DNA from: Lacticaseibacillus casei DSM 20011 = JCM 1134 = ATCC 393
GTDB lineage: Bacteria > Bacillota > Bacilli > Lactobacillales > Lactobacillaceae
NCBI RefSeq assembly: GCF_000829055.1
Contig: NZ_AP012544.1
Location: 2,604,001 to 2,668,000, forward strand
Length of the DNA stretch: 64,000 bases
Direction of reading: 5' to 3'
Shown here: positions 1 through 64,000 of the stretch, in pieces
Numbering within the stretch: position 1 is the stretch's first letter
Layout: each line of letters begins with the position of its first letter
The notes under the pieces: model-generated
What the model saw: only the letters and a program-made list of their open reading frames with translations
What the model was told of the DNA's origin: nothing
Databases searched by the model: none
Made by a program: the position numbers and the translations under genes

Positions 1-400
1 CATCAGGATGCAGGCGATCCGGTAAAAACGGGATGTTGGCGTATGGCCGATCCGCCACCAACAAGCGCTTGCCTTCTGCCACCATGACCTTAAACGCAAA
101 CTCTTGCTTCAACTGGCGCAAAGACAAGGCAACCGGAATCGGAATTGTGACTTCCTTTTCATACTGCCAGTGGCGGTGCGGCATGTGAATCAAGGCACCG
201 TTAAAATTGATCATCGGCCTTTGCAGCTTCAAAGCATCATAAAATTGTTCGGAAATCGCATCCGGGCGGCCAGTGGCAATGACCACCAAATGACCTGCTG
301 CCTGCGCCGCCTGCAAAACAGCGATCGTGCCAGCGCTCAACTGGCCATCAGCGTTCAAGGTCGTACCATCCAAATCCAGTGCGATAAGATAACGATTCAT
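1..400 (-). CDS. HAD-superfamily (Cof-type) phosphatase, C-terminus beyond the window
   Basis: This frame begins at an ATG (398-400 on the complement) behind an AGAGG ribosome site and runs off the left edge, so about 133 N-terminal residues are visible. The start, MNRYLIALDLDGTTLN, is HAD motif I with the catalytic pair Asp9 and Asp11, and IATGRP at residues 41-46 is the motif II neighbourhood of Cof-type sugar-phosphate or flavin phosphatases. Members are cytosolic Mg-dependent phosphatases of about 270 residues, so roughly half is missing. The substrate cannot be predicted. It is divergent from rnhA. Confidence 0.85.
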   Translation of the reverse strand, partial: MNRYLIALDLDGTTLNADGQLSAGTIAVLQAAQAAGHLVVIATGRPDAISEQFYDALKLQRPMINFNGALIHMPHRHWQYEKEVTIPIPVALSLRQLKQEFAFKVMVAEGKRLLVADRPYANIPFLPDRLHPD

Positions 401-495
401 GCAGCAGCCTCTTTTCAATCTTTTTTCGAAAATGATCAAGGATAGCCATCTGCAACCCGTTCCCCTACAATAGGTAGTTAGAAAGCGAGGACAAG

Positions 496-978
496 ATGGC
501 TGAATCAATTGTACTTTATACAGACGGCGGCAATCGCAACACCGGCAATCACGCAGGTGGCTCAGTCCGTCCCACCGATAAAAGCGCGTGGGCGGCGTTA
601 CTGATCTATGGGAAGCATGAGAAAATGCTCTCTGAAGGCGATTACGGCCGAACCAATAATTATATGGAAATTATGGCGGTGATTCAAGGATTAAAAGCGA
701 TCAAGCGCACCGATATTCCGGTCGACGTTTACTCCGATTCCGCATACGTGATCAACACCATGCAACAGCGCTGGTGGGTCAAGTGGCAGCAAAACGGCTG
801 GCGCAATCACGGCAAGCCGGTTAAAAACGCGGAGCTATGGCAGGCACTGCTGCATCAAATCAATCGCTTCGATCACGTGACATTTCATAAAGTGAAGGGC
901 CATGCGACCAATCATAACAACAATCGCGTTGATGAGGCATTAAACCAAACCATGGATCGGCTCGATGATCGCTCCTGA
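496..978 (+). CDS. rnhA: Ribonuclease HI
   Basis: Cytosolic endonuclease that cuts the RNA strand of RNA-DNA hybrids, removing replication primers and R-loops. The 160-residue product has the usual length and the acidic catalytic set: Asp10 in LYTDGG, Glu58 in NNYMEIMAV, Asp81 in VYSDSAYV and Asp146 in NNNRVDEAL, with the basic substrate handle KVKGHATNHNN near the C-terminus. GAGG lies about 7 nt before the ATG. It is a single gene, ending 5 nt before the convergent LysR gene with no obvious terminator between them. Confidence 0.95.
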   Translation: MAESIVLYTDGGNRNTGNHAGGSVRPTDKSAWAALLIYGKHEKMLSEGDYGRTNNYMEIMAVIQGLKAIKRTDIPVDVYSDSAYVINTMQQRWWVKWQQNGWRNHGKPVKNAELWQALLHQINRFDHVTFHKVKGHATNHNNNRVDEALNQTMDRLDDRS

Positions 979-983
979 CTATT

Positions 984-1908
984 TTACCCTTGATGGCCTA
1001 AAAAAGCTTCTCCATAGGTCTCCGCTAAGAATCCGTTAATCACCTGCTGCATCTTTTGGACAGAAGGTGATTTTTTAATGGTCGGATTAATCACCAAACA
1101 TAACGTCCGGGAAAATGGTTCAGAAAACGGATAAACATTAACATCCCCCACCAACTTCTGCAAGGCCAGTTTGGGTAAAATGCCAAGCCCCAAGCCCGAC
1201 TCAACCATTGATAAAATACTTTGGTCATCAATTGAGTAGTTGATGGTGTTTGTCGACACATGATAACGGTCCAAAGCGCGCTTGGTATCGCGGTCGTAGT
1301 CGATTTGTTGAAGAATAAAGTTCCGCTTTTCGACATCCGCCTGCGTCACTGTTTTACCATTCTTGGGTTTGAAGCTTTTCGGCGTGATACAGTAAATCGG
1401 ATCTTTCAACAACGGCTCCACGACCACCCCCGGGCCAACCGGCAGTGATGAAAATCCCAGATCAGCCGTCCCCAATCGAACGGCATCCACAATGCGATTG
1501 AAGGTCCCTTGAACCACGCTGATTTCAATGTGCGGATACCGCTTTTTAAACCGCTGAATAATCGTGGGCAGCCAATTCGTGGACACCGACGAAAACGCGC
1601 CGATGCGAATGCGCCCGGTATTGACGCCATTGATGTTATCGGCAACCTGTGACAGTTGCTCCTCAAGATTTTGAATACTTTGAATAATCGGCAACACCTG
1701 CGCACCGTCTTCGGTTAGGGTCACGCCGGTGCGATTGCGAATCAGCAGCGGAAAGCCTAGCTCGCTTTCCAGTTGGCTGATGCTGTGGCTGACCGCACTC
1801 GGTGTGACATTTAATTCCGCCGCCGCTTGCGCCAGTGTGCCGCGTTCAACGACCTTGCTAAAAACCTCATACGAAAAATTACCCGTGATATTTTTTCTTC
1901 CCTTTCAC
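984..1908 (-). pseudogene. LysR-family transcriptional regulator with unresolved or frameshifted 5' end
   Basis: The frame encodes a normal LysR protein of about 300 residues. It has an N-terminal winged helix-turn-helix (TLAQAAAELNVTPSAVSHS) and a C-terminal effector domain (IRIGAFSSVSTNWLPTIIQ onward). The HTH-coding part has no ATG, GTG or TTG start in frame: reading upstream from the helix, codons run AAT AAA AGA GGA AAG to a TGA. A GTG at 1906-1908 with a purine-rich site would be in frame only if the A6 run (1891-1896 on the complement) had five A residues, giving MKGKKNITGNFSYEVF. So either a one-base homopolymer error or mutation is present, or a rare codon such as ATC at 1887-1889 is used. 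A GTG at 1722-1724 would start a protein lacking the DNA-binding domain. It is divergent from the aminotransferase it probably controls. Confidence 0.75.
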
Positions 1909-2022
1909 CGCGAAGCTGAAGTGACAGCGCTTGTCACTTCAGCAAGACAAATCCCGTCACATCAATCGCCAAGCGTGTTCGTTCTTTTTAGCATGAACAA
2001 TATTCAACTTAACCTGAAATAG

Positions 2023-2037
2023 TTGAGCTTTACTCAA
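2023..2037. promoter_or_regulatory. LysR-type box in the divergent lysR-aminotransferase region
   Basis: TTGAG-N5-CTCAA is a perfect 15-bp interrupted palindrome containing the T-N11-A core (T2024, A2036) typical of LysR operators. It lies between the LysR gene and the aminotransferase. A second dyad, TCAACT at 2003-2008 and AGTTGA at 2021-2026, overlaps it. Together they resemble the recognition and activation sites of a LysR regulon. The assignment rests on position and symmetry only. Confidence 0.5.
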
Positions 2038-2152
2038 TCATACGAGCCGTTTTACACTAGTGTCAATAAGAAAGCGTTGATCGGATTTTTGAACCAGCGC
2101 GACGAAGGTATCGCGCCGCTTCTTGCATCGATACCAAAGGGGGATTTTCATC

Positions 2153-3358
2153 ATGAAATTCGCAAAACGTACACAAAAAACCGGTAAATCAGGCTTAGAG
2201 GATCTGTTCGCGGCTTCCGGCCCGAATGTGATTTCCTTTGCCGGCGGTTATCCGGATCGCAGCCTGTTCCCGACTCAGCAGCTCAACCGCGCTTTTAAGC
2301 ACAGTTTTACCAGCGGCGATACCGAATTGCTGCAATACGCCAGCACTCAAGGCTACCTGCCATTACAGGAAAAGATTGCGGCGCGGCTGCGAGCCACCGG
2401 TATGCGGACACGTGCTGCCGATATCATGATGACGCAAGGTGCCCAGCAAGGCATCGATCTGGTCGCGCGGTTAATGCTTGATCCTGGCGACGGTCTGGTG
2501 GTTGAAGCGCCAACCTACTTAGGCGCCTTGGCTGCGTTTAATGCTTATCAGCCAACTTATTACGAAGTGCCGATGCAGGACGATGGCATTGACATCAACG
2601 CTTTGCAACGAGTCTTGATGAGCCGTTCCGTCAAGTTCATCTACACGGTACCGGATTTTCAAAATCCAACCGGCATCGTGATGTCGCTTGCCAAGCGGAA
2701 GGCCATGATTCGCCTTGCCAATCAATACGACGTAATGATCCTCGAAGACAATCCTTACCGTGATCTTCGCTATGATGGCAAGCCACTGCCTACCATCAAA
2801 TCAATGGATACAGAAGGCCGCGTCATCTATCTCGGCAGCTTCAGCAAGATCCTCTCACCTAGCTTGCGAATGGGCTGGTTAGTTGCTGCACCGGAACTTT
2901 TGAAAGAGCTGATCGCATTAAAAGGCGGCAGCGACCTGGAATCCAGCAACCTGACCATGCACGGCATCAATGATTACATGGAAGAAAACGATCTGGATGC
3001 GCACATCAAGCAGATTCAGGATCGCTACCGGGAGAAGAAGGATGCGATGGTCGCCGCCATGACCCGCTACATGCCGGCTGAAGCCCACTTCAACAATCCT
3101 GACGGTGGCTTCTTCCTATGGCTCACCATGCCGGCTGGTTTTGACATGGGTGCCTTCATGAAGCAGCATCTATTGCCGGAAAACAACATCTCCTATGTGC
3201 CATCGGCCAATCTATATGCGACCTCCGCGCAAGTCAACGGCGCCCGGCTCAACTTCACCGGCCCGACCTTAGATCAAATTGACACCGGTATCAAGGCATT
3301 AGGCGATGCTTTGAAAATGGCATTGCACCAGCCTACTTTGGTTGCCGAGCGGGCTTAG
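2153..3358 (+). CDS. PLP-dependent aminotransferase, class I/II (MocR/Aro8-like)
   Basis: Cytosolic fold-type I aminotransferase of 401 residues, resembling 2-aminoadipate/aromatic or branched-chain aminotransferases. Visible elements are PNVISFAGGYPD near the N-terminus, the cofactor-contacting PDFQNPTG, ILEDNPYRDLRY, and the Schiff-base lysine in YLGSFSKILSPSLRMGW. The start at 2153 is chosen because AAAGGGGGA at 2136-2144 sits 8 nt before it. An upstream in-frame start at 2123 lacks a ribosome site. There is no N-terminal GntR domain, so it is a stand-alone enzyme. The divergent LysR gene and the intervening box suggest regulated expression. Substrate is undetermined. Confidence 0.88.
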   Translation: MKFAKRTQKTGKSGLEDLFAASGPNVISFAGGYPDRSLFPTQQLNRAFKHSFTSGDTELLQYASTQGYLPLQEKIAARLRATGMRTRAADIMMTQGAQQGIDLVARLMLDPGDGLVVEAPTYLGALAAFNAYQPTYYEVPMQDDGIDINALQRVLMSRSVKFIYTVPDFQNPTGIVMSLAKRKAMIRLANQYDVMILEDNPYRDLRYDGKPLPTIKSMDTEGRVIYLGSFSKILSPSLRMGWLVAAPELLKELIALKGGSDLESSNLTMHGINDYMEENDLDAHIKQIQDRYREKKDAMVAAMTRYMPAEAHFNNPDGGFFLWLTMPAGFDMGAFMKQHLLPENNISYVPSANLYATSAQVNGARLNFTGPTLDQIDTGIKALGDALKMALHQPTLVAERA

Positions 3359-3415
3359 TTCCCTGACGAATCGTGTTGCTTAGGCGGTAAACTTTACAAA
3401 ATGACAAAGTAACCA

Positions 3416-3446
3416 TCACATTTTCGTCATACTTTGCCAGTAGTAT
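3416..3446 (+). promoter_or_regulatory. Promoter with 11-bp direct repeat for small RNA A
   Basis: A -10 hexamer TAGTAT (3441-3446) is preceded, exactly 8 nt upstream, by TCACAT (3416-3421) and TCATAC (3427-3432), direct repeats with an 11-bp period. No good -35 is present. The same arrangement with the same spacing occurs at 6749-6780. Phased hexamer repeats replacing a -35 are characteristic of PhoB/OmpR-family response-regulator promoters. The identity of the activator is unknown. Confidence 0.5.
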
Positions 3447-3452
3447 TGGCAC

Positions 3453-3592
3453 CATAGAAATGAGCCACCCACTCATTCCTAAACCCCAACCTAATTTTCA
3501 TTTTTCTCCTCCAAAGAAAAAGATGATTGGCCCCCATCCGATCATCACCCCAAAAAAGGCTCGCTGCGTTTTGGCAGCGAGCCTTTTGTTGT
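3453..3592 (+). ncRNA. Candidate regulatory small RNA A (anti-Shine-Dalgarno, C-rich)
   Basis: Predicted transcript of about 138 nt between the -10 and a terminator. In order: a 5' hairpin AATGAG/CTCATT with a C-rich loop (3459-3477); a single-stranded stretch with ACCCCAACC; CTCCTCC at 3506-3512, complementary to GGAGGAG ribosome sites; a second hairpin GATGATTGG/CCGATCATC (3522-3545) with a CCCCCAT loop; and the terminator at 3556-3585. A related unit at 6787-6926 keeps the motifs, and its second stem has a different sequence but still pairs. An AUG within the 5' hairpin lacks a ribosome site, so coding is unlikely. By analogy with streptococcal csRNAs it should block translation of target mRNAs. 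Confidence 0.6.
3556..3592. terminator. Bidirectional terminator (small RNA A and recA)
   Basis: Perfect 12-bp stem AAGGCTCGCTGC / GCAGCGAGCCTT with a short loop. It is followed by TTTTGTTG on the plus strand and by a run of T residues on the minus strand, so it can end both the small RNA and the convergent recA transcript. Confidence 0.85.
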
Positions 3593-3628
3593 GGACCGAT
3601 AACTTTTCGAAAATAATCAACGTGATGC

Positions 3629-4822
3629 TTAAACTAACCGATCAACGCCAAAGCTTGATGGATCATCTTTCTTGTCATCCTGCTTTTCATCGGCCTCAGC
3701 TGGCTTTTCAGTCTTGGCTTCGTCAGTTGACTTGACGTCTTTTTTAGCATCCTTCTTGTCGTCGTCCGTTTCTTCAGGCTTCTTAGGTGCGGCCTGTTCA
3801 CGGATTTTGGCTTCGATTTCCTTAGAAATTTCCGGATGTTCATCCAGATAATGGGAGGCGTTCACAAGTCCTTGGCCTAAACGCTCTTTGCCGTAGTTAT
3901 ACCAGGATCCTGACTTGGTGATGACATCAAACTTACTGTCTTTTTCCGTCACTAAGTTGATCATGTCGGTGTTGTGCTCAATCCCATGGCCAAATGACAT
4001 CGTGGTTTCAACCGTCTTAAATGGTGGTGCCACCTTGTTTTTGGTAACCTTCAGCTTGCTGGCAAAACCGATCACATCTTTGCCATCTTTGACTTGCTGG
4101 CCTTTTTTAACCTCAATACGAACCGAGGCATAGAACTTCAAAGCGCGTCCACCCGGTGTGACTTCCGGATTGCCAAACATCACGCCGACTTTTTCCCGCA
4201 ACTGATTGATAAAGATGACCAATGTATTGGTATTGTTAATCGACCCGGCCATTTTACGCAGTGCTTGCGACATTAACCGCGCTTGTAAGCCGACATGACT
4301 GTCACCAATGGCGCCTTCGATTTCAGCCTTGGGAACCAAAGCGGCAACTGAATCAATCACGACAATTTCCACGGCGGCAGATTCGATCAGCATTTCGGCA
4401 ATTTCCAATCCCTGTTCGCCCGAGTTTGGCTGGGATAACAGAAGGTCGTCAATGTTAACCCCCAATTCAGCCGCATACTTTGGATCCATCGCGTTTTCGG
4501 CATCAATATAAGCTGCCTTGCCGCCGGACTTTTGCAACTCTGCGATCGTCTGCAGTGCAATCGTGGTTTTCCCGGTACTTTCAGGACCATAGATTTCCAC
4601 AATCCGGCCGCGTGGCAACCCGCCGACACCAAGCGCCAGGTCCAGTGAAAGAATGCCGGTCGAAACAACATCAACCTTCAGTTCCGGCCGATCACCCATT
4701 TTCATCACGGCGCCTTCACCAAACGCCTTCTTGATTTTCTGCAGCGCCTTTTCTAATTCGGTTTCGCGATCTGTGGTATCAGATTTTGTATTTGCATTCT
4801 TTGTGGTCGTTTTCTTCGCCAT
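3629..4822 (-). CDS. recA: Recombinase A
   Basis: ATP-dependent strand-exchange protein of homologous recombination and co-protease for LexA in the SOS response. Walker [10 protein letters not shown] lies at residues 79-87, followed by the Walker B strand [12 protein letters not shown], the L2 region [15 protein letters not shown] and [12 protein letters not shown]. The common EHALDP segment reads ENAMDP here. The 397-residue length exceeds the usual ~350 because of a Lys/Asp/Glu-rich tail from about residue 335. The start at 4822 follows AAGGAGA; an upstream ATG at 4864 has no such site. It stands alone, without the cinA and rny neighbours common in Firmicutes. A LexA-type box overlaps its promoter. 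Confidence 0.95.
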
Positions 4823-4871
4823 ACTTGTCTCCTTAATTACGCGTCTATAACGCTTAAAATACACTAGTTAC

Positions 4872-4900
4872 ATTATCGAACATGCGTTTGTTTTTTGCAA
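4872..4900 (-). promoter_or_regulatory. recA promoter with LexA/DinR (SOS) box
   Basis: On the minus strand, -35 TTGCAA (4895-4900) and -10 GATAAT (4872-4877) are 17 bp apart. CGAACATGCGTTTG at 4877-4890 matches the Gram-positive SOS consensus CGAAC-N4-GTTCG with one mismatch and covers the spacer and the edge of the -10, the expected position for LexA repression. Confidence 0.75.
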
Positions 4901-5005
4901 GCTTTTCGTTCAACAAAACGGATTTTTCTGCGTGCCAAATTGGTTTCCCTTCTATTTTACCTGAAGCAACCGGGCGATTGGGAAAAATCTGCTGTTATTG
5001 ATGGG

Positions 5006-5236
5006 CTGAAAAGCGTTTGCTGGGGCAGGAGTCTGCGTGTAAGGGCCTCAAGACACAAATGGCCAAAGCCTGGCCATTTGAGTTTAGCGGCCACGAGTTC
5101 TCTGCTGCGTCTCGGAAACGCGCTCACCGGCGCAGAAACCTGCGTGTAAGGACCTTGGGCGCAATGGCAAAAACCGCCATCACGCCCAAGGCCACTTACA
5201 CTCCGGTTTCTGAACGCGCCAGTTCGCGCTCTGTTG
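5006..5236. repeat. Palindromic intergenic element, family 1 (two tandem copies)
   Basis: Non-coding space upstream of the DUF554 gene filled by two long imperfect palindromes. The clear copy (about 5114-5236) has outer arms ACGCGCTCACCGGCGCAGAA / TTCTGAACGCGCCAGTTCGC, inner arms GTGTAAGGACC / GGCCACTTACAC, and a central stem CTTGGGCGCAATGGC / GCCATCACGCCCAAG. A diverged copy (about 5006-5106) has the central stem CAAATGGCC / GGCCATTTG. Related copies lie at 6931-7050 and 35109-35226. Arms are shared between copies whereas the central stems differ in sequence but still pair. Confidence 0.8.
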
Positions 5237-5297
5237 AAAACATGCTATGATGGTTCGGTCAGTGATGGCAATCATACACACAAGGTGGAGAAAAATA

Positions 5298-5996
5298 ATG
5301 ATGTTCATGGGTTCCTTTGTCAACGGCTTAACCATTATCGGCGGCGGTCTGCTTGGGCTGGTTTTGCACAATATTAGCGACAACGCCAAGGACACGATTA
5401 CCAAAAGTCTGGGACTTGGCACGTTTGCGCTAGGCATTCAGATGGCGTTGCAGACCAAGAGCTTCATTGTCATCATCATTAGCCTGTTTCTTGGTGGCCT
5501 GCTGGGTGAGTGGCTGCATATTGAAGACGGCATGAATCATCTTGGTCTCAAGTTGCAGGAGCGCTTTGCAAAAGGCAACAGTCACTTTGCAGAAGGTTTC
5601 GTCACTGCTACTTTAATCGCCGTCATCGGTGCCATGAGTATTCTCGGTGCGATTCAGGCCGGCGTGTCCGGTGATAACGCAACACTTTACACAAAAGCGG
5701 TCATGGACGGTTTCATGGCCATCATGATGACCGCTTCACTTGGCATCGGCGTTATGTTTTCCGCTATCCCCGTGGTCTTGTATCAAGGTACGATCACGCT
5801 GTTAGCCAGTTTCTTAGTCCAGTTCATCCCCAAAACCTTGTTGGCGACGTCCTTGCGCGAAATCGGCGCAATTGGCGGTTTGATGATTCTAGGAATTGGT
5901 TTGAACCTCATGGACATCACCAAGATTCGAATCTCCAATCTTTTACCGGGATTACTCGTTCTCCTGGCGATTCTAACAGGTCAGTATTTTTTATAA
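5298..5996 (+). CDS. DUF554 family membrane protein
   Basis: Integral membrane protein of 232 residues with six or seven hydrophobic segments, matching the DUF554 (YdfK/YqgA-like) family in length and in the features GSFVNGLTIIGGGLLGL at the N-terminus, GLLGEWLHIEDG and VTATLIAVIGAMSILGAIQAG. Members are predicted transporters without an established substrate. The start at 5298 is favoured by GGTGGAG 7 nt upstream; further in-frame ATGs occur at 5301 and 5307. It is a single gene ended by the hairpin at 6008-6038. Function unknown. Confidence 0.85.
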   Translation: MMFMGSFVNGLTIIGGGLLGLVLHNISDNAKDTITKSLGLGTFALGIQMALQTKSFIVIIISLFLGGLLGEWLHIEDGMNHLGLKLQERFAKGNSHFAEGFVTATLIAVIGAMSILGAIQAGVSGDNATLYTKAVMDGFMAIMMTASLGIGVMFSAIPVVLYQGTITLLASFLVQFIPKTLLATSLREIGAIGGLMILGIGLNLMDITKIRISNLLPGLLVLLAILTGQYFL

Positions 5997-6007
5997 ATTA
6001 GGTATCT

Positions 6008-6038
6008 AAAAAGCAGGCCGCGCCTTGACCTGCTTTTT
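6008..6038 (+). terminator. Terminator after the DUF554 gene
   Basis: Stem AAAAAGCAGG / CCTGCTTTTT with an 11-nt loop, 12 nt after the stop codon. The A and T tails allow it to act in both directions, also for the convergent gene at 6076. Confidence 0.85.
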
Positions 6039-6075
6039 AATAGTCTGTTACCTATTACTATTTTTGCGGCTCCGA

Positions 6076-6549
6076 TCAGAAATTAGGAATCAATCCTTGC
6101 CGGCCGCTTTGAAAACGCCGATAAACCACTTTACAATGCCAATCACGGATTTTGGTCAAAATGCGCGAATTCGCATCGTGATACCAATAGCGCAGATCGT
6201 CTTTAATGTACAAACGATTCAACCATGCATGATCATGCCGCAAGAATGTGAAGCTCTCAAGTAAATCCTGCTCGCGCCAGACATCTGGCAACAGAAACTG
6301 GCTTCGCGTAAAGCGTTTTAACTGCCTTCCCGAATAATAAACCCGTTCAATCCGGCCGATGAAAAATGCGGTATGCCCTTTACCGACGTATGGCGCCATT
6401 GGTGCGACAATCAGTCCACCGCGCAGCCGCTCAAACCAGTCAGTTTGCGGACTTACCTTAATTGCATGCGTAACATCTTTGGGTAACCGGAAGTCCAAAA
6501 CCAACCCATCCGGACGGCGAACCCGTACAACGATATGTTGCTTCTTCAT
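6076..6549 (-). CDS. Hypothetical protein (157 aa)
   Basis: I do not recognise this protein. It is predicted cytosolic, basic and rich in Arg, His and Trp, without membrane segments or signal peptide. It opens MKKQHIVVRVRRPDGLVLDF and contains an aromatic stretch DDLRYWYHDANSRILTKI. GTGGGGTGG precedes the ATG by a few bases. It lies convergent to the DUF554 gene and shares the terminator at 6008-6038. No neighbouring gene suggests a function. Confidence 0.6.
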   Translation of the reverse strand: MKKQHIVVRVRRPDGLVLDFRLPKDVTHAIKVSPQTDWFERLRGGLIVAPMAPYVGKGHTAFFIGRIERVYYSGRQLKRFTRSQFLLPDVWREQDLLESFTFLRHDHAWLNRLYIKDDLRYWYHDANSRILTKIRDWHCKVVYRRFQSGRQGLIPNF

Positions 6550-6748
6550 GTTACCACCCCACTTACCTTGGCCCCTAAGGCGACTTGTACTGCTGAAAAA
6601 AGTTTAACACGAAATGTTCGGATTTGCATAAAGAACGTTTGTTTCGTTAATTAACCCTCCGCCAAACTAACCAACCTCGGCGACGCAAGCGGTGAATTCA
6701 AATGTGAACACAATCACCACAAAGATATAATAGAATATTGCATTTGCC

Positions 6749-6780
6749 TTCACATTTCATTCACACCCTGTCTGTAGTAT
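6749..6780 (+). promoter_or_regulatory. Promoter with 11-bp direct repeat for small RNA B
   Basis: TTCACA (6749-6754) and TTCACA (6760-6765) form an exact direct repeat with an 11-bp period, 8-9 nt before the -10 TAGTAT (6775-6780). The layout is the same as at 3416-3446. TTCACA-N5-TTCACA resembles PhoP-type boxes of Bacillus. The bases from 6550 to 6748 contain nothing else I can identify. Confidence 0.55.
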
Positions 6781-6786
6781 AAGAAA

Positions 6787-6926
6787 CATAGAAATGAGCT
6801 ACCCACTCATTCCTAAAACCCCAACCCAACTTTTTCATTTTTACTCCTCCAAAGTAGAAATCGTCGATCGTCCCCCAAACGATCAGACACCCCCAGCAGG
6901 CCGCCCACCCAGCGGTCTGCTTTTTT
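6787..6926 (+). ncRNA. Candidate regulatory small RNA B (paralogue of small RNA A)
   Basis: Predicted transcript of about 140 nt. It shares the 5' hairpin AATGAG/CTCATT (6793-6811), the segment CCTAAAACCCCAACC, TTTTTCATTTTTACTCCTCC ending at 6850 (anti-Shine-Dalgarno ACTCCTCC at 6843-6850), and a second hairpin with a CCCCCA loop. Here the second stem is GATCGT/ACGATC extended by GTC/GAC (6863-6889), a different sequence from small RNA A but still paired. A CACCCCC single strand leads into the terminator stem GCAGGCCGC/GCGGTCTGC (6896-6920) and T6 (6921-6926). No ribosome site or open frame supports coding. Confidence 0.62.
6896..6926 (+). terminator. Intrinsic terminator of small RNA B
   Basis: Stem GCAGGCCGC / GCGGTCTGC (one G-T pair), 7-nt loop, then six T residues at 6921-6926. 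Confidence 0.85.
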
Positions 6927-6930
6927 GGTG

Positions 6931-7050
6931 TGAGCGTGAGCTGGCGCGGTTAGAAGCCGGAGTGTAAGTGGCCTCGAAACCAAATGGCTGGGTTTTGGCC
7001 ATTTGGTTTCGAGGTCCTTACATGTAGGCTTCTGCGCCAGCGAACGCGTT
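6931..7050. repeat. Palindromic intergenic element, family 1
   Basis: A 120-bp imperfect palindrome: outer arms GAGCTGGCGCGGTTAGAAGC / GCTTCTGCGCCAGCGAACGC, inner GTGTAAGTGGCC / GGTCCTTACATG, and central stem TCGAAACCAAATGGC / GCCATTTGGTTTCGA. It lies directly after the terminator of small RNA B. The remaining space to 7182 holds two diverged direct repeats of about 60 bp (from 7040 and from 7108), each starting GCGAACGCGTTATAGAA and ending in an AATAGAAC segment; no gene is visible there. Confidence 0.8.
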
Positions 7051-7177
7051 ATAGAAAGCGGAAATAAATTGGCTCTTTGCCTCCAATAGAACGATCTTCA
7101 GCCAAGGCTGGCGAACGCGTTATAGAACACGAAAGCCCTCCCCTCACATTTGCCTCAAATAGAACATCCTCTAACGC

Positions 7178-7204
7178 AAAAAAAGCCCCCACACCGGGAG
7201 ACTT
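7178..7204 (-). terminator. Probable terminator of the fruK-fruA operon
   Basis: On the minus strand, AAGTCTCCC-N5-GGGGGCTT (with G-T pairs) is followed by seven T residues, about 20 nt after the fruA stop. Confidence 0.6.
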
Positions 7205-7224
7205 CTCACGCCTACAAACATACC

Positions 7225-9210
7225 CTAGCGTTTAAACAACGCATACAAAGCATCCGGCGTCCGTGCCGCCTGAAACGCCTTGACAAAATCCTCATGCGTC
7301 AGCAACTTTGCCGTATTCGACAAATACTTCAAATGACCACCGCTGTCATGTTCCGGAATCAAAAACGAAATCACAGCTGTCACCGGTTTACCATCAAACG
7401 TCTTCCAATCAACCGGCTGTGCCAAATGCAACACCAGCATTGCTGATTGCTTAATCGTGGCATCCTGTGCATGCGGAATGGCGATACCTTTTTCCATGCC
7501 TGTCGAACCTTCTTCTTCGCGGGCAACATACTTTTTAAAAATCGCATCGGCATCCGTGGCAAGGCCATTTTTAACCGCCATGTCCGCCAAGTAGTGTAAG
7601 ACATCGTCACGCGTTTTAGCAGGCACATCAACTTCGATGTTTTCCTTACTCAAAATGTCACTCGGGTCAAAGGTTTCGTTGGCCTGATCATCGACCGGTG
7701 CCGGCTGGTTGCGCACCGGGTCAACCTTCACTGGTGCCGCGGTCGCATCGTCTGCAGCTCCTTCCGCTGCCACAGCCGCTTCAACCACGCCGGTTTTCAC
7801 GCCGCGTTTTCTAGCAGAGCGCCCGGCAATCATGGCTAAAAGAACGCCTGATGCAGCCGCACCAACCAAAATCCATGCGACCCAGAGAAACGGTTTGTTC
7901 ACCAGTGGCAAAACGATGAACCCACCATGGGGTGCCGGCACTTGAATGCGCGACATGTATGTCAGCACTGCCGCAATCGCTGAGCCAACCATAAAGGCAG
8001 GAATGTTCATCAGTGGATTTTTGGCTGCGAACGGGATCGCGCCTTCGGTAATATGTGTCGACCCTAGCAAAGCATTGACGTAACCGGCACTGCGCTCGTC
8101 ACGATTGTAAGCTTTAGGATTCAGCAAAACCGAAATCGTGGTCGCCAGTGGCGGCGCAATGCAGGCGGCTGACACACCGGCCATGAAAAAGTAATTACCT
8201 TGTGCGAGTAATGCGGTACCTGTCAGATACGCAGCTTTGTTAATCGGACCACCAAAGTCGGCAGCACACATGACGCCAACCACAACGCCTAAAATAATCG
8301 GGCTGGACCTTTCAAGTCCTTTTAACCACGCCATCAAGCCGAGATTCATCGCCTTCATGGGCGTGTTGATCAGATACATAATCGAACCGGCAATGAAAAC
8401 CCCTAATACCGGATAAAGGAAAATCGCTTTTAAGCCACGAAATTCCTTGTCAGGCATAAAGGCAAACGCTTTTTGTAACATTAGAATAACCAGTCCGGCC
8501 ATGTAGCCACCGACAATTGCGCCTAGGAATCCGGACCCGTTGCCGCCGTTGTAAGCGATCATCCCGACTGCCATGCCCACAATTAAGCCGGATCGCTTCG
8601 CCACGGCTTCACCGATGTATGCTGCTAAGACCGGCACCATCAAGCCCATCGCTGCACTGCCGACCGCATTGAGCATGGCCGCGAATTGGTTGTATTCGGC
8701 ATTCTTCGGGTCAGCCGAGTAAATCCCCCAGAAAAATGAAACAGCGATCAACACCCCGCCGGCAACCACTAGCGGCAGCATGTGCGAAACCCCGTTCATT
8801 AAACTGGTATAAATCTTGTTGCCAATGCCGGCAGTGCTGGTTTCAACGTTTTCATCGGCACTAGCCTTGGCTGTCCCGCCTTTTGGCATATAAACCGGCG
8901 TACTGTCACTTAAAGCTTCCTTGATGAGTTTGTCCGGCTCGCGGATACCCGCTGCCACCGGAACATTGACCAGCGGCTTACCGGCAAACCGATCGGCGTC
9001 CACATCAATGTCCGAAGCGATGACAACCCCTTTGGCCCCTGAGATCTCAGCCTGCGTCAATGGGTCATCCACACCGGTCTGGCCGTGCGTTTCCACTTTG
9101 ATCGTTAGGCCCATCTTTTTGGCGGCCTGTTCCAACGCTTCTTGCGCCATATAAGTATGCGCGATGCCGGTCGCACAGCCGGTTGCCGCAATCAAATCAT
9201 ATTTTGCCAT
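7225..9210 (-). CDS. fruA: PTS fructose transporter, EIIBCA fusion
   Basis: Membrane permease that imports fructose and phosphorylates it to fructose-1-phosphate. The 661 residues are ordered EIIB (1-~100, phosphorylated Cys12 in ATGCATGIAHTYMA), EIIC (~135-480, about nine hydrophobic segments), an Ala/Pro-rich linker (~485-520) and a C-terminal EIIA (~525-661) with the active His in IAIPHAQDA. The B-C-A order with EIIA at the C-terminus is one of several known fructose permease layouts. It follows fruK by 3 nt, so the two are co-transcribed, with a terminator at 7178-7204. Confidence 0.93.
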   Translation of the reverse strand: MAKYDLIAATGCATGIAHTYMAQEALEQAAKKMGLTIKVETHGQTGVDDPLTQAEISGAKGVVIASDIDVDADRFAGKPLVNVPVAAGIREPDKLIKEALSDSTPVYMPKGGTAKASADENVETSTAGIGNKIYTSLMNGVSHMLPLVVAGGVLIAVSFFWGIYSADPKNAEYNQFAAMLNAVGSAAMGLMVPVLAAYIGEAVAKRSGLIVGMAVGMIAYNGGNGSGFLGAIVGGYMAGLVILMLQKAFAFMPDKEFRGLKAIFLYPVLGVFIAGSIMYLINTPMKAMNLGLMAWLKGLERSSPIILGVVVGVMCAADFGGPINKAAYLTGTALLAQGNYFFMAGVSAACIAPPLATTISVLLNPKAYNRDERSAGYVNALLGSTHITEGAIPFAAKNPLMNIPAFMVGSAIAAVLTYMSRIQVPAPHGGFIVLPLVNKPFLWVAWILVGAAASGVLLAMIAGRSARKRGVKTGVVEAAVAAEGAADDATAAPVKVDPVRNQPAPVDDQANETFDPSDILSKENIEVDVPAKTRDDVLHYLADMAVKNGLATDADAIFKKYVAREEEGSTGMEKGIAIPHAQDATIKQSAMLVLHLAQPVDWKTFDGKPVTAVISFLIPEHDSGGHLKYLSNTAKLLTHEDFVKAFQAARTPDALYALFKR

Positions 9211-9213
9211 TAT

Positions 9214-10143
9214 CTAACCCTCCAATTGCTTGATCTCAATTTGCGTCAGTAATTCATCTGTCCGGGTAAAATCCGTGATCCATGCGCGCCGGGCCGTGTC
9301 ACTGCCGGCCGCAATCGCTAATTTCAATGTGGCGGCCAAATCTTGCTTTTGATACAACCCGGCTAAAAAGGTGCCGAGCATGGTGTCACCTGCGCCTGCC
9401 GTGTTGAGCACGTCAATTTTAGGGGCGTTGCCAACCAGCGTAACTTCATGATTCATGAACAACGCTCCCTCAGCGCCCAGTGAAACCAGAACATTCTGCG
9501 CCCCGGCGTCCAGTGCCCGATGCCCTAAAGCCACCATGGTCGCCAGATCAGCCGCGCCGGATTGATCAAACCAGCTCATCAACTCCGCATCATTTGGCTT
9601 CACTAACAGTGGCCGATACGCCAAGGCTTCGACGGCTTCAGGATAAGCACTATCGATGATCAACTGAAAACCTCGCTCCTGACTCAAGGCGCCCAGCTTC
9701 AACAAAAAACTCGGCTCAATGCCCTGCGCAAAACTACCCGAGACGCAGAGCCAATCTTCAGCACCCAGCGTGGTCAGTTGTTGATATAATTGTTTTAATG
9801 TTGCTGGGCTAATTTCGGGGCCGGGATTGACCAGTTTGTATTCCGTGTTGTCACTCACGACCCGCGTAAACACATTAATCCGGGTAAACCCGGCATCTTT
9901 ATAAAAATGATTGCGAATGCCCTGCTGCGTCAAAAAGTCGGCAATATAATCCAGTGTAAAGCCACCGCCCACGCCAAGCGCGACATTATCTACTCCGCGC
10001 CGCTTCAAGATACAGCTGACATTGACGCCTTTCCCATTCGCCTGAATATCATAGCTATCTGTCCGATTCACCGTATTGGGGGCCATTGTCTGAGTTTTAA
10101 TAAAAAGATCAATTGCCGGATTTAACGTCAGCGTATAAATCAA
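9214..10143 (-). CDS. fruK: 1-phosphofructokinase
   Basis: Cytosolic PfkB-family kinase converting fructose-1-phosphate to fructose-1,6-bisphosphate, the step after FruA. The 309-residue product shows MIYTLTLNPAIDLF, the sugar-binding GKGVNVSCILKRRG near residue 40 and the PfkB C-terminal signature NTAGAGDTMLGTF with its catalytic Asp around residue 250. It is the first gene of the operon, 3 nt before fruA, and is divergent from an RpiR-type regulator rather than the DeoR-type FruR found in many relatives. Confidence 0.93.
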   Translation of the reverse strand: MIYTLTLNPAIDLFIKTQTMAPNTVNRTDSYDIQANGKGVNVSCILKRRGVDNVALGVGGGFTLDYIADFLTQQGIRNHFYKDAGFTRINVFTRVVSDNTEYKLVNPGPEISPATLKQLYQQLTTLGAEDWLCVSGSFAQGIEPSFLLKLGALSQERGFQLIIDSAYPEAVEALAYRPLLVKPNDAELMSWFDQSGAADLATMVALGHRALDAGAQNVLVSLGAEGALFMNHEVTLVGNAPKIDVLNTAGAGDTMLGTFLAGLYQKQDLAATLKLAIAAGSDTARRAWITDFTRTDELLTQIEIKQLEG

Positions 10144-10184
10144 ATTAACCGCTCCTTCATGTCATTCGTTTTTGCTTATTTCTA

Positions 10185-10199
10185 TGTTAACCGCTTTCA
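10185..10199 (-). promoter_or_regulatory. cre-like site upstream of fruK
   Basis: TGAAAGCGGTTAACA on the minus strand resembles the CcpA consensus but has one extra base in the right half, so it is a weak call. Its place in the divergent fruK-regulator region fits carbon catabolite control. Confidence 0.35.
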
Positions 10200-10267
10200 T
10201 GCGAAAAGAGTTTTCTGCTTTCAGCGATTTTGGTACCGGATCGAAAATGTTTTTCAGGAGGTTGTTT

Positions 10268-11020
10268 ATGGCCACACTTAGTCCAACAGAAGCATATCTT
10301 TGGGATTACATCGAAAACCACCAGCAGACAGTCGTCAACGCCTCGATCACACAGTTAAGCGCCGCTGCCAACGTGTCGCCTGCCACCATTGTCCGAACCA
10401 TGAAGAAAAAAGGCTTCAACGGCTACACCGAATTTCGGCATAACTTGTTGAAACGCATTGGGGATGCTGAACCTTTTGGGATTCTTGATCAGGTCGATGA
10501 TCAGATTAAAAAAGTGATCATGCAAAATCAAATTGAGGTTCATAACACCCTCGACAACTTAAAAGTTTCCGTCATTGAAGATTCGGTGCAATTGCTCGCC
10601 AAAGCCGAGATCGTCCTGGTACTCGCCCGCGGCTTGTCAGAATCGATCGCTTCTGAGATCACGCTAAAACTTCAGCTGCTTGGCAAGTATGCCGAATTTT
10701 TCAGTGATCCCAACATTATTCAAACCATTGCCGGACAGATCAGTCCAAAAGCAGTCGCCCTCACGATTACTTTGAACGGTGAAACGCCTGAACTCGTCGC
10801 CGCCGCCAAAACGCTGGCAGCACGCGACATCCCGCAAATCATTTTGACGACCAACGCCGAAGCGCCCATTGTCCAATATGCTGATGAATTATTTGTGGGC
10901 TATAAATCAAAGGCCGCCTATTTCGACAAATATGAAGTGGCTTCGCGTTTGCCATTGCAAGTGATGAGTCGGATTTTACTAGATAGTTATGTGGTGCGGA
11001 AGCGGAAGCAGGCGCGTTGA
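10268..11020 (+). CDS. RpiR/MurR-family transcriptional regulator
   Basis: Cytosolic regulator of 250 residues with an N-terminal HTH (residues ~15-75, ITQLSAAANVSPATIVRTMK) and a C-terminal SIS phosphosugar-binding domain (~95-230, EIVLVLARGLSESIASEI). The start at 10268 follows a consensus AGGAGG (10256-10261); longer in-frame starts lack one. Being divergent from fruK-fruA, it probably senses fructose-1-phosphate or another phosphosugar and controls that operon. This is inference from position and domain type. Confidence 0.88.
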   Translation: MATLSPTEAYLWDYIENHQQTVVNASITQLSAAANVSPATIVRTMKKKGFNGYTEFRHNLLKRIGDAEPFGILDQVDDQIKKVIMQNQIEVHNTLDNLKVSVIEDSVQLLAKAEIVLVLARGLSESIASEITLKLQLLGKYAEFFSDPNIIQTIAGQISPKAVALTITLNGETPELVAAAKTLAARDIPQIILTTNAEAPIVQYADELFVGYKSKAAYFDKYEVASRLPLQVMSRILLDSYVVRKRKQAR

Positions 11021-11252
11021 TCACGTTCTGTTGTTTTTAAAGACTGAACATTCAACATACTAAAAATTCAGTCGAGCTACTTTTTATACCAGACATGCAG
11101 CTATTTTTAAATAACATAAGTTTGTTAACCAACAAGTCTCAACCAATTGCAAAAATTGTCTTGTTCAATTGGTAATATATGCTATGCTAGTTGCTAAATC
11201 AGGTTGTAACGCAAAAATGTGTCAGACCTAATACCATTCAGGAGAAACAAAA
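11021..11252 (+). promoter_or_regulatory. Upstream region of the first giant adhesin
   Basis: No gene is present. GACTGAA/TTCAGTC near 11045-11075 may end the upstream regulator transcript. Closer to the adhesin, two nested inverted repeats, AACAAG(11131)/CTTGTT(11160) and CCAATTG(11143)/CAATTGG(11166), precede TATGCT near 11180, a possible -10. They could be an operator or a leader-RNA structure. Ribosome site AGGAG lies at about 11240. Confidence 0.4.
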
Positions 11253-14200
11253 TTGGACTCGAAAGTACATTACAAACGCTACAAAAGCGGTAAGTTCTGG
11301 ATAACCGCACTGATCTCAGTCTCGTTTGGCATCATCGGCAGCTTAGCCGTTCCACAGCTTTGCGAAGCCGTTCCCGTTTACGCAACTTCAATAACAGATG
11401 TTTCAATTAAGGTTGGACCTAATGAGTTTTCCCAGTATTTTAAACTCAGCGGTTCAGCCTCTTTTTATCCCAAAGATTCAAAGACGCAAGTGCAACTCAC
11501 GCCTAACTTACCCGATCGAACAGGGAGTGTTGCCTTAAACACCAAGATCGATATGAGCCAGAGTTTCACACTCAAGGGCCGGTTGTATCTGGGCGATGAC
11601 CCAGACGGTGCTGATGGGGTGGCTTTTCGATTCGCCGATACGAAACCCGGTGTGCTTGGTGATGCCGGAAATGCTTTTGGCTTAGGCGGGCTAAAAAACG
11701 CTTTTGGGGTTAAATTCGATGTGTATTATAACGGCGTTCGGACAGAGGGAGCTTTGCCAGATGTTTATCGCGCCAACCAAATGAACGTTATCTACACTGA
11801 CGACGCAAAAGGTAACCAAGTAGCTGGCGTTGACGGTGGCGAAGGCGTGAGTCACGCTAAAATTCAGGGCGCAAACGGCCAGTACTCCGAGTTGATCGTC
11901 AATTACGATGGTGACAACCGGATCATGACCGTCACCGGAAGCGGTGCAACGATCAAATTCAATGCGGCACCCTATATCAAAAACGATCAACTGTCAATGT
12001 TCATCTCCGGGTCAACCGGCGGCAAAATGAATCAACATGCGTTCGACTTTGAATCGTTTAGCTTTACCCCGGGATTAGACACGGTGAAAGAAAACTTGAA
12101 AAACAATCTGACCCCCACGATCACCGCACCTAAAAACGCTATTAATCAAGATCCCACATTGACGAATGCGCAACGCAAGCAATTGTGCGATGCGATTGAT
12201 CAGGCGCTTCAGAACGGAAAATCCGCGATTGACCAAGCAACTAAAACCGGTGATGCCATTGCGGCTTTCGATACAGCAAAAGCCAAAATTGACGACATTC
12301 ACAAATCCGGTCCGCCACTGGCCGATCAAAAGGCGACACAAAAGCAGGCGTTAAAAGCAAAACGCGATCAGATTGCCGATGTGAGTTATAAAGATTATGC
12401 CTTAACGATGGCTGAAACGAAGCAACAAACGCTCGCTGCTGATCAGGCCTTGGCAGATGCAACGGCGGCGGTTGATGCGGCCAGTGATGCAAACGGCATT
12501 AGTCAGGCTGCCGAAAACGGCTTGAAAAAGATTGCTGCGGCCTACCAACCAGGCGTGCCTTTAGCTGACCAAAAAGCCGCCCAAAAGAACGCACTCGCCA
12601 ATGCAGCAACCAGTGCTAAGCAAACCATTCAAAAAGACCCGACTTTGACAACTGCACAGAGGAAAAAGCAATTCGGCCTCGTTGACAATGCCGTGACAGA
12701 TGGGGAAACCGCCATTGATGCAGCCAATACTGCTGATAAAATCAACAAGGTTCTTGCAGCTGGTAAAATCAGCGTCAATCAAGTGCATCAACCCGGAGTT
12801 CCCTTAGCTGACCAAAAAGCCGCAAAGAAGCAAGCATTGAAAACCAAGCGTGATGAAATTGCCGACACTAGCACCAAAGATCTGACACTAACAATGCAAG
12901 AAACGAACGATCAAATTGCCCAAGCCGACAAGGCACTATCAGGGGCTAATGCAGCCATTGATGCAGCAGCCGAGGCAGATATCGTCAATCAAGCGGCAGC
13001 AGACGGGCTACAAAAGATTACCGACGCTTATCAACCGGGAGCTTCTTTAGCTGACCAAAAAGCGGCACAGAAAAAGGCATTGAAAGCCGAACGCGACCGA
13101 ATTGCGGACGTGAGTTATAGGGATTATGCGCTAACGCTTGCTGAAACGAAGCAACAAACCAGCATTGCCGATCAGGCGCTAGCCAATGCCAGTGCGGCCG
13201 TTGATGCAGCAGCAAGCGCAGATGCGATCAACAAAGCGGCCGCAAGTGGTTTGAAGCAAATCGCCGCTGCCTATCAACCCGGAGTTCCCTTAGCTGACCA
13301 AAAAGTTGCGAAAAAGCAAGCCTTGGCAAATACAGCTGACAAAGCTAAGCAATTCATTCAAAGTGATCGAACTTTGACAACTGCTGAAAAGAAGATCCAA
13401 CTTGCTAGCGTTGATACAGTGTTAAAAGATGGCGAAGCTGCCATTGATACAGCCATTACTGCTGACAAAATCAACAAAGCTGAAGCAACTAGTGCGTCTG
13501 CCATTTTAAATGTTCATCAACGCGGAACCGACCTCGCCGATCAAAAGGCCGCTCAGAAACAAGCATTGAAAACCGAGCGCGATAAGATTGCGGACATCAG
13601 TTTTAAAGATTTGACGTTAACGATGGCTGAAACCACTCACCAAACGGATACGGCCGATCAGGCGTTAGCAGCTGCCGAAACGGCCATTGATGCTGCCACT
13701 GATGCGGATGGCATCGTGCAAGCAGCCGATGATGGCCTACAAAAAATCACGGCCGCCTACCAACCCGGCATCCCGTTAGCTGATCAAAGAGCCGCACAGA
13801 AAAAAATGCTGGCAACCGAAGCCGCCAACGCTAAGCAAACGATTCAAGCCGATCCGACTTTGACAACCGCAGAAAAGCAAACGCAACTTGCGAGCGTTGA
13901 TACCGCTTTGACAGATGGCGAAGCGAGCATTGACGCTGTTGGCAATGCCGACAAGATCAACAAAGCTGCGGCAGCCGCCAAAGACAAGATCAACAAGATC
14001 CCGCAATCCGGGGTCGCCGTTGCCGATCAAAAAGCAGCGCAGAAAAAGGCGTTGCAAGCCAAGCACGATAAAATCACTGATGTCATTAATCAGGATCTGA
14101 CACTGACAAGTGAGGCCCAGAAGCACCAGATTAGCCAAGCTGATCAGGCTTTTTCTGATGCCACGGCGGCTATCGATACGGCTGCCGATGCAGATACCAT

Positions 14201-17200
14201 CAACCAAGCTACCGAAGATGGTTTAAAAGCAATTGCTGCGACTTATCACCCGGGAACGCCATTAGCTGACCAAAAAGTTGCGCAGAAACAAGCACTTAAA
14301 GCTGAACGCGATCGAATCGCCGAGGTCAGCAACAAGGACCTCTCACTAACCATGACTGAAACGAATCACCAAATCGGTATCGCCGATCAAGCATTGACCG
14401 ATGCCAGTACAATCGTTGATGCCGCGGCGAGTGCAGACGCAATCAACCAAGCAACCGCAGACGGCCTCAAAAAAATTGCCGCCGCATATCAACCCGGCGT
14501 TCCGTTAACCGACCAAAAAGCCGCGCAAAAAAAGGCCTTGGCAAATGATGCCGCCAATATTAAGCAAGCCATTCAAGACGATCCAACGTTGACAACCACG
14601 CAAAAGGCCCAGCAAGTCGCCAACGTTGACACCGCCTTGGCTGATAGTGAAACTGCGGTTGATACAGCGAAAACAGCTGATGCCATCAACAAGGCCGTGG
14701 CCGCTGGCAAAACGTCTATCAGCAACGCGCACCAACTCGGCATCGCCATCGCCGATCAAAAAGCTGCGCAGAAGCAGGCGTTGACTTCCAAACACGCTGA
14801 AATCACTGATGTTATCAACAAAGATCTCACGTTAACGAACAAAGAAATGAAGCGGCAAATAAGCCAAGCTGATCAGATGCTAACGGATGCCAAAGCAGCA
14901 ATTGATGCTGCTGCCGATGCAGATGCCATTAACCAAGCGGCTGATAACGGGCTCAAAAAGATCACTTCAACTCATCAATCAGGCACACCGCTGGCTGATC
15001 AAAAAGTCGCGCAAAAGAAAGTGTAGGCCGATGCAGCCGATAAGACCAAACAAAGCCTTCAAGGTGATCCGACCTTGACAACGGCGCAAAAGCAACAACA
15101 ACTTACTAGCCTCGACGCTGCCCTAGCTACTGGCGAAGCCAACATTGACGCAGCAACTAGCGCTGACGCCATCAACACAGCTGCAGCGGCGGGTCAGGCC
15201 AACATCACCAACGCCCACCAATCCGGAGCTGCCATTGCCGCTCAGCAAGCCCGCCAAAAACAGGCCGTACAAGCCAAACAAGCTGCCGTGATCGATCGCA
15301 TCATCCATTACCCAACATTGCCGGCCACGGAAAAGAAAACTCAGACTGCGCTTGTTGATCAGGCTCTTTTAACTGGTAAACAAGCCATTGATGCGGCGGT
15401 GACCGCTGATGCGATTCAGCAAGCCGCCACCGTCAGTCAAGACAACATCGACAAAGCCCATCAATCCGGAATGGCAATCGATGATCAGAAGGCGGCGCAA
15501 AAGGCCCAGCTCACTGCGCAATCCAAGCAAGTTGAACAAGCCATCAAAGATACGCCTACTTTGACCACTGCCGAAAAATCTACCCAACTTGACGCAGTCG
15601 CCAAAGCCTTGACGACCGGGCTGAACAATATCGATGCTGCTTCCACCGCCGACCAGATCAACGCCGCGACCGCGACTGGCAAAACCAACATCGCAGCAGC
15701 GTATCAAGTCGGCCTTCCTTTGAATACCCAAAAAGGCAACAAAAAGAAACAGCTTAACAACGCCGTCACCCAAGCCGAGCAAACCATCCAAGGTGACGTG
15801 ACTTTGACGTCCGCTGAAAAGCAACACCAGCTCGATAAGGTTGCCCGTACCTTCAAAACGGTTAGCGATGCAATCGATAACGCTAAGACCGCGGATGCTA
15901 TCAATGCGGCGTTTGATGCCGGTAAAGTCGATATTGGAAAAGTCCACCAACTCGGCACACCTTTAGCTGATCAAAAAGATGCCCAAAAACAGGCACTGGC
16001 CAATGAGCTCGCTAAGATTCAGCAAAATATTCAAGCCGACCCAACCTTAACCACTACCGACAAGCAGCAGCAAAGCGATCATGCAGAGGCAGCCAAAACG
16101 GCAGCTGCAAATGCCATTAACAATGCCAAGTCAGCCGACACCATCAACGCCGCGTTTGACGCTGGCAAAGCCAACCTGGCCACTGCTCACCAACCCGGCG
16201 CCGCAATTGCCGCTCAGCAAGCAGCCAAAAAGCAGGCACTGAATCAGGAACTCGCCAAGATCAAGCAAGCTATTCAGCACGACGCGTCCTTGACTACTGC
16301 CGAAAAGCAGCAGCAAGCCGCCGCAGCTGATAACGCAGGTCAAACGGCGGCAACAACGCTCGATACTGCCAAAACAGCTGACGCAATCAGTGCCGCGTTC
16401 AACGCTGGCCAAGCCGCCATTAAAAAGACGTATCACCCGGGCAAAGCTATGGCTGATCAGAAAACAGCGCAAAAGCAGGCGTTAGATAACGTAACCGCTA
16501 AAATCATCCAAGCGATCCAAGGCGACGCCACATTAACGACTGCCCAAAAACAACGACAAGTCGATGCCGCGACCAAGGCAGCACAAACAACGGTCGCAGC
16601 CATTGACACGGCGAAATCCGCTGATGATATCAAGGCAGCGCTCGTCGCAGGCCAAGTCACCGTCGCCAACGTTCATCAACCCGGCAGTCCTATCGCAGCG
16701 CAACAGACTACTCGGAAACAAGCGCTTGACCATGAAGCCGCCACCACCCATCAAGCCATTCAGCATGATGCCACACTAACGGCTGCTGAAAAGAACCGGC
16801 AATTCGCTGCAGTTACCACGGCCAATAAAACTGCCCAAGTCGCCATTGATGCTGCCAAAACCGCTGACGACATTAACGCCGCGTTTAACACTGGCAAGAC
16901 AGCCATTCACCAAGCGCATCAAGCCGGCAAACCTATCGCTGACCAGAAAACCACCCGCAAGCACTCACTAGCCAGTGAGGTTCTTAAAGTTACCCAAACC
17001 ATTCAAAGCGACCCAACCTTAACGGCGACCGAGAAAAGCCAGCAAGCCAATGCCGCTGCCAAAGCCGGAGAAACGGCCAAAACGACCGTTGAGGCGGCCA
17101 AAACTGCTGATGACATCAATACCGCATTTGCTGCTGGCAAAATGGCCATCGCCAAGACTCATCAACCTGGCACCGCCATCGCCGATCAACAAGCCGCGCA

Positions 17201-19430
17201 AATTCAAGCGCTGGCTCAGGCAGCCGCCAAAACTGCGCAGCCCATTCAAGCAGATCCTACTTTGACAACTGCCGAAAAACAGCAGCAAGCCACCGCAGTC
17301 ACCAATGCTCAGAAAACGGCGCAAACCGCCATCATGGCGGCTAAAACTGCCGATGCGATCAATGCAGCAACCGCTGCCGGCCGCATCGCCATCAACAATA
17401 ATTATCAAGTCGCCACCGCGATTGTTCAGCAGCAAATCACCCAGATCCAGGCAGTCGCTGATAAAGCTAAAACTGTCAAACAAGCCATTCAGGTGGACGC
17501 AACCCTCACAGCTGCGGAAAAACGCCAGCAAATAACTGCAGTCAACCAGATTGAAAAAACAACTCAGACCGCTATCAAGGCAGCGACTACCGCTGATGCA
17601 ATCAACGCTGCCGCTGCAACCGGAACAACTGCCGCAGCCAACGCCCATCAAAACGGGCCATCCCTTGCCGACCAAAAAACCGCTCAAAAGAAGGCCATTA
17701 GCTCCGTATTTGCTAAAGTCAAAAAGACTATCCAAGCTGATCCAACGCTAACCACACCGGAGAAACAACAGCAACTCATGGCTATCACCAAAGCAGAAGC
17801 AACTGCTCTTGCCAACATCGATATGGCCACATCGGCAGATACCATCAACGCCGCGTTTGATGCCGGCAAGGTTGCGATCACCAATAGTTACCAGACTGGT
17901 ACCCCGCTCGCCGATCAGAAAACGGCCATGAAGCGATTGCTGGTTTCAAAAGTGGACCGCACCAAGCGAAGCATCAAAAACGCCCCCACGTTAACGATAG
18001 CGGACAAGCGGCAACAAACCGCGGCCGTTGACAATATTGATCACACCATCCAGGCCATTCTCACCACTGCTGCTACAGCTGATGCCGTGCACACAGCAAC
18101 TACTGCAGGTATGACCAACTGCACCAACGCCTATCAAGCCGGCCTCTCTATTACCGATCAAAAAGTACAACGTAAGCGAGAGCTAAACGCTGTGACTGCT
18201 AAAGCCGTTCAGACCATTCAAACCGACGTCACCTTAACCGCAAAGGAGAAAAAAGCACAAGCCGACGACGTTCATAAGGTTAATCAAATAGCCGTAGTGG
18301 CCGTCAATGCGGCAATGAAAGCCGACGCCATCAACGCCGCGTTTGCGATCGGTAAAATTGGCATTAACAGTGTGCACCGAGTTGGCCAGTCGTTGGAAAT
18401 CCAAAAGACGCACCAAAAGCAAGCAGTAGCAAATGCCGCGAATAACGCTGAACAAACCATTCAAAGCGATCCAACGCTCACGGCTGCAGATAAAACGCAA
18501 CAAATTGCGGCTGTTGGCGAGGCAGCGACACTTGCTGCAAATGCGATCGACAAGGCCTCCTCCGCCGACACGATCAAAATTGCAGCCACTAACGGCATCA
18601 TCGCCATTAACAATGTCCACCAAGCCGGCACATCGATCGCTGAGCAAAAAGCGATCCAACAACCGGCGCCTGATGTGGCAACGATTGCCACAGACAATCA
18701 GGTCGTTGACGATAACACTACGCAAATGGTCATAGAGAAGTCAGAACAGCCTAGTACTGTTGATCAAACCGTCCAACAAGCTGAAGTCGCTATCGACGTA
18801 ACACCGACAGCCGATGCCACCAACAAAGCACTAGCAGTCAGCGAAGCGACACCGGATCAGCCGCATCAGCCAATTGCGTCCTCAACTCCCCAAAAAGCTG
18901 CTGAAGAAAAGGTAACACAGTCCGAACACGATCAAGTCACTGAACGGATCACAGGTGATATGGTTTTGGTCCGCGAGTCCCAAGATTCTGCCAAAATCAC
19001 GCTCACTAATCAGCAGCCATCAGACAAGGTCTTAGCTGATAAACAACGCGAACTTATAGAAATAGCTGATATTGAAACCGAGGATGAACAGGAGCAACTC
19101 GAATACGATCCGTTGTTAGCAGGGGTACAAAAGGATACAGAAGAATCCCAAACAATTCGCGAACAGCCAGACCAGGAAACGGACATCACAAAAAGCACCG
19201 AGCGCCATGAAACCGAGATTGTCACCCGCAATACGCCTACTATTCCGAAACCTGAGCAGCTCCCTGTCCAGGAAACACCAAAAGTCATTAACCTCGCCAA
19301 ACGAGCAAACCAAGTCGCTTCTTTACCACAGACTGGTGACAACAAGGCCCATGGGTTAGCGGTTTTAGGTGCGCTAATCTTAGGCATTGCTGGCCTGACA
19401 ACCTCCGGCAAAAAGCGCAAACGTATGTGA
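11253..19430 (+). pseudogene. Giant LPXTG adhesin (L-type lectin-like head, DUF1542-like repeats), interrupted by an amber codon
   Basis: Cell-wall-anchored surface protein of about 2,725 codons starting at a TTG behind AGGAG. Order: KxYKxGKxW signal peptide (KRYKSGKFW) with cleavage near residue 45; an L-type lectin-like domain (~50-275, QSFTLKGRLYLG, DGADGVAFRFAD, NAFGVKFDVYYNG); about 27 repeats of 78-81 residues of DUF1542 type with DPTLTTAEK and HQPG(V/T)PLADQKAAQK motifs; an acidic stalk (~2465-2690); LPQTG, a hydrophobic segment and KKRKRM for sortase A. A TAG at 15024-15026 interrupts one repeat (QKKV-stop-ADAAD), where sister repeats have Leu (QKKALAN), suggesting TTG to TAG. Without read-through the N-terminal 1,257 residues would be released without an anchor. 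Confidence 0.85.
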
Positions 19431-19472
19431 GGTCAAACTATTGTAATCGTATAGGTCGGTATCTTCACCCAA

Positions 19473-19518
19473 ACAAGCCCTCAATCGGAACTGGCAACAG
19501 TTCGCGATTGAGGGCTTG
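19473..19518 (+). terminator. Terminator after adhesin 1
   Basis: Stem ACAAGCCCTCAATCG / CGATTGAGGGCTTGT with a 16-nt loop, followed by TTTGTTTG. Confidence 0.85.
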
Positions 19519-19529
19519 TTTGTTTGCAA

Positions 19530-19822
19530 TATTCATCCTATTCATAGCAGATGCCGTGATCCTTCTTGGTGTTACCGTTGTCGGGGCCTTAATCCCCACT
19601 GTCGTCTCTGCCAACGTACCGTTTGTTTTCAAAACCGGCAAAGTCGTTTTGAAGGCGCAACCCGTTCTTAATCAAATCATGCCGTCGCTGGTTCCGGTGG
19701 CGTTGGTTGCGTTAAGTTACTGGCTGCTTGGCAAGAAAAAGATGAATTCAACACGCCTCATTGTTCTGGTGTTGATTCTCGGCATTGTTTTAGGTGCTTT
19801 TGGGATTATCGGTAAAGCTTAA
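19530..19822 (+). pseudogene. C-terminal remnant of a mannose-family PTS EIID gene
   Basis: From about 19530 the frame encodes the end of an EIID membrane protein: LLGVTVVGALIPTVVSA, VLNQIMPSLVPVALVALSYW, LLGKKKMNSTRL and a final hydrophobic segment. Intact EIID proteins have about 270-300 residues; only about 95 are present. The frame opens upstream at 19427 with residues unlike EIID, derived from the adhesin terminator, so no functional product is expected. It keeps its own terminator (19858-19911), consistent with an operon tail left after replacement of upstream DNA. Confidence 0.75.
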
Positions 19823-19857
19823 ATTCTCGAATATTAGCCGAAAATCATCAAATTTAT

Positions 19858-19911
19858 AAAAACGATTCTACGCATTTTGCACGATTAGCCAAAATTCGTA
19901 GAATCGTTTTT
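19858..19911 (+). terminator. Terminator of the former mannose-family PTS operon
   Basis: Perfect 15-bp stem AAAAACGATTCTACG / CGTAGAATCGTTTTT. The AT-rich bases from 19912 to the IS element at 20114 contain no gene I can support; part of them may be the original promoter region of adhesin 2. Confidence 0.85.
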
Positions 19912-20113
19912 ATGTGTCAATGTCAAGCTTTCTAACAATGAACGCTCTTGTTTTTATAGTTAACTAATAATATGATGAGTTTTTGAAATAATTAGGCTGC
20001 TGTATTATTAACAATTGTACCTTTGATTAACCGAAGATACCAATTCGTTTCTGTATAGTACTATTTTAGATCGTTTATGATGCAAATTACTTTACCCAAA
20101 AGAACTAAACATG

Positions 20114-21164
20114 CCTAGATTGCAATAATAAAGTTACCACCTAGAAAGAGGCTTGCTCACTGCTTGAACTGGGGTTTGCCAACGGAGACATTTTCTAGGT
20201 TTGTTATTGATAAGCGCTGTGGCTTGTTGAATATCGGTCTCTGAAACCTGATCAAAGTGTGTTCCCTTCGGGAAATAGTAGCGAAGTTCTCGATTGAACC
20301 GTTCATTTGTGCCCCGTTCATTCGGGTGATAGGCGTGGCAAAAGTAAACCGGTATCCGATAGCGCTTTGTAAGCGCCTGATCGCAGGAAAACTCTTTACC
20401 GTGATCAACCGTCACTGATCGAACCGGACCCGGAAAGTCCACCATCAGTCTTGCAAATCCCTTGAGAACAGCATTTTGTGATAAGTTTTCAAGCTTAGTT
20501 GTCGCCATTAAACGTGTCACCCGATCGACAATGGTCAAAACAGCAGCCTTTGACCCGCGACCACCGCGAACTGTATCCATCTCTAAATGTCCTTTTTCGG
20601 TTCGCCGATTAGCTGACTCACTGCGAATCTCAATTGAGGTGCCTACTGCTTGGTTATAGCGCGACCGAAGGTCTTGTCTTCTTTTATGACGTTTACCGTG
20701 ATCAAAGAGTTGGCTTGGCTGAAAATCGACTTGTCTTTGATAAATCCAGTGGTAAATCGTGTGTGGCGCACAGTGAACGGCATAACCGACCATTTCAGGG
20801 GACCAACCCAGGTTTAGCTTCTCAGTTACCATCCGCTTCAACTTAGGCGTTAAAATCGAGTGCCGACCACAACGATGCCGACAAGTATCGGCATGATCCT
20901 GAGCTATAATGGCGCAGTAATCACCTTCAGGGCAACGGTGAAGCTCATGCCTAATAGAAATACGAGAGCGGCCTAAGGTCGCGGCGATGTATTGAATCGT
21001 GTGGTGTTGCATCAGTTCTATCTGAGATCGTTCAATTAAGGTTATAATGGCCATGGGACCTGTCCTTCTCTCTAGATGGTATGTTATGCAAACACCATTT
21101 TAGCAAGAACGGACAGGTCTTTTTTCACATTTTCTGGGTGGTAACTTTAATTATGCAATCTAGG
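20114..21164 (-). mobile_element. IS30-family insertion sequence, copy 1
   Basis: A 1,051-bp element with imperfect terminal inverted repeats of about 35 bp (outer bases CCTAGATTGCA) flanked by 4-bp direct repeats CATG (20110-20113 and 21165-21168). It holds one transposase gene. Copy 2 at 43912-44962 has identical length and opposite orientation. It is inserted 69 bp upstream of the adhesin 2 start codon. Confidence 0.93.
20134..21054 (-). CDS. IS30-family transposase
   Basis: DDE transposase of 306 residues. The N-terminal HTH (residues ~1-45, HTIQYIAATLGRSRISIRHE) binds the terminal repeats. The catalytic residues are Asp in LEMDTVRGGRG, Asp in VTVDHGKEF and Glu in GTNERFNREL, the IS30 pattern. 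It differs from copy 2 by one residue in KGT(H/Q)FDQV, so the copies are recent. The gene nearly fills the element and appears intact. Confidence 0.95.
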   Translation of the reverse strand: MAIITLIERSQIELMQHHTIQYIAATLGRSRISIRHELHRCPEGDYCAIIAQDHADTCRHRCGRHSILTPKLKRMVTEKLNLGWSPEMVGYAVHCAPHTIYHWIYQRQVDFQPSQLFDHGKRHKRRQDLRSRYNQAVGTSIEIRSESANRRTEKGHLEMDTVRGGRGSKAAVLTIVDRVTRLMATTKLENLSQNAVLKGFARLMVDFPGPVRSVTVDHGKEFSCDQALTKRYRIPVYFCHAYHPNERGTNERFNRELRYYFPKGTHFDQVSETDIQQATALINNKPRKCLRWQTPVQAVSKPLSRW

Positions 21165-21233
21165 CATGATACTCTTCTTGTTAGAAAGTGAATAGATGAA
21201 CATTGTCCCTCGCTTTAAACAAGGAGAAGAAAA

Positions 21234-24200
21234 ATGGAAAGAAAAGTACACTATAAAAGCTACAAGAGCGGCAAGTTTTGGGTTGCCGCCCTCATTTCAG
21301 TGTCGCTCGGAACGGTTGGGGTTATCACCATTCCACAGATTTTTGAGGCCGTACCGGTCTATGCGGATGCCAGCCTGACTGACGTCACTGCCACGGTTGA
21401 CCATAATGACTTCTTAAATTATTTCAAATTGGGCGGACCTACAACACCGGGCAAACAGCCAGCAATTCCCTATCCAGCCGGGCAACAAGGTTATCAGGTT
21501 CAGCTTACCGCTGATGCCCAAGGACAAGCGGGAAACGTTGCCTTAAAAACAAAAATCGATATGACGCAAAGTTTCACGCTTACGGGTCGGCTTTATCTTG
21601 GCAAAAACGCTAGCGGTGGCGATGGCGTTGCTTTTGGCTTTGCCGATGCCAATCCTGGTGATATCGGTCAACCAGGTAATGCGTTCGGTATTGGCGGATT
21701 GCCGAGAGCGTTTGGGGTTAAATTCGACGAATATTACAACGGCGGTGGCGACGAATATGCTGCAGCAGATTTGGACCCAGGTGACTACCCTCAAATGCGA
21801 GTGGTTCATACGGGTCCAGGTGACAATCCAACACAGGTCGTGGGAGTCAAAGGTGCAAAAGGAGTGTTCTACAACAACATCCCCGCGCCAAATGGACAAC
21901 ATGTAGACCTGGTGATCACCTATGATGGCCAAACTAAACAGATGACCGTGAAGTATGGCACCGTGGGAATTACTTTCGATGCAGGCCCGTATATTAAAAA
22001 CGAACAATTAGCCATGTTTCTCACTGGCTCAACTGGTGGCGTCACTAACCAGCATTTGTTCGATTTTCTAAAGTTCACATACACCCCAGGACTAAAAGCA
22101 GTTCAAGCCGATCTTAAAAATAGATTGCTCACTGAAGCAAACACTCAAAAAGCAGCAGTTAACGCTGATCCAACGTTAACAACTGGCGATCGTAAGATTC
22201 AAACAGACAAAATTGATGTTGCTCTCAAAACAGGACAAGATGCGATCGACACCGCGGCCACAACACCTGATGCGATTACGGCATTCGATAACAATAAGCC
22301 CGAAATTATCAAGGTACACACGCCGGGTCAACCGCTAGCAGATCGAAAAGCGGACAGAAAGACAAAATTGCAGGCTGAGCACGACAAAATCGTAGCTGAC
22401 ATCAACAAAGATCCAACTTTGACCTCCGCGGAAAAGACTCAGCAAATCACTAATGCTGATACAGCACTAACTAAAGCTAATTTAGCAGTCGATGCTGCGA
22501 CCGATGCAGATCATGTAGACTCAGCATTTTCGAATGGAAAAACTTCGATTGATGCCGCCCATCAGCCCGGTGCCACGCTTGATGCCCAACGAGCTGCTAA
22601 AAAGGCAGCATTAGATACCGAGGCAGCGACAGTAAAAAAAGCCATTCAAGACGACGCCACCCTAACCTCAGCCGAAAAGAAAACACAGTCAGACGCCGTT
22701 GATAAAGCCTTAACCGATGCCAAATCCGCCATCGACAATGCCACAACAGCTGACACGATCAACGCCGCTGCGGATACTGGTTTAGCCAATATTAGAAATG
22801 CCCACCAATCGGGTCCGTCCTTGGCTGACCAACGCGCCACCCAAAAGCAGGCGTTAAAAGATAAGCACGATCAGGTTGTCAATGATATTAATCTGGATCC
22901 AACATTGACGGCCGTCGAGAAGAAAACGCAAATCACTAATGCGGATCAGGCACTCACCGATGGCAATGCTGCCATTGACACTGCCGCCACAGCTGATGCG
23001 ATCAACCAGGCAGCGACCGTTAGCCAAGCAAACATCGACAATGCGCATAAAGTCGGAAAACCGCTCGAGGATCAGAAAAACGCGCAGAGGCAACGGCTGA
23101 CCAATGAAGCCACTGCGGTTAAGAAAAAGATTCAGGATGATGTCACGTTGACAACAGCGGAAAAGACCCAACAAACCGCTAACGTTGATAAAGCACTGAC
23201 AGACGGTTTAGACGCCGTCAACGCCGCAACCACCGCTGACGGCATCATTGCAGCCGGAGATGACGGCATTACTGCCATTGATAAGGTCTATCAAACCGGC
23301 ACACCCCTTGATGACCAAAAAACCGCCAAGAAAACGGCGATTGATAACGCGGCCGCCATTGCCAAGAAAGCCATTCAAGACGACCCAACTTTAACAACGG
23401 CTGAAAAGCAACAACAACTGGCCGTGGTAGATAAGGCGGTCACAGACGGCAAAAAGGCTATCGACGCCGCTACCAATGCGGATGACGTCAACAAAGCTGC
23501 CGATACGGCGATCACCACGATCAATCAGGCCCATCAACCAGGAAAATCAATCGCCGACCAAAAAGAAGCCCAAAAACCGCCATCGACAATGCCGCAACTG
23601 CTGCCAAAAAAAGCCATTCAAGACGACCCAACCCTAACGAAGGCTGAAAAGAAGCAGCAAACTGACGCCGTTGATAACGCTGCCGACGCCGGCAAGAAGG
23701 CTGTCGATGCCGCTACCAACGCGGATGATATCAACAATGCAGCTAACACCGCCATCACCGCCATCAGTAAAATCCATCAGCCGGGAAAGCCCCTTGCTGA
23801 CCAAAAGGACGCCAAGAAAACAGAACTTGACAATGAAGCTGCCAAAATCAAAACCGCGATTCAAGGTGACCCGACTTTGACCACCGATGAAAAGAACAAG
23901 CAACTAGATGCAGTTGACAAGGCCCTTGACGCCGGTAAGAAAGCCATTGACGCCGCAGCTAACGCCGATGACATCAACACGGCTACTGATGCTGCTAAAA
24001 CCAACATTGACAATGCCCATCAACCTGGCACTTCGATTGACGACCAGAAAAAGGCACAGAAAGAAGCACTCGAAAAGGAAGCCCAGACCGTCAAAGGGGC
24101 CATTCAAAATGACCCGACTTTGACGACGGCCGAAAAGCAACAGCAGACCGATAACGTCGATAAAGCGCTAAAAGACGCCGAAGCTGCCATTGATAAAGCC

Positions 24201-26671
24201 ACGACCGCTGACGAAATCAACACCGCCACGGCCACTGGCAAAACCAACATCGACAACGCCCACAAGCCTGGCACCTCGCTTGACGACCAAAAGGCTGATC
24301 AAAAGAAGAAACTCGAGGACGAAGCTGCTGCAGTCAAAAAAGCGATTCAGGATGACCCAACGCTAACGACTGCCGAAAAACAACAGCAGACAGCGAACGT
24401 TGACAAGGCGTTAAAGGATGCCGAAGATGCGATTGACGCCGCAACAAACGCGGATGGCGTCAATCAGGCATTTTCTGATGGTAAGCCAAGATTGACGCGG
24501 CACACCAACCTGGCAAAACGCTCGACGATCAAAAAGCGACCCAAAAGAAGGCTCTCGAAGACGAAGCCGCCACAGTCAAAAAAGCCATTCAAGATGACCC
24601 AACACTGACAACGGTAGAGAAACAACAGCAAACAGCCAATGTTGACAAAGCGTTACAAGATGCTAAAAACGCGATTGACGCCGCAACAAATGCTGATGGC
24701 GTCAACCAGGCATTTTCTGATGGTAAAGCCAAGATCGACGCGGCGCACCAACCCGGCAAAACGCTCGATGATCAAAAAGCTGCCCAAAAGAAGGCTCTCG
24801 AAGACGAAGCTGCCGCCGTTAAAAAGGCCATTCAAGACGACCCAACGCTGACAACCACCGAGAAGCAGCAACAAACTGCCGATGTCGATAAAGCGTTGAA
24901 AGATGGAACAGCGGCCATTACCAATGCCACGAATGCTGACGAAATCAATCAAGCCTTCGACACCGGCAAAACCAACATCGACAACGCCCACCAGCCGGGC
25001 ACCGCAGTCGATGATCAAAAAGCTAATCAAAAGAAGGCACTGGATGATATTGCTGCCAACGTCAAAAAAGCCATTCAAGACGACCCAACTTTGACGACGG
25101 CTGAGAAGCAGCAACAAACCGCCAACGTTGACAAAGCACTCAAAGATGCTAAAGACGCGATTGATGCGGCCAAAGATGCCGACAGCATCAACCAGGCATT
25201 TTCTGACGGCAAGACAAACATCGAAAAAGCCCATCAGCCTGGGCAAACACTTGATGACCAAAAAAATAATCAAAAGAAAGCCCTTGATGACAAAGCTATC
25301 AAGATTAAGCAAGCCATTCAAGGCGACCCAACCCTGACGACTGCTGAGAAAAACCAGCAAATTGCCGAGGTCGATAAAGCGGTCAAGGATGGCAAAGACG
25401 CGATTGACGCCGGGACCAACGCTGACGAGATCAACAAGGCATTCACGGATGCCAAGAATAACGTTGACCAAGCCCACAAACCTGGCACGGCTGTCGATGA
25501 TCAAAAGGATGCCCAGAAGAAGTTACTCGATGAAGAAGCGGCCAAAGTTAAACAAGACATCAAGGACGATCCAACCTTAACCACTGCCGAAAAGCAGCAG
25601 CAAAGTGAAAACGTTGACAAGGTGCGCAAAGATGGCCAAGCTGCCATTGATGCCGCGACCAATGCCGACGACATCAACAAAGCGTTTGAAACCGGCAAAG
25701 TGAACATCGATAACGCCCATCAACCGGGTAAAACGCTCGATGAGCAAAAAGCCGCTCAGAAAAAGTCACTTGATGAAGAAGCGGCCAAAGTTAAGCAGGA
25801 CATCCAAAATGACCCAACCCTGACGACAACCGAAAAGCAACAACAAGCCGAAAACGTTGACAAGGCGCGCAAAGACGGCCAGGCCGCGATTGACGCTGCC
25901 ACGACCCCGGATGAAGTCAATCAGGCTTTTGAAACTGGCAAAGTGAACATTGACAACGCTCACCAGCCGGGCACGTCCCTTGACGATCAAAAGGCTGCAC
26001 AGAAGAAGTCACTGGCCGATGAAGCCACGAAGGTTAAGCAAGCGATCCAAGACGACCCGACGCTGACAACTGCCGAAAAGCAGCAGCAGAGCGAAAACGT
26101 TGACAAAGCCTTCCTGGACGGCCAAAAAGCAATCGATCAAGCGCAAGATGCCGACAGCGTCAACACGGCATTTGCAACCGGCAAAGCTAACATTGACGCC
26201 CAGCACCAACCTGGTAAATCTCTAGCCGATCAACGCTTGACTGCCACTACCGAAATTGACAAAGAAACGGCTAAAGTCAAGCAGCAGATCGACAACGACC
26301 CTCTGCTGACTGATGCTGAAAAAGCCGATCAAAAGGCTAAGGTGGATCACGAAGCAGCTCTGGCTAAGGAAGCCCTAGCAAAAGCTATGGATGCTGACGC
26401 CTTAAATGCCGCGCTTGCTGACGGCATCAAGAAAATTGACGCCCAGTACGTGCCGGGCACAGCCAAAACGCCAACTCCTGATCAAGGACCAAAACCGCTG
26501 ACCGTCGATCCGCAACCGACGACAACGCGGCCACTATCAACCACGCAAACGCCAACCTCCCCATTGCCGCGAACCGGTGACAAACCAGCAACCGGCTTAG
26601 CTGCCCTGGGTGCCTTCATCCTAAGCATGTTCGGCTTCGCGCTGACCGGTAAAAAACGCAAACGTTCTTAA
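21234..26671 (+). pseudogene. Giant LPXTG adhesin 2, frameshifted in the repeat region
   Basis: Paralogue of the protein at 11253, about 1,812 codons. It starts at ATG behind AAGGAGAAG. Order: KxYKxGKxW signal (KSYKSGKFW), lectin-like head (~55-285, SFTLTGRLYLG, GDGVAFGFADANPG, AFGVKFDEYYNG), about 18 repeats of ~78 residues (IQDDPTLTTAEKQQQT type), then LPRTG with hydrophobic segment and KKRKRS. At 24483-24484 a repeat reads GGTAAGCC where sister repeats read GGTAAAGCC. The lost A shifts translation to a stop at 24606-24608, and the right frame resumes to 26671. A second, self-compensating shift lies at 23572-23612. As written, the protein loses its last third and its anchor. IS30 copy 1 sits just upstream. 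Confidence 0.85.
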
Positions 26672-26737
26672 AGTAAAAATCAATCTGGATGATGTAATTA
26701 GAAAGTAGCGCCCGCAATTCCTCCATGAGTAAAACAT

Positions 26738-26790
26738 CAAGTCCCGCGATCGAGAAGTCCGAAAAGACACTCGCTCGCGGGGCTTGTTTT
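26738..26790 (+). terminator. Terminator after adhesin 2
   Basis: Stem CAAGTCCCGCGA / TCGCGGGGCTTG (one G-T pair) followed by TTTTATT. The 26672-26827 space contains nothing else recognisable. Confidence 0.82.
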
Positions 26791-26827
26791 ATTGATTATA
26801 AAGAAGTTACCTAAGACATGTTGTTTG

Positions 26828-27145
26828 TTATTCGAGAAAGGGAGGCTTTGAGACATATGAGATACGCTTAACATATTGGCCTTTGTGCTGGATGGATGCA
26901 AATTTCCGCGTTGTATCATAACCTTGAACAAACTTTAAAGTGTATGAAAGTTTTTGCCCATTTTTCGAGTAAATTTCAATGTTCCGATAAGTTCGTGTCC
27001 TCAAGGGAACTTTGGCATAGCTTGTTTCTTCGCTGATAAAAGGATTGACGCGGTCAGTCAATTCGTTGTGGATTGAGAGCAACGCTACCACACTTACAAT
27101 GACAAGTACACTAACGCCTACTAATATCTTTTTTCCTCGAGTCAT
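26828..27145 (-). CDS. YxeA-family (DUF1093-like) small exported or anchored protein
   Basis: A 105-residue protein with one N-terminal membrane segment (KKILVGVSVLVIVSVVAL) and an extracellular part (YAKVPLRTRTYRNIEIYSKNG) typical of YxeA-family proteins that accompany lactococcin-972-type and related peptide operons. It is the last gene of the cluster; its ATG overlaps the ATPase stop by 4 nt and is preceded by AAGGAGG. Role unknown; immunity is possible but unproven. Confidence 0.78.
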   Translation of the reverse strand: MTRGKKILVGVSVLVIVSVVALLSIHNELTDRVNPFISEETSYAKVPLRTRTYRNIEIYSKNGQKLSYTLKFVQGYDTTRKFASIQHKGQYVKRISYVSKPPFLE

Positions 27146-27804
27146 TGCTTGTTTACCTCCTTGTTCTGTAAATCTCCATCAAGAATTTGAATGACGTAAT
27201 CACACTTTTGCCAAACTTCCTGCGAATGAGTCGCGATTATGATAGTAGCTTCTGGCCCAAAGCTATTGAATAAGACACGAAGTACAATATCGGTGTTTTC
27301 TGGGTCAAGAGAGCCGGTCGGTTCATCAGCTAAAATTACATCTGGCTTTTTAAGAAGTGCCCGAGCAAGCGCAATCCGTTGCTGTTCGCCGCCGCTCAGC
27401 GTAAACACTCTTTGATTAAGAGGTAGATTTTCCAATTCTACTTGAGCCAAAGCTTGTTTCATAGCTGACCTAGAGCCACTTTTGTTTAATCTTCGATTTG
27501 CAAAACCAATTTTCAAATTGGCCTCAACCGTGCCATTCTCTATTAAGCCGAAGTTCTGAAAGATAAAGCCTAAGTGATCACGCCACATCTTTTGCACATT
27601 TGCTTTCGAAACTGCGAGTCCATTCAACTCCACCAATCCTGAAGAAGGTTCCTCAAGGCCACCCAGTATATTTAACAAGGTCGTCTTGCCCGAACCACTT
27701 TTTCCAATAATCGCATAGCTTTTCCCGTTTTCAAACTGATAACTAACTTTATTTAGAATCATTTTTTCCCCAAAACTTTTGGATATTTTCCTAGCGTTAA
27801 TCAT
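27142..27804 (-). CDS. ABC transporter ATP-binding protein, lactococcin-972 group
   Basis: Cytosolic ATPase of 220 residues. Walker A GKSGSGKTT is near residue 36, with Q-loop FIFQNFGLIE, signature LSGGEQQRIALARAL, Walker B VILADEPTGSLD and switch ATHSQEVW. It belongs to the MacB/LolD-like branch that pairs with large FtsX-type permeases, here the DUF1430 protein 11 nt upstream. Together they probably export the bacteriocin or protect the producer. It overlaps yxeA by 4 nt. Confidence 0.92.
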   Translation of the reverse strand: MINARKISKSFGEKMILNKVSYQFENGKSYAIIGKSGSGKTTLLNILGGLEEPSSGLVELNGLAVSKANVQKMWRDHLGFIFQNFGLIENGTVEANLKIGFANRRLNKSGSRSAMKQALAQVELENLPLNQRVFTLSGGEQQRIALARALLKKPDVILADEPTGSLDPENTDIVLRVLFNSFGPEATIIIATHSQEVWQKCDYVIQILDGDLQNKEVNKQ

Positions 27805-27815
27805 ATCAAAGCCAC

Positions 27816-29801
27816 CTAATTTCCATGATTAAGAGTATCCACCAAGCCTGATTCAGCTCGAGATGCCGTGAATAGAATAATCAAAATTTCAAACATGAGG
27901 TAGAAGAATCCATAAGGCAAGATATTAATCGCACTCTTAACTGTTAGCACTCCAACTATAAGCAGGGCATCAAGCAAACCGTTTAATACCATAAATCGCA
28001 TTAAAATTGATTGATTAGATAATCCAAACACCTTTCGGATTGCCATTCTTTGGCGTTGATCTTTTAAGAAAGTAACGCTCATAAAAGATACAGCGAATAA
28101 AAGCTGAAGTAAAGAAAGTGATGTGATTGCAACCAAAATGAATATCTGACGAACCATAAATGTGTTGAAATCAGATAGGCGAGTCTTGGCATTGGTAATG
28201 CCCGTAATATTGCTTTCCAGACCGAGTTTTTTAATGTCACTCTTTAATGGTTTTAGTTCGGAGAATTGAACCATCCCCTGTGTCATCGTTGCCCAATAAA
28301 AATTGTCGGAGAATACTTTTTTGTCTATAATCACAACAATAGCATTTCTCGAAACTGAATCTTCAATCGCCTTGCCAACAGTGTAATTAAATAAGCTTTG
28401 ATTATTCTTAGTCTTGACCACCGTAAATTCGGTAACTCTAGGAACATCAAAAGAATTTGGCAGTCTCCGCTGAAACACAATTAGCTTATTCAACTTTTTT
28501 AAAAAGTTATTTGTTTGATCTACGCGGTTACTCGGAATTAAAACCATTAGTCTCCCTTGTTGAGGCGCAGAGTATGAAATTTGCGTACCATCATAAGCAA
28601 GAATAGGGTTATATTTCAAGTAAGTTCCATTTACAAACATAACATTTCCGCTCATTGGTTCATCATCTCTAACATTTGGATGAAATTCCTGGAAATTCCT
28701 AGATATGATCACATTTGAATCATCATCAATCATCTGGTGAGATTTCCTGCTTATAAAATTCATTTGATTGTCATTTGTTTCATTGATTTGACCAAACTGG
28801 ACTGTATAACCGCTGTGTCTAGTAATCCAATGATTCATTGTCTTGCTATCTTGCGAGTACCTCAAAAAATTGTTGTATAAGGATACCCCGTTAATGGATA
28901 CAAGTATTACTAGCGAGATTTTAATCATGTATCCAAAAATCATGAAAGAGCGCGACTGTCTAGATCCTTTGATGGAGGTATATATATCTATTAACCAAAG
29001 AGTTGCATAAGACAGAACATCCAGTACGAAAAAGCCAGAAACCAAAATCAACAGCAAAATTAAAATATATAATGCGAACAATTTTAAACCAAGAAACGTT
29101 AGCGATGAAGCTCCTACGGCAAAGATAATAATCACAGCCGCAGCCTCTGAACTAACAAATACAGGTAATCCAGCCCACCAATCATGTTTAATGATTCTAC
29201 TCTTAGTCATGCCATTAACTTCCATTATGGCATAGGATTTAAAACGGTATATTTTTTCCAATAACATGATAATGAACATCATACTAATGATTCCAATGGC
29301 AACTAACAAAAAATTGGCCGAAACCATATCCGCTACCGAAGCATTAATCAACGATGGGCTATAGATATGAGCTGGTAAACCGGCATCAGAAAATGCAGTT
29401 GCAAGGGTCTTTAGCTGTTTCCCCTTCGCATCGGTGTAATACATGCCATTAACATCTTCAAGCTGAAGTGATCGTTGATTTAAAAGTCCAACATTCATAC
29501 CCTTTTTAATTGAATATTGCCTTTTGTTCTTAGGGTTAAAGTCATACACAATTTTGTTTTGATGTTCATTGATGGTATTCAGCCGTGCCTTAATCAAAAC
29601 AAGATCTTTTTCTGTTGCTTTTTTCTTCAGCAATTCAAAAACAGAATTCTTGCTCCGTTTACCATCCCAACTCTCTACAGATATTGCGCTTGTTGTGTTT
29701 GGAATTGTGTTATTGTCGTATGCCTTGATTGTTTCCAAGAACAAAAGTGCCACCACCACTGTCGTCATTGCAAATAATAAACTCTTGATAACTCGTAACA
29801 T
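27816..29801 (-). CDS. Bacteriocin-associated integral membrane protein (DUF1430 type)
   Basis: Large membrane protein of about 661 residues: one N-terminal membrane segment, an extracellular domain (~30-165), three membrane segments (~170-290) with FtsX-like features, a second large extracellular domain (~330-550) and three or four C-terminal segments. This is the layout of the DUF1430 proteins found in lactococcin 972 operons. The start at 29801 (MLRVIKSL) is chosen because AGGGTGG lies 9 nt before it. It is the permease partner of the following ATPase. The hairpin at 29827-29859 separates it from the bacteriocin gene. Confidence 0.85.
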   Translation of the reverse strand: MLRVIKSLLFAMTTVVVALLFLETIKAYDNNTIPNTTSAISVESWDGKRSKNSVFELLKKKATEKDLVLIKARLNTINEHQNKIVYDFNPKNKRQYSIKKGMNVGLLNQRSLQLEDVNGMYYTDAKGKQLKTLATAFSDAGLPAHIYSPSLINASVADMVSANFLLVAIGIISMMFIIMLLEKIYRFKSYAIMEVNGMTKSRIIKHDWWAGLPVFVSSEAAAVIIIFAVGASSLTFLGLKLFALYILILLLILVSGFFVLDVLSYATLWLIDIYTSIKGSRQSRSFMIFGYMIKISLVILVSINGVSLYNNFLRYSQDSKTMNHWITRHSGYTVQFGQINETNDNQMNFISRKSHQMIDDDSNVIISRNFQEFHPNVRDDEPMSGNVMFVNGTYLKYNPILAYDGTQISYSAPQQGRLMVLIPSNRVDQTNNFLKKLNKLIVFQRRLPNSFDVPRVTEFTVVKTKNNQSLFNYTVGKAIEDSVSRNAIVVIIDKKVFSDNFYWATMTQGMVQFSELKPLKSDIKKLGLESNITGITNAKTRLSDFNTFMVRQIFILVAITSLSLLQLLFAVSFMSVTFLKDQRQRMAIRKVFGLSNQSILMRFMVLNGLLDALLIVGVLTVKSAINILPYGFFYLMFEILIILFTASRAESGLVDTLNHGN

Positions 29802-29826
29802 ACAAGCCACCACCCTAACTATGAAT

Positions 29827-29859
29827 AAAAACCCACAGCGCAAGATTGACGTTGTGGGT
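29827..29859 (-). terminator. Attenuating terminator between bacteriocin and transporter genes
   Basis: On the minus strand ACCCACA-N15-TGTGGGT is followed by TTTTTATT, between the bacteriocin stop (29923) and the DUF1430 start (29801). Partial read-through would give more bacteriocin than transporter mRNA. Confidence 0.7.
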
Positions 29860-29922
29860 CATAGGTCTTTAATCATCCGGACAACCGATTTTTCCATGTG
29901 AAATATGCACCATTATCAGGAA

Positions 29923-30207
29923 CTATTTAACGTTATAGAAACTTTGGTTTCCGAAATATGACTTTTGAGCAGACGCGCGCGCCTCTGTACCCGGAGAAAT
30001 CCAACCACTTGATGCGCTGTATGCTCCCTTAACAGCTGCACTGTGTGTCCTGCTATTATGGGAATAATACGACCAAACGTAGGTCGAACCAACGCCGTAG
30101 TTCCAAGTCCCACCTTGCACATCAACTGTATAAGCAAGAACTGGAACTGCGGAAACTCCTATAGTCGCAGCAGCAAGGGCACTGACAATAACTGACTTTA
30201 TCCTCAT
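29923..30207 (-). CDS. Lactococcin 972-family bacteriocin precursor
   Basis: Secreted peptide of 94 residues with a Sec signal (MRIKSVIVSALAAATIG then VSAVPVLA, cleavage near residue 25) and a mature part of about 69 residues beginning YTVDVQGGTWNYGVGS. The family pattern is visible: GGTWxYG, SYYSHNSRTHSAAVKG, and a C-terminal A-x-A stretch ending GNQSFYNVK. There is no double-glycine leader and no cysteine, as in lactococcin 972, which binds lipid II and blocks septum formation. The start at 30207 is 8 nt after GGAGGA. The Rgg-type regulator and a shared 45-bp box lie upstream. Confidence 0.87.
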   Translation of the reverse strand: MRIKSVIVSALAAATIGVSAVPVLAYTVDVQGGTWNYGVGSTYVWSYYSHNSRTHSAAVKGAYSASSGWISPGTEARASAQKSYFGNQSFYNVK

Positions 30208-30280
30208 GACCATATCCTCCTCAAGATTTAAGTTGAGTGACAATAATTCAACAAATACTGGGTATCTTCAAATTAACATT

Positions 30281-30325
30281 TTGCGACCTTTCTGCTCGCA
30301 TATTCGAAAATCGAAGTGTACATTT
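30281..30325 (-). promoter_or_regulatory. Candidate Rgg operator upstream of the bacteriocin gene
   Basis: Read on the minus strand, this 45-bp segment aligns with 46566-46610: AAATGTACACTTCGAT here versus AAACGTACGCTTCAAT there, then a common TGCGAGCAGAAAG core. At this copy the core is a perfect dyad, TGCGA-N9-TCGCA (30282-30300). Both copies point towards the operon divergent from an Rgg paralogue, as expected of a shared activator site. Confidence 0.6.
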
Positions 30326-30501
30326 AAGAAAACGAACAGAGCTCCGCAAAAATGGGGTCGTGCTTTTAATTCACTTCAACCACAGTCATGATGAGCTACC
30401 CTTTTGAAGACTCCAGATATACTAACGTCATCACCATAAAGCTGTTTAGAGCTATCCCTCCTCCCGTTTATGCAGAAATCATATGACGCCCCTTTAAAAA
30501 A

Positions 30502-30540
30502 ACAATTTTTTTGACACTTTGATTGCATATATGAAATTTT
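30502..30540 (+). promoter_or_regulatory. Conserved promoter region of the first rgg gene
   Basis: ACAATTTTTTTGACACTT followed by TTGCATATATGAAA is repeated, with few changes, upstream of the second rgg gene (46451-46489, other strand). It presumably contains the rgg promoter, with TTGACA and a CATATAT element, and perhaps autoregulatory contacts. The bases from 30326 to 30501 have no other feature I can name. Confidence 0.5.
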
Positions 30541-30556
30541 GGAAGGGTGAACCCCC

Positions 30557-31423
30557 GTGACATATACATTCTCGAATTTCGGATTTTTACTCGCGGCTAT
30601 GCGTAAGCGGCGACGACTAAGAATGACAGACATTGCGGACAATACAAGTTTGAGTACAATCTCAAGATTTGAACGAGGCAACCAGAATATTTCTCTGAGC
30701 CTTGCAAGAGAATTGTTTGAACGTGTACACGCCTCACTGCCTGAAACCGCCGCTCTTGTGGATAACTCAACCCCAGTTTCTGACATGTGGCGGAGATTGA
30801 ATGAGGCTGCACTCACCGAAGACGTACTTATGCTTGAAAAAGAAATCACAGCGTTCGAAACAATGCATGACACGGTCAGTTCAATGATTGTCATCGTTCT
30901 CAAAACTTATCGAAGTATGTTCAATCATGAAGATCTGGATTGGGGTCATTCGATTTCCCCTGTTATTCGATATCTGCTCGGCAATGGTCGCTGGTTCCTG
31001 TTCGAATTCCAACTATTTGCTGCTTCAATTTATTTGGCCAGCCCTAAAGACAGCAAGCGCTGTTTGATTAGAGCTATTCATGAAATTGGATACACTAATT
31101 CCAATATCTTTCAAGAGCCATTTACCACTGGTCTGTTTTATGCAGCAGTATCGGCAATTGAAAAAAGTGACTTATCCTCTGCTAACGTTTTGCTAGGCAA
31201 CTTACGCGGCCTTGCTCCCACAACAGACACAATTTTTCTTAAGTATCGCATCAGAATGGTTGAAGCAGCATTGAGGTACTCGCTTCGTGACGATCCTCGT
31301 GAATACAGAAATATTGTGGATATGCTTACATTTCTGCACACAATTGGCGCTGATAATTACTGCGAGGCCGACCAGCGTTGGTTAAAAAGAATGGGCATTG
31401 AGATTGACTTGAATCTTGATTAG
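30557..31423 (+). CDS. Rgg/GadR/MutR-family transcriptional regulator (paralogue 1)
   Basis: Cytosolic regulator of 288 residues: XRE-type HTH at ~8-62 (LRMTDIADNTSLSTISRFE) and a C-terminal helical repeat domain typical of Rgg proteins, which bind short peptide pheromones. It starts at GTG behind GGAAGGGTGA; the same GTG start is conserved in the equally long paralogue at 45568-46434. It is divergent from the lactococcin-972-like operon, which it likely controls. No pheromone gene was recognised nearby. Confidence 0.88.
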   Translation: MTYTFSNFGFLLAAMRKRRRLRMTDIADNTSLSTISRFERGNQNISLSLARELFERVHASLPETAALVDNSTPVSDMWRRLNEAALTEDVLMLEKEITAFETMHDTVSSMIVIVLKTYRSMFNHEDLDWGHSISPVIRYLLGNGRWFLFEFQLFAASIYLASPKDSKRCLIRAIHEIGYTNSNIFQEPFTTGLFYAAVSAIEKSDLSSANVLLGNLRGLAPTTDTIFLKYRIRMVEAALRYSLRDDPREYRNIVDMLTFLHTIGADNYCEADQRWLKRMGIEIDLNLD

Positions 31424-31528
31424 ATAACCCGCAAAAATTCTTTGAACGCTCGAATGAATAATAATTATTTGCATTTAAGAGCATATAAAAGTTAAAAGCG
31501 TTGTGAATAGACTCGTAAAAATGGCCAT

Positions 31529-31972
31529 TTACCCATTTACCTCCGCTAATTTTCTCGCCATCACATTCTTCAGTTGCTCTAGCGCCGTCATCACGACATC
31601 CGCATTCTCACCCAAAGCTTCCCGCAAAAAAGCATCATTCTGTTGAAAGTACGCACGAATATGCGCCGCATCATGTTGCGCCTTAGGGGTTAGCTGAATC
31701 GCTTTATACCGGGCGTCCTCTTTTGATGGCGTTCGAACAATCAGCGCTTTACGTTCCATAAGCTGTAACAGTGCCGTGGCCGATGACTTTTGAATATTGA
31801 ATTCCCGCTCAACATCGGTTTGGTAAAGACTGCGGTGCGAATCGTTGCGTGCCAAAAAATCGATGATGCTCATCTGTACCTGCGTCAATCCCATTTGCTT
31901 GGCCTCGCGATCTGCATATCGTTGCAGATCGTTATTCAGTTTCTTGACCAAGATACCTATCGAATCAGTCAT
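31529..31972 (-). CDS. MarR-family transcriptional regulator
   Basis: Cytosolic winged-helix repressor of 147 residues with recognition region REFNIQKSSATALLQLME and wing KALIVRTPSKEDARYKAI. The start at 31972 follows GGAGGATATA; an upstream start at 32017 has no ribosome site. It is divergent from an MFS drug exporter, and a perfect 22-bp palindrome lies between them. The usual model is repression of exporter and self, relieved by a toxic or phenolic ligand. The 31424-31528 space before it shows no feature. Confidence 0.9.
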   Translation of the reverse strand: MTDSIGILVKKLNNDLQRYADREAKQMGLTQVQMSIIDFLARNDSHRSLYQTDVEREFNIQKSSATALLQLMERKALIVRTPSKEDARYKAIQLTPKAQHDAAHIRAYFQQNDAFLREALGENADVVMTALEQLKNVMARKLAEVNG

Positions 31973-32063
31973 TATATCCTCCATTATCTGAATTACTGCT
32001 GGTCCAAAACCAGCCATCTGCTTAAATAACTTGCTTTCAGAAAAATAAGTCGCTATAGTAGCA

Positions 32064-32085
32064 TATAGTTCTATATAGAACTATA
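32064..32085. promoter_or_regulatory. Perfect 22-bp palindrome, MarR operator
   Basis: Two 11-bp arms TATAGTTCTAT / ATAGAACTATA meet without a spacer, between the MarR gene and the exporter, 16 nt before the exporter start. Size and symmetry fit a MarR dimer site. It overlaps AT-rich promoter-like sequence, so binding would block transcription. The exporter ribosome site CGGAGG follows at 32091-32096. Confidence 0.8.
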
Positions 32086-32101
32086 CACAACGGAGGTTTT
32101 T

Positions 32102-33496
32102 ATGACAAGAAAAGTATCAGCTAAATTGTATCTCTCGATTCTCGCCACTGGCCTCATGGCGTTTTGCGGTGTCCTCATCGAAACCGCCATGAATGTCACC
32201 TTCCCGACTTTAATGAAACAATTTCAGGTCAATACAGGCACGATTCAATGGCTAACCACTGGGTATTTGTTAGTCGTGTCAATCATCGTCCCTATTTCCG
32301 GATTCTTAAAACGCCGCTTCACCACCATGCAGCTTTTCTTAACCGCAACGGCTTTTTTCATCCTCGGCTTAGCCATTTGTAGTGTTGCAAATGATTTTGC
32401 GCTTTTACTGATTGGTCGGCTGATTCAAGGCTGCGGCACCGGGATTGCCTTACCTCTAATGTTCAATATTATTCTGGAACAGGCACCGCTGGATAAAATC
32501 GGGTTTTTGATGGGTATTGGCACGTTGGTAACGGCTATTGCGCCAGCACTCGGGCCGACTTATGGCGGGGTTTTGGTGGATCTAAATTGGCATCTCATCT
32601 TTATTTTCCTGTTAGTCGTCATGGTGATTGCCTTGTTTCTCGGGCTGTTTTCGATTACGCAAGTCACCAAGCCCGTACACGTTCATCTAGACGTTATCGC
32701 ATGGCTCTTGATCGCGATCTTTTTTGCTGGCGCCATTTTAGGCCTTAATCGCATCGAAAACGCGCCCGGCCAAGCTGCAATTTACGGTGTGGTTGCCATC
32801 TTGGGGCTCGTTGGCTATGCATGGCGGTCACTGCATGTCAAAGAGCCTTTAATCAATCTGCGTTTGTTGAAAAACTGGTCATTTGACTGGCATGTTGTCA
32901 CCTTCCTTATCATTCAGATCATTAACGTCGGCTTTGCCTTTGTCTTGCCGAACTATCTGCAACTCGTCAACCATACGAGTTCATTTACGGCAGGCTTGCT
33001 ACTGCTACCCGGTGCGGCATTAGGCGCTTGCATGGCACCGATGAGCGGCAATTTGTATGACAATCTAGGCCCCGGCAAGCCGATTTTTATTGGCTTAGCC
33101 TTACAACTGGTCGGTATTCTGTTGTTACTGGCCACCGCCTTAACCGCAACGCCGGTCATCTTGATGTTAGGTTATGCAGCGGTAATGCTAGGCACTGGCT
33201 TTGCCATGGGGAACATCATGACAAGCGGCCAAGCCCAGCTAACCCAAACGGAAACAACCGATGGCAATGCAATTTTCAATACCATGCAGCAATTTGCCGG
33301 TGCCTTGGGAACCGCGTGTGTATCTTTGATTGTTGCCTTGGCGCAAGTGCCTAAGACCACGGCACACACAACTGCGGTTGGAGCGTTACACGCCTTTTGG
33401 TTCTTATTAATCCTGGCGATCATCGGTGATCTTGCGATTGCGATCGGCTTAAAAACCAGACATGCCCAAAACCAGGCCGCAAGTCACGATGCTTAA
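32102..33496 (+). CDS. MFS multidrug efflux transporter (DHA2/EmrB-type)
   Basis: Membrane drug-proton antiporter of 464 residues with 13-14 hydrophobic segments. Family signs are NVTFPTLMKQFQV in the first loop, QWLTTGYLL, GRLIQGCGTGIALPLMF (motif C region) and ALGPTYGGVLVD. CGGAGG precedes the ATG by 5 nt. It is controlled by the divergent MarR gene through the palindrome at 32064-32085. Likely substrates are hydrophobic toxicants; the specific one cannot be told. Ended by the hairpin at 33524-33590. Confidence 0.92.
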   Translation: MTRKVSAKLYLSILATGLMAFCGVLIETAMNVTFPTLMKQFQVNTGTIQWLTTGYLLVVSIIVPISGFLKRRFTTMQLFLTATAFFILGLAICSVANDFALLLIGRLIQGCGTGIALPLMFNIILEQAPLDKIGFLMGIGTLVTAIAPALGPTYGGVLVDLNWHLIFIFLLVVMVIALFLGLFSITQVTKPVHVHLDVIAWLLIAIFFAGAILGLNRIENAPGQAAIYGVVAILGLVGYAWRSLHVKEPLINLRLLKNWSFDWHVVTFLIIQIINVGFAFVLPNYLQLVNHTSSFTAGLLLLPGAALGACMAPMSGNLYDNLGPGKPIFIGLALQLVGILLLLATALTATPVILMLGYAAVMLGTGFAMGNIMTSGQAQLTQTETTDGNAIFNTMQQFAGALGTACVSLIVALAQVPKTTAHTTAVGALHAFWFLLILAIIGDLAIAIGLKTRHAQNQAASHDA

Positions 33497-33523
33497 TCGT
33501 CATATCGGCTAATCTCGAAACCT

Positions 33524-33590
33524 AAAAAGGCTGAGATGAAAAGTCTCCCTGTTGAAACTGAACAGGTGTGACTTTTTATCTCAGCTTTTT
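33524..33590. terminator. Bidirectional terminator between MFS exporter and catalase
   Basis: Long stem AAAAAGGCTGAGATGAAAAG / ACTTTTTATCTCAGCTTTTT with an inner stem CCTGTT/AACAGG, serving the convergent exporter and catalase genes. Confidence 0.88.
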
Positions 33591-33634
33591 CTTTTGCTAT
33601 CATTTGCTGATGCTTAGTTGCACAAATGCCGGCT

Positions 33635-35095
33635 TTAAGCTTCTGTTTTACCCGCCTTCACATCTTCCATCCGCAGCCCGAGTTGTTCGGCAATGCGACT
33701 GCCGTATTCAGGGTCGGCTTGGTAAAAATTATGCGCGGCCAGGATGCGGACTTCCAGACTGGTCACTTGCTTGAGGTTGGTGACAATCGTGGTGACTAGG
33801 CGGGTGCGCTCGTCTTCACTCATGAACCGATAAAGGCGGCCGGCTGCTGAGAAGTTATCCTCGTCGTAAGGCTTATAGTTGCCGATGTTGCCATTGACAG
33901 CATCTTGATGGATTCGGGCGCTGTGGTCTTCTTCAGGACCGCCGTGTGCATTAGGCTCGTAGTTAACCGACCGATCCTGCTTGGCAGCCATGAAACCATC
34001 ACGCGCATAATTGTGCACCGGGTTCAACGGCCGATTGACCGGCAACTGCTCGTAATTGGCCCCGAGTCGATAGCGCTCCGCATCCTTGTAACCAAAGAGC
34101 CGTCCTTGCAGCAGCTTATCCGGAGATGCTTCAATCCCCGGAACAAAGTTAGCTGGCGAAAAGGCCGCTTCTTCGACATCAGTAAAATAGTTTTCCGGAT
34201 TTTCATTCAGGGTAAATTCGCCAACTTCAATCAGCGGATAATCGTGGTGAGAAACCACTTTGGTGACATCGAAAATGTCGTACTTATAATCCAATCCCTC
34301 CTGATACGGCAAAATCTGGACATAGACTGTCCACTTTGGGAAGTTCCCTGTTTCAATGGCACTAAACAAGTCATTTTGCAGATAATCAGTATCGGTCCCG
34401 GCTATTTTGACAGCTACTTCATCCGTCATATTCTGGACGCCTTGTTGGCTGATGAAGTGATACTTAACCCAGTAAGCCTCGCCTTGTGCGTTGACCCACT
34501 TAAAGGTGTGACTGCCATAACCGTTCATGGTGCGATAGCTCGCGGGATTGCCACGGTCGCCCATCAGATAAGTCACTTGATGGGTGCTTTCCGGTGAATG
34601 CGCCCAGAAATCCCACTGCATGTTGTTATCGCGCCGATGCGTGCGCGGATCCCGCTTTTGCGAATGAATAAAATCAGGAAACTTCAACGGATCATTGACG
34701 AAAAAGACCGGCGTGTTGTTGCCGACGATGTCATAATTACCGGCTTGCGTGTAAAACTTCAGCGCAAACCCGCGAACATCGCGAATCGTGTCGGGATACC
34801 CGCTTTCACCAGCAACCTGCGAGAACCGCAATAAAATCGGCGTTTCTTTGCCAACGCCATTAAACAGATCCGCCTTTGTGTACGCCTTCATGTCATGCGT
34901 CAACTTGAACACACCTTTGGCACCTGCGCCTTTCGCATGCACAACACGTTCCGGAATACGTTCCCGGTTAAAATGTGCCAATTTCTCCAGCAATTGATAA
35001 TCCTGCAACAACACCGGCCCACGTTCGCCAGCGGTCAAACTATGATTATTATCCGCCCACGCCTGACCTTCGCCTGTGGTTAGTTTATCTGTCAT
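33635..35095 (-). CDS. katA: Heme-dependent monofunctional catalase
   Basis: Cytosolic enzyme breaking down hydrogen peroxide. The 486-residue product is a small-subunit (clade 3-like) catalase with the distal His in RVVHAKGAGAKG, the distal Asn in VGNNTPVFFVNDP and the proximal heme-ligand Tyr in RLFGYKDAERYRLG. Lactobacilli generally make no heme, so activity needs external heme. The start at 35095 follows AGGAGGG (complement of 35102-35108). A palindromic element begins immediately upstream of this ribosome site, so it is in the mRNA leader or between promoter and gene. Confidence 0.95.
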   Translation of the reverse strand: MTDKLTTGEGQAWADNNHSLTAGERGPVLLQDYQLLEKLAHFNRERIPERVVHAKGAGAKGVFKLTHDMKAYTKADLFNGVGKETPILLRFSQVAGESGYPDTIRDVRGFALKFYTQAGNYDIVGNNTPVFFVNDPLKFPDFIHSQKRDPRTHRRDNNMQWDFWAHSPESTHQVTYLMGDRGNPASYRTMNGYGSHTFKWVNAQGEAYWVKYHFISQQGVQNMTDEVAVKIAGTDTDYLQNDLFSAIETGNFPKWTVYVQILPYQEGLDYKYDIFDVTKVVSHHDYPLIEVGEFTLNENPENYFTDVEEAAFSPANFVPGIEASPDKLLQGRLFGYKDAERYRLGANYEQLPVNRPLNPVHNYARDGFMAAKQDRSVNYEPNAHGGPEEDHSARIHQDAVNGNIGNYKPYDEDNFSAAGRLYRFMSEDERTRLVTTIVTNLKQVTSLEVRILAAHNFYQADPEYGSRIAEQLGLRMEDVKAGKTEA

Positions 35096-35108
35096 TAAAA
35101 ATCCCTCC

Positions 35109-35262
35109 TGAGCGTGAACCGGCGCGGTTAGAAGTCGAAGTGTAAGTGGCCTTGAGCGTGATGGCCCGGTCTTGGCCATTGCGATCAAGGTCCTTACACG
35201 CAGACTTCTGCGCCGGTGAACGCGTTAATGTGTGAGCGTGAACCGGCGCGGTTAGAAACCGG
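35109..35262. repeat. Palindromic intergenic element, family 1 (one full, one partial copy)
   Basis: The full copy (35109-35226) has arms GAGCGTGAACCGGCGCGGTT / TCTGCGCCGGTGAACGCGTT, inner GTGTAAGTGGCC / GGTCCTTACACG and central stem CTTGAGCGTGATGGCC / GGCCATTGCGATCAAGG. A partial left arm repeats at 35233-35262. It abuts the katA ribosome site. Upstream, 35285-35330 has AT-rich dyads (TTATTCAATGATAA) that might be a metal or peroxide regulator site, but the match is weak. Confidence 0.78.
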
Positions 35263-35365
35263 CTAGACGCTATTATTCAGTTATTAGATTGTGCACAACC
35301 ATTGTTATTCAATGATAAGGATTATTCAAGCAATCGGCTCGCATGGCAGGTATTTTAACGCGCCT

Positions 35366-36121
35366 TTAAACCAACACCTCAACGCCCGCTTTTTCCAAAC
35401 TCGTCGCCAGTGGTTGATCCGGTCGTGCGTCCGAGACGACGGCTTCCAGCTCATCTTCATGGCACAGGCGGTAATAACTTTTCACATTGTATTTTGAGTG
35501 ATCGCACAGCAGGATCGTTTTTTCCGCATGTTGCATCATGGCACGCTTAACGCTGGACTGCTCCTGACTGGACATGAAGACGCCATCGTTGGTTAAGCCG
35601 ACACAGGACATAAAGAACAGGTTCGCCCGAAAATTATTGAGAAACCCGATTGCATCATCCCCGATAATCGAACCCGCGCCGTTGCGCAATCGGCCACCAG
35701 TGACAAAGGTCTTGATGCTCGGCAACCCATCAAGTTCAACCGCAATCCGCAACCCATTGGTAATCACGATGACATGGTTCAGCTTAGCAAGGAATGGTGC
35801 CAGAAAAGACGCCGTTGAACTTGAATCAATGAAAATAGCCTGATTATCCCCGAGAAACACGCTCGCCGTGGCGGCAATTTGATGCTTCTCCGGCGCCCGC
35901 TCCTGGCCTCGGAACAGATACGGCAATTCCAGATTGTCTGCTTTCACCAATTCAACATAACCAAAACTGCGATGCACCTTATCCAATCGCTCTAAAGTCA
36001 TTAAATCCCGGCGTAATGTGGAATTGCTGACAAATAAGGTTTTCTCCAAATCAGTCGTGCTGACCACTTTTTTATGCTCTAGAATCGTCATGATCCGATT
36101 GAGTCTTTCATTTTTAAACAC
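35366..36121 (-). CDS. fcsR: DeoR-family regulator of fucose genes
   Basis: Cytosolic repressor of 251 residues: DeoR HTH at ~4-55 (VVSTTDLEKTLFVSNSTLRR) and a C-terminal phosphosugar-sensing domain (~75-235, ITNGLRIAVEL, FVTGGRLRNGAGSI). It is divergent from fucA, with a cre site between, and lies in a locus containing all other fucose catabolic genes. The name follows the fucose regulator of L. rhamnosus. The likely inducer is fuculose-1-phosphate, by analogy. Confidence 0.82.
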   Translation of the reverse strand: MFKNERLNRIMTILEHKKVVSTTDLEKTLFVSNSTLRRDLMTLERLDKVHRSFGYVELVKADNLELPYLFRGQERAPEKHQIAATASVFLGDNQAIFIDSSSTASFLAPFLAKLNHVIVITNGLRIAVELDGLPSIKTFVTGGRLRNGAGSIIGDDAIGFLNNFRANLFFMSCVGLTNDGVFMSSQEQSSVKRAMMQHAEKTILLCDHSKYNVKSYYRLCHEDELEAVVSDARPDQPLATSLEKAGVEVLV

Positions 36122-36163
36122 AATATCGTCCCCCTATTCACCCTTAATCAGTTTAAAGGGCCG

Positions 36164-36177
36164 AGAAAGCGGTTGCA
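36164..36177 (+). promoter_or_regulatory. cre site between fcsR and fucA
   Basis: AGAAAGCGGTTGCA matches the CcpA consensus TGNAANCGNWNNCA at all positions but the first, and lies 140 bp before the fucA start. It predicts glucose repression. Confidence 0.6.
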
Positions 36178-36316
36178 AGAAATGACGCTTTGTGGCGAAT
36201 TATGAAGCTTCTTCGACGCGTTTCCCGCGCTTTAGCCAGAATGTTCGCCAAGTGCCACTACGACAGCGTTTTCAACTATAATGACGGTAATCAATCATGG
36301 AAGGAAGTTATTCAAA

Positions 36317-37117
36317 ATGGAAATGATGTTTCAGGCGGAACGTGACGATCTTGCCCATACAGTCAAAGTCATGTTCGATCGCAAAGATACCAACGTCGCA
36401 GGCGGCAACATGTCGGTCAAGGTTTTTGACGAACAGGAACATCCCTACATCCTCATGACCCCGACGTTTATGTCCGAAACCTACTACTCCGAACTACATC
36501 CGGCGCAGATTCTGGTCATCGATGCCGAGACCGGACAAAAAATCGATGGTGTCGGCGACGTGACGCGCGAAGTCAACATGCACGAGAAAGCCTACAACGC
36601 ACATCCGGGCATTCGTTGCGTCTATCACTCGCACGCAGAAGAGTCCATGTTCTGGGCCACTGCCGGACTTGATATGCCCAACGTCACCGAAGCCACCCGC
36701 GAGCTAGGCCGCATCCGCGTGCTGCCATTTGCCCCGGCAACGTCCATGGAACTCGCCAACACCGTCTACACGGCTTTAAAAGAAATCGGCGACAAGGCAA
36801 TGGAAAATGTCTTCCTATTAGACAGCCACGGCATCCTCATCACCAGCACCGACCTTCACATTGCGGCGCGCATCATGGAAACCTTGGAATGGAACGCCCG
36901 CATCGCCTATCAGCAAGCCATCTTCATCAAATTGGGCTTACTCGACGACTACCACTCATGCGGCCAAAATTATCAAAAACCCTACAAAGAAGTCCCACCC
37001 ATCGCCGTCCCCGGCATCCCAATCAAAGCCAAGCAAGTTCCACTACCCAAAAATCCCCAACGCCCAGCCAGCGAAATGCAGCCAGGCGAAGTCGCACCAA
37101 CCAGCACCGTCAAATAG
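36317..37117 (+). CDS. fucA: L-fuculose-1-phosphate aldolase
   Basis: Cytosolic zinc class II aldolase splitting L-fuculose-1-phosphate into L-lactaldehyde and dihydroxyacetone phosphate. Zinc ligands are visible in VYHSHAEESMFW and LLDSHGILI, and the phosphate loop in VAGGNMSVKVF. The 266 residues exceed the ~215 of E. coli FucA because of a Pro/Lys-rich tail (from ~225). The start at 36317 follows GGAAGGAAG; an upstream in-frame start at 36281 lacks one. It is transcribed alone, opposite to the other fuc genes. Other class II sugar-phosphate aldolases are possible by sequence alone; context decides. Confidence 0.85.
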   Translation: MEMMFQAERDDLAHTVKVMFDRKDTNVAGGNMSVKVFDEQEHPYILMTPTFMSETYYSELHPAQILVIDAETGQKIDGVGDVTREVNMHEKAYNAHPGIRCVYHSHAEESMFWATAGLDMPNVTEATRELGRIRVLPFAPATSMELANTVYTALKEIGDKAMENVFLLDSHGILITSTDLHIAARIMETLEWNARIAYQQAIFIKLGLLDDYHSCGQNYQKPYKEVPPIAVPGIPIKAKQVPLPKNPQRPASEMQPGEVAPTSTVK

Positions 37118-37136
37118 GATATGATTCAGATCCACG

Positions 37137-37188
37137 GTCGCTTTATCCCGGTTGTGTCAAAAGACAACTAGGATGAAGCGGCTTTTTT
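37137..37188 (+). terminator. Terminator after fucA
   Basis: Stem GTCGCTTTATCC / GGATGAAGCGGC with inner pairing GGTTGT/ACAACT, then six T residues. Confidence 0.82.
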
Positions 37189-37222
37189 AATTCAGCGGTG
37201 ACAACTCAATAATGCCAAGCCG

Positions 37223-37265
37223 TAAAAAGACCGAACACTCCCAGTTGGAAATGTTCGGCTATTTT
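37223..37265. terminator. Terminator of the fucI-K-P-U operon (bidirectional)
   Basis: Stem CCGAACA / TGTTCGG with AAAAAG and ATTTTT flanks, giving T runs on both strands. It is the first strong hairpin downstream of fucU apart from the palindromic element at 37318-37484. Confidence 0.65.
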
Positions 37266-37317
37266 TGGTTATCAAAAGTTTCATTTAATAATTCAATATG
37301 CTGGAAAGGCCTACCAG

Positions 37318-37484
37318 TGCCAAGGCGTAGCGATCGGAGGCCAGAGGAAGCTCAGCTGTGGAAACAACACAGCGACGTTTTTTGTCGCTGATGTTGTTAG
37401 GCGACTTTGAGACAGCGATTTTCTGGCTCAAAGCGCCGTCACAGCGTTCCAGCCCCCTCTGGCCGGAGATCGCGAAGTTTGGCA
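37318..37484. repeat. Palindromic intergenic element, family 2
   Basis: Outer arms TGCCAAGGCGTAGCGATCGG at 37318 and the near-complement ending CGCGAAGTTTGGCA at 37484. Between them are two hairpins: AGCGAC/GTCGCT with flanking AACAAC/GTTGTT (about 37363-37398) and GGCGACTTTGAG/CTCAAAGCGCC (about 37400-37437). The other copy, at 57089-57265, has the same outer ends and a two-hairpin interior of different sequence. Confidence 0.7.
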
Positions 37485-37519
37485 CGACAACCAATCCACA
37501 GCCTACACTTTTAGTCTCA

Positions 37520-37957
37520 CTATGCAATGACACCCTTTTTCAAAATCAAATTCCCGTACAGCGCCTGCTCACCAGTTTGCACAATGGCAAAGCACTGCTT
37601 GGAATGATCGTAAAAATCAAACCGCTCCAGCGACTTCAGGTGAAAGCCCGGAAACGCCTTGGCGAGCTCGGCGCGATAGTCGTGCCAGACCGGCGGCTCA
37701 CCTTCCGGGACGTTCTTGTCACCCGGCACAACCGCTTGCACCACCGCCTGATAATCCGCGTACGGATCCAGCGGCATCAGCGTCAGAATGCCTTGCAACA
37801 ACGTCGGAATCGTCAGCCCATCAGCCCGAATCACCCGCGCATTATTCGTTCGCGCCGGATAATTAGCATCCGCCAACAAAATCTCGTCGCCATGCCCCAT
37901 CTCCATCAGCGCCTCAACCAGCGCCGGTGACAACTGTTTTGGAATATGCTTCAGCAT
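37520..37957 (-). CDS. fucU: L-fucose mutarotase
   Basis: RbsD/FucU-family enzyme of 145 residues interconverting alpha and beta L-fucose so that the isomerase gets its preferred anomer. Family features are MLKHIPKQLSPALVEAL, MGHGDEILLADANYPA with the catalytic His region, and the C-terminal GNLILKKGV. ATG at 37957 is 8 nt after GAGAGGG. It is the last gene of the operon, 12 nt after fucP. Confidence 0.9.
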   Translation of the reverse strand: MLKHIPKQLSPALVEALMEMGHGDEILLADANYPARTNNARVIRADGLTIPTLLQGILTLMPLDPYADYQAVVQAVVPGDKNVPEGEPPVWHDYRAELAKAFPGFHLKSLERFDFYDHSKQCFAIVQTGEQALYGNLILKKGVIA

Positions 37958-37969
37958 CACTTCACCCTC

Positions 37970-39313
37970 TCACGCATGCTTCGTTTCCCAATAATGTTCG
38001 ATATCTTCCAACGTCCGCCCCTTAGTCTCCAAGACGTTCCGGTGAATATAAACCACCGCCAGCGCCGACAACGCCGCAAAAATGTAAAAGACGTTAATGC
38101 CCATCGCTTCCAGCATCATCGGGAAAATCAACGACAGTAGGCCATTAAACAGATACTGCGTAAACGTAATGACGCCCATCCCCAACGCCCGCGCTTTTAG
38201 TGGAAGAATCTCCGGCACATATGACCAAAAGACCGGTCCTAATCCAAACTCGAAAGCAAAGACATACACGAAGATCGCAATGATCGCAATCGTGGCATCG
38301 TTAGACCACAGACATAGCACAATAGCAGGCGGCACTTGACCGGCGAGACTGATTTCCAGTAACTTTTTCCGCCCCAACCGATCAATAAACGGCAGCGACA
38401 TCAAGGTTGAAATCACCAAGGCGCTACCGACTGCGAAATCGGCGATGATACTGGCATTGGCCATCCCTAAGTTGTGGAAAATCTCGGGTGCATAATACAC
38501 CGCGGCGTTGATACCGGTAAACACCTGGAAAAAGGTCAAGGTAAACAGCAACAACATCGCCGGTCTAAAGGCGCCAAACAGCTCACGCATCCCGGCTTCT
38601 TGGGACTTCAAACTGTCTTGAATGTCCTGAATTTCCGATTCGACTTCATCGTCAGTGGCGCGCACCCGTTTTAAAACCTTACGCGCCTTGTCAACTTTCT
38701 GATCACGAATCAACCAACGCGGACTTTGCGGCGATAACATCATGCCAATCGCAAAAACCGCTGCTGGCACTGCCCCGAGACCCAGCGTCCACCGCCAACT
38801 ATCAGTCGGCAGGTTATAGGCACCAACAGCATAAGCCGCCAGAATCCCGACATTGACACTCAATTGGTAAAGCGACGACATTAACCCGCGAATATGCGCT
38901 GGCGCCAATTCAGAAAGATAGATCAGGCCATACATATTGGCGATCCCCGCCGCAACCCCGAGGACAAAGCGGGCAATCATCAACATCACCGTATCCGTTG
39001 ATAACGCGCTGAAAATACTGCCGGCGATAAAAATGATCCCGCCGAGGACTAAAACATTACGTCGTTCAATTTTCTTTTCCATCGCGGTAAAAACAACGAT
39101 AGACGGCAACGCGCCGAACAGCAGAAACGAAACAACTAGGCCTTTTTCTGCTGAATTTAAGCCGAATGCGGTGGTAATCGATGGCAAGGCCAGCGAAATG
39201 GCGCCTGAATCGTAGCCATATAACAGCCCGGCAAAACCGCCCAGAATGGCAAACAGGTACACAATCGGTTTCGTTGCCGGTTTGGTGACAGGTTGCTTCG
39301 ATGTCGTCCCCAT
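37970..39313 (-). CDS. fucP: MFS sugar porter, likely fucose permease
   Basis: Membrane sugar-proton symporter of 447 residues with 12 hydrophobic segments. Sugar-porter signatures are GGFAGLLYGYDSGAIS, the RGLMSSLYQLS loop, SPRWLIRD and the ETKGRTLEDIE tail. This is the Sugar Porter family, not the FHS family of E. coli FucP, so the name rests on its place between fucK and fucU. GGAGGCG precedes the ATG. It follows fucK by 1 nt. Confidence 0.82.
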   Translation of the reverse strand: MGTTSKQPVTKPATKPIVYLFAILGGFAGLLYGYDSGAISLALPSITTAFGLNSAEKGLVVSFLLFGALPSIVVFTAMEKKIERRNVLVLGGIIFIAGSIFSALSTDTVMLMIARFVLGVAAGIANMYGLIYLSELAPAHIRGLMSSLYQLSVNVGILAAYAVGAYNLPTDSWRWTLGLGAVPAAVFAIGMMLSPQSPRWLIRDQKVDKARKVLKRVRATDDEVESEIQDIQDSLKSQEAGMRELFGAFRPAMLLLFTLTFFQVFTGINAAVYYAPEIFHNLGMANASIIADFAVGSALVISTLMSLPFIDRLGRKKLLEISLAGQVPPAIVLCLWSNDATIAIIAIFVYVFAFEFGLGPVFWSYVPEILPLKARALGMGVITFTQYLFNGLLSLIFPMMLEAMGINVFYIFAALSALAVVYIHRNVLETKGRTLEDIEHYWETKHA

Positions 39314-39314
39314 A

Positions 39315-40843
39315 TCACTTCGCCTCCATTTTTGGTGGTAACTCAGCCGCTACTGCCTTGCCTCGTTCGACAATCTGTTGAAACACCTTGAAGTGCGCGT
39401 CAAGATCCGCACTGCCTTCCGGCTGGATCGTCGCAACGGTGTATGACCGCTTCATGGTTGCGGACACGTCTTCCGGCGCTAATTTTTTCAGCACCAGCAG
39501 CTGCGACACAATGTTCCCAGTCACACTGGCTTCGATCGGCCCAGCGCTGACCGGCATTTGGGTCAGATCCGCCGTTAGCTGCACTAACAACTGATTCTGG
39601 ATCCCGCCGCCGAACATATGAATCTTCGTCAGCGGTTTTTCCGCAGCCTGTTCCAAGTTGAAAAGGGTTTGCCGATACGTCATGGCTAGACTTTCCAAAA
39701 CGGTACGCATCAGCTGACCGCGACTTTGCGGCAACGGCTGACCGGTTTGGTGCAGGAAGGCTTCAATCTTTTCTTCCATCCGACTCGGACCGGTGAACAA
39801 CGGATGATTCGGGTCAATGTAGCTGTGCAGGGATTCAGCCGCCTGCGCTTCTGCGGTCATTTTGCCAAAATCAACCATCTCGCCTTGATCGACCATTCCC
39901 GTTGTAACTCCTGCACGATCCACAAGCCGGTCACGTTTTGTAATAGGCGATTGCTACCGTCAAAGCAGCCCTCATTGGTCAAGCCGGCATCGGCTGCCGC
40001 CAGCGACACGATCGGCTTGACGGTTTTGCGGCCGATGATGGACCAGGTACCGCAACTGATAAACGCGGTTTGTTGCCAATCTTCCGACGTCAGCGGCAGC
40101 GCCAACACCGCCGCGGCGGTATCATGCCCGACACCATTGATGACCTGCATATCATCATTTAGCTGCAACTCCGCCTGAATCTCCGGCCGCAATGGTCCCA
40201 GCACGGCGCCGCCTGTCACCAGCTGACCAAACCAGCTCCGCGGAATGCCTAGCTTGTGCAAAACCGCTTCATCCCAGTCACGATTGGCAACATCAAGCAA
40301 ACCACTTGTGCTGGCAATCGTAAAATCGGTCTGTTTGACCCCGGTGAAGAAATACCCAATCAGATTCGGCATCATCAACACATCCGCGCCTTCCGTCAGC
40401 AAAAATGGATAACGGGTCACATCGGCAAAAAGCTGCACATTGGTGTTGATCATGGCCGCCTGATTACCGGTTTCCAGAAACAGCTTGCACGGACTCATGC
40501 GCTGATAAAATGCCTTTTTGACGGCGTCGGTTCGCGAATCTCGGTAACTGTGCGGGGCAAATAACAGCTCACCGCGTTGACTCAGGATGCCATAATCAAC
40601 GCCCCAAGTATCAATACTCATGCCGTCGATCCGCCCAAGATCCCGCCGCGCAATGGCCAGGCCATACTTGATTTCCTGGAAAATTTTCAGATAATCCCAG
40701 TACAGATGGCCATTCACCGCCACTGGCTGGTTGGAAAAGCGAAACTGCTCTTTTAAGTGAATTTGGTCACCATCAAACTGGCCGGAAATCAAGCGACCGG
40801 AACTCGCGCCCAGATCGACGGCAATTAAATTTGTTATTGCCAT
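39315..40843 (-). pseudogene. fucK: L-fuculokinase (FGGY family) with a one-base deletion
   Basis: Rhamnulokinase-like FGGY kinase that should phosphorylate L-fuculose. Frame 1 (from ATG 40843) has LIAVDLGASSGRLISG, the WGVDYGIL region, SYRDSRTDAVKKAF and ISCGTWSIIGRK, and reads GLWIVQELQREWSIK before a premature stop near 39857. Homology resumes in the next frame at DQGEMVDFGKMTAEAQAAES and continues through FGGGIQNQLLVQLT to 39315. One base is missing at about 39891-39892 (EWS-DQG). The product as written lacks the last ~200 residues, including the second ATP-binding half, so the strain should not complete fucose catabolism unless this is a sequencing error. Confidence 0.87.
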
Positions 40844-40863
40844 GGTTATCACTCATTTCCCAG

Positions 40864-42651
40864 CTATTTGTATAACGGACCAAAGTTCTTGCAGGCATTG
40901 AAGTCTGCCGCTTCGAGATTCTCCGTTCCTAGTGACGACCATGCCCGCGGCCGAAAAATGTCGGCTTCAGGAACATTGTGCATATTCACCGGAATCCGCA
41001 AAATCGAAGCTAAGGTAATCAAATCAGCACCGATATGCCCATAGCTAATGGCCCCGTGGTTGGCTCCCCAGTTGTCCATCACGTCATAAACCGACTTAAA
41101 GGCACCATGACCGGTTAAAATCGGTACAAAGAACGTTGATGGCCAACCCGGATCGGTCCGCTTGTTAATGATGTCGAAAACATTTTCCGGTAAATCAACG
41201 GCATAGCCTTCTGCCACTTGTAATTCCGGACCCACACCCTTGACCAGATTCAGGCGGGCCATGGTGACTGGCATGCCCTTTTCACCGCCGCGGGTGACAT
41301 AGTTAGATGAAAAGCCACTGCCACGGAAGTAGCCAATGTTCGCTGGAATCCAGCGAGTGTGGTCAAGATTGGCCTGCGCTTCTTCTTCGCTCAAGTCATA
41401 GAACGGCTTGATCGCCGGCTGGCCGTCAATTGTCTCCTGACCGGTTGCATCAAGCGTTTGGGCACCGGAGTTAGAAAGATGCAAGAATCCATTCTTGGCT
41501 AATCCTTCAAGTTTGGTGCCAGTGACACGCTCAACGGCTTCAGGGCTCCAGTACGTCCGCACATCGGCAAAAATCTGCGGCGTATTGGTCAACAGGTAGT
41601 TGAACAACATGGATGTCGCATTCAACGAATCGTTTTCGGTCGCAAAAACATGCGGCTGATGAATGCCATTCCAGTCATACTGGGAATTCATGAAGGCTTC
41701 CATGTAGTCGCCATTAGGAAAATGATCCGTCCACTGCCGTTGCCCTTGGAAGCCGGCCGCAATCACGTTGTGCCCTTCTGCTTCTTCCTTGAAGCCCATG
41801 TCGGCAAGTTTCTTATTGCCATCCATGAGGTCACGAGCAATCATGGTCATTTTTACACAGGCAACAAGTTGCTCATGTTTTTGTTCGTCAGTAAATTTGT
41901 TCGGATCGTCTTCGTTGTAAATGTCTGGGCCAATCGGGGTATTCTTTTCGGCCCAGGCCAAGGCCTTTTCGAATTCTTCCTTATCATAAATGCCTTCGTC
42001 CCAGCGGCGAACAATTTCCGTCATGTCCACATATTCGTTACGCATGCCTAAGTATTCCTGGAAGAAATCAGGGTCAACGGTCGAGCCGGCAATTCCCATC
42101 GCAACACTACCGATCGACAGGTAACTCTTGTTGCGCATGATGCCGGTCGCCAGCGCACCTTTGGCAAACCGAATCAGTTTGGTTTTGACATCGTCAGGAA
42201 TGCTGGTATCGTCGGCGTCTTGCACATCATGACCATAAATGCCGAACGCCGGAATCCCTTTCTGAGCATGCGCCGCTAACACGGCCGCCAGATAAACGGC
42301 GCCGGGACGCTCGGTACCATTGAAGCCCCAAATCGCGTGCGGCAGGTCCGGTGACATATCCATCGTTTCGCTGCCGTAGCACCAGCATGGGGTCACCGTA
42401 ATCGTGCCACAAACTCCGGCGCGATCGAATTTTTCTTTCGACATTGCGGCTTCTTTAACGCCGCCAATGGTCGTGTCGGAAATCACCGTCTGCACCGGCG
42501 AGCCATCCGGATATTTAAGCGTCGCCGCCAAAAGATCCGCCACCGAATGCGCCATCTTCATCGTCTGATCTTCCAATGATTCACGAATGCCACGCCGCCG
42601 ACCATCAATCGTCGGACGAATACCAATCTTCGGGAATGTCATGTTTGTCAT
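40864..42651 (-). CDS. fucI: L-fucose isomerase
   Basis: Cytosolic Mn-dependent ketol isomerase converting L-fucose to L-fuculose. The 595 residues match the family length (~590). N-terminal [20 protein letters not shown], the middle EEYLG-type region [20 protein letters not shown] and the C-terminal active-site stretch [19 protein letters not shown] are visible. The start at 42651 lies 7 nt after GGAGGC; a longer frame to 42690 lacks a site. It is the first gene of the fucI-fucK-fucP-fucU operon, with a cre-like site at 42724-42738. Confidence 0.95.
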
Positions 42652-42723
42652 TTGTTTTGCCTCCACATGTGCTGCTTGTCTAGTTACCATCTCGTTAATT
42701 TCATCAGCTGACTACGGCTTTTA

Positions 42724-42738
42724 TGATAAGCGCTTTCA
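42724..42738 (-). promoter_or_regulatory. cre-like site upstream of fucI
   Basis: TGAAAGCGCTTATCA (minus strand) has the AAGCGCTT core of CcpA sites, with a one-base-longer right half than consensus. It lies 73 bp before the start codon. The rest of the space to 43138 has no gene I can support: only a short GTG-initiated 8-codon frame at 43077 and AT-rich sequence. Confidence 0.45.
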
Positions 42739-43138
42739 TTCCACGCGCCAAGGGTTGGCAAAATGATTGAAACTTCGTCAAAAAAAGCGCCAATTTTCGT
42801 CATAGTTCATCAAGCTTGTGAACTTTTCTTCGCTAGGGTGGGTATACCAAAAGAAAATGGTTGGGGGGGTGACTCAATCAGAAGCGTGCTGCTGGGGTGT
42901 TCATGCTTGTAAAACTGATGGCACTTCACTGTATCTTATACAGGCGATTTCTTGATGTGAATTTGCTGATAGTATCAGGAATGTTTGTAGCACTTCAAAA
43001 TAAATTATTTAATATAAATTCTTCTGAGTGTTAGTAGGATGCTAGTTAAGCAACACTTACCAGCAGGAAAATATACGTGAAGAATAAACCAATTCTTTTT
43101 TAGTGGTATCATAACTGTTGTTAACATTGCAGATACAG

Positions 43139-43498
43139 ATGGTCGCCAACGTCGAAGCTATATTGTCAAAGGTGGTAGACATATTGAAACATCAAAAGAA
43201 CGCTCAAATAAACGAAGATATGCTAAACAAGCTATACGATTTTGTCCTCGATCCCGATATCAAAGACCGTGAGCGAAAAATCGGGCTCATGGCAAAAGCC
43301 GATATAGAAAAAGGTAGATACAACGTCGCGGTTCTTCATCAGACGCTCGTTAGTTTACAGAGAGAGTCAATGCGTTTTGGTCTATCACGTGATGCAGGTA
43401 AATTTTATGATGATTTTGAAGTTCTCTATGATCAAAACCTGCCTTTTGGTACCAATCGCGGAGCATTAGGGACGTTGAGCAGTTATCTGGATTCGTGA
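43139..43498 (+). CDS. Bacteriocin immunity protein (enterocin A immunity-like)
   Basis: Predicted cytosolic four-helix protein of 119 residues resembling the EntA immunity family: MLNKLYDFVLDPDIKDRE, KADIEKGRYNVAVLHQTLVS and a flexible C-terminal tail ending LSSYLDS. Such proteins protect against class IIa pediocin-like bacteriocins by acting on the mannose PTS receptor. The start is uncertain: neither this ATG nor the in-frame start at 43118 has a ribosome site. No bacteriocin gene is next to it, so it is an orphan or remnant of a larger cluster. Confidence 0.65.
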   Translation: MVANVEAILSKVVDILKHQKNAQINEDMLNKLYDFVLDPDIKDRERKIGLMAKADIEKGRYNVAVLHQTLVSLQRESMRFGLSRDAGKFYDDFEVLYDQNLPFGTNRGALGTLSSYLDS

Positions 43499-43911
43499 GA
43501 GTGTAACAGGCAGTTGTGTTGCTTGCTACTGATGAGTTTGGTGCCTTCCGCACGCCACTAAATGAAAGCAAAAAGCGCTAATGCGTTGGAAAACAAACAA
43601 TTATGAGAGACTGTGATAACCCGTGACGATTCAAAGAGATCCTTTGATCAAAAGAATCGCTTATATGGCACTGATGTACTTCGTGTCGCCGCTCCCGCAG
43701 TGCTTTTTATTGCTGATGGCTGATGGCAAAAGCACCTTGGCTTTAGTTGAACTTACGAACGCTTTTGTTTTCGCAGAGGCAGTCGTTATTTTCGCTGCGT
43801 ATAGATTCGTCCGAAAAAACACAGGTACTGGCATTCTGCAAAAAGCCAGTCTTCACGACCTTAAATATATTTTCGGTGGCTATGCAGTTGTCCTGATGAG
43901 TAATTCCGTTT

Positions 43912-44962
43912 CCTAGATTGCATAATTAAAGTTACCACCCAGAAAATGTGAAAAAAGACCTGTCCGTTCTTGCTAAAATGGTGTTTGCATAACATACCAT
44001 CTAGAGAGAAGGACAGGTCCCATGGCCATTATAACCTTAATTGAACGATCTCAGATAGAACTGATGCAACACCACACGATTCAATACATCGCCGCGACCT
44101 TAGGCCGCTCTCGTATTTCTATTAGGCATGAGCTTCACCGTTGCCCTGAAGGTGATTACTGCGCCATTATAGCTCAGGATCATGCCGATACTTGTCGGCA
44201 TCGTTGTGGTCGGCACTCGATTTTAACGCCTAAGTTGAAGCGGATGGTAACTGAGAAGCTAAACCTGGGTTGGTCCCCTGAAATGGTCGGTTATGCCGTT
44301 CACTGTGCGCCACACACGATTTACCACTGGATTTATCAAAGACAAGTCGATTTTCAGCCAAGCCAACTCTTTGATCACGGTAAACGTCATAAAAGAAGAC
44401 AAGACCTTCGGTCGCGCTATAACCAAGCAGTAGGCACCTCAATTGAGATTCGCAGTGAGTCAGCTAATCGGCGAACCGAAAAAGGACATTTAGAGATGGA
44501 TACAGTTCGCGGTGGTCGCGGGTCAAAGGCTGCTGTTTTGACCATTGTCGATCGAGTGACACGTTTAATGGCGACAACTAAGCTTGAAAACTTATCACAA
44601 AATGCTGTTCTCAAGGGATTTGCAAGACTGATGGTGGACTTTCCGGGTCCGGTTCGATCAGTGACGGTTGATCACGGTAAAGAGTTTTCCTGCGATCAGG
44701 CGCTTACAAAGCGCTATCGGATACCGGTTTACTTTTGCCACGCCTATCACCCGAATGAACGGGGCACAAATGAACGGTTCAATCGAGAACTTCGCTACTA
44801 TTTCCCGAAGGGAACACAGTTTGATCAGGTTTCAGAGACCGATATTCAACAAGCCACAGCGCTTATCAATAACAAACCTAGAAAATGTCTCCGTTGGCAA
44901 ACCCCAGTTCAAGCAGTGAGCAAGCCTCTTTCTAGGTGGTAACTTTATTATTGCAATCTAGG
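43912..44962 (+). mobile_element. IS30-family insertion sequence, copy 2
   Basis: A 1,051-bp element of the same length and ends as copy 1, in the opposite orientation. The target duplication is GTTT (43908-43911 and 44963-44966). It disrupts the CPBP protease gene. Confidence 0.95.
44022..44942 (+). CDS. IS30-family transposase
   Basis: 306-residue DDE transposase, identical to copy 1 except for Gln instead of His in KGTQFDQV. The N-terminal HTH and the catalytic Asp (LEMDTVRGG), Asp (VTVDHGKEF) and Glu (GTNERFNREL) are present. It appears functional and recently transposed. Confidence 0.95.
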   Translation: MAIITLIERSQIELMQHHTIQYIAATLGRSRISIRHELHRCPEGDYCAIIAQDHADTCRHRCGRHSILTPKLKRMVTEKLNLGWSPEMVGYAVHCAPHTIYHWIYQRQVDFQPSQLFDHGKRHKRRQDLRSRYNQAVGTSIEIRSESANRRTEKGHLEMDTVRGGRGSKAAVLTIVDRVTRLMATTKLENLSQNAVLKGFARLMVDFPGPVRSVTVDHGKEFSCDQALTKRYRIPVYFCHAYHPNERGTNERFNRELRYYFPKGTQFDQVSETDIQQATALINNKPRKCLRWQTPVQAVSKPLSRW

Positions 44963-45477
44963 GTTTTTACTTATCTAAACCACATAACAGGCAATCAAAC
45001 GCAAACACCAAATAACCAAATCATCGTAAGATCCTTGTTCGACCATCACCAGCTGATGGTTAGTCTGTTTATCATTAGCATGGTGATCGTAACGCCAATC
45101 GTCGAAGAGTTGGTTTTTCGAGGAATGGTGTTTAGCCTATTTTTCAATTCAAATCAAGCTTGGATTAAAATCATGCTAAGTGCCCTTTTGTTCTCATCCG
45201 GGCATGAAAGCAACACAATTTTTGGATTCTTGATGTACGCCTTCACAGGAATCGTACTTGGATTTGTCTATTGGAAAAGTGGTAAGTTGCAAAACTCGAT
45301 TGCGCTGCATGCCGTCATAAATATGGTTGCAGTGCTAGCCATATTTTTCCTTTAAGAGACACTTAAGAGACACTAAAACTAGGCTGAACTTCAAACTGGC
45401 CTTTAAATCCTTGCATTGAGTCTGTTAAACAATTTTGTTAATTGTGACGCTCGCAACGTGCTAATCTTTAAGCCAGA

Positions 45478-45537
45478 GTCAAACAAAGAGGCGCATGAAT
45501 TTTCAAAACGGAAAATTCATGCGCCTCTTTGTTTGAC
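45478..45537. terminator. 27-bp perfect hairpin between CPBP gene and rgg paralogue 2
   Basis: Arms of 27 bp (45478-45504 and 45511-45537; outer GTCAAACAAAGAG, inner GAATTTTC) with a 6-nt loop, between convergent genes. The T-rich outer arms suit bidirectional termination, and the stem is unusually long. Confidence 0.8.
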
Positions 45538-45567
45538 AGCCCCATTGTCCGGCAATGTTCCAACCCA

Positions 45568-46434
45568 CTAATCAAAACTCAAATGAACCTCAATCCCCAT
45601 CTCTCGCAACCAATGGCGATCGGCCACACAATAGTTGTCGGCGCCGATGGTATGTAGAAAGGTGAGCATCTCCACAATATGCTGATACTCGTGCGGTTCG
45701 TTGCGGAGTGAATACCGCAATGCTGCCTCTATCATCCTGATGCGATATTTGAGGAAAATCGTGTCGGCGGTGGCAACCAGTCCGCGCAAGTTACCTAACA
45801 AGATGTTTGCCGTTGGTACGTCATGCTTTTCAATGGCTGCAACTGCCGCGTAGAACAGGCCGCTGGTGAATGGTTCCAGAAAAATATGGGCATGGGCGTG
45901 TTCGATTTCATGAATGGCTCTGATCAGACAATGCCTGCTATCTTCCGGATTGGCTAAGTAAATTGAAGCCGCAAACAGTTGGAACTCCAACAAAAACCAG
46001 CGGCCATTGCCAAGCAAATAGTGAATTACCGGCGCAATTGCGTGACCGCGATCCAACTTTTCGTGTTTGAACATGCTGCGATAAGTTTTGAGACCAGTGA
46101 CAATCATTGCATTGATAGTGTCTGGCTTTCCTTCAAACGCATCAATTGTCTTGTCTAATTCACGCGTGTCTTCGGTAAGCGCAGCCTCAGCTAATGTTTG
46201 CCACATCTCGGGAATTTCGGTTGAGCCATCCACGAGTTCGGCAGTTTCCGGCAATGAAGCATGAACGCGCCGGAACAAGTCGCTGGCAAGCTCAATCGAA
46301 ATCGTCTGACTGCCTCGTTCAAATCGCGAAATCGTGCTCAAACTGGTGCTGCCGGCAATGTCCGCCATCCGCAGCTGTCGCCGTTTGCGCATAGATGCCA
46401 GCAACAACCCAAAATTTGCAAATGTATCTGTCAC
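45568..46434 (-). CDS. Rgg/GadR/MutR-family transcriptional regulator (paralogue 2)
   Basis: 288 residues, same length as and closely similar to the protein at 30557-31423: HTH MADIAGSTSLSTISRFERGS, shared YLLGNGRWFLLEFQLFAASI and LGNLRGL segments, and the same C-terminal end (HTIGADNYC, then a GIEVHL-type tail). The GTG at 46434 is chosen by alignment with paralogue 1 and by GAGGTGA upstream. It is divergent from the ABC-transporter operon starting at 46706, and a 45-bp box shared with the bacteriocin promoter lies between. Likely a peptide-responsive activator of that operon, possibly cross-talking with paralogue 1. Confidence 0.88.
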   Translation of the reverse strand: MTDTFANFGLLLASMRKRRQLRMADIAGSTSLSTISRFERGSQTISIELASDLFRRVHASLPETAELVDGSTEIPEMWQTLAEAALTEDTRELDKTIDAFEGKPDTINAMIVTGLKTYRSMFKHEKLDRGHAIAPVIHYLLGNGRWFLLEFQLFAASIYLANPEDSRHCLIRAIHEIEHAHAHIFLEPFTSGLFYAAVAAIEKHDVPTANILLGNLRGLVATADTIFLKYRIRMIEAALRYSLRNEPHEYQHIVEMLTFLHTIGADNYCVADRHWLREMGIEVHLSFD

Positions 46435-46450
46435 GGCATTCACCTCTTCA

Positions 46451-46489
46451 GATTTTCATATATGCAAGTGAAGCTCCAAAAAAATTGTC
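46451..46489 (-). promoter_or_regulatory. Conserved promoter region of the second rgg gene
   Basis: On the minus strand, GACAATTTTTTTGGAGCTT then TTGCATATATGAAAA, the counterpart of 30502-30540. Conservation outside coding DNA supports a promoter or autoregulatory function. Confidence 0.5.
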
Positions 46490-46565
46490 ATCGTCAATGT
46501 CCCATCGTATGCTTTTAGCATCGCGGACGTGTTGATGATAAGTGAAAATTTACCCGTTTCACAAT

Positions 46566-46610
46566 AAACGTACGCTTCAATGAAGAAATTTGCGAGCAGA
46601 AAGACCGCGA
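46566..46610 (+). promoter_or_regulatory. Candidate Rgg operator upstream of the ABC operon
   Basis: Aligned with 30281-30325 (reverse strand). The core TGCGAGCAGAAAGACCGCG (46591-46609) has a degraded right half relative to the perfect dyad at the bacteriocin copy. It is about 95 bp before the first gene of the operon. Confidence 0.58.
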
Positions 46611-46705
46611 CAAGTGAATCTAAAACCTAGGCAAATGGCACTCGGACAAGATCTCATCAAAATGTTCGGCCGAGCGTTGTTTGCTTCTAACGAGGTGTTT
46701 ATACA

Positions 46706-47490
46706 TTGGCGTTTTTATGGCTGCGTTTACCGAAGAAACGAGTTGCTTTAGCCGGTGTCATTGCTTTATCGATCTGTGGGTTACAAATGGTTCAACTGCT
46801 AAAACCGATCCCGGTCGGCAGCTCTCCCTATACCCGTTGGCTGTCGATTGACCCTTTCAGTTTTTTACCAGTTATCTTTTTTATTTTGCTGCCTTTGATC
46901 GCCAGCATCCCCGCCGGAGCCTTGTTAAAAACGATGTTGATTCTGTCTTATTTGCAAAGGTTAAATTGCAATCCTCATTGCAAAAGGTCATGTGGTCCTA
47001 TATCGGCATTGCCTTTTTAACCGGTTTTGCCATCATTGCATTGGCATTGTTGCTTAATTTTGCGTTCTACTTTACCGTTTTACCCAACATAAAACCAGAC
47101 AACCTGTTGAACAGTAACATCCTGTTAATTAACCAAAACACGATATTGGTCAGTCTTTACTATGCCCACCCATTATTGCACGCTGCCATTTCCATCCTTT
47201 TTGCAAGCACTTGGGCGGGTCTGTTTTCTGTCTTTGTGACGGTGACGGCGATTTGGATCAAAAATGCCTTTGTTGTCATGAGCCTAGGACTGGTTGCGCA
47301 AATTGTTGTGCTGATGCTCAATAGCTTCATCAAATTACCTAATTCTGTCAGTTATTCACCAGCTGACTTTCTCCATGAAATGTCACCCACGGCCAATGTC
47401 AATCTCGCGGTCACTGGCATCGTCACTTTGCTGATGCTGATCTATTGCATTGTCTTTTCCCAAATCGGGGTGAAGCATCTTGTACCGTAA
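46706..47490 (+). pseudogene. ABC transporter membrane subunit, frameshifted
   Basis: A membrane protein of about 260 residues and six hydrophobic segments, split by a lost base. The first frame (TTG start at 46706 behind AGGTG) runs through IPAGALLKT and then leaves homology. The second frame carries DVDSVLFAKVKLQSSLQKVM and four more membrane segments to 47490. Adding one A to the A5 run at 46927-46931 gives LLKNDVDSVLF and a continuous protein, typical of small permeases (ADxLLKxDxxSG pattern). It is the first gene of the operon, overlapping the next by 11 nt. Confidence 0.75.
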
Positions 47491-48160
47491 TGTCATCCGT
47501 CAACAGAATCTACTCACGCATGCATTTCTCAAAATTTATGTCGTCTGTGCGGTGATCACGCTCATCATCAGTTTAATCGGCGGCAACAGCTTAAAACAAG
47601 AACTCATGTCACCGGAAAATCTGATCGTAATTATTTTCCCTCGCTACTTAATCTTTTGCGGACTGATTCCGACTTACCTGCTCGCATTACTTGCCACCAC
47701 TCAGATTCGTTCGCAAGATATTCTGATTTATCAATCGCGAAAAGTGGTCGTTCTTCAAGTACTTTATCGGCTTTGCTTAATCACCATCATCATGGCTGGC
47801 GTTTGGACTGTTGGCACCTTTTTGACAATTACCATCAACCACCACTTTTATTTTTTAGCGGCAACCTGGTTCACAATTTTGGTACGCGCAGTTTGTTTGT
47901 GGACAGCGTGTTTTTTACTGGGAATGATTGCGATCACACTCACCTTTGCCGCCAAAAGCAAGCTAATCGCATTTCTCATTAGCTTTTCCATCAGCGCGTT
48001 ATCTTTTTACCTTGCCACCGCCCATATACCTTCTTTGCTCTTCGACTTTGGCAGTGCAGATACAAACATCATCTTGATTGGCAAAGAAACCGTCATGTTA
48101 GGCGCTATTTTAGTGTTCGTTGCGATTATGACGCAGATTATCGGGAGGAGGGATCTATAG
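47480..48160 (+). CDS. ABC transporter membrane subunit
   Basis: Integral membrane protein of 226 residues with six hydrophobic segments and no recognised motif. It starts at TTG 47480 behind GGGGTGA, overlapping the preceding gene, and overlaps the next start by 1 nt, so translation is coupled. Its size and place in a set of small permeases with one ATPase resemble LanFEG/BcrB-type systems that export or remove antimicrobial peptides. Precise role unknown. Confidence 0.7.
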   Translation: MYRNVIRQQNLLTHAFLKIYVVCAVITLIISLIGGNSLKQELMSPENLIVIIFPRYLIFCGLIPTYLLALLATTQIRSQDILIYQSRKVVVLQVLYRLCLITIIMAGVWTVGTFLTITINHHFYFLAATWFTILVRAVCLWTACFLLGMIAITLTFAAKSKLIAFLISFSISALSFYLATAHIPSLLFDFGSADTNIILIGKETVMLGAILVFVAIMTQIIGRRDL

Positions 48161-48894
48161 TGTGGCGACTGTTCCAAAATCACTTTCTCTTTTACTGGCA
48201 CATCATTCGGATTCGTTTGCTTTTCTGGCTAATCTTTATGAACCTCGCCATCATCATTCTCACTTTCCAAATCGCTGGCAATCCCCACACATCCGTCATC
48301 AACCTGTTTTTTGATGGTACCAGTTACGCCATGGTTGAAACCCATCATGTTGTCTTGCCGATCTTGTGGTTTGTTTATTTCTTTGCCCCGCTTTTAATTT
48401 CGCTCAACAGCTTCAAACAGCTGTGGCAGGCACGCACGATGCACCTGCGTGGATTACAAATACCTCCGCGGCAGTTTGCCAATGTCAATTTGCTATTGCT
48501 GGGTTTCATCACAACGATCTATTGTGCGTCGACAATGACCTCAACGTTCCTAGCCTCAATCGCCACATCGCGAGCGGGGCTTTCCACCACTCCAGGGACC
48601 TTCAGCGAACTTCTTTGCCTTACTTGGCTAGGCGTTTTCACGCTCCTGTTGATTCAAACCATTGGCAATCGATTCAATCCGCCACTTGCCTTGATCGTTC
48701 CTGCCACCATCTTAATCGCGACAGCCTATACAGAAAATCGGTTTAACCCATTCAGTTTCTTGATGCTCAGCCGACTCCCAACCACAGGAACTTGGAACGC
48801 TATCCTAATTTGGCTCGGCATCGCCATCGCAATGACGCTGGGTTACGTCATCATTGACCGCAACATCAAAGTTAGCTTGAGGAGGACTTCATGA
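48160..48894 (+). CDS. ABC transporter membrane subunit
   Basis: Integral membrane protein of 244 residues with six hydrophobic segments (first at LLFWLIFMNLAIIILTF). GTG start within the previous stop (TAGTG), behind a strong GGAGGAGGGAT. It overlaps the ATPase start by 4 nt. It is the third permease of the operon; partner of the following ATPase by context. Confidence 0.72.
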   Translation: MWRLFQNHFLFYWHIIRIRLLFWLIFMNLAIIILTFQIAGNPHTSVINLFFDGTSYAMVETHHVVLPILWFVYFFAPLLISLNSFKQLWQARTMHLRGLQIPPRQFANVNLLLLGFITTIYCASTMTSTFLASIATSRAGLSTTPGTFSELLCLTWLGVFTLLLIQTIGNRFNPPLALIVPATILIATAYTENRFNPFSFLMLSRLPTTGTWNAILIWLGIAIAMTLGYVIIDRNIKVSLRRTS

Positions 48895-49526
48895 CATTTA
48901 TCGAATTACATCAGGTAGCTAAAGTCATCAAGCGTCGGCAACTCTTGCACCAAGTCAATGCCAAAATTGACCGCGGCAACATCGCAACACTTGAAGGCAT
49001 CAACGGCTCTGGAAAAACGTTGATTTTAAAAGCGTTGCTGGGGCTCATCGCCGTCACTGGCAATGTAACAGTCGCCGGTAAAATCGTGCGGACGCAAGAT
49101 GCTTACCCGATCAAAGCCGGTATTTTAATCGAAAACCCAAGCTTGATCGAGGACTTTACAGCAGCTAAAAATCTGGAACTGCTGGCTAGACTGGACCCTA
49201 ATATCCAGTCATCGCAAATTCAGGAACTGTTGACTTATTTTGACCTCACAAGATTTCCCAAGCAAAAAGTTCGCAAGTTTTCTCTAGGCATGAAGCAGAA
49301 GCTGGGCATTGCAGAGGCGTTTTTAGGCGGCTATCCACTGATCGTCTTGGACGAGCCCACCAATGCGTTAGATCATGACGCTATCGGCAAGTTGGTCCAA
49401 CTCATTCAAGATTATCATGCCAAAGGCGCCACTTTCATCATCGCCTCGCACGACCACGATTTTGTGGAGGAGGTGGCGACGCAAAAGCTATTGGTGAAGG
49501 AAGGGACGATCAGTGATGCGCACTAA
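48891..49526 (+). CDS. ABC transporter ATP-binding protein
   Basis: Cytosolic ATPase of 211 residues: Walker A GINGSGKT, Q-loop region ILIENPSLIEDF, signature FSLGMKQKLGIAEAF (degenerate LSGGQ form of the BcrA/LanF branch), Walker B LIVLDEPTNALD and switch ASHDHD. Relatives energise lantibiotic or bacitracin self-protection exporters. It follows three permease genes with overlaps, so all form one complex or two. Likely induced by the divergent Rgg protein. Confidence 0.9.
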   Translation: MTFIELHQVAKVIKRRQLLHQVNAKIDRGNIATLEGINGSGKTLILKALLGLIAVTGNVTVAGKIVRTQDAYPIKAGILIENPSLIEDFTAAKNLELLARLDPNIQSSQIQELLTYFDLTRFPKQKVRKFSLGMKQKLGIAEAFLGGYPLIVLDEPTNALDHDAIGKLVQLIQDYHAKGATFIIASHDHDFVEEVATQKLLVKEGTISDAH

Positions 49527-50040
49527 ACATAAACTTTGGCTGATTATTTTTCTGATCCTAATCATAGTGATGTCGATCGGTATTTTCCGTTACCACGAAG
49601 TCAATGCAAACCCCAAGTCACTCGGCGTCACCAAAGAAGTCTTCATTCAACAAAATCAACTCATTCATGCCAAGAATGTCGACTTCATGATTCGCAGCGC
49701 CCATGTCTCAAGAAGCAAAGACCAAATCTTGGTACCGGTTGAACTGACAATCAAACAAACCGGCCCGGCCGATTATGGGTATAAGAAAAATAACCCCAAT
49801 TTTTTGGAAAACATGTGGCTGAACATCCCCTATAGCATCAGCACTGCAACGGCTGATGTCACGGATAAAGACAACCAGCGCATTCACAAAACCAAGCACC
49901 TTTTAGCTGCTAAGCAACCCATCACGCTGCATTTCATGACAACGCAAGCAAATTATGCGTTACGCAATCAGAAGATGAGATTCAGTTTTTTAGTGCCGGT
50001 GTCGAATCATTATGTGAAATATTCGCTGTTGCTAGAATAA
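49516..50040 (+). CDS. Membrane-anchored extracellular protein of the ABC operon
   Basis: 174 residues with an N-terminal membrane anchor (KLWLIIFLILIIVMSIGIF) and an extracellular part with beta-rich character (DQILVPVELTIKQTG). No lipobox Cys is present. ATG 49516, behind GAAGGGA, overlaps the ATPase stop. Not assigned to a family. Last gene of the operon, possibly a sensor or immunity accessory. Confidence 0.65.
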   Translation: MRTKHKLWLIIFLILIIVMSIGIFRYHEVNANPKSLGVTKEVFIQQNQLIHAKNVDFMIRSAHVSRSKDQILVPVELTIKQTGPADYGYKKNNPNFLENMWLNIPYSISTATADVTDKDNQRIHKTKHLLAAKQPITLHFMTTQANYALRNQKMRFSFLVPVSNHYVKYSLLLE

Positions 50041-50100
50041 TTTGAGCTTACTTCTGCGAATCGATTCTCATACTATCCAACAATCCTCATCGCAATACAC

Positions 50101-50130
50101 AAAAAGCCCCGATCGCTCGGGACTTTCTTT
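50101..50130. terminator. Terminator after the ABC operon
   Basis: Stem AAAGCCCCGA / TCGGGACTTT with a 4-nt loop and T-rich flanks on both strands. It also serves the convergent gene at 50137. Confidence 0.82.
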
Positions 50131-50136
50131 GTTTAT

Positions 50137-50736
50137 TCAACCTTTACGCGTTACCTCAGACCGCCGCTCCCGTTCCTGCCACGGCAGTCGGTTTCGCTGT
50201 GGCCGATTACGGATCGCGGCCAACATGTCTGCCTGACGCTGGCGATCATCTTGAGCGTCACGGTTTTCCAACGTGGCCCATTCTTCTGCAGTTAACAGCG
50301 CAACGTTTTGCGGCAGGTTTTCCTTGAAGAACTGGCGGATATCGGCCTCGGGGTGATCAAACATCAAGGAGTAGCTGCCGCCTTTTTTAGACCAAAAGGT
50401 GACCATGGTACCTTGCTTGATGGTTTCAGTGATAACCCGATCATAGCGCCGGTAGTCACTTGCATGCGCGACCGAGCCATACGTGATCACTTTGGTTTTG
50501 CCTAACCCTTGGCAATACAGCCCGACGCTGGCCACCAGAATCGCCAGAATCACGAGACGGAGGTTGCTGATGGTGTTTGCCGACCAGAACAACGCAATGA
50601 TTAATAGTGCTGCAACGATGGCGACCACGACTTTAAGCCAAGAGGACTTGGTTTTGATTTGCAGCTGTCGTTGCTGCTGCCACTCGAGATAAAGCAATCC
50701 GCCTAACAAGAGTGCCGTTGCTGTTACATCTGTCAT
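50137..50736 (-). CDS. Hypothetical membrane protein (199 aa)
   Basis: Two or three N-terminal hydrophobic segments (ATALLLGGLLYLEW, WLKVVVAIVAALLIIALFW, LVILAILVASVGLYC) then a cytosolic domain of about 110 residues (ITYGSVAHASDYRRYDRVIT onwards) ending in an Arg-rich tail. Not recognised with confidence. It starts 33 nt after dgoD ends and may be transcribed with that operon. Confidence 0.65.
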   Translation of the reverse strand: MTDVTATALLLGGLLYLEWQQQRQLQIKTKSSWLKVVVAIVAALLIIALFWSANTISNLRLVILAILVASVGLYCQGLGKTKVITYGSVAHASDYRRYDRVITETIKQGTMVTFWSKKGGSYSLMFDHPEADIRQFFKENLPQNVALLTAEEWATLENRDAQDDRQRQADMLAAIRNRPQRNRLPWQERERRSEVTRKG

Positions 50737-50769
50737 CTCACTTGCCCCCTAGCTTTCAATCCGCGACTT

Positions 50770-51915
50770 TTACCATTCGGCAATTGTGCCGTCATAGTTC
50801 TTCCAAGATGGGTTGTTCCATACCAAGCCTTCCTGGGCAACTTCTTTAATCTTGTCTTCGTCCATATCAATACCGAGACCCGGGCCTTTTGGTAGTTGAA
50901 CATAACTGTCTTTGTATTGGAAAATTTCTTTATTTTTCACAAAGTCGAGCAGGTCAAAGCCTTGATTGTAGTGAATGCCCAGGCTTTGTTCCTGAATAAA
51001 CACATTTGGCGTGCAGGCGTCAACTTGCAGGGTTGCTGCGAGTGATACCGGTCCATACGGTGCATGCGGGGCAACGCCCATGTCAAAGGCTTCAGCCATA
51101 GCCGCAATTTTGCGGGTTTCCAAAATACCGCCACACAGCGCTACATCCGGCTGCACGATATCAATGGCCCCTTGACGGAATAAATTCTTGAAGTCCCAGC
51201 GCGTGTAAAGCCGTTCGCCGGTTGCCAGCGGAATGGAAACCTCGCGAGCAATGTCATCAAATGAATCCCAGTTTTCCGGTAACACGACTTCTTCCAGAAA
51301 CATCGGATGATATGGTTCCAGCGCATGCGCCAGTACTTTTGCCATTGGCCGGTGAACCCGTCCGTGGAAGTCAATGCCGATTTCCAGCTTGTCGCCGACC
51401 TGATCACGGATGGAAGCAACGCGATCAACAACGGCCTGCACCTTGTTGTAGGAATCAATATAGTGCAGTTCTGAGGTGGCATTCATTTTAATCGCGGTGA
51501 AGCCTTTGTCGACCCGCGCTTGCGCCTGTTCGGCAACATCGGACGGGCGATCGCCGCCGATCCAGGAGTACACCCGAATGCGATCACGCGCTGCCCCGCC
51601 AAGTAGTTCGTACACCGGTAGATTAAGCGCTTTGCCTTTGATATCCCAAAGCGCCATCTCCAGACCGGAAATAATGGTGCCGTTAATCGGACCGCCGCGG
51701 AAGAAGGAGCGGTGCATCTCCTGCCACAGCCGTTCAATCTCGAACGGATCGCGGCCGATTAACTTTTTCCCCATTTCATAGGCGCCAGCGACAACGGTTT
51801 CCGTTTTGGTCCCGGAGATCATTTCACCCCAGCCCGTAATGCCTTCATCGGTTGACAATTTAACAAAAATCCATCGTGGCTTAACTTTGTAAACTTTAAT
51901 ATCTGAAAGTTTCAA
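50770..51915 (-). CDS. dgoD: D-galactonate dehydratase-like enzyme (enolase superfamily)
   Basis: Cytosolic Mg-dependent sugar-acid dehydratase of 381 residues in the mandelate-racemase group. Metal ligands lie in IGIDFHGRVHRPMAK (Asp), MFLEEVVLPE (Glu) and ATGERLYTRWDF (Glu); the catalytic His is in GVAPHAPYGPV; the FIQEQSLGIHYNQG tail is typical of DgoD. Ordinary DgoD makes 2-keto-3-deoxygalactonate from free galactonate. Here it sits with a Gat-type PTS and an aldolase for the 6-phosphate, and there is no KDGal kinase, so its substrate may be phosphorylated. Last enzyme gene of the operon. Confidence 0.88.
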   Translation of the reverse strand: MKLSDIKVYKVKPRWIFVKLSTDEGITGWGEMISGTKTETVVAGAYEMGKKLIGRDPFEIERLWQEMHRSFFRGGPINGTIISGLEMALWDIKGKALNLPVYELLGGAARDRIRVYSWIGGDRPSDVAEQAQARVDKGFTAIKMNATSELHYIDSYNKVQAVVDRVASIRDQVGDKLEIGIDFHGRVHRPMAKVLAHALEPYHPMFLEEVVLPENWDSFDDIAREVSIPLATGERLYTRWDFKNLFRQGAIDIVQPDVALCGGILETRKIAAMAEAFDMGVAPHAPYGPVSLAATLQVDACTPNVFIQEQSLGIHYNQGFDLLDFVKNKEIFQYKDSYVQLPKGPGLGIDMDEDKIKEVAQEGLVWNNPSWKNYDGTIAEW

Positions 51916-51958
51916 TTCAAAAATGCTCCCTTCAAAACAGTTTCAACGACGTTAACGA

Positions 51959-53335
51959 TTAAGCTTGGGCACTTTTCTGGTTCTGGGCATCCATCGCCGC
52001 ATTGACATGTTTGATCCCGTCAAAGAAGTACCAGACACCGGCGAAAATAATTAATAATACCGGAATCGAAATCAACGGATGCCAAGTGAAAGCGAAGTAA
52101 ACCGCAAAGCTTTGAATCATCGAAGTAGCCGCAAATGATGAAATATACAGCGAGTTGGCACCAAGTTTAATGCCGACTGATTTGGCAATTTCCGTCAAAA
52201 CCGGCGCTGTCGAAGTCCCGCACCACAGAAGCGAAGCGGTGACGACCAAGCCGATGATGATGTTCTTCAGCAAATTGCCGTTTGTCAGTGCCACAACCAA
52301 GGCCACCCGGAATGGCACAACCGCCAAATCAGCAAATGGCAAGACTTGGTTGCCCGGTAAGACCAATGCCATCAAAATCGTCAATGGAATGATGATCAAA
52401 GCGGTCGTGATAACATCGGCATTCCCGACAACCACGGCGGCGTCCAAGCCGATAAACAGCTTGCGGCCTTTGAACCGTTTTTCTGACCATTTTTGTGCGG
52501 AGTCGGAAATTGGCATTAAGCCTTCCATGAACAGTGACGTCATTTTAGGAATCAGGACCAAAACCGCCGCCATTGACACACCTAATTGCATAATCTTCAT
52601 AAGGTTATAACCGGCGAAAAAGCCAATAGCCATCCCGATTAACAGCCCCATGATCATCGAATCACCGAAGAAGCCTAAATACTTCTGGGCATCGCGAATG
52701 GAGAACTTGTTGCGCCGCATAAACGGAATGCGATCCAGCAACCAATTCAACGGCCAAGCAATCACCAATGACGACAGCGCCGAGACAGTTGGCAAGGATA
52801 CCCCAGGCATGCCGAAAAATTTTTCGGTCATCGGCTGTGACCAGTCGGCCAGCTTGAAGGTGACCAGCGCCATAACAATCGATGAACCTACGCCAAGTGC
52901 GATGTTCTTCGTGACGAAGTAAACCATGACGCCGACAATGGCCATGTGGTGATAGTTCCAAATATCCACGTCAAGCGTATGCGTGCGCTTGATAATCAAA
53001 AGCACAATGTTGACGGCCAAAATAGCAAAAATCAGAATCGCGATAATCGGTGATGCCCAAGTCACAGCGGCAATGGAGCCCCAGCCGACATCAAGTGCGA
53101 TCAGATGGGCACCGGTTCGCTCAACCATGGCTTTGGCAGCCGGTCCGACATTGGTAGTCATGAAGTCCAGAATCAATTTGATCCCGGCAAAACCAATTCC
53201 CAACGTCAGCCCGGATTTAAACGCTTTGTCGATGCGCAGGCCAAAAATCATGCCGATAATCGTGATGATAACTGGCAGTAACACCGTTGGACCGGCGGCA
53301 ATCAACCAGTTAAAGACGTCCATTACGATATTCAT
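51959..53335 (-). CDS. PTS galactitol-family EIIC permease
   Basis: Membrane permease of 458 residues with about ten hydrophobic segments: VFNWLIAAGPTVLLPVI at the start, GLTLGIGFAGIKLI, and NGNLLKNIIIGLV and CGTSTAPVLTEIA near the end, as in GatC-type proteins. The start at 53335 has GGAGGG upstream; the longer frame to 53443 covers the IIB-IIC gap. It works with the EIIB and EIIA encoded just upstream. The transported substrate is inferred to be a hexonate or hexitol. Confidence 0.88.
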   Translation of the reverse strand: MNIVMDVFNWLIAAGPTVLLPVIITIIGMIFGLRIDKAFKSGLTLGIGFAGIKLILDFMTTNVGPAAKAMVERTGAHLIALDVGWGSIAAVTWASPIIAILIFAILAVNIVLLIIKRTHTLDVDIWNYHHMAIVGVMVYFVTKNIALGVGSSIVMALVTFKLADWSQPMTEKFFGMPGVSLPTVSALSSLVIAWPLNWLLDRIPFMRRNKFSIRDAQKYLGFFGDSMIMGLLIGMAIGFFAGYNLMKIMQLGVSMAAVLVLIPKMTSLFMEGLMPISDSAQKWSEKRFKGRKLFIGLDAAVVVGNADVITTALIIIPLTILMALVLPGNQVLPFADLAVVPFRVALVVALTNGNLLKNIIIGLVVTASLLWCGTSTAPVLTEIAKSVGIKLGANSLYISSFAATSMIQSFAVYFAFTWHPLISIPVLLIIFAGVWYFFDGIKHVNAAMDAQNQKSAQA

Positions 53336-53390
53336 AAAACGTTTTCCCTCCAATTCCGTCAGGGGAGCCTGACCTTGTTGACGCACCTGC

Positions 53391-53678
53391 TTACTTGTCT
53401 TTAACCGTCTCGTAAATTTTGTTGAGAGTCTCTTGCGCCCCAACGCCGGTTAACAATGGCAGACCATGAATATATGGAACCCCGTGTGTTTGCCCTTCAA
53501 ACTGGCCAGTCGTTACCAGCAAATCGTAGTTTTCGACTTTGCCGGGAACTTCCATTAACTTCGTCTGGGTCGTCTCAACATCGACCCCTTTTTCTGCCAA
53601 AAAACTCTTAATCTTCGACGCAACCACAGTTGACGTCGCGATACCATTACCACATGCAACTAAAATATGAGCAGCCAT
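53391..53678 (-). CDS. PTS galactitol-family EIIB
   Basis: Cytosolic 95-residue phosphocarrier. The phosphorylated Cys9 is in ILVACGNGIATSTVVASKI, the GatB-type P-loop, and the C-terminal half has GVPYIHGLPLLTGVG. ATG 53678 follows GGAGG by 9 nt. It receives phosphate from the EIIA 19 nt upstream and passes it to the sugar carried by EIIC. Confidence 0.9.
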   Translation of the reverse strand: MAAHILVACGNGIATSTVVASKIKSFLAEKGVDVETTQTKLMEVPGKVENYDLLVTTGQFEGQTHGVPYIHGLPLLTGVGAQETLNKIYETVKDK

Positions 53679-53697
53679 AATTTCCGTACCTCCATTT

Positions 53698-54162
53698 TTA
53701 TTCAAACGTTTTCGCCAACAATTGATACAACCCATCCACATCCGCTGCATCCGCAATGGCGTGGCGTAACTGATCGTCTTGAATGACATCGACGATTTTC
53801 TGCAGCATCTCGACTTGGCCATGCGGTTCACCAATGGCCATCATAATGATGACATCCACGTCCAAGACGTTGTTGACATCCCCCATATCGTGAAACTTAA
53901 CCGGATGCGCCAAGGTGGCGACCGAAATGGTGGTCTTTTTCACCAGCTGATAATTTGCATGGGGAATCGCTACGGTCGGTCGCGGTGATGGCAGGCCGGT
54001 CGGATACGTGGCTTCCCGATCAAGAATCGCCTGTTTATACCCTTCCTTGACGTAGCCTTGCGCAAACAAGTTGTCGGCAATCTGGCTCAACGCGTCCAGA
54101 TTGTCCTTTGCCTCCAAGTGAGGCAGTAATAATTTTTTATCAATGACTAAATCAACCGCCAC
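53698..54162 (-). CDS. PTS EIIA (fructose/mannitol-type, Gat system)
   Basis: Cytosolic 154-residue phosphocarrier of the PTS_EIIA_2 family, with the phosphorylated His in TVAIPHANYQLV and the region VIIMMAIGEPHGQVEML. GTG 54162 is chosen as start because AGAAAGGGGC lies just upstream and family proteins begin there. Sits 16 nt after the aldolase gene. Confidence 0.9.
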   Translation of the reverse strand: MAVDLVIDKKLLLPHLEAKDNLDALSQIADNLFAQGYVKEGYKQAILDREATYPTGLPSPRPTVAIPHANYQLVKKTTISVATLAHPVKFHDMGDVNNVLDVDVIIMMAIGEPHGQVEMLQKIVDVIQDDQLRHAIADAADVDGLYQLLAKTFE

Positions 54163-54178
54163 AGATCCAAGCCCCTTT

Positions 54179-54805
54179 CTATAGTGCGTATTTGATATCG
54201 ACAAAGGCCTGCATAGAAGCCGCCAACCCGTCCACATTCCGGTTAGCCAAATCTTCAGCGTTGAACATTTTGGAACCGATGCCCAAGTAACTGGTCCCAT
54301 GCGTCAACAGGTCTTTGGCATTTGCCAGCGACACGCCGCCAACTGCCATTAATGGCAACTTGCCGAGTGGGGCCTGAATCTCTTTAAAGAAGTCTGACCC
54401 GACCGTGGTTGCCGGGAAAATTTTGACAATGTCGGCGCCTTTTTCAAACATGTCGTGCACTTCAGTCGGCGTCATCGCTGCCGGCACCGTGATGACGTCA
54501 TGCGCCTTAGCATAAGCGAAAATGTCGTCCGTGAATTCGATCGGACTCAGCATGAACTTGGCACCTTTGGCAATCGCTGCCTTTGCTTCGTCCAGCGTCG
54601 TGACGGTTCCGGTCCCGATGTGGATACGATCGCCATATTGGGCATTGCCATTCTCAATAATGTCGAGCGCATGTGGCGTATTCATCGTGACTTCAACACC
54701 GAACTGATTTTCAAAACCGGCCATGGCCTGCATGATCGCATCGGCCTGCTCCGGCGTGTAACCGCGCATAATCACGGTAAAAGTTGGATATTCAGATAAT
54801 TCCAT
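54179..54805 (-). CDS. dgoA: 2-dehydro-3-deoxy-6-phosphogalactonate/gluconate aldolase
   Basis: Class I aldolase of 208 residues cleaving KDPGal (or KDPG) to pyruvate and glyceraldehyde-3-phosphate. The catalytic Glu lies in VEVTMNTP and the Schiff-base Lys in GADIVKIFPATT; the phosphate loop is AVGGVSLANAKD. It precedes the PTS genes. With DgoD it forms a full route from an imported phosphorylated hexonate to glycolysis. KDPG versus KDPGal specificity cannot be settled from sequence. Confidence 0.87.
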   Translation of the reverse strand: MELSEYPTFTVIMRGYTPEQADAIMQAMAGFENQFGVEVTMNTPHALDIIENGNAQYGDRIHIGTGTVTTLDEAKAAIAKGAKFMLSPIEFTDDIFAYAKAHDVITVPAAMTPTEVHDMFEKGADIVKIFPATTVGSDFFKEIQAPLGKLPLMAVGGVSLANAKDLLTHGTSYLGIGSKMFNAEDLANRNVDGLAASMQAFVDIKYAL

Positions 54806-54844
54806 GGTGCCCTCCTTGTATTTCGTAACGTGTTGCTTAATTTT

Positions 54845-56890
54845 TTATTTCAGGTTTGCACCTGATTTGCTTTCGTAATGTTGCAAGATTTCGTAAGCCT
54901 GTTGGCCACTTTTGGCAGCGAACAACTGCTTCAAAGTGGTGGTGTCGGCAATGATCTCCGCTAGTTCCTGAATCGCTTGCAGATGCTGATCAGTGTCTTT
55001 AACGGCAATCGGCACGATCATGCGAATGTGAAACCCGTTTGGATAAATCACCGGCTGTTTCAGAATATAAAAGGCAAAGCCATTGTTGAGCACCCCGTTT
55101 TCCGGAACTGTGTGGGGAATGGCAACCTCCGTTCCAATGAAGCTGTAATTATCCGCAGCTGCTGTCTCGTCGATCAACGTTTGGCGAAACGGATCGGTCA
55201 CATAATCCAACCGTTCCAACGGTTCAATTGCCTGCTGTAAGGCGTTTTGCCAATCGCGGCTTTGACCGATCTGAATCAGATTCGGCGCCGTCAACGCTGA
55301 CAAGCGCGGCTGGTGAACTTCCGGGAGTTCCTCAACCCCTTGATCGGCTAAAAACCGGCGCAAGGCATGATCCAGCCCCGCGGAATCCGTAATTTTGGCG
55401 TGTTTGCGCACAATCGCCGTCAATGCCGAAATGCCTGTTTGGATATTTTTCACGCCAATATCATTCAACACGCGGTACCGCAATTGAACTTGCTCATCTT
55501 CGCTTAACAACGGGTGAATGATATATTGCCGCGCTGACGTTTTTAACGGTACCGTGGTGAAAACCAGATCGTAGTCACCGGAAAAGTGTTCGAATTCACG
55601 CGCCGAGGTGGCGGATAAAAAGCTGATTTCCGGAAATAACCGGCGCAGATTCTGAATCATCAGTTTGGAAACGATCAGGCCGTTGGTACAAACCACTGCT
55701 GCGCGTTCCTTACTGACGTGTAAGTCGGCTGACTTTTCCAATTCACCGTCGAAATAAAAGGCAATGAGGTTGCGCTCATCTTCGGGAATGGTTTTATCCG
55801 TCAGCTTCTCGAGCGGTTCGATAATCGCGTCAATGGTGTCGACCATAAACCGATGACGGGGATCGGCGGCCATCACCTGCCCGATGCCGATGTCGCGCAG
55901 ATGCAAGCCATAGCGAACACGGAAGATCGCCGGTCGCAAGTGGGCGAGGAGCCGTTTCACAAAGTCATCCTGATCCGCCACTTTGATGAACGTCTGTTGT
56001 TCAAATTTGGCAACCATGGTACGAATCGCCGCAACCAACGCTTGATCGGCGACCCCAACATCCCCGCGAATCGTGTTGGCCGATAACAGCAGAATCACCA
56101 ACCACTCCGCATCCGAATCACTCGTTAGCCACGACTGCGGAATCAGCGGTTTTAGCTGTGAAAACTCCTGCGTATCGCTGATCTGATGCTCAAAGTAGGG
56201 TGTATCTTTGGCGCGATGCGATAGATTGCGCGTCACGTTCATCAGCACCGCCAGCATTAAAAAGCTAAACGATTCATCGGAGTACGTGACATTCCGGACA
56301 TTTTCGATTTTGTGAATAAAATGAATGACTTGCTCTGTGGGCACCTTGCCTAACTGCTCGATTGAGCTGCGACCATCGTCATACGTCAACAGCTGGGTGA
56401 CCAGATAATTCAACAGGTTACGCATCACCTGTTCGGAACCGGCGATAAAATAGCCTGCCTGCCGCGTGTACTTCAGCGTCAATTGGCGCTCGTCGAGGAA
56501 TCGGGCAACTGCTTTTAAATCAGCTGACGTGGTTGTCCGACTCACGCCGCTGAAATCATAGATGTGCACCAGTGATAACAACTCGTCGCTGACCAGTAAA
56601 TACAGGCAAATGAGCAAGATGCGCTCGTCTTCTTCGCGATATACATAAGGTTGCGGCGCTTCGGTTGCCTGGACATTGAAAAAGTCAGCTACTTCGCTCG
56701 GGGTGACAAACTCACCTCGCGGGGTCCGGGTAATTTTGGGCAGCTGATGATCCACCAGTTCCTGATTGATTTGGGCCAAAGCGTAAGCAAGTTGGCGCCG
56801 CGTAATTTTAAATTGTTTTTCCAAATCACCACTTTTCAAATTAGGATGCCGAATAATTTCTGAAAGGATTTGCAGATTGCGTTTCTTCAC
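54845..56890 (-). CDS. PRD-containing PTS-controlled transcriptional activator (ManR/LicR-like)
   Basis: Cytosolic regulator of 681 residues: N-terminal HTH (~1-60, KSGDLEKQFKITRRQLAY), a second HTH region, PRD1 and PRD2 (~190-400), an EIIB-Gat-like domain (~415-500, AAVVCTNGLIVSKLM with Cys) and a C-terminal EIIA-like domain (~545-681, VAIPHTVPENGVL with His). Phosphorylation of these by the PTS reports sugar supply. GTG start behind GGAGGTGAGGG. It is the first gene of the dgo/PTS operon, 39 nt before dgoA, with a cre site 52 bp upstream. Confidence 0.88.
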   Translation of the reverse strand: MKKRNLQILSEIIRHPNLKSGDLEKQFKITRRQLAYALAQINQELVDHQLPKITRTPRGEFVTPSEVADFFNVQATEAPQPYVYREEDERILLICLYLLVSDELLSLVHIYDFSGVSRTTTSADLKAVARFLDERQLTLKYTRQAGYFIAGSEQVMRNLLNYLVTQLLTYDDGRSSIEQLGKVPTEQVIHFIHKIENVRNVTYSDESFSFLMLAVLMNVTRNLSHRAKDTPYFEHQISDTQEFSQLKPLIPQSWLTSDSDAEWLVILLLSANTIRGDVGVADQALVAAIRTMVAKFEQQTFIKVADQDDFVKRLLAHLRPAIFRVRYGLHLRDIGIGQVMAADPRHRFMVDTIDAIIEPLEKLTDKTIPEDERNLIAFYFDGELEKSADLHVSKERAAVVCTNGLIVSKLMIQNLRRLFPEISFLSATSAREFEHFSGDYDLVFTTVPLKTSARQYIIHPLLSEDEQVQLRYRVLNDIGVKNIQTGISALTAIVRKHAKITDSAGLDHALRRFLADQGVEELPEVHQPRLSALTAPNLIQIGQSRDWQNALQQAIEPLERLDYVTDPFRQTLIDETAAADNYSFIGTEVAIPHTVPENGVLNNGFAFYILKQPVIYPNGFHIRMIVPIAVKDTDQHLQAIQELAEIIADTTTLKQLFAAKSGQQAYEILQHYESKSGANLK

Positions 56891-56942
56891 TCAACCCTCA
56901 CCTCCAGGTCCAATATCAATTGTACGGGACAAACTGCCCGTA

Positions 56943-56956
56943 TGACGGCGCTTTCA
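56943..56956 (-). promoter_or_regulatory. cre site upstream of the hexonate PTS operon
   Basis: TGAAAGCGCCGTCA on the minus strand matches TGNAANCGNWNNCA at 13 of 14 positions. CcpA would repress the operon when better sugars are present. Confidence 0.65.
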
Positions 56957-57088
56957 TTCCGGCTTTTGTCCACCCCATTCGGATCCGGAATGTTCAAGGT
57001 GAACTTATGTCTGCCTCAAGCGCGTGGTTATGGGTTTTTGCTTGGGTGGAAAAAATACTGAAGATCTAACGTAATGTGTCCCTTGCCG

Positions 57089-57265
57089 TGCCAAACTCCG
57101 CAATCTCCGGCGGGGACTGGGCTGGAACGTGGTGGGCACGACTTAGAGCCTCTGCAAAACCGGCAGAGTCTCTAAGCTCGGCCTTGTACTACGCCGGGAA
57201 GACCGCCCGGCTAGTACAATCTCACCACTGAGCCCGCCCCCGCCTCCGATTGCTCCGCCTTGGCA
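57089..57265. repeat. Palindromic intergenic element, family 2
   Basis: Outer arms TGCCAAACTCCGCAATCTCC and the near-complement ending GATTGCTCCGCCTTGGCA. Inside are two hairpins: CTTAGAG-CTCTGC / GGCAGAG-CTCTAAG (about 57150-57178) and TTGTACTA-GCCGGG / CCCGGC-TAGTACAA (about 57184-57222). It has the same ends as 37318-37484 in the opposite orientation, with unrelated inner hairpins. Confidence 0.72.
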
Positions 57266-57311
57266 CTTACTCATTTAAAAAAGGTTGACTGACTACCCTC
57301 TGAGACAACAA

Positions 57312-57354
57312 AAGACGAGTGAATTTTCTGTAGATCGGAAAATTCACTCGTCTT
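57312..57354. terminator. Terminator of the N-glycan operon
   Basis: Perfect 17-bp stem AAGACGAGTGAATTTTC / GAAAATTCACTCGTCTT with TTTTGTTG following on the minus strand, 86 nt after the GH18 stop. Confidence 0.85.
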
Positions 57355-57439
57355 ATTAAGCTAATGTGAAGGTTACGCCAATCTCAGCAATAACTCGACA
57401 CCGTTAAAAATGTAATCTTGGATACAACTGTCTGCGCAT

Positions 57440-58631
57440 TCACCTATCCATCTGAATCTGGTTAACAGCATCAAAGGTAGGATCAATCGCACCGTTAAAG
57501 TCATCTCTTATGAAGACGCTGTTGACTTCAAAAGCATTGGTTGCTTGGTTAATTTGACGGTAAAGCAATTGATATTGTATCGGTGATATCCGTGGCGCTA
57601 TCTTTTTCAAGTGGCGATATGCCGCTACCTTAATCTCATTTAATGGATAACCCTTTGTTTCTAGAATCGCGGTTTTCGTCCAGCGATAGGTTGTCTTGCG
57701 AATGTGACTGAAATCCGGCTCATCATAAGTCCGGCCATCGCGATCAACGGCATAGACAAACATGCCGCCTAAATTTTCACGCGAAAACGTTGCAACCGTA
57801 TGCATGTTCGAGCGTAAAAAATGATTGGGATCGGTGTCATACCAGCGATTATGATCGCCCTCTTCCGGAAAGCTTAATCCAGCCAGCAACCGAGCTTGCG
57901 GAAAGCCAGCCGCCGTATAAGTTTGGCGCATTTTCTCGGTTCGATTTGGCCCACTGCCATATTGTTGATACCCGAGCTTGGAAAAGTAGCCCATGACATT
58001 TTCAAACGGGGCAAGGTAACTGCCATTGGTATCATAAATCAATAAGGTGCCATTTCCCCGCTTTGGGGCCTAGATACTGTCCCATTGTCTGAATAATACG
58101 ATCTGACAACGCAACTTTTTCGGCATCTGGGTACTGTTCCATATCAATATCGATGCCGTCCAGTCCCCATTGACCGGACAATTCATAGATCAATGTCTGC
58201 ACATATTCATCAATCTCGCTTGCGGTTGGATTTTTGCCATATTGCTGAATTAAGCCATCGACCATAAGACCATAATCCAAAGCACGAACCAGTTTTGCGC
58301 CCCGGCGATGCATTTCCGGTGCATAGACGGTTTTTAACTTATCGAAAAATGGTTGCGCCTTGGCCTCTTGACCGGCTGGAACGTAGCTGAACACGTTGAT
58401 AATATCAATCCCGTATGGCAAGTCCAGCATACTTTGCGGATTCGGATCCAAAATTGTTGTATTAACCCCGTGCATGGCTTGGTCCCGCCACGCGCGATAA
58501 TAAACCATAAACGTCTTTTGCGGCGTTTCCGCTGACGCACTCACTGACTGCGGCTTCATCATCAGACTTAAAAAGATCCCGCTGGCGATGATCAGCCAGC
58601 TTACCCACCGTATCTTAAAACCCTTTTTCAT
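57440..58631 (-). pseudogene. Secreted GH18 glycosidase (endo-beta-N-acetylglucosaminidase-like), frameshifted
   Basis: Signal peptide (SWLIIASGIFLSLMM, cleavage near SVSASA), then a GH18 barrel with the catalytic motif LDGIDIDMEQYP (Glu as acid/base), close to EndoH/EndoS-type enzymes that release N-glycans between the core GlcNAc residues. The first frame ends GPKAGKWHLIDL and a stop; the next frame gives GNGTLLIYDTNGSYLAPFEN and runs to 57440. One extra base in the GGGGAAA run (58053-58059) explains the break. Intact length would be about 396 residues. The start at 58631 is 8 nt after GGAGGG. Last gene of the cluster. Confidence 0.82.
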
Positions 58632-58658
58632 TGTCATGACCCTCCCAATCAAGCAAAA

Positions 58659-58985
58659 TCAGCTGTCTGCCTTCTCACCCAACCGCTCGTACAACGCCAC
58701 GATTTCCTCAGCCAAGTCGCGAAACGTAATGGCAGTCATGACGTGATCTTGGCCGTGAACCATCAAAAGTGACACAGCTTGATGCTGCCCGTTTGCTTCC
58801 GCGGTCAACATGCTGGTCTGAGCTTGATGTGCATCGGCTAAGAAGTGATCGGCTTCTTTGAGTTTGGCTTTTGCCTGTTTAAAGTCGCCAACTTTTGCTG
58901 CTCGAATGGCTTCAAATGCGGCATTCTTCGCATTGCCGCCAGCCATAATGAGCTGCATCACGACCAGTTGTTGTTGTTCGTCCAT
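58659..58985 (-). CDS. PTS lactose/cellobiose-family EIIA
   Basis: Cytosolic 108-residue trimeric helical phosphocarrier. Family features are VMQLIMAGGNAKNAAFEAI and the active His in LLMVHGQDHVMTA. It follows the broken EIIB gene by 15 nt. No EIIC is present inside the window; it must be encoded elsewhere or further upstream. Confidence 0.92.
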   Translation of the reverse strand: MDEQQQLVVMQLIMAGGNAKNAAFEAIRAAKVGDFKQAKAKLKEADHFLADAHQAQTSMLTAEANGQHQAVSLLMVHGQDHVMTAITFRDLAEEIVALYERLGEKADS

Positions 58986-59000
58986 GAGCCTCGTCCCCCC

Positions 59001-59315
59001 TTAAGCCTTTAAATCAAGCGCGGTCTGTAAAACCCGGTCGCCTTTCATCAAGCCGTAATCGGACATATTGATAACAGCGACCGGTATCGACAAGGCTGCT
59101 TTAAAGTCGCCTTCCAAATAGCGTACCTGGGGACCGAGCAGTAAAACGTCAGGATGCTCGGCTGCCAACTTGTCTTTTGCATCTGCTGCCTAAGCTGCAA
59201 AGATTTTGACGTTAGCCTTGATTTGTTCAGCAGCATCCATCATTTTTCTAACCAACATACTGGTCGACATTCCTGCCGCACAAACCAGCATGATTGTTTT
59301 CGGATTTTCAGCCAT
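59001..59315 (-). pseudogene. PTS lactose/cellobiose-family EIIB with an in-frame amber codon
   Basis: Frame of 104 sense codons beginning MAENPKTIMLVCAAGMSTSM, with the phosphorylated Cys12 and the family loop. Codon 42 (59190-59192, complement) is TAG within FAA-stop-AADAKDKLAA, after which normal EIIB sequence continues (PDVLLLGPQVRYLEGDF). CAG to TAG is the simplest change. Without read-through the PTS would lack EIIB and transport would fail. Confidence 0.85.
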
Positions 59316-59332
59316 AATGAAGTTCCTCTTTT

Positions 59333-60763
59333 CTATTGGGTCGATTTTTCAACGCGCGCTGGTTGGGAATCGGCGTCCGGCACATAACCGGTCGCCGCAA
59401 CTTGGTGGAACCAGTAACCGGATTTCTTCAGCGACTTCGTTTGATTGCGCAAATTGTTGCGGATCAGGCCGTATCGATTTTTATAGGCATTCAGCCACGA
59501 CCAGCAATCAATGCCAGTCCAGACAAAGTACCCATGGCAATTGGCGCCGGCTTCAATCGCCTGATGCAGGAAGCGCAGGTGATCGGTCATAAATTGAATC
59601 CGGTAATCGTCCTGCACCACCTCGTCTTGCAAAAAGCGCTCCTCGTCAGCAACGCCGATGCCATTTTCCGCCACAAACCAGTCGATATTGCCGTAACGTT
59701 TTTTGATGGTCATCGCAATGTCATATAGCGCGTCGGGATAAATTTCCCAGCCTTTGTCGAGATTCATTTTGCGTCCGGGCATATCGTATTCGTCAAAATA
59801 AATGTCCGGCAACCACGGTTGCAGACTGTCAGGTGCCACGTCCGGCGTCTGCACGCGATAAGGATGGTAATAATTCACGCCTAATACATCAATGTGATTG
59901 GCTGCAATGATCGCTAATTCTTCAGGCGTTGACGCCCACAAAACGTGATCCTGTCTCAGTCGTTCGACCAGCGCTTCCGGGAAACGCCCATGAATGGCCG
60001 GTTCCAAGTACAGATCATTCGCCCACAGCTCCGCGAATCGCGCCGCTGCCCGATCACCATCAGACTGGGAGGCCGGATAAACCGGTGTCAAATTGATGAT
60101 GGTGCCGATGGTCGCATCCGGATGCTGGTTGACCTCACGAAATGCCGCCACCGCCTTGGCACTAGCCAAATTGAGGTTATACGCAACCTGAACTGCCGCC
60201 TTACCGTCAACCAGATTGGGATAGTGAAATTGATATAAGTACTGCCCGTCCACAATCACCTTGGGCTCATTAAACGTAAACCAGTGCGTCACTTGATCCC
60301 CGTAAAGTTCAAAACACCGCCGCGCAAATTTCACATACAGATCGACAACGTGTTTGGACTGCCAGCCGCCATAACGCTGCTGCAAGGCAATAGGCAGATC
60401 GAAATGATGCAGGTTCACATACGGCGTGATCCCCAGCGCATGCATCGCGTCAAACACGCGTCGATAATAATCCGCCCCTGCCGGATCCACCGTGGCCGCT
60501 TCAAGATCATCAATCAAGCGTGTCCATTGAATCGAAATCCGCAGCGCCTGAACCCCCGCCTGCTTCAACAGTTTCAGATCCTGTTCATAATCGTTGTAAA
60601 AGTTTGACGCCACATCAGGACCGACATTGTGATAAAAATCCTGTGGCCGCGTATGGTAATGATAATCAAAGATATTTTCATGCTTTTTGTGAAAGGTGCC
60701 CTCTGCTTGGGGACCGCTTGTGGCCGCACCCCAGGTAAAATCAGCTGCAAATTGGATGGCCAT
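59333..60763 (-). CDS. GH1 6-phospho-beta-glycosidase
   Basis: Cytosolic family 1 glycosidase of 476 residues: acid/base Glu in HWFTFNEPKV and nucleophile Glu in WFVAENGIG. It should hydrolyse the 6-phosphorylated disaccharide delivered by the PTS; in this cluster Man-beta-1,4-GlcNAc-phosphate or a related beta-glycoside is plausible. ATG 60763, behind AAAGGAAG, overlaps the ROK stop by 1 nt. Confidence 0.9.
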   Translation of the reverse strand: MAIQFAADFTWGAATSGPQAEGTFHKKHENIFDYHYHTRPQDFYHNVGPDVASNFYNDYEQDLKLLKQAGVQALRISIQWTRLIDDLEAATVDPAGADYYRRVFDAMHALGITPYVNLHHFDLPIALQQRYGGWQSKHVVDLYVKFARRCFELYGDQVTHWFTFNEPKVIVDGQYLYQFHYPNLVDGKAAVQVAYNLNLASAKAVAAFREVNQHPDATIGTIINLTPVYPASQSDGDRAAARFAELWANDLYLEPAIHGRFPEALVERLRQDHVLWASTPEELAIIAANHIDVLGVNYYHPYRVQTPDVAPDSLQPWLPDIYFDEYDMPGRKMNLDKGWEIYPDALYDIAMTIKKRYGNIDWFVAENGIGVADEERFLQDEVVQDDYRIQFMTDHLRFLHQAIEAGANCHGYFVWTGIDCWSWLNAYKNRYGLIRNNLRNQTKSLKKSGYWFHQVAATGYVPDADSQPARVEKSTQ

Positions 60764-61656
60764 CACTTCCTTTCTAAGCGGCTCAAACCGGCTTGACTTT
60801 GTTGAAAATGAACCGCCGCGCCATACAGATTGGGATCGGCTTGAAACTTGGCAATCCGAATAACCGGCCGCACCGGTGCCAGTTCGGTTTGCGCCATGAC
60901 CGCATCCAGCGCCGCTTCCAAATCGGCCAATAAATGTGGATTTTGGGAAATCCCGCCACCAATGACGAAACAGTCTGGATCAAAACTATATTGCAAATTG
61001 AAAATGGTCGTGGCCAGAACATGGAACATGCGCTGAACGGCTTTTTTGGCTTCCTGACCACCTTTGTGTGCCTGCTCATATAGCGTTTTGCCATCCAGGT
61101 GAGTACCGTGGCGCCGATTGTAACGTGCCACCGTGTTAACCAGCGTGCCAAGATGGCTGACGGAATCGTCATCGCCGTGCCACATATAGCCAAATTCGCC
61201 ACCCATCATATGGCGGCCCCGATGCAGCTGACCATTAAGAATCACCGCCCCGCCAACGCCGGTTCCAAGCACCAGAAAAATCGCATCGCGCACATCAACA
61301 GCCGCACCCGCTTGCACTTCAGCCAGCGCCGTGCAGTTCGCATCATTTTCGATTGTGACCGGCAGCTCCAAGCGGTTGGTTAACTCGGTCACGATCGGAA
61401 AATGATGAATATAAGGCACCGCACTGGCACCCCGAATGATGCCCGCCGTTTGATCAACAACGCCGGGACTACTGATCGCCACGCCAGTCACCTCGGTCGT
61501 CTGCCGCAACGCCGTCACCTGTTGTTGCAGGCACTGATAAAAGGCTGCCAACGTTTTCGGCGTTGCAACCTTGTTTTGCTGAAAAAGGCCGGTTTCGGCA
61601 GCATAGCCACCAAACTTAATCGTAGTGCCGCCAATATCGATCACCGCTAAACTCAT
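60763..61656 (-). CDS. ROK-family sugar kinase
   Basis: Cytosolic kinase of 297 residues with the ATP motif IDIGGTTIKFGG, ENDANCTALAE (catalytic Asp), and LGTGVGGAVILNG. The usual zinc motif CxCGxxGCxE is absent (the GGEFGYMWHGDDDSVSHLG region has no Cys), as in beta-glucoside-kinase-like ROK proteins. It probably phosphorylates mannose or another sugar released by the neighbouring glycosidases. Start and stop overlap the adjacent genes (4 nt and 1 nt). Confidence 0.9.
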   Translation of the reverse strand: MSLAVIDIGGTTIKFGGYAAETGLFQQNKVATPKTLAAFYQCLQQQVTALRQTTEVTGVAISSPGVVDQTAGIIRGASAVPYIHHFPIVTELTNRLELPVTIENDANCTALAEVQAGAAVDVRDAIFLVLGTGVGGAVILNGQLHRGRHMMGGEFGYMWHGDDDSVSHLGTLVNTVARYNRRHGTHLDGKTLYEQAHKGGQEAKKAVQRMFHVLATTIFNLQYSFDPDCFVIGGGISQNPHLLADLEAALDAVMAQTELAPVRPVIRIAKFQADPNLYGAAVHFQQSQAGLSRLERK

Positions 61657-62945
61657 CGCAATCCTTCCTGTTCCTGTTGCTGAATCACATCAAGTGCCAA
61701 CTGGCAAAAGGTCATATTCGCCCATGAAAACCACGTGCGGGTATATTGCAGCGGATCATCCTTTTGAACGCCTTCGTGACATTGACCGGTTCCGCCGGTT
61801 GTCGCCACCAGCAACAACAATTTCGCCATTTTATCCGCGGCGGTCGTTGCGACCAAGCCTTCCATTGCCACCGCAATCGGCCAGACATATTCTGGCGGCG
61901 TGTGCTCGCTACCGATACCGGTCAACATTTTTCCCTCAGAGTAATAAGGATTCTGCGGGCTGAGGATAAATGCCTTTGTGGCCAGATAAAGTGGGTCATC
62001 CGCGGCGATGGCGCCTAAAAACGGCAGACTCAACAAGCTTGGGACATTGGCATCATCCATCAGGCGGACGTGCCCAAGGCCATCGACTTCATAGGCCAAG
62101 CCTTGTTCCCCACTCGGCAACATTTGAATCGCGTATGTCATGACGCCTTGCTCAATCGCTGCCACCAACGTCTGTGTCCGCTTGGCCAGTAACCGCTCAT
62201 CAACCGGCATCAATGGCAATAAGTGGGTCAAAACCGTTTTGGCTAACAGGTTGGCCGGAATATGAAAACCATATTCACACCGATTATCACTGGGTCGAAA
62301 ACCGTCCCAGATCAAGCCGGTCTCGCCAATTGGATTGCCTAATCCGTTGTTGGGAAGCGTATCGTTTTCATCCGTGTCCGACCGCCGAAAGAAATATGGC
62401 GACCGCTCATGATGCTGCTCCTGTTCAAAAATCGTCAGAATCAGCGTGAACGTGGCCCAAAAGTCGATGTCAAAAATGCTGGCATCCCCGGTTTCGGCGT
62501 AAAGATTCACCGCCAACAGCAATGGCGCACACAGAGTATCGATTTCAAATTTTCGTTCCCAAACTTGCGGCGACATCGGCCGATCGCTTTCGTCATCTGC
62601 CCGCCAATGCGCGCCACTAGCCGTTTCATTAAGGGCGTTCGCGTAAGGATCAAGCCGCACAAAAGCCAGTTCACGACGCAGCACCCCTTCAAGTATCGGC
62701 TTCAAGTCAGGAATGTCCTTGATGAGTTGCACATATGGCAACACCTGAAACGTCGCATCCCGCAACCACATTGCCGGAATATCACCAGTCGCGACAAAAT
62801 ACGTACCATCAGGCTGACGGCGGGTCGCTTTAACCAGCGCGTCGGGTAATAATGTCCGAAACATTGTCTGGGTCGCTGTATCCGGCAGTGGATGGGCTTC
62901 AGCATATTCCGTTAAGGCTGCTGCCAACGCTGACTTTTCTTCCAT
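61653..62945 (-). CDS. GH125 exo-alpha-1,6-mannosidase
   Basis: Cytosolic glycosidase of 430 residues. Family features are DIPAMWLRDATFQVLPYV, GLIWDGFRPSDNRCEYGFHI, the LMDDANVPSLLSLPFLGA region and GIGSEHTPPEYVWPIA, matching the family that trims alpha-1,6-mannose from N-glycans. The start at 62945 follows AGGAG; a longer frame to 63014 overlaps GH38. It lies 1 nt after the GH38 stop. GH38 plus GH125 plus ROK is the same set found in the pneumococcal N-glycan locus. Confidence 0.9.
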   Translation of the reverse strand: MEEKSALAAALTEYAEAHPLPDTATQTMFRTLLPDALVKATRRQPDGTYFVATGDIPAMWLRDATFQVLPYVQLIKDIPDLKPILEGVLRRELAFVRLDPYANALNETASGAHWRADDESDRPMSPQVWERKFEIDTLCAPLLLAVNLYAETGDASIFDIDFWATFTLILTIFEQEQHHERSPYFFRRSDTDENDTLPNNGLGNPIGETGLIWDGFRPSDNRCEYGFHIPANLLAKTVLTHLLPLMPVDERLLAKRTQTLVAAIEQGVMTYAIQMLPSGEQGLAYEVDGLGHVRLMDDANVPSLLSLPFLGAIAADDPLYLATKAFILSPQNPYYSEGKMLTGIGSEHTPPEYVWPIAVAMEGLVATTAADKMAKLLLLVATTGGTGQCHEGVQKDDPLQYTRTWFSWANMTFCQLALDVIQQQEQEGLR

Positions 62946-62946
62946 A

Positions 62947-64000
62947 TTATGCGTGCTCCTTTTCTGCCACTGCTGGCGATTGGCGCGGATAGATGCCATA
63001 AGTCCGAATCTCACCCGGCTTAAAGGCAGGCAGTTTGAATACCGTCATATCCGTTGCGACTGTTTGCCGAACCTCATTATTGAGATTTAACAAGCGAACA
63101 CTGGCGGGTTGGGCAAAATGAAGCGTCGTTGCTTCCGTGTCAGTTTGATCGTTTGGATTGTACAGCCGGACGAGATACCCGGTCCCATCCGCAGTGGCGC
63201 TCACGCTGGACACGACCAATCCCGAACCGCTTAGCTCAATCGCAGAGTGATGTTGCAATGGCGTTTGATTTGCGTTAATCGGGAAGTATTGCAACGGGGT
63301 GGTAAAGCGATCAATTGTCTGGTTTTGGTAACCCAGACTGCCAATCGCCAGTGCCTGCACCCGGCGCTGTAATTCAACCGGATCAAAGGTGGCATCCAAA
63401 CAAATACCGCCGCGCATGTGCCGTGTTCCCAACAGCTGACTGTCAGGAGTCGGCACATACCGAGTCTGTAAGCCAGACGCATCCCCCGGCCGGCGCTTCA
63501 AATCTGGCCGACCGAGGTAACCGACACCACGAAACATCGTCACTGCTAACTGATCAAACTGCTCGCCGACAATTTGCCACTCTTTTTCACCTAAACCAAG
63601 GAATGTCCAACTGGTCTTTTGATCGTGACTGTTGGCAAAATGAATCAGTGGCCGCAGCGCAGTGGGCTCCTCGTGATAACCGATGGCTTGCCAGTCCTTC
63701 AGATGCGGATCGATGACCGGACGCGCTGCCACGCCAAAGGGAGTATCGGCATAGCTATCTTTTGCCTTGATTGGCGTCTTAAGCACCAGCCGCAGTCGGT
63801 GATCGCGCACCGTATTCTCGACCGTCAAATCAAATCGGATCACGGGATCATCAGCGGCCAGTTGCAACACCAGCGTATATGGCATCACAACGTCAGCCTT
63901 TTGCACCTTGCGATCGGCCAACTTGCCTGGTAACTGCCAGCTCCCCCGGAAAATCAGGTCACTTACCAACTTACCCTGATGGCCGGTCACCTCGGCCTGC
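62947..64000 (-). CDS. GH38 alpha-mannosidase, N-terminus beyond the window
   Basis: About 351 C-terminal residues of a GH38 enzyme; the frame continues past the right edge, and the catalytic domain (N-terminal) is not visible. C-terminal domain features are VENTVRDHRLRLVLKTP, GLGEKEWQIVGEQF, VTMFRGVGYLGRPDL and the YLVRLYNPNDQTD beta-sandwich. Removes alpha-mannose from N-glycan branches, together with the GH125 enzyme. First visible gene of the operon. Confidence 0.85.
   Translation of the reverse strand, partial: QAEVTGHQGKLVSDLIFRGSWQLPGKLADRKVQKADVVMPYTLVLQLAADDPVIRFDLTVENTVRDHRLRLVLKTPIKAKDSYADTPFGVAARPVIDPHLKDWQAIGYHEEPTALRPLIHFANSHDQKTSWTFLGLGEKEWQIVGEQFDQLAVTMFRGVGYLGRPDLKRRPGDASGLQTRYVPTPDSQLLGTRHMRGGICLDATFDPVELQRRVQALAIGSLGYQNQTIDRFTTPLQYFPINANQTPLQHHSAIELSGSGLVVSSVSATADGTGYLVRLYNPNDQTDTEATTLHFAQPASVRLLNLNNEVRQTVATDMTVFKLPAFKPGEIRTYGIYPRQSPAVAEKEHA

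Follow-up and report, generated by a model that had tools for sequence, protein, structure and literature searches.

What are the two similar intergenic units of Lacticaseibacillus casei ATCC 393 at positions 3453-3592 and 6787-6926 of the window (the whole stretch of 64,000 nucleotides analysed)? The initial annotation regarded them as paralogous small RNA genes, and its coordinates were confirmed: the units align with each other and are predicted to specify plus-strand transcripts of about 136-140 nt (copy 1, 3453-3592) and 135-140 nt (copy 2, 6787-6926). A cis-acting leader was rejected, as each unit closes with a terminator hairpin and has a convergent gene opposite it. Identity with a known Rfam family was rejected, since the window gave no gathering-level match. 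Eight matches were found below threshold; the best, Thr_leader, reached 28.8 bits of the 55 needed and fell on the terminator region.

The L. casei ATCC 393 genome carries four copies of the family, and sequence search matched it in every genus genome examined (30 of 30), with one to six copies per genome (median four, 26 genus genomes). The covariance-model search of Lactobacillaceae proposed earlier found 80 positive genomes among 397, belonging to 12 of 40 genera. A 145-base query had no match to plasmid-borne copies. The family had been considered undescribed in lactobacilli, and no description was found in the literature searched; single members may nevertheless be among the 307 putative sRNAs sequenced in L. 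casei BL23 (PMC8220740).

Both units fold far more stably than shuffled sequences. The folding energy was -46.9 kcal/mol for copy 1 (z -8.4) and -30.3 kcal/mol for copy 2 (z -7.3), and none of 200 shuffles was as stable as the native units. All the elements described earlier are present: a 5' hairpin, a C-rich stretch, CTCCTCC, a hairpin with a CCCCCA loop whose arms have changed, and the terminators. The placement of CTCCTCC in an unpaired stretch had to be corrected, as its core lies in the loop of a further A/U-rich hairpin that had been overlooked. In copy 1, folding gives hairpin 1 at 3455-3481 (loop CCACCCA, 3465-3471), a C-rich linker at 3482-3501, hairpin 2 at 3500-3521 with the anti-Shine-Dalgarno (anti-SD) loop CCTCCAA (3508-3514), hairpin 3 at 3522-3546 (loop CCCCCAT, 3531-3537) and a terminator hairpin with T-run at 3553-3589. 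The corresponding plus-strand elements of copy 2 are hairpin 1 at 6789-6815 (loop CTACCCA, 6799-6805), the linker at 6816-6838, hairpin 2 at 6837-6861 (CCTCCAA, 6846-6852), hairpin 3 at 6863-6888 (CCCCCAA, 6872-6878) and a terminator hairpin with a C-rich loop and T-run at 6895-6926. The terminator scan reported the terminator of copy 2 alone, while folding gives terminator hairpins in both copies. Several C-rich contact sites (CCACCCA/CTACCCA, CCTCCAA and CCCCCA) lie in loops.

The covariation noticed between the two copies extends to the whole family. Hairpin 3 could not be aligned by MAFFT and was counted by folding, which yielded 41 distinct versions from 49 of 70 members; these are 97.9% paired, whereas shuffling the 3' arms 1000 times gave 48.5% on average and 60.4% at most, a comparison to be taken with caution because the hairpins were chosen by folding. 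In hairpins 1 and 2, two-sided changes occurred in 7 of 18 pairs where shuffles gave 3.7 (a count of 7 was reached in 5 of 500), and 89.2% of cells paired against 84.7% in shuffled and 45.8-54.8% in slid registers. The unpaired bases of the 70 transcripts are rich in C (47.6%) and nearly devoid of G (2.7%). The hairpin 2 loop reads CCTCCAA in 42 of these members and CCTCCA in 7; a strict in-loop criterion counts 4 of 70, too few because the first T is paired.

A protein-coding origin was also considered. On the minus strand the conserved segment looks like a perfect start site, with GGAGGAG, a spacer and ATGAAAAAG..., and could be taken for the beginning of a small protein gene. In 67 of 70 members, however, the frames that follow vary in length from 3 to 98 codons, and their starts are spread over the three phases counted from the sRNA 5' end (26, 26 and 15), while the stems, promoter and terminator all lie on the plus strand, so that this reading is scarcely credible. 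Plus-strand starts are absent in 15 of 70 members. Homologues thus keep open frames on neither strand in place of the stems, and small proteins on either strand were rejected owing to variable frame lengths, mixed phases and missing plus-strand starts.

The sRNA promoters carry a direct repeat of the response-regulator type. Seventy promoters gave the consensus KTCACA-N5-KTCACA-N9-TANTAT, of which only the positions outside the collecting pattern count as evidence of conservation, since that pattern fixed A, [CT] and [AG] in the first half-site, CA.A in the second, the 9-nt spacing and the TA of the -10 element. The 70-member set leaves out about a dozen of the members read, which do not fit the pattern, including copy 4 of the same genome. 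In copy 1, the proposed regulator site is ATCACA-N5-GTCATA at 3415-3431, followed by an inferred -10 element TAGTAT at 3441-3446; a weak third box, TTTACA (3393-3398), precedes the first half-site by 22 bp, with column counts at this distance in the 70 promoters as further evidence. Copy 2 has TTCACA-N5-TTCACA at 6749-6765 and a putative -10 element TAGTAT at 6775-6780, all of these on the plus strand. The boxes are absent from 5 of the 28 distant members read. Of the 30 htrA loci retrieved, 28 have the same boxes upstream of the gene, which makes 28 of the 29 genomes scored within the genus; of the control genes, 1 of 508 has them. With this common promoter, the sRNAs and HtrA appear to form a single response-regulator regulon.

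The most constant stretch of the RNA, CTTTTTCAT...CTCCTCC, is antisense to a Shine-Dalgarno sequence, AUG and two lysine codons. Its anti-start segment, which adjoins the anti-SD loop, is among the most constant parts of the molecule, and 57 of 70 members are antisense to two lysine codons. In copy 2, the linker ends with CTTTTTCAT (6830-6838), antisense to AUG-Lys-Lys; in copy 1 it ends with TTTTCAT, antisense to AUG-Lys-Ile instead. Instead of pairing with mRNAs, the RNA might act mainly as a sponge for an RNA-binding protein with a preference for C-rich loops, which would fit the many such loops per molecule and the several copies per genome. The conserved antisense of the whole start region would then be unneeded, and we regard titration of this kind as very improbable.

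Predicted pairing was stronger with 50 signal-peptide genes than with 326 cytosolic ones, both for copy 2 (p 1.8e-4) and for copy 1 (p 8e-4), the gene calls and signal-peptide classes having been set by simple rules of our own. The anti-start part alone showed the same preference (p 2.3e-4), and 0 of 40 shuffled queries reached any of the three differences. The mRNAs of polytopic membrane proteins are likewise predicted to pair better than cytosolic ones. These results bear on whether the RNAs could simply be a general translational brake, their CCUCC loops pairing with any strong Shine-Dalgarno sequence and the start segment adding affinity with no choice of exported proteins. Indeed, predicted pairing of the anti-SD part with gene starts, whatever their class, is stronger than that of shuffles (-9.35 against -7.18 kcal/mol), and this part by itself shows no signal-peptide preference (p 0.42; 50 against 326 genes). 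The best single partners are also of mixed classes, with signal-peptide genes making up just 4 of the 30. The constancy of the anti-start segment and its preference for signal-peptide genes nevertheless argue against such a brake, which we consider unlikely. A genome-wide search for the full 26-nt antisense with up to 3 mismatches found no gene; its three matches were the sRNA genes themselves.

What computation shows is the family and its structure, a promoter in common with htrA, the antisense design and a statistical bias towards signal-peptide mRNAs; together these make it probable that the units belong to a two-component-controlled, redundant, multicopy family of trans-acting sRNAs that block translation and favour signal-peptide mRNAs. 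From these features we infer expression, the identity of the regulator, binding, repression and physiological role as follows. Envelope or secretion stress would activate an OmpR-family response regulator, which would bind the direct repeats of TTCACA type that immediately precede the -10 element and so induce htrA, encoding a surface protease/chaperone, along with several of the sRNA genes. The sRNAs would display loops rich in C and almost without G, of which the CCUCC loop may dock on the mRNA Shine-Dalgarno sequence; the weak A/U stem would then open and pairing would spread across the start codon as far as codons 2-3, so that ribosomes could not bind. Since this extension is in most cases complementary to AUG-Lys-Lys, signal-peptide mRNAs would be favoured. 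The export load could then drop while HtrA clears misfolded protein. More tentatively, and with somewhat less than even confidence, the regulon may have two arms in envelope stress: clearance by HtrA, and sRNAs reading the signal-peptide Lys-Lys as a zip code to lower the exported proteome as a class.

The MicA and RybB RNAs of the Escherichia coli sigma-E response similarly belong to an envelope-stress pathway coupling a protease with sRNAs that cut envelope protein synthesis. They are unrelated to the lactobacillar RNAs and depend on a sigma factor and Hfq. Lactobacillaceae, which are important in food and as probiotics, are said to lack Hfq (PMC3091779, PMC4132741). If the proposed mechanism is true, it would give them a defined system of post-transcriptional stress control and would show how an sRNA could, by a simple rule, address a functional mRNA class via the first signal-peptide codons.

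Further counterparts are found in Listeria and streptococci. Like the lactobacillar family, LhrC1-5 (RF00616) of Listeria are multicopy and G-poor, have three C-rich contact sites and carry an anti-SD adjoining the antisense of AUG-Lys, as described in the LhrC report, where pairing with lapB extends from -21 to +7 (PMC4132741). They are induced by envelope stress via a two-component system also linked to htrA (PMC12826053). The sequence and hairpin order differ, however, and the LhrC promoters have a LisR element upstream of -53 and lack the 11-bp TTCACA repeat beside the -10 element. RF00616 had no match in the L. casei genome, and relaxing the threshold to E<=5 gave none in the subregion either; its positives (25 of 198 genomes) all belong to one other family. 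Membership in LhrC was rejected on the missing RF00616 match and on the LhrC promoters not scoring for the repeat.

The streptococcal csRNAs, to which the initial annotation likened the units, also occur in several copies per genome, combine anti-SD and anti-AUG segments with a terminator, have a pair of half-sites with an 11-bp period some 10 nt before the -10 element and share a regulon with htrA (PMC3091779). The L. casei genome encodes a regulator whose recognition helix is CiaR-like; this, the repeat period, the similar distance to -10 and the partnership with htrA could suggest true csRNAs, CiaRH regulon members transferred to or inherited by lactobacilli. The csRNA promoter is nevertheless defined as NTTAAG-N5-TTTAAG (PMC3091779), with a TTTAAG box in contrast to TTCACA in lactobacilli, and the lactobacillar anti-SD sits in a hairpin loop of a three-hairpin RNA. 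Furthermore, a likely CiaR ortholog (E<=1e-50), the regulator with this helix, is present in just 11 of 30 sRNA-carrying genomes of the genus. The design resemblance (anti-SD, folded, paralogous) therefore stands, CiaR-dependent membership does not, and true csRNAs are extremely unlikely. The best reading of the sequences is a family similar to csRNAs and LhrC in design and a member of neither; if true, it would be a third case of htrA combined with multicopy anti-SD sRNAs, with another promoter box. This difference would make convergence versus regulator replacement testable.

The limited occurrence of the ortholog, for which CiaR was rejected, and the different box indicate that the regulator is probably not CiaR. 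CroR was rejected as well, its reported motif TTTATTAA (PMC9426447) differing from the TTCACA-type box. No boxes at training-set level, which might point to autoregulation, were found near response-regulator genes at 10 PF00486 loci. Co-occurrence with the sRNAs did not separate a PieR-like from an ArlR/CovR-like candidate. A PieR-like regulator is encoded in 79 of 80 sRNA-positive genomes against 211 of 317 others, without correction for kinship. With the second regulator, which is ArlR/CovR-like, a protein search returned generic names alone among the best 120 of 7092 matches; it is found in 78 of 80 sRNA-positive and 293 of 317 other genomes, counts likewise uncorrected for kinship.

The window sRNAs belong to a real and widespread RNA family whose functional kind is already known; its promoter box and its architecture are different. 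The two units, copy 1 (3453-3592) and copy 2 (6787-6926), both on the plus strand, are intergenic, each with a predicted promoter and terminator of its own. Copy 1 is flanked by a co-oriented aminotransferase gene and by recA, which converges on it; the neighbours of copy 2 are a DUF7679 gene, divergent from it, and a PTS gene, convergent with it. The individual folds of copies 1 and 2 have energies of -46.9 kcal/mol (z -8.4) and -30.3 kcal/mol (z -7.3), respectively, and three hairpins followed by the terminator are predicted for both. Hairpin 1 has the loop CCACCCA or CTACCCA, hairpin 2 an A/U-rich stem with the loop CCTCCAA, and hairpin 3 the loop CCCCCAT or CCCCCAA; copy 2 has a C-rich terminator loop as well. 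CTCCTCC, placed in an unpaired stretch by the initial annotation, forms the centre of hairpin 2 in the predicted fold. L165, L166 and L173 (stretches read around matches), and genus members such as L008 and L010, carry an additional anti-SD stretch (CCTTACTCCTT or CCCTACTCCTTT), located after hairpin 3 and before the terminator; both window copies lack it.

The fold was examined in the first 115 nt of each of 70 Lacticaseibacillus transcripts. Unpaired positions are 47.6% C and 2.7% G. Hairpin 3, obtained from 49 of the 70 in 41 distinct versions, is 97.9% paired as against 48.5% with shuffled arms, which bears out the folded RNA with a covarying second stem proposed earlier. In hairpins 1 and 2, two-sided changes occur at seven pairs, and 89.2% of cells are paired vs 45.8-54.8% in slid registers. 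No reading frame is conserved on the plus or minus strand of the 70 members.

Blastn with copy 1 (E<=0.01) against 60 genomes, 30 of Lacticaseibacillus including L. casei ATCC 393 and 30 others, gave matches in 34: all 30 of the genus (1-6 per genome) and four outside it, all with E >0.001. These four, and a weak second match within the genus (L078), look like the antisense of gene starts, unlike the sRNAs. L. casei ATCC 393 has four copies. Exact matches to the promoter and 5' end in named genomes come from Lacticaseibacillus species only (21 stretches). The family-wide covariance search suggested earlier, run with a model of the 5' half at E<=0.01, matched 80 of 397 Lactobacillaceae genomes in 12 of 40 genera, including 26/26 sampled genus members (1-6 matches per genome, median 4); matches near E 0.01 beyond the 28 places read may include false ones. 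At nearly all of these 28 outside-genus places (20 stretches), the set of hairpins with C-rich loops recurs; visual inspection showed both promoter boxes at 21, boxes at another spacing at two and no boxes at five. One outside-genus genome carries four copies at 217-bp intervals, and a crtN-like gene adjoins one outside-genus locus. Among distant members, the anti-start/anti-SD hairpin is kept and TTCACA boxes are absent in the second units of L173 and L175, in L178, L180 (unit at 14385) and L183, which suggests copies under other control.

Conservation is highest in CTTTTTCAT-TTTTA-CTCCTCC, the reverse complement of a whole start region. Pairing with AUG and two Lys codons is predicted for 57 of the 70 members (AAA-AAG 46, AAA-AAA 7, AAG-AAA 4) and with Lys plus another residue for 10, including copy 1; three lack the anti-start segment (antisense of AUG and codons 2-3). 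Applied to 864 kb of the L. casei ATCC 393 genome, a simple calling rule yielded 511 genes. Of the 50 with a predicted signal peptide, 12 have two Lys codons after the start, vs 3 of the 326 classed as cytosolic (Fisher p 2.9e-9). Mean predicted pairing is stronger for the signal-peptide set with copy 2 (-16.0 vs -13.9 kcal/mol, p 1.8e-4), copy 1 (-15.1 vs -13.3, p 8e-4) and the anti-start part by itself (-6.2 vs -4.6, p 2.3e-4), and does not differ between these sets for the anti-SD part (p 0.42). Shuffled queries reached the observed difference in 0/40 cases for each of the former three and in 17/40 for the anti-SD part; the first half of the gene sample by itself gave p 0.011 (288 genes). 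Blocking of translation at the start site is thus predicted with good confidence. Confidence in the predicted preference for exported proteins is lower, since the top 30 single partners are mixed (four signal-peptide genes), pairing with genes for polytopic membrane proteins (-15.1) is likewise stronger than with cytosolic ones, and the genome contains no near-perfect target. L050, L068, L060 and L065 contain subtypes in which extra hairpins separate the anti-start segment from the anti-SD, or in which several anti-start/anti-SD modules stand in tandem, as if modules had been shuffled.

The 70 promoters give the consensus [GTA]TCA[CT]A-N5-[TG]TCACA, 9 nt and a TANTAT-like -10, some positions being preset by the pattern used to collect them; a weaker TTNACA-like box precedes the first half-site by 22 bp. 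With <=2 mismatches, the composite promoter has 10 matches in L. casei ATCC 393 (reversed control 3): the four sRNAs, the htrA promoter (one mismatch) and five others (two each). A site scoring >=12 within 300 nt upstream was found at 28 of 30 htrA loci (29 from Lacticaseibacillus, one from another genus) vs 1 of 508 genes of L. casei ATCC 393. The exceptions are G031, from the other genus, and G008, whose site can be seen immediately beyond the scored stretch. The proposed link of the sRNA family to htrA and exported proteins is testable.

Control of htrA in Gram-positive bacteria is reported to vary by genus among CiaRH, CssRS, CroRS, LisRK and PieRS (PMC12826053). A Cia cluster is listed for L. 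casei (PMC3040137), and one regulator of the genome has a recognition helix, VVEVYMSNLRKKL, near that of CiaR, VVEVYVSKVRKKL. Judged from sequence, Cia is nevertheless unlikely to regulate these sRNAs and htrA, because this regulator was found in only 11 of 30 sRNA-carrying genus genomes and the CiaR box is given as TTTAAG (PMC3091779). The same points limit the csRNA likeness drawn in the initial annotation: the design is shared with the streptococcal csRNAs, membership is not. The family also resembles the Listeria LhrC sRNAs in design and does not belong to them. CroR was rejected, its motif as reported in PMC9426447 being unlike the TTCACA-type box. Presence was scored for two candidates among the OmpR-family regulators of the genome. 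For one, PieR is the best NCBIfam match (290 bits, under the cut-off of 450); for the other, ArlR and CovR are among the best PDB matches, after MtrA and PrrA. The PieR-like candidate occurs in 30/30 genus genomes and 79/80 sRNA-positive family genomes, the ArlR/CovR-like one in 78/80; both are also frequent in sRNA-negative genomes (211/317 and 293/317), so co-presence favours neither.

In the literature covered, including the text of PMC8220740, the family was not found described for lactobacilli. That study puts the putative sRNAs of L. casei BL23 at 307, of which 86 are intergenic, and gives Northern blots of some. For L. casei Zhang, 208 sRNA candidates are reported (PMC8249650).

Elsewhere in the window, intergenic palindromic stretches at 4990-5215 and 6940-7060 have words in common (GTGTAAGGGCCTC..., ...GAGGCCACTTACACTCC); together with a comparable stretch that precedes htrA in L103, they look like a repeated element of the genome. 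The 1257-aa open frame at 11253-15026, with many similar repeats (ADQKAAQKQALKAERD...), probably encodes a long repetitive surface protein.
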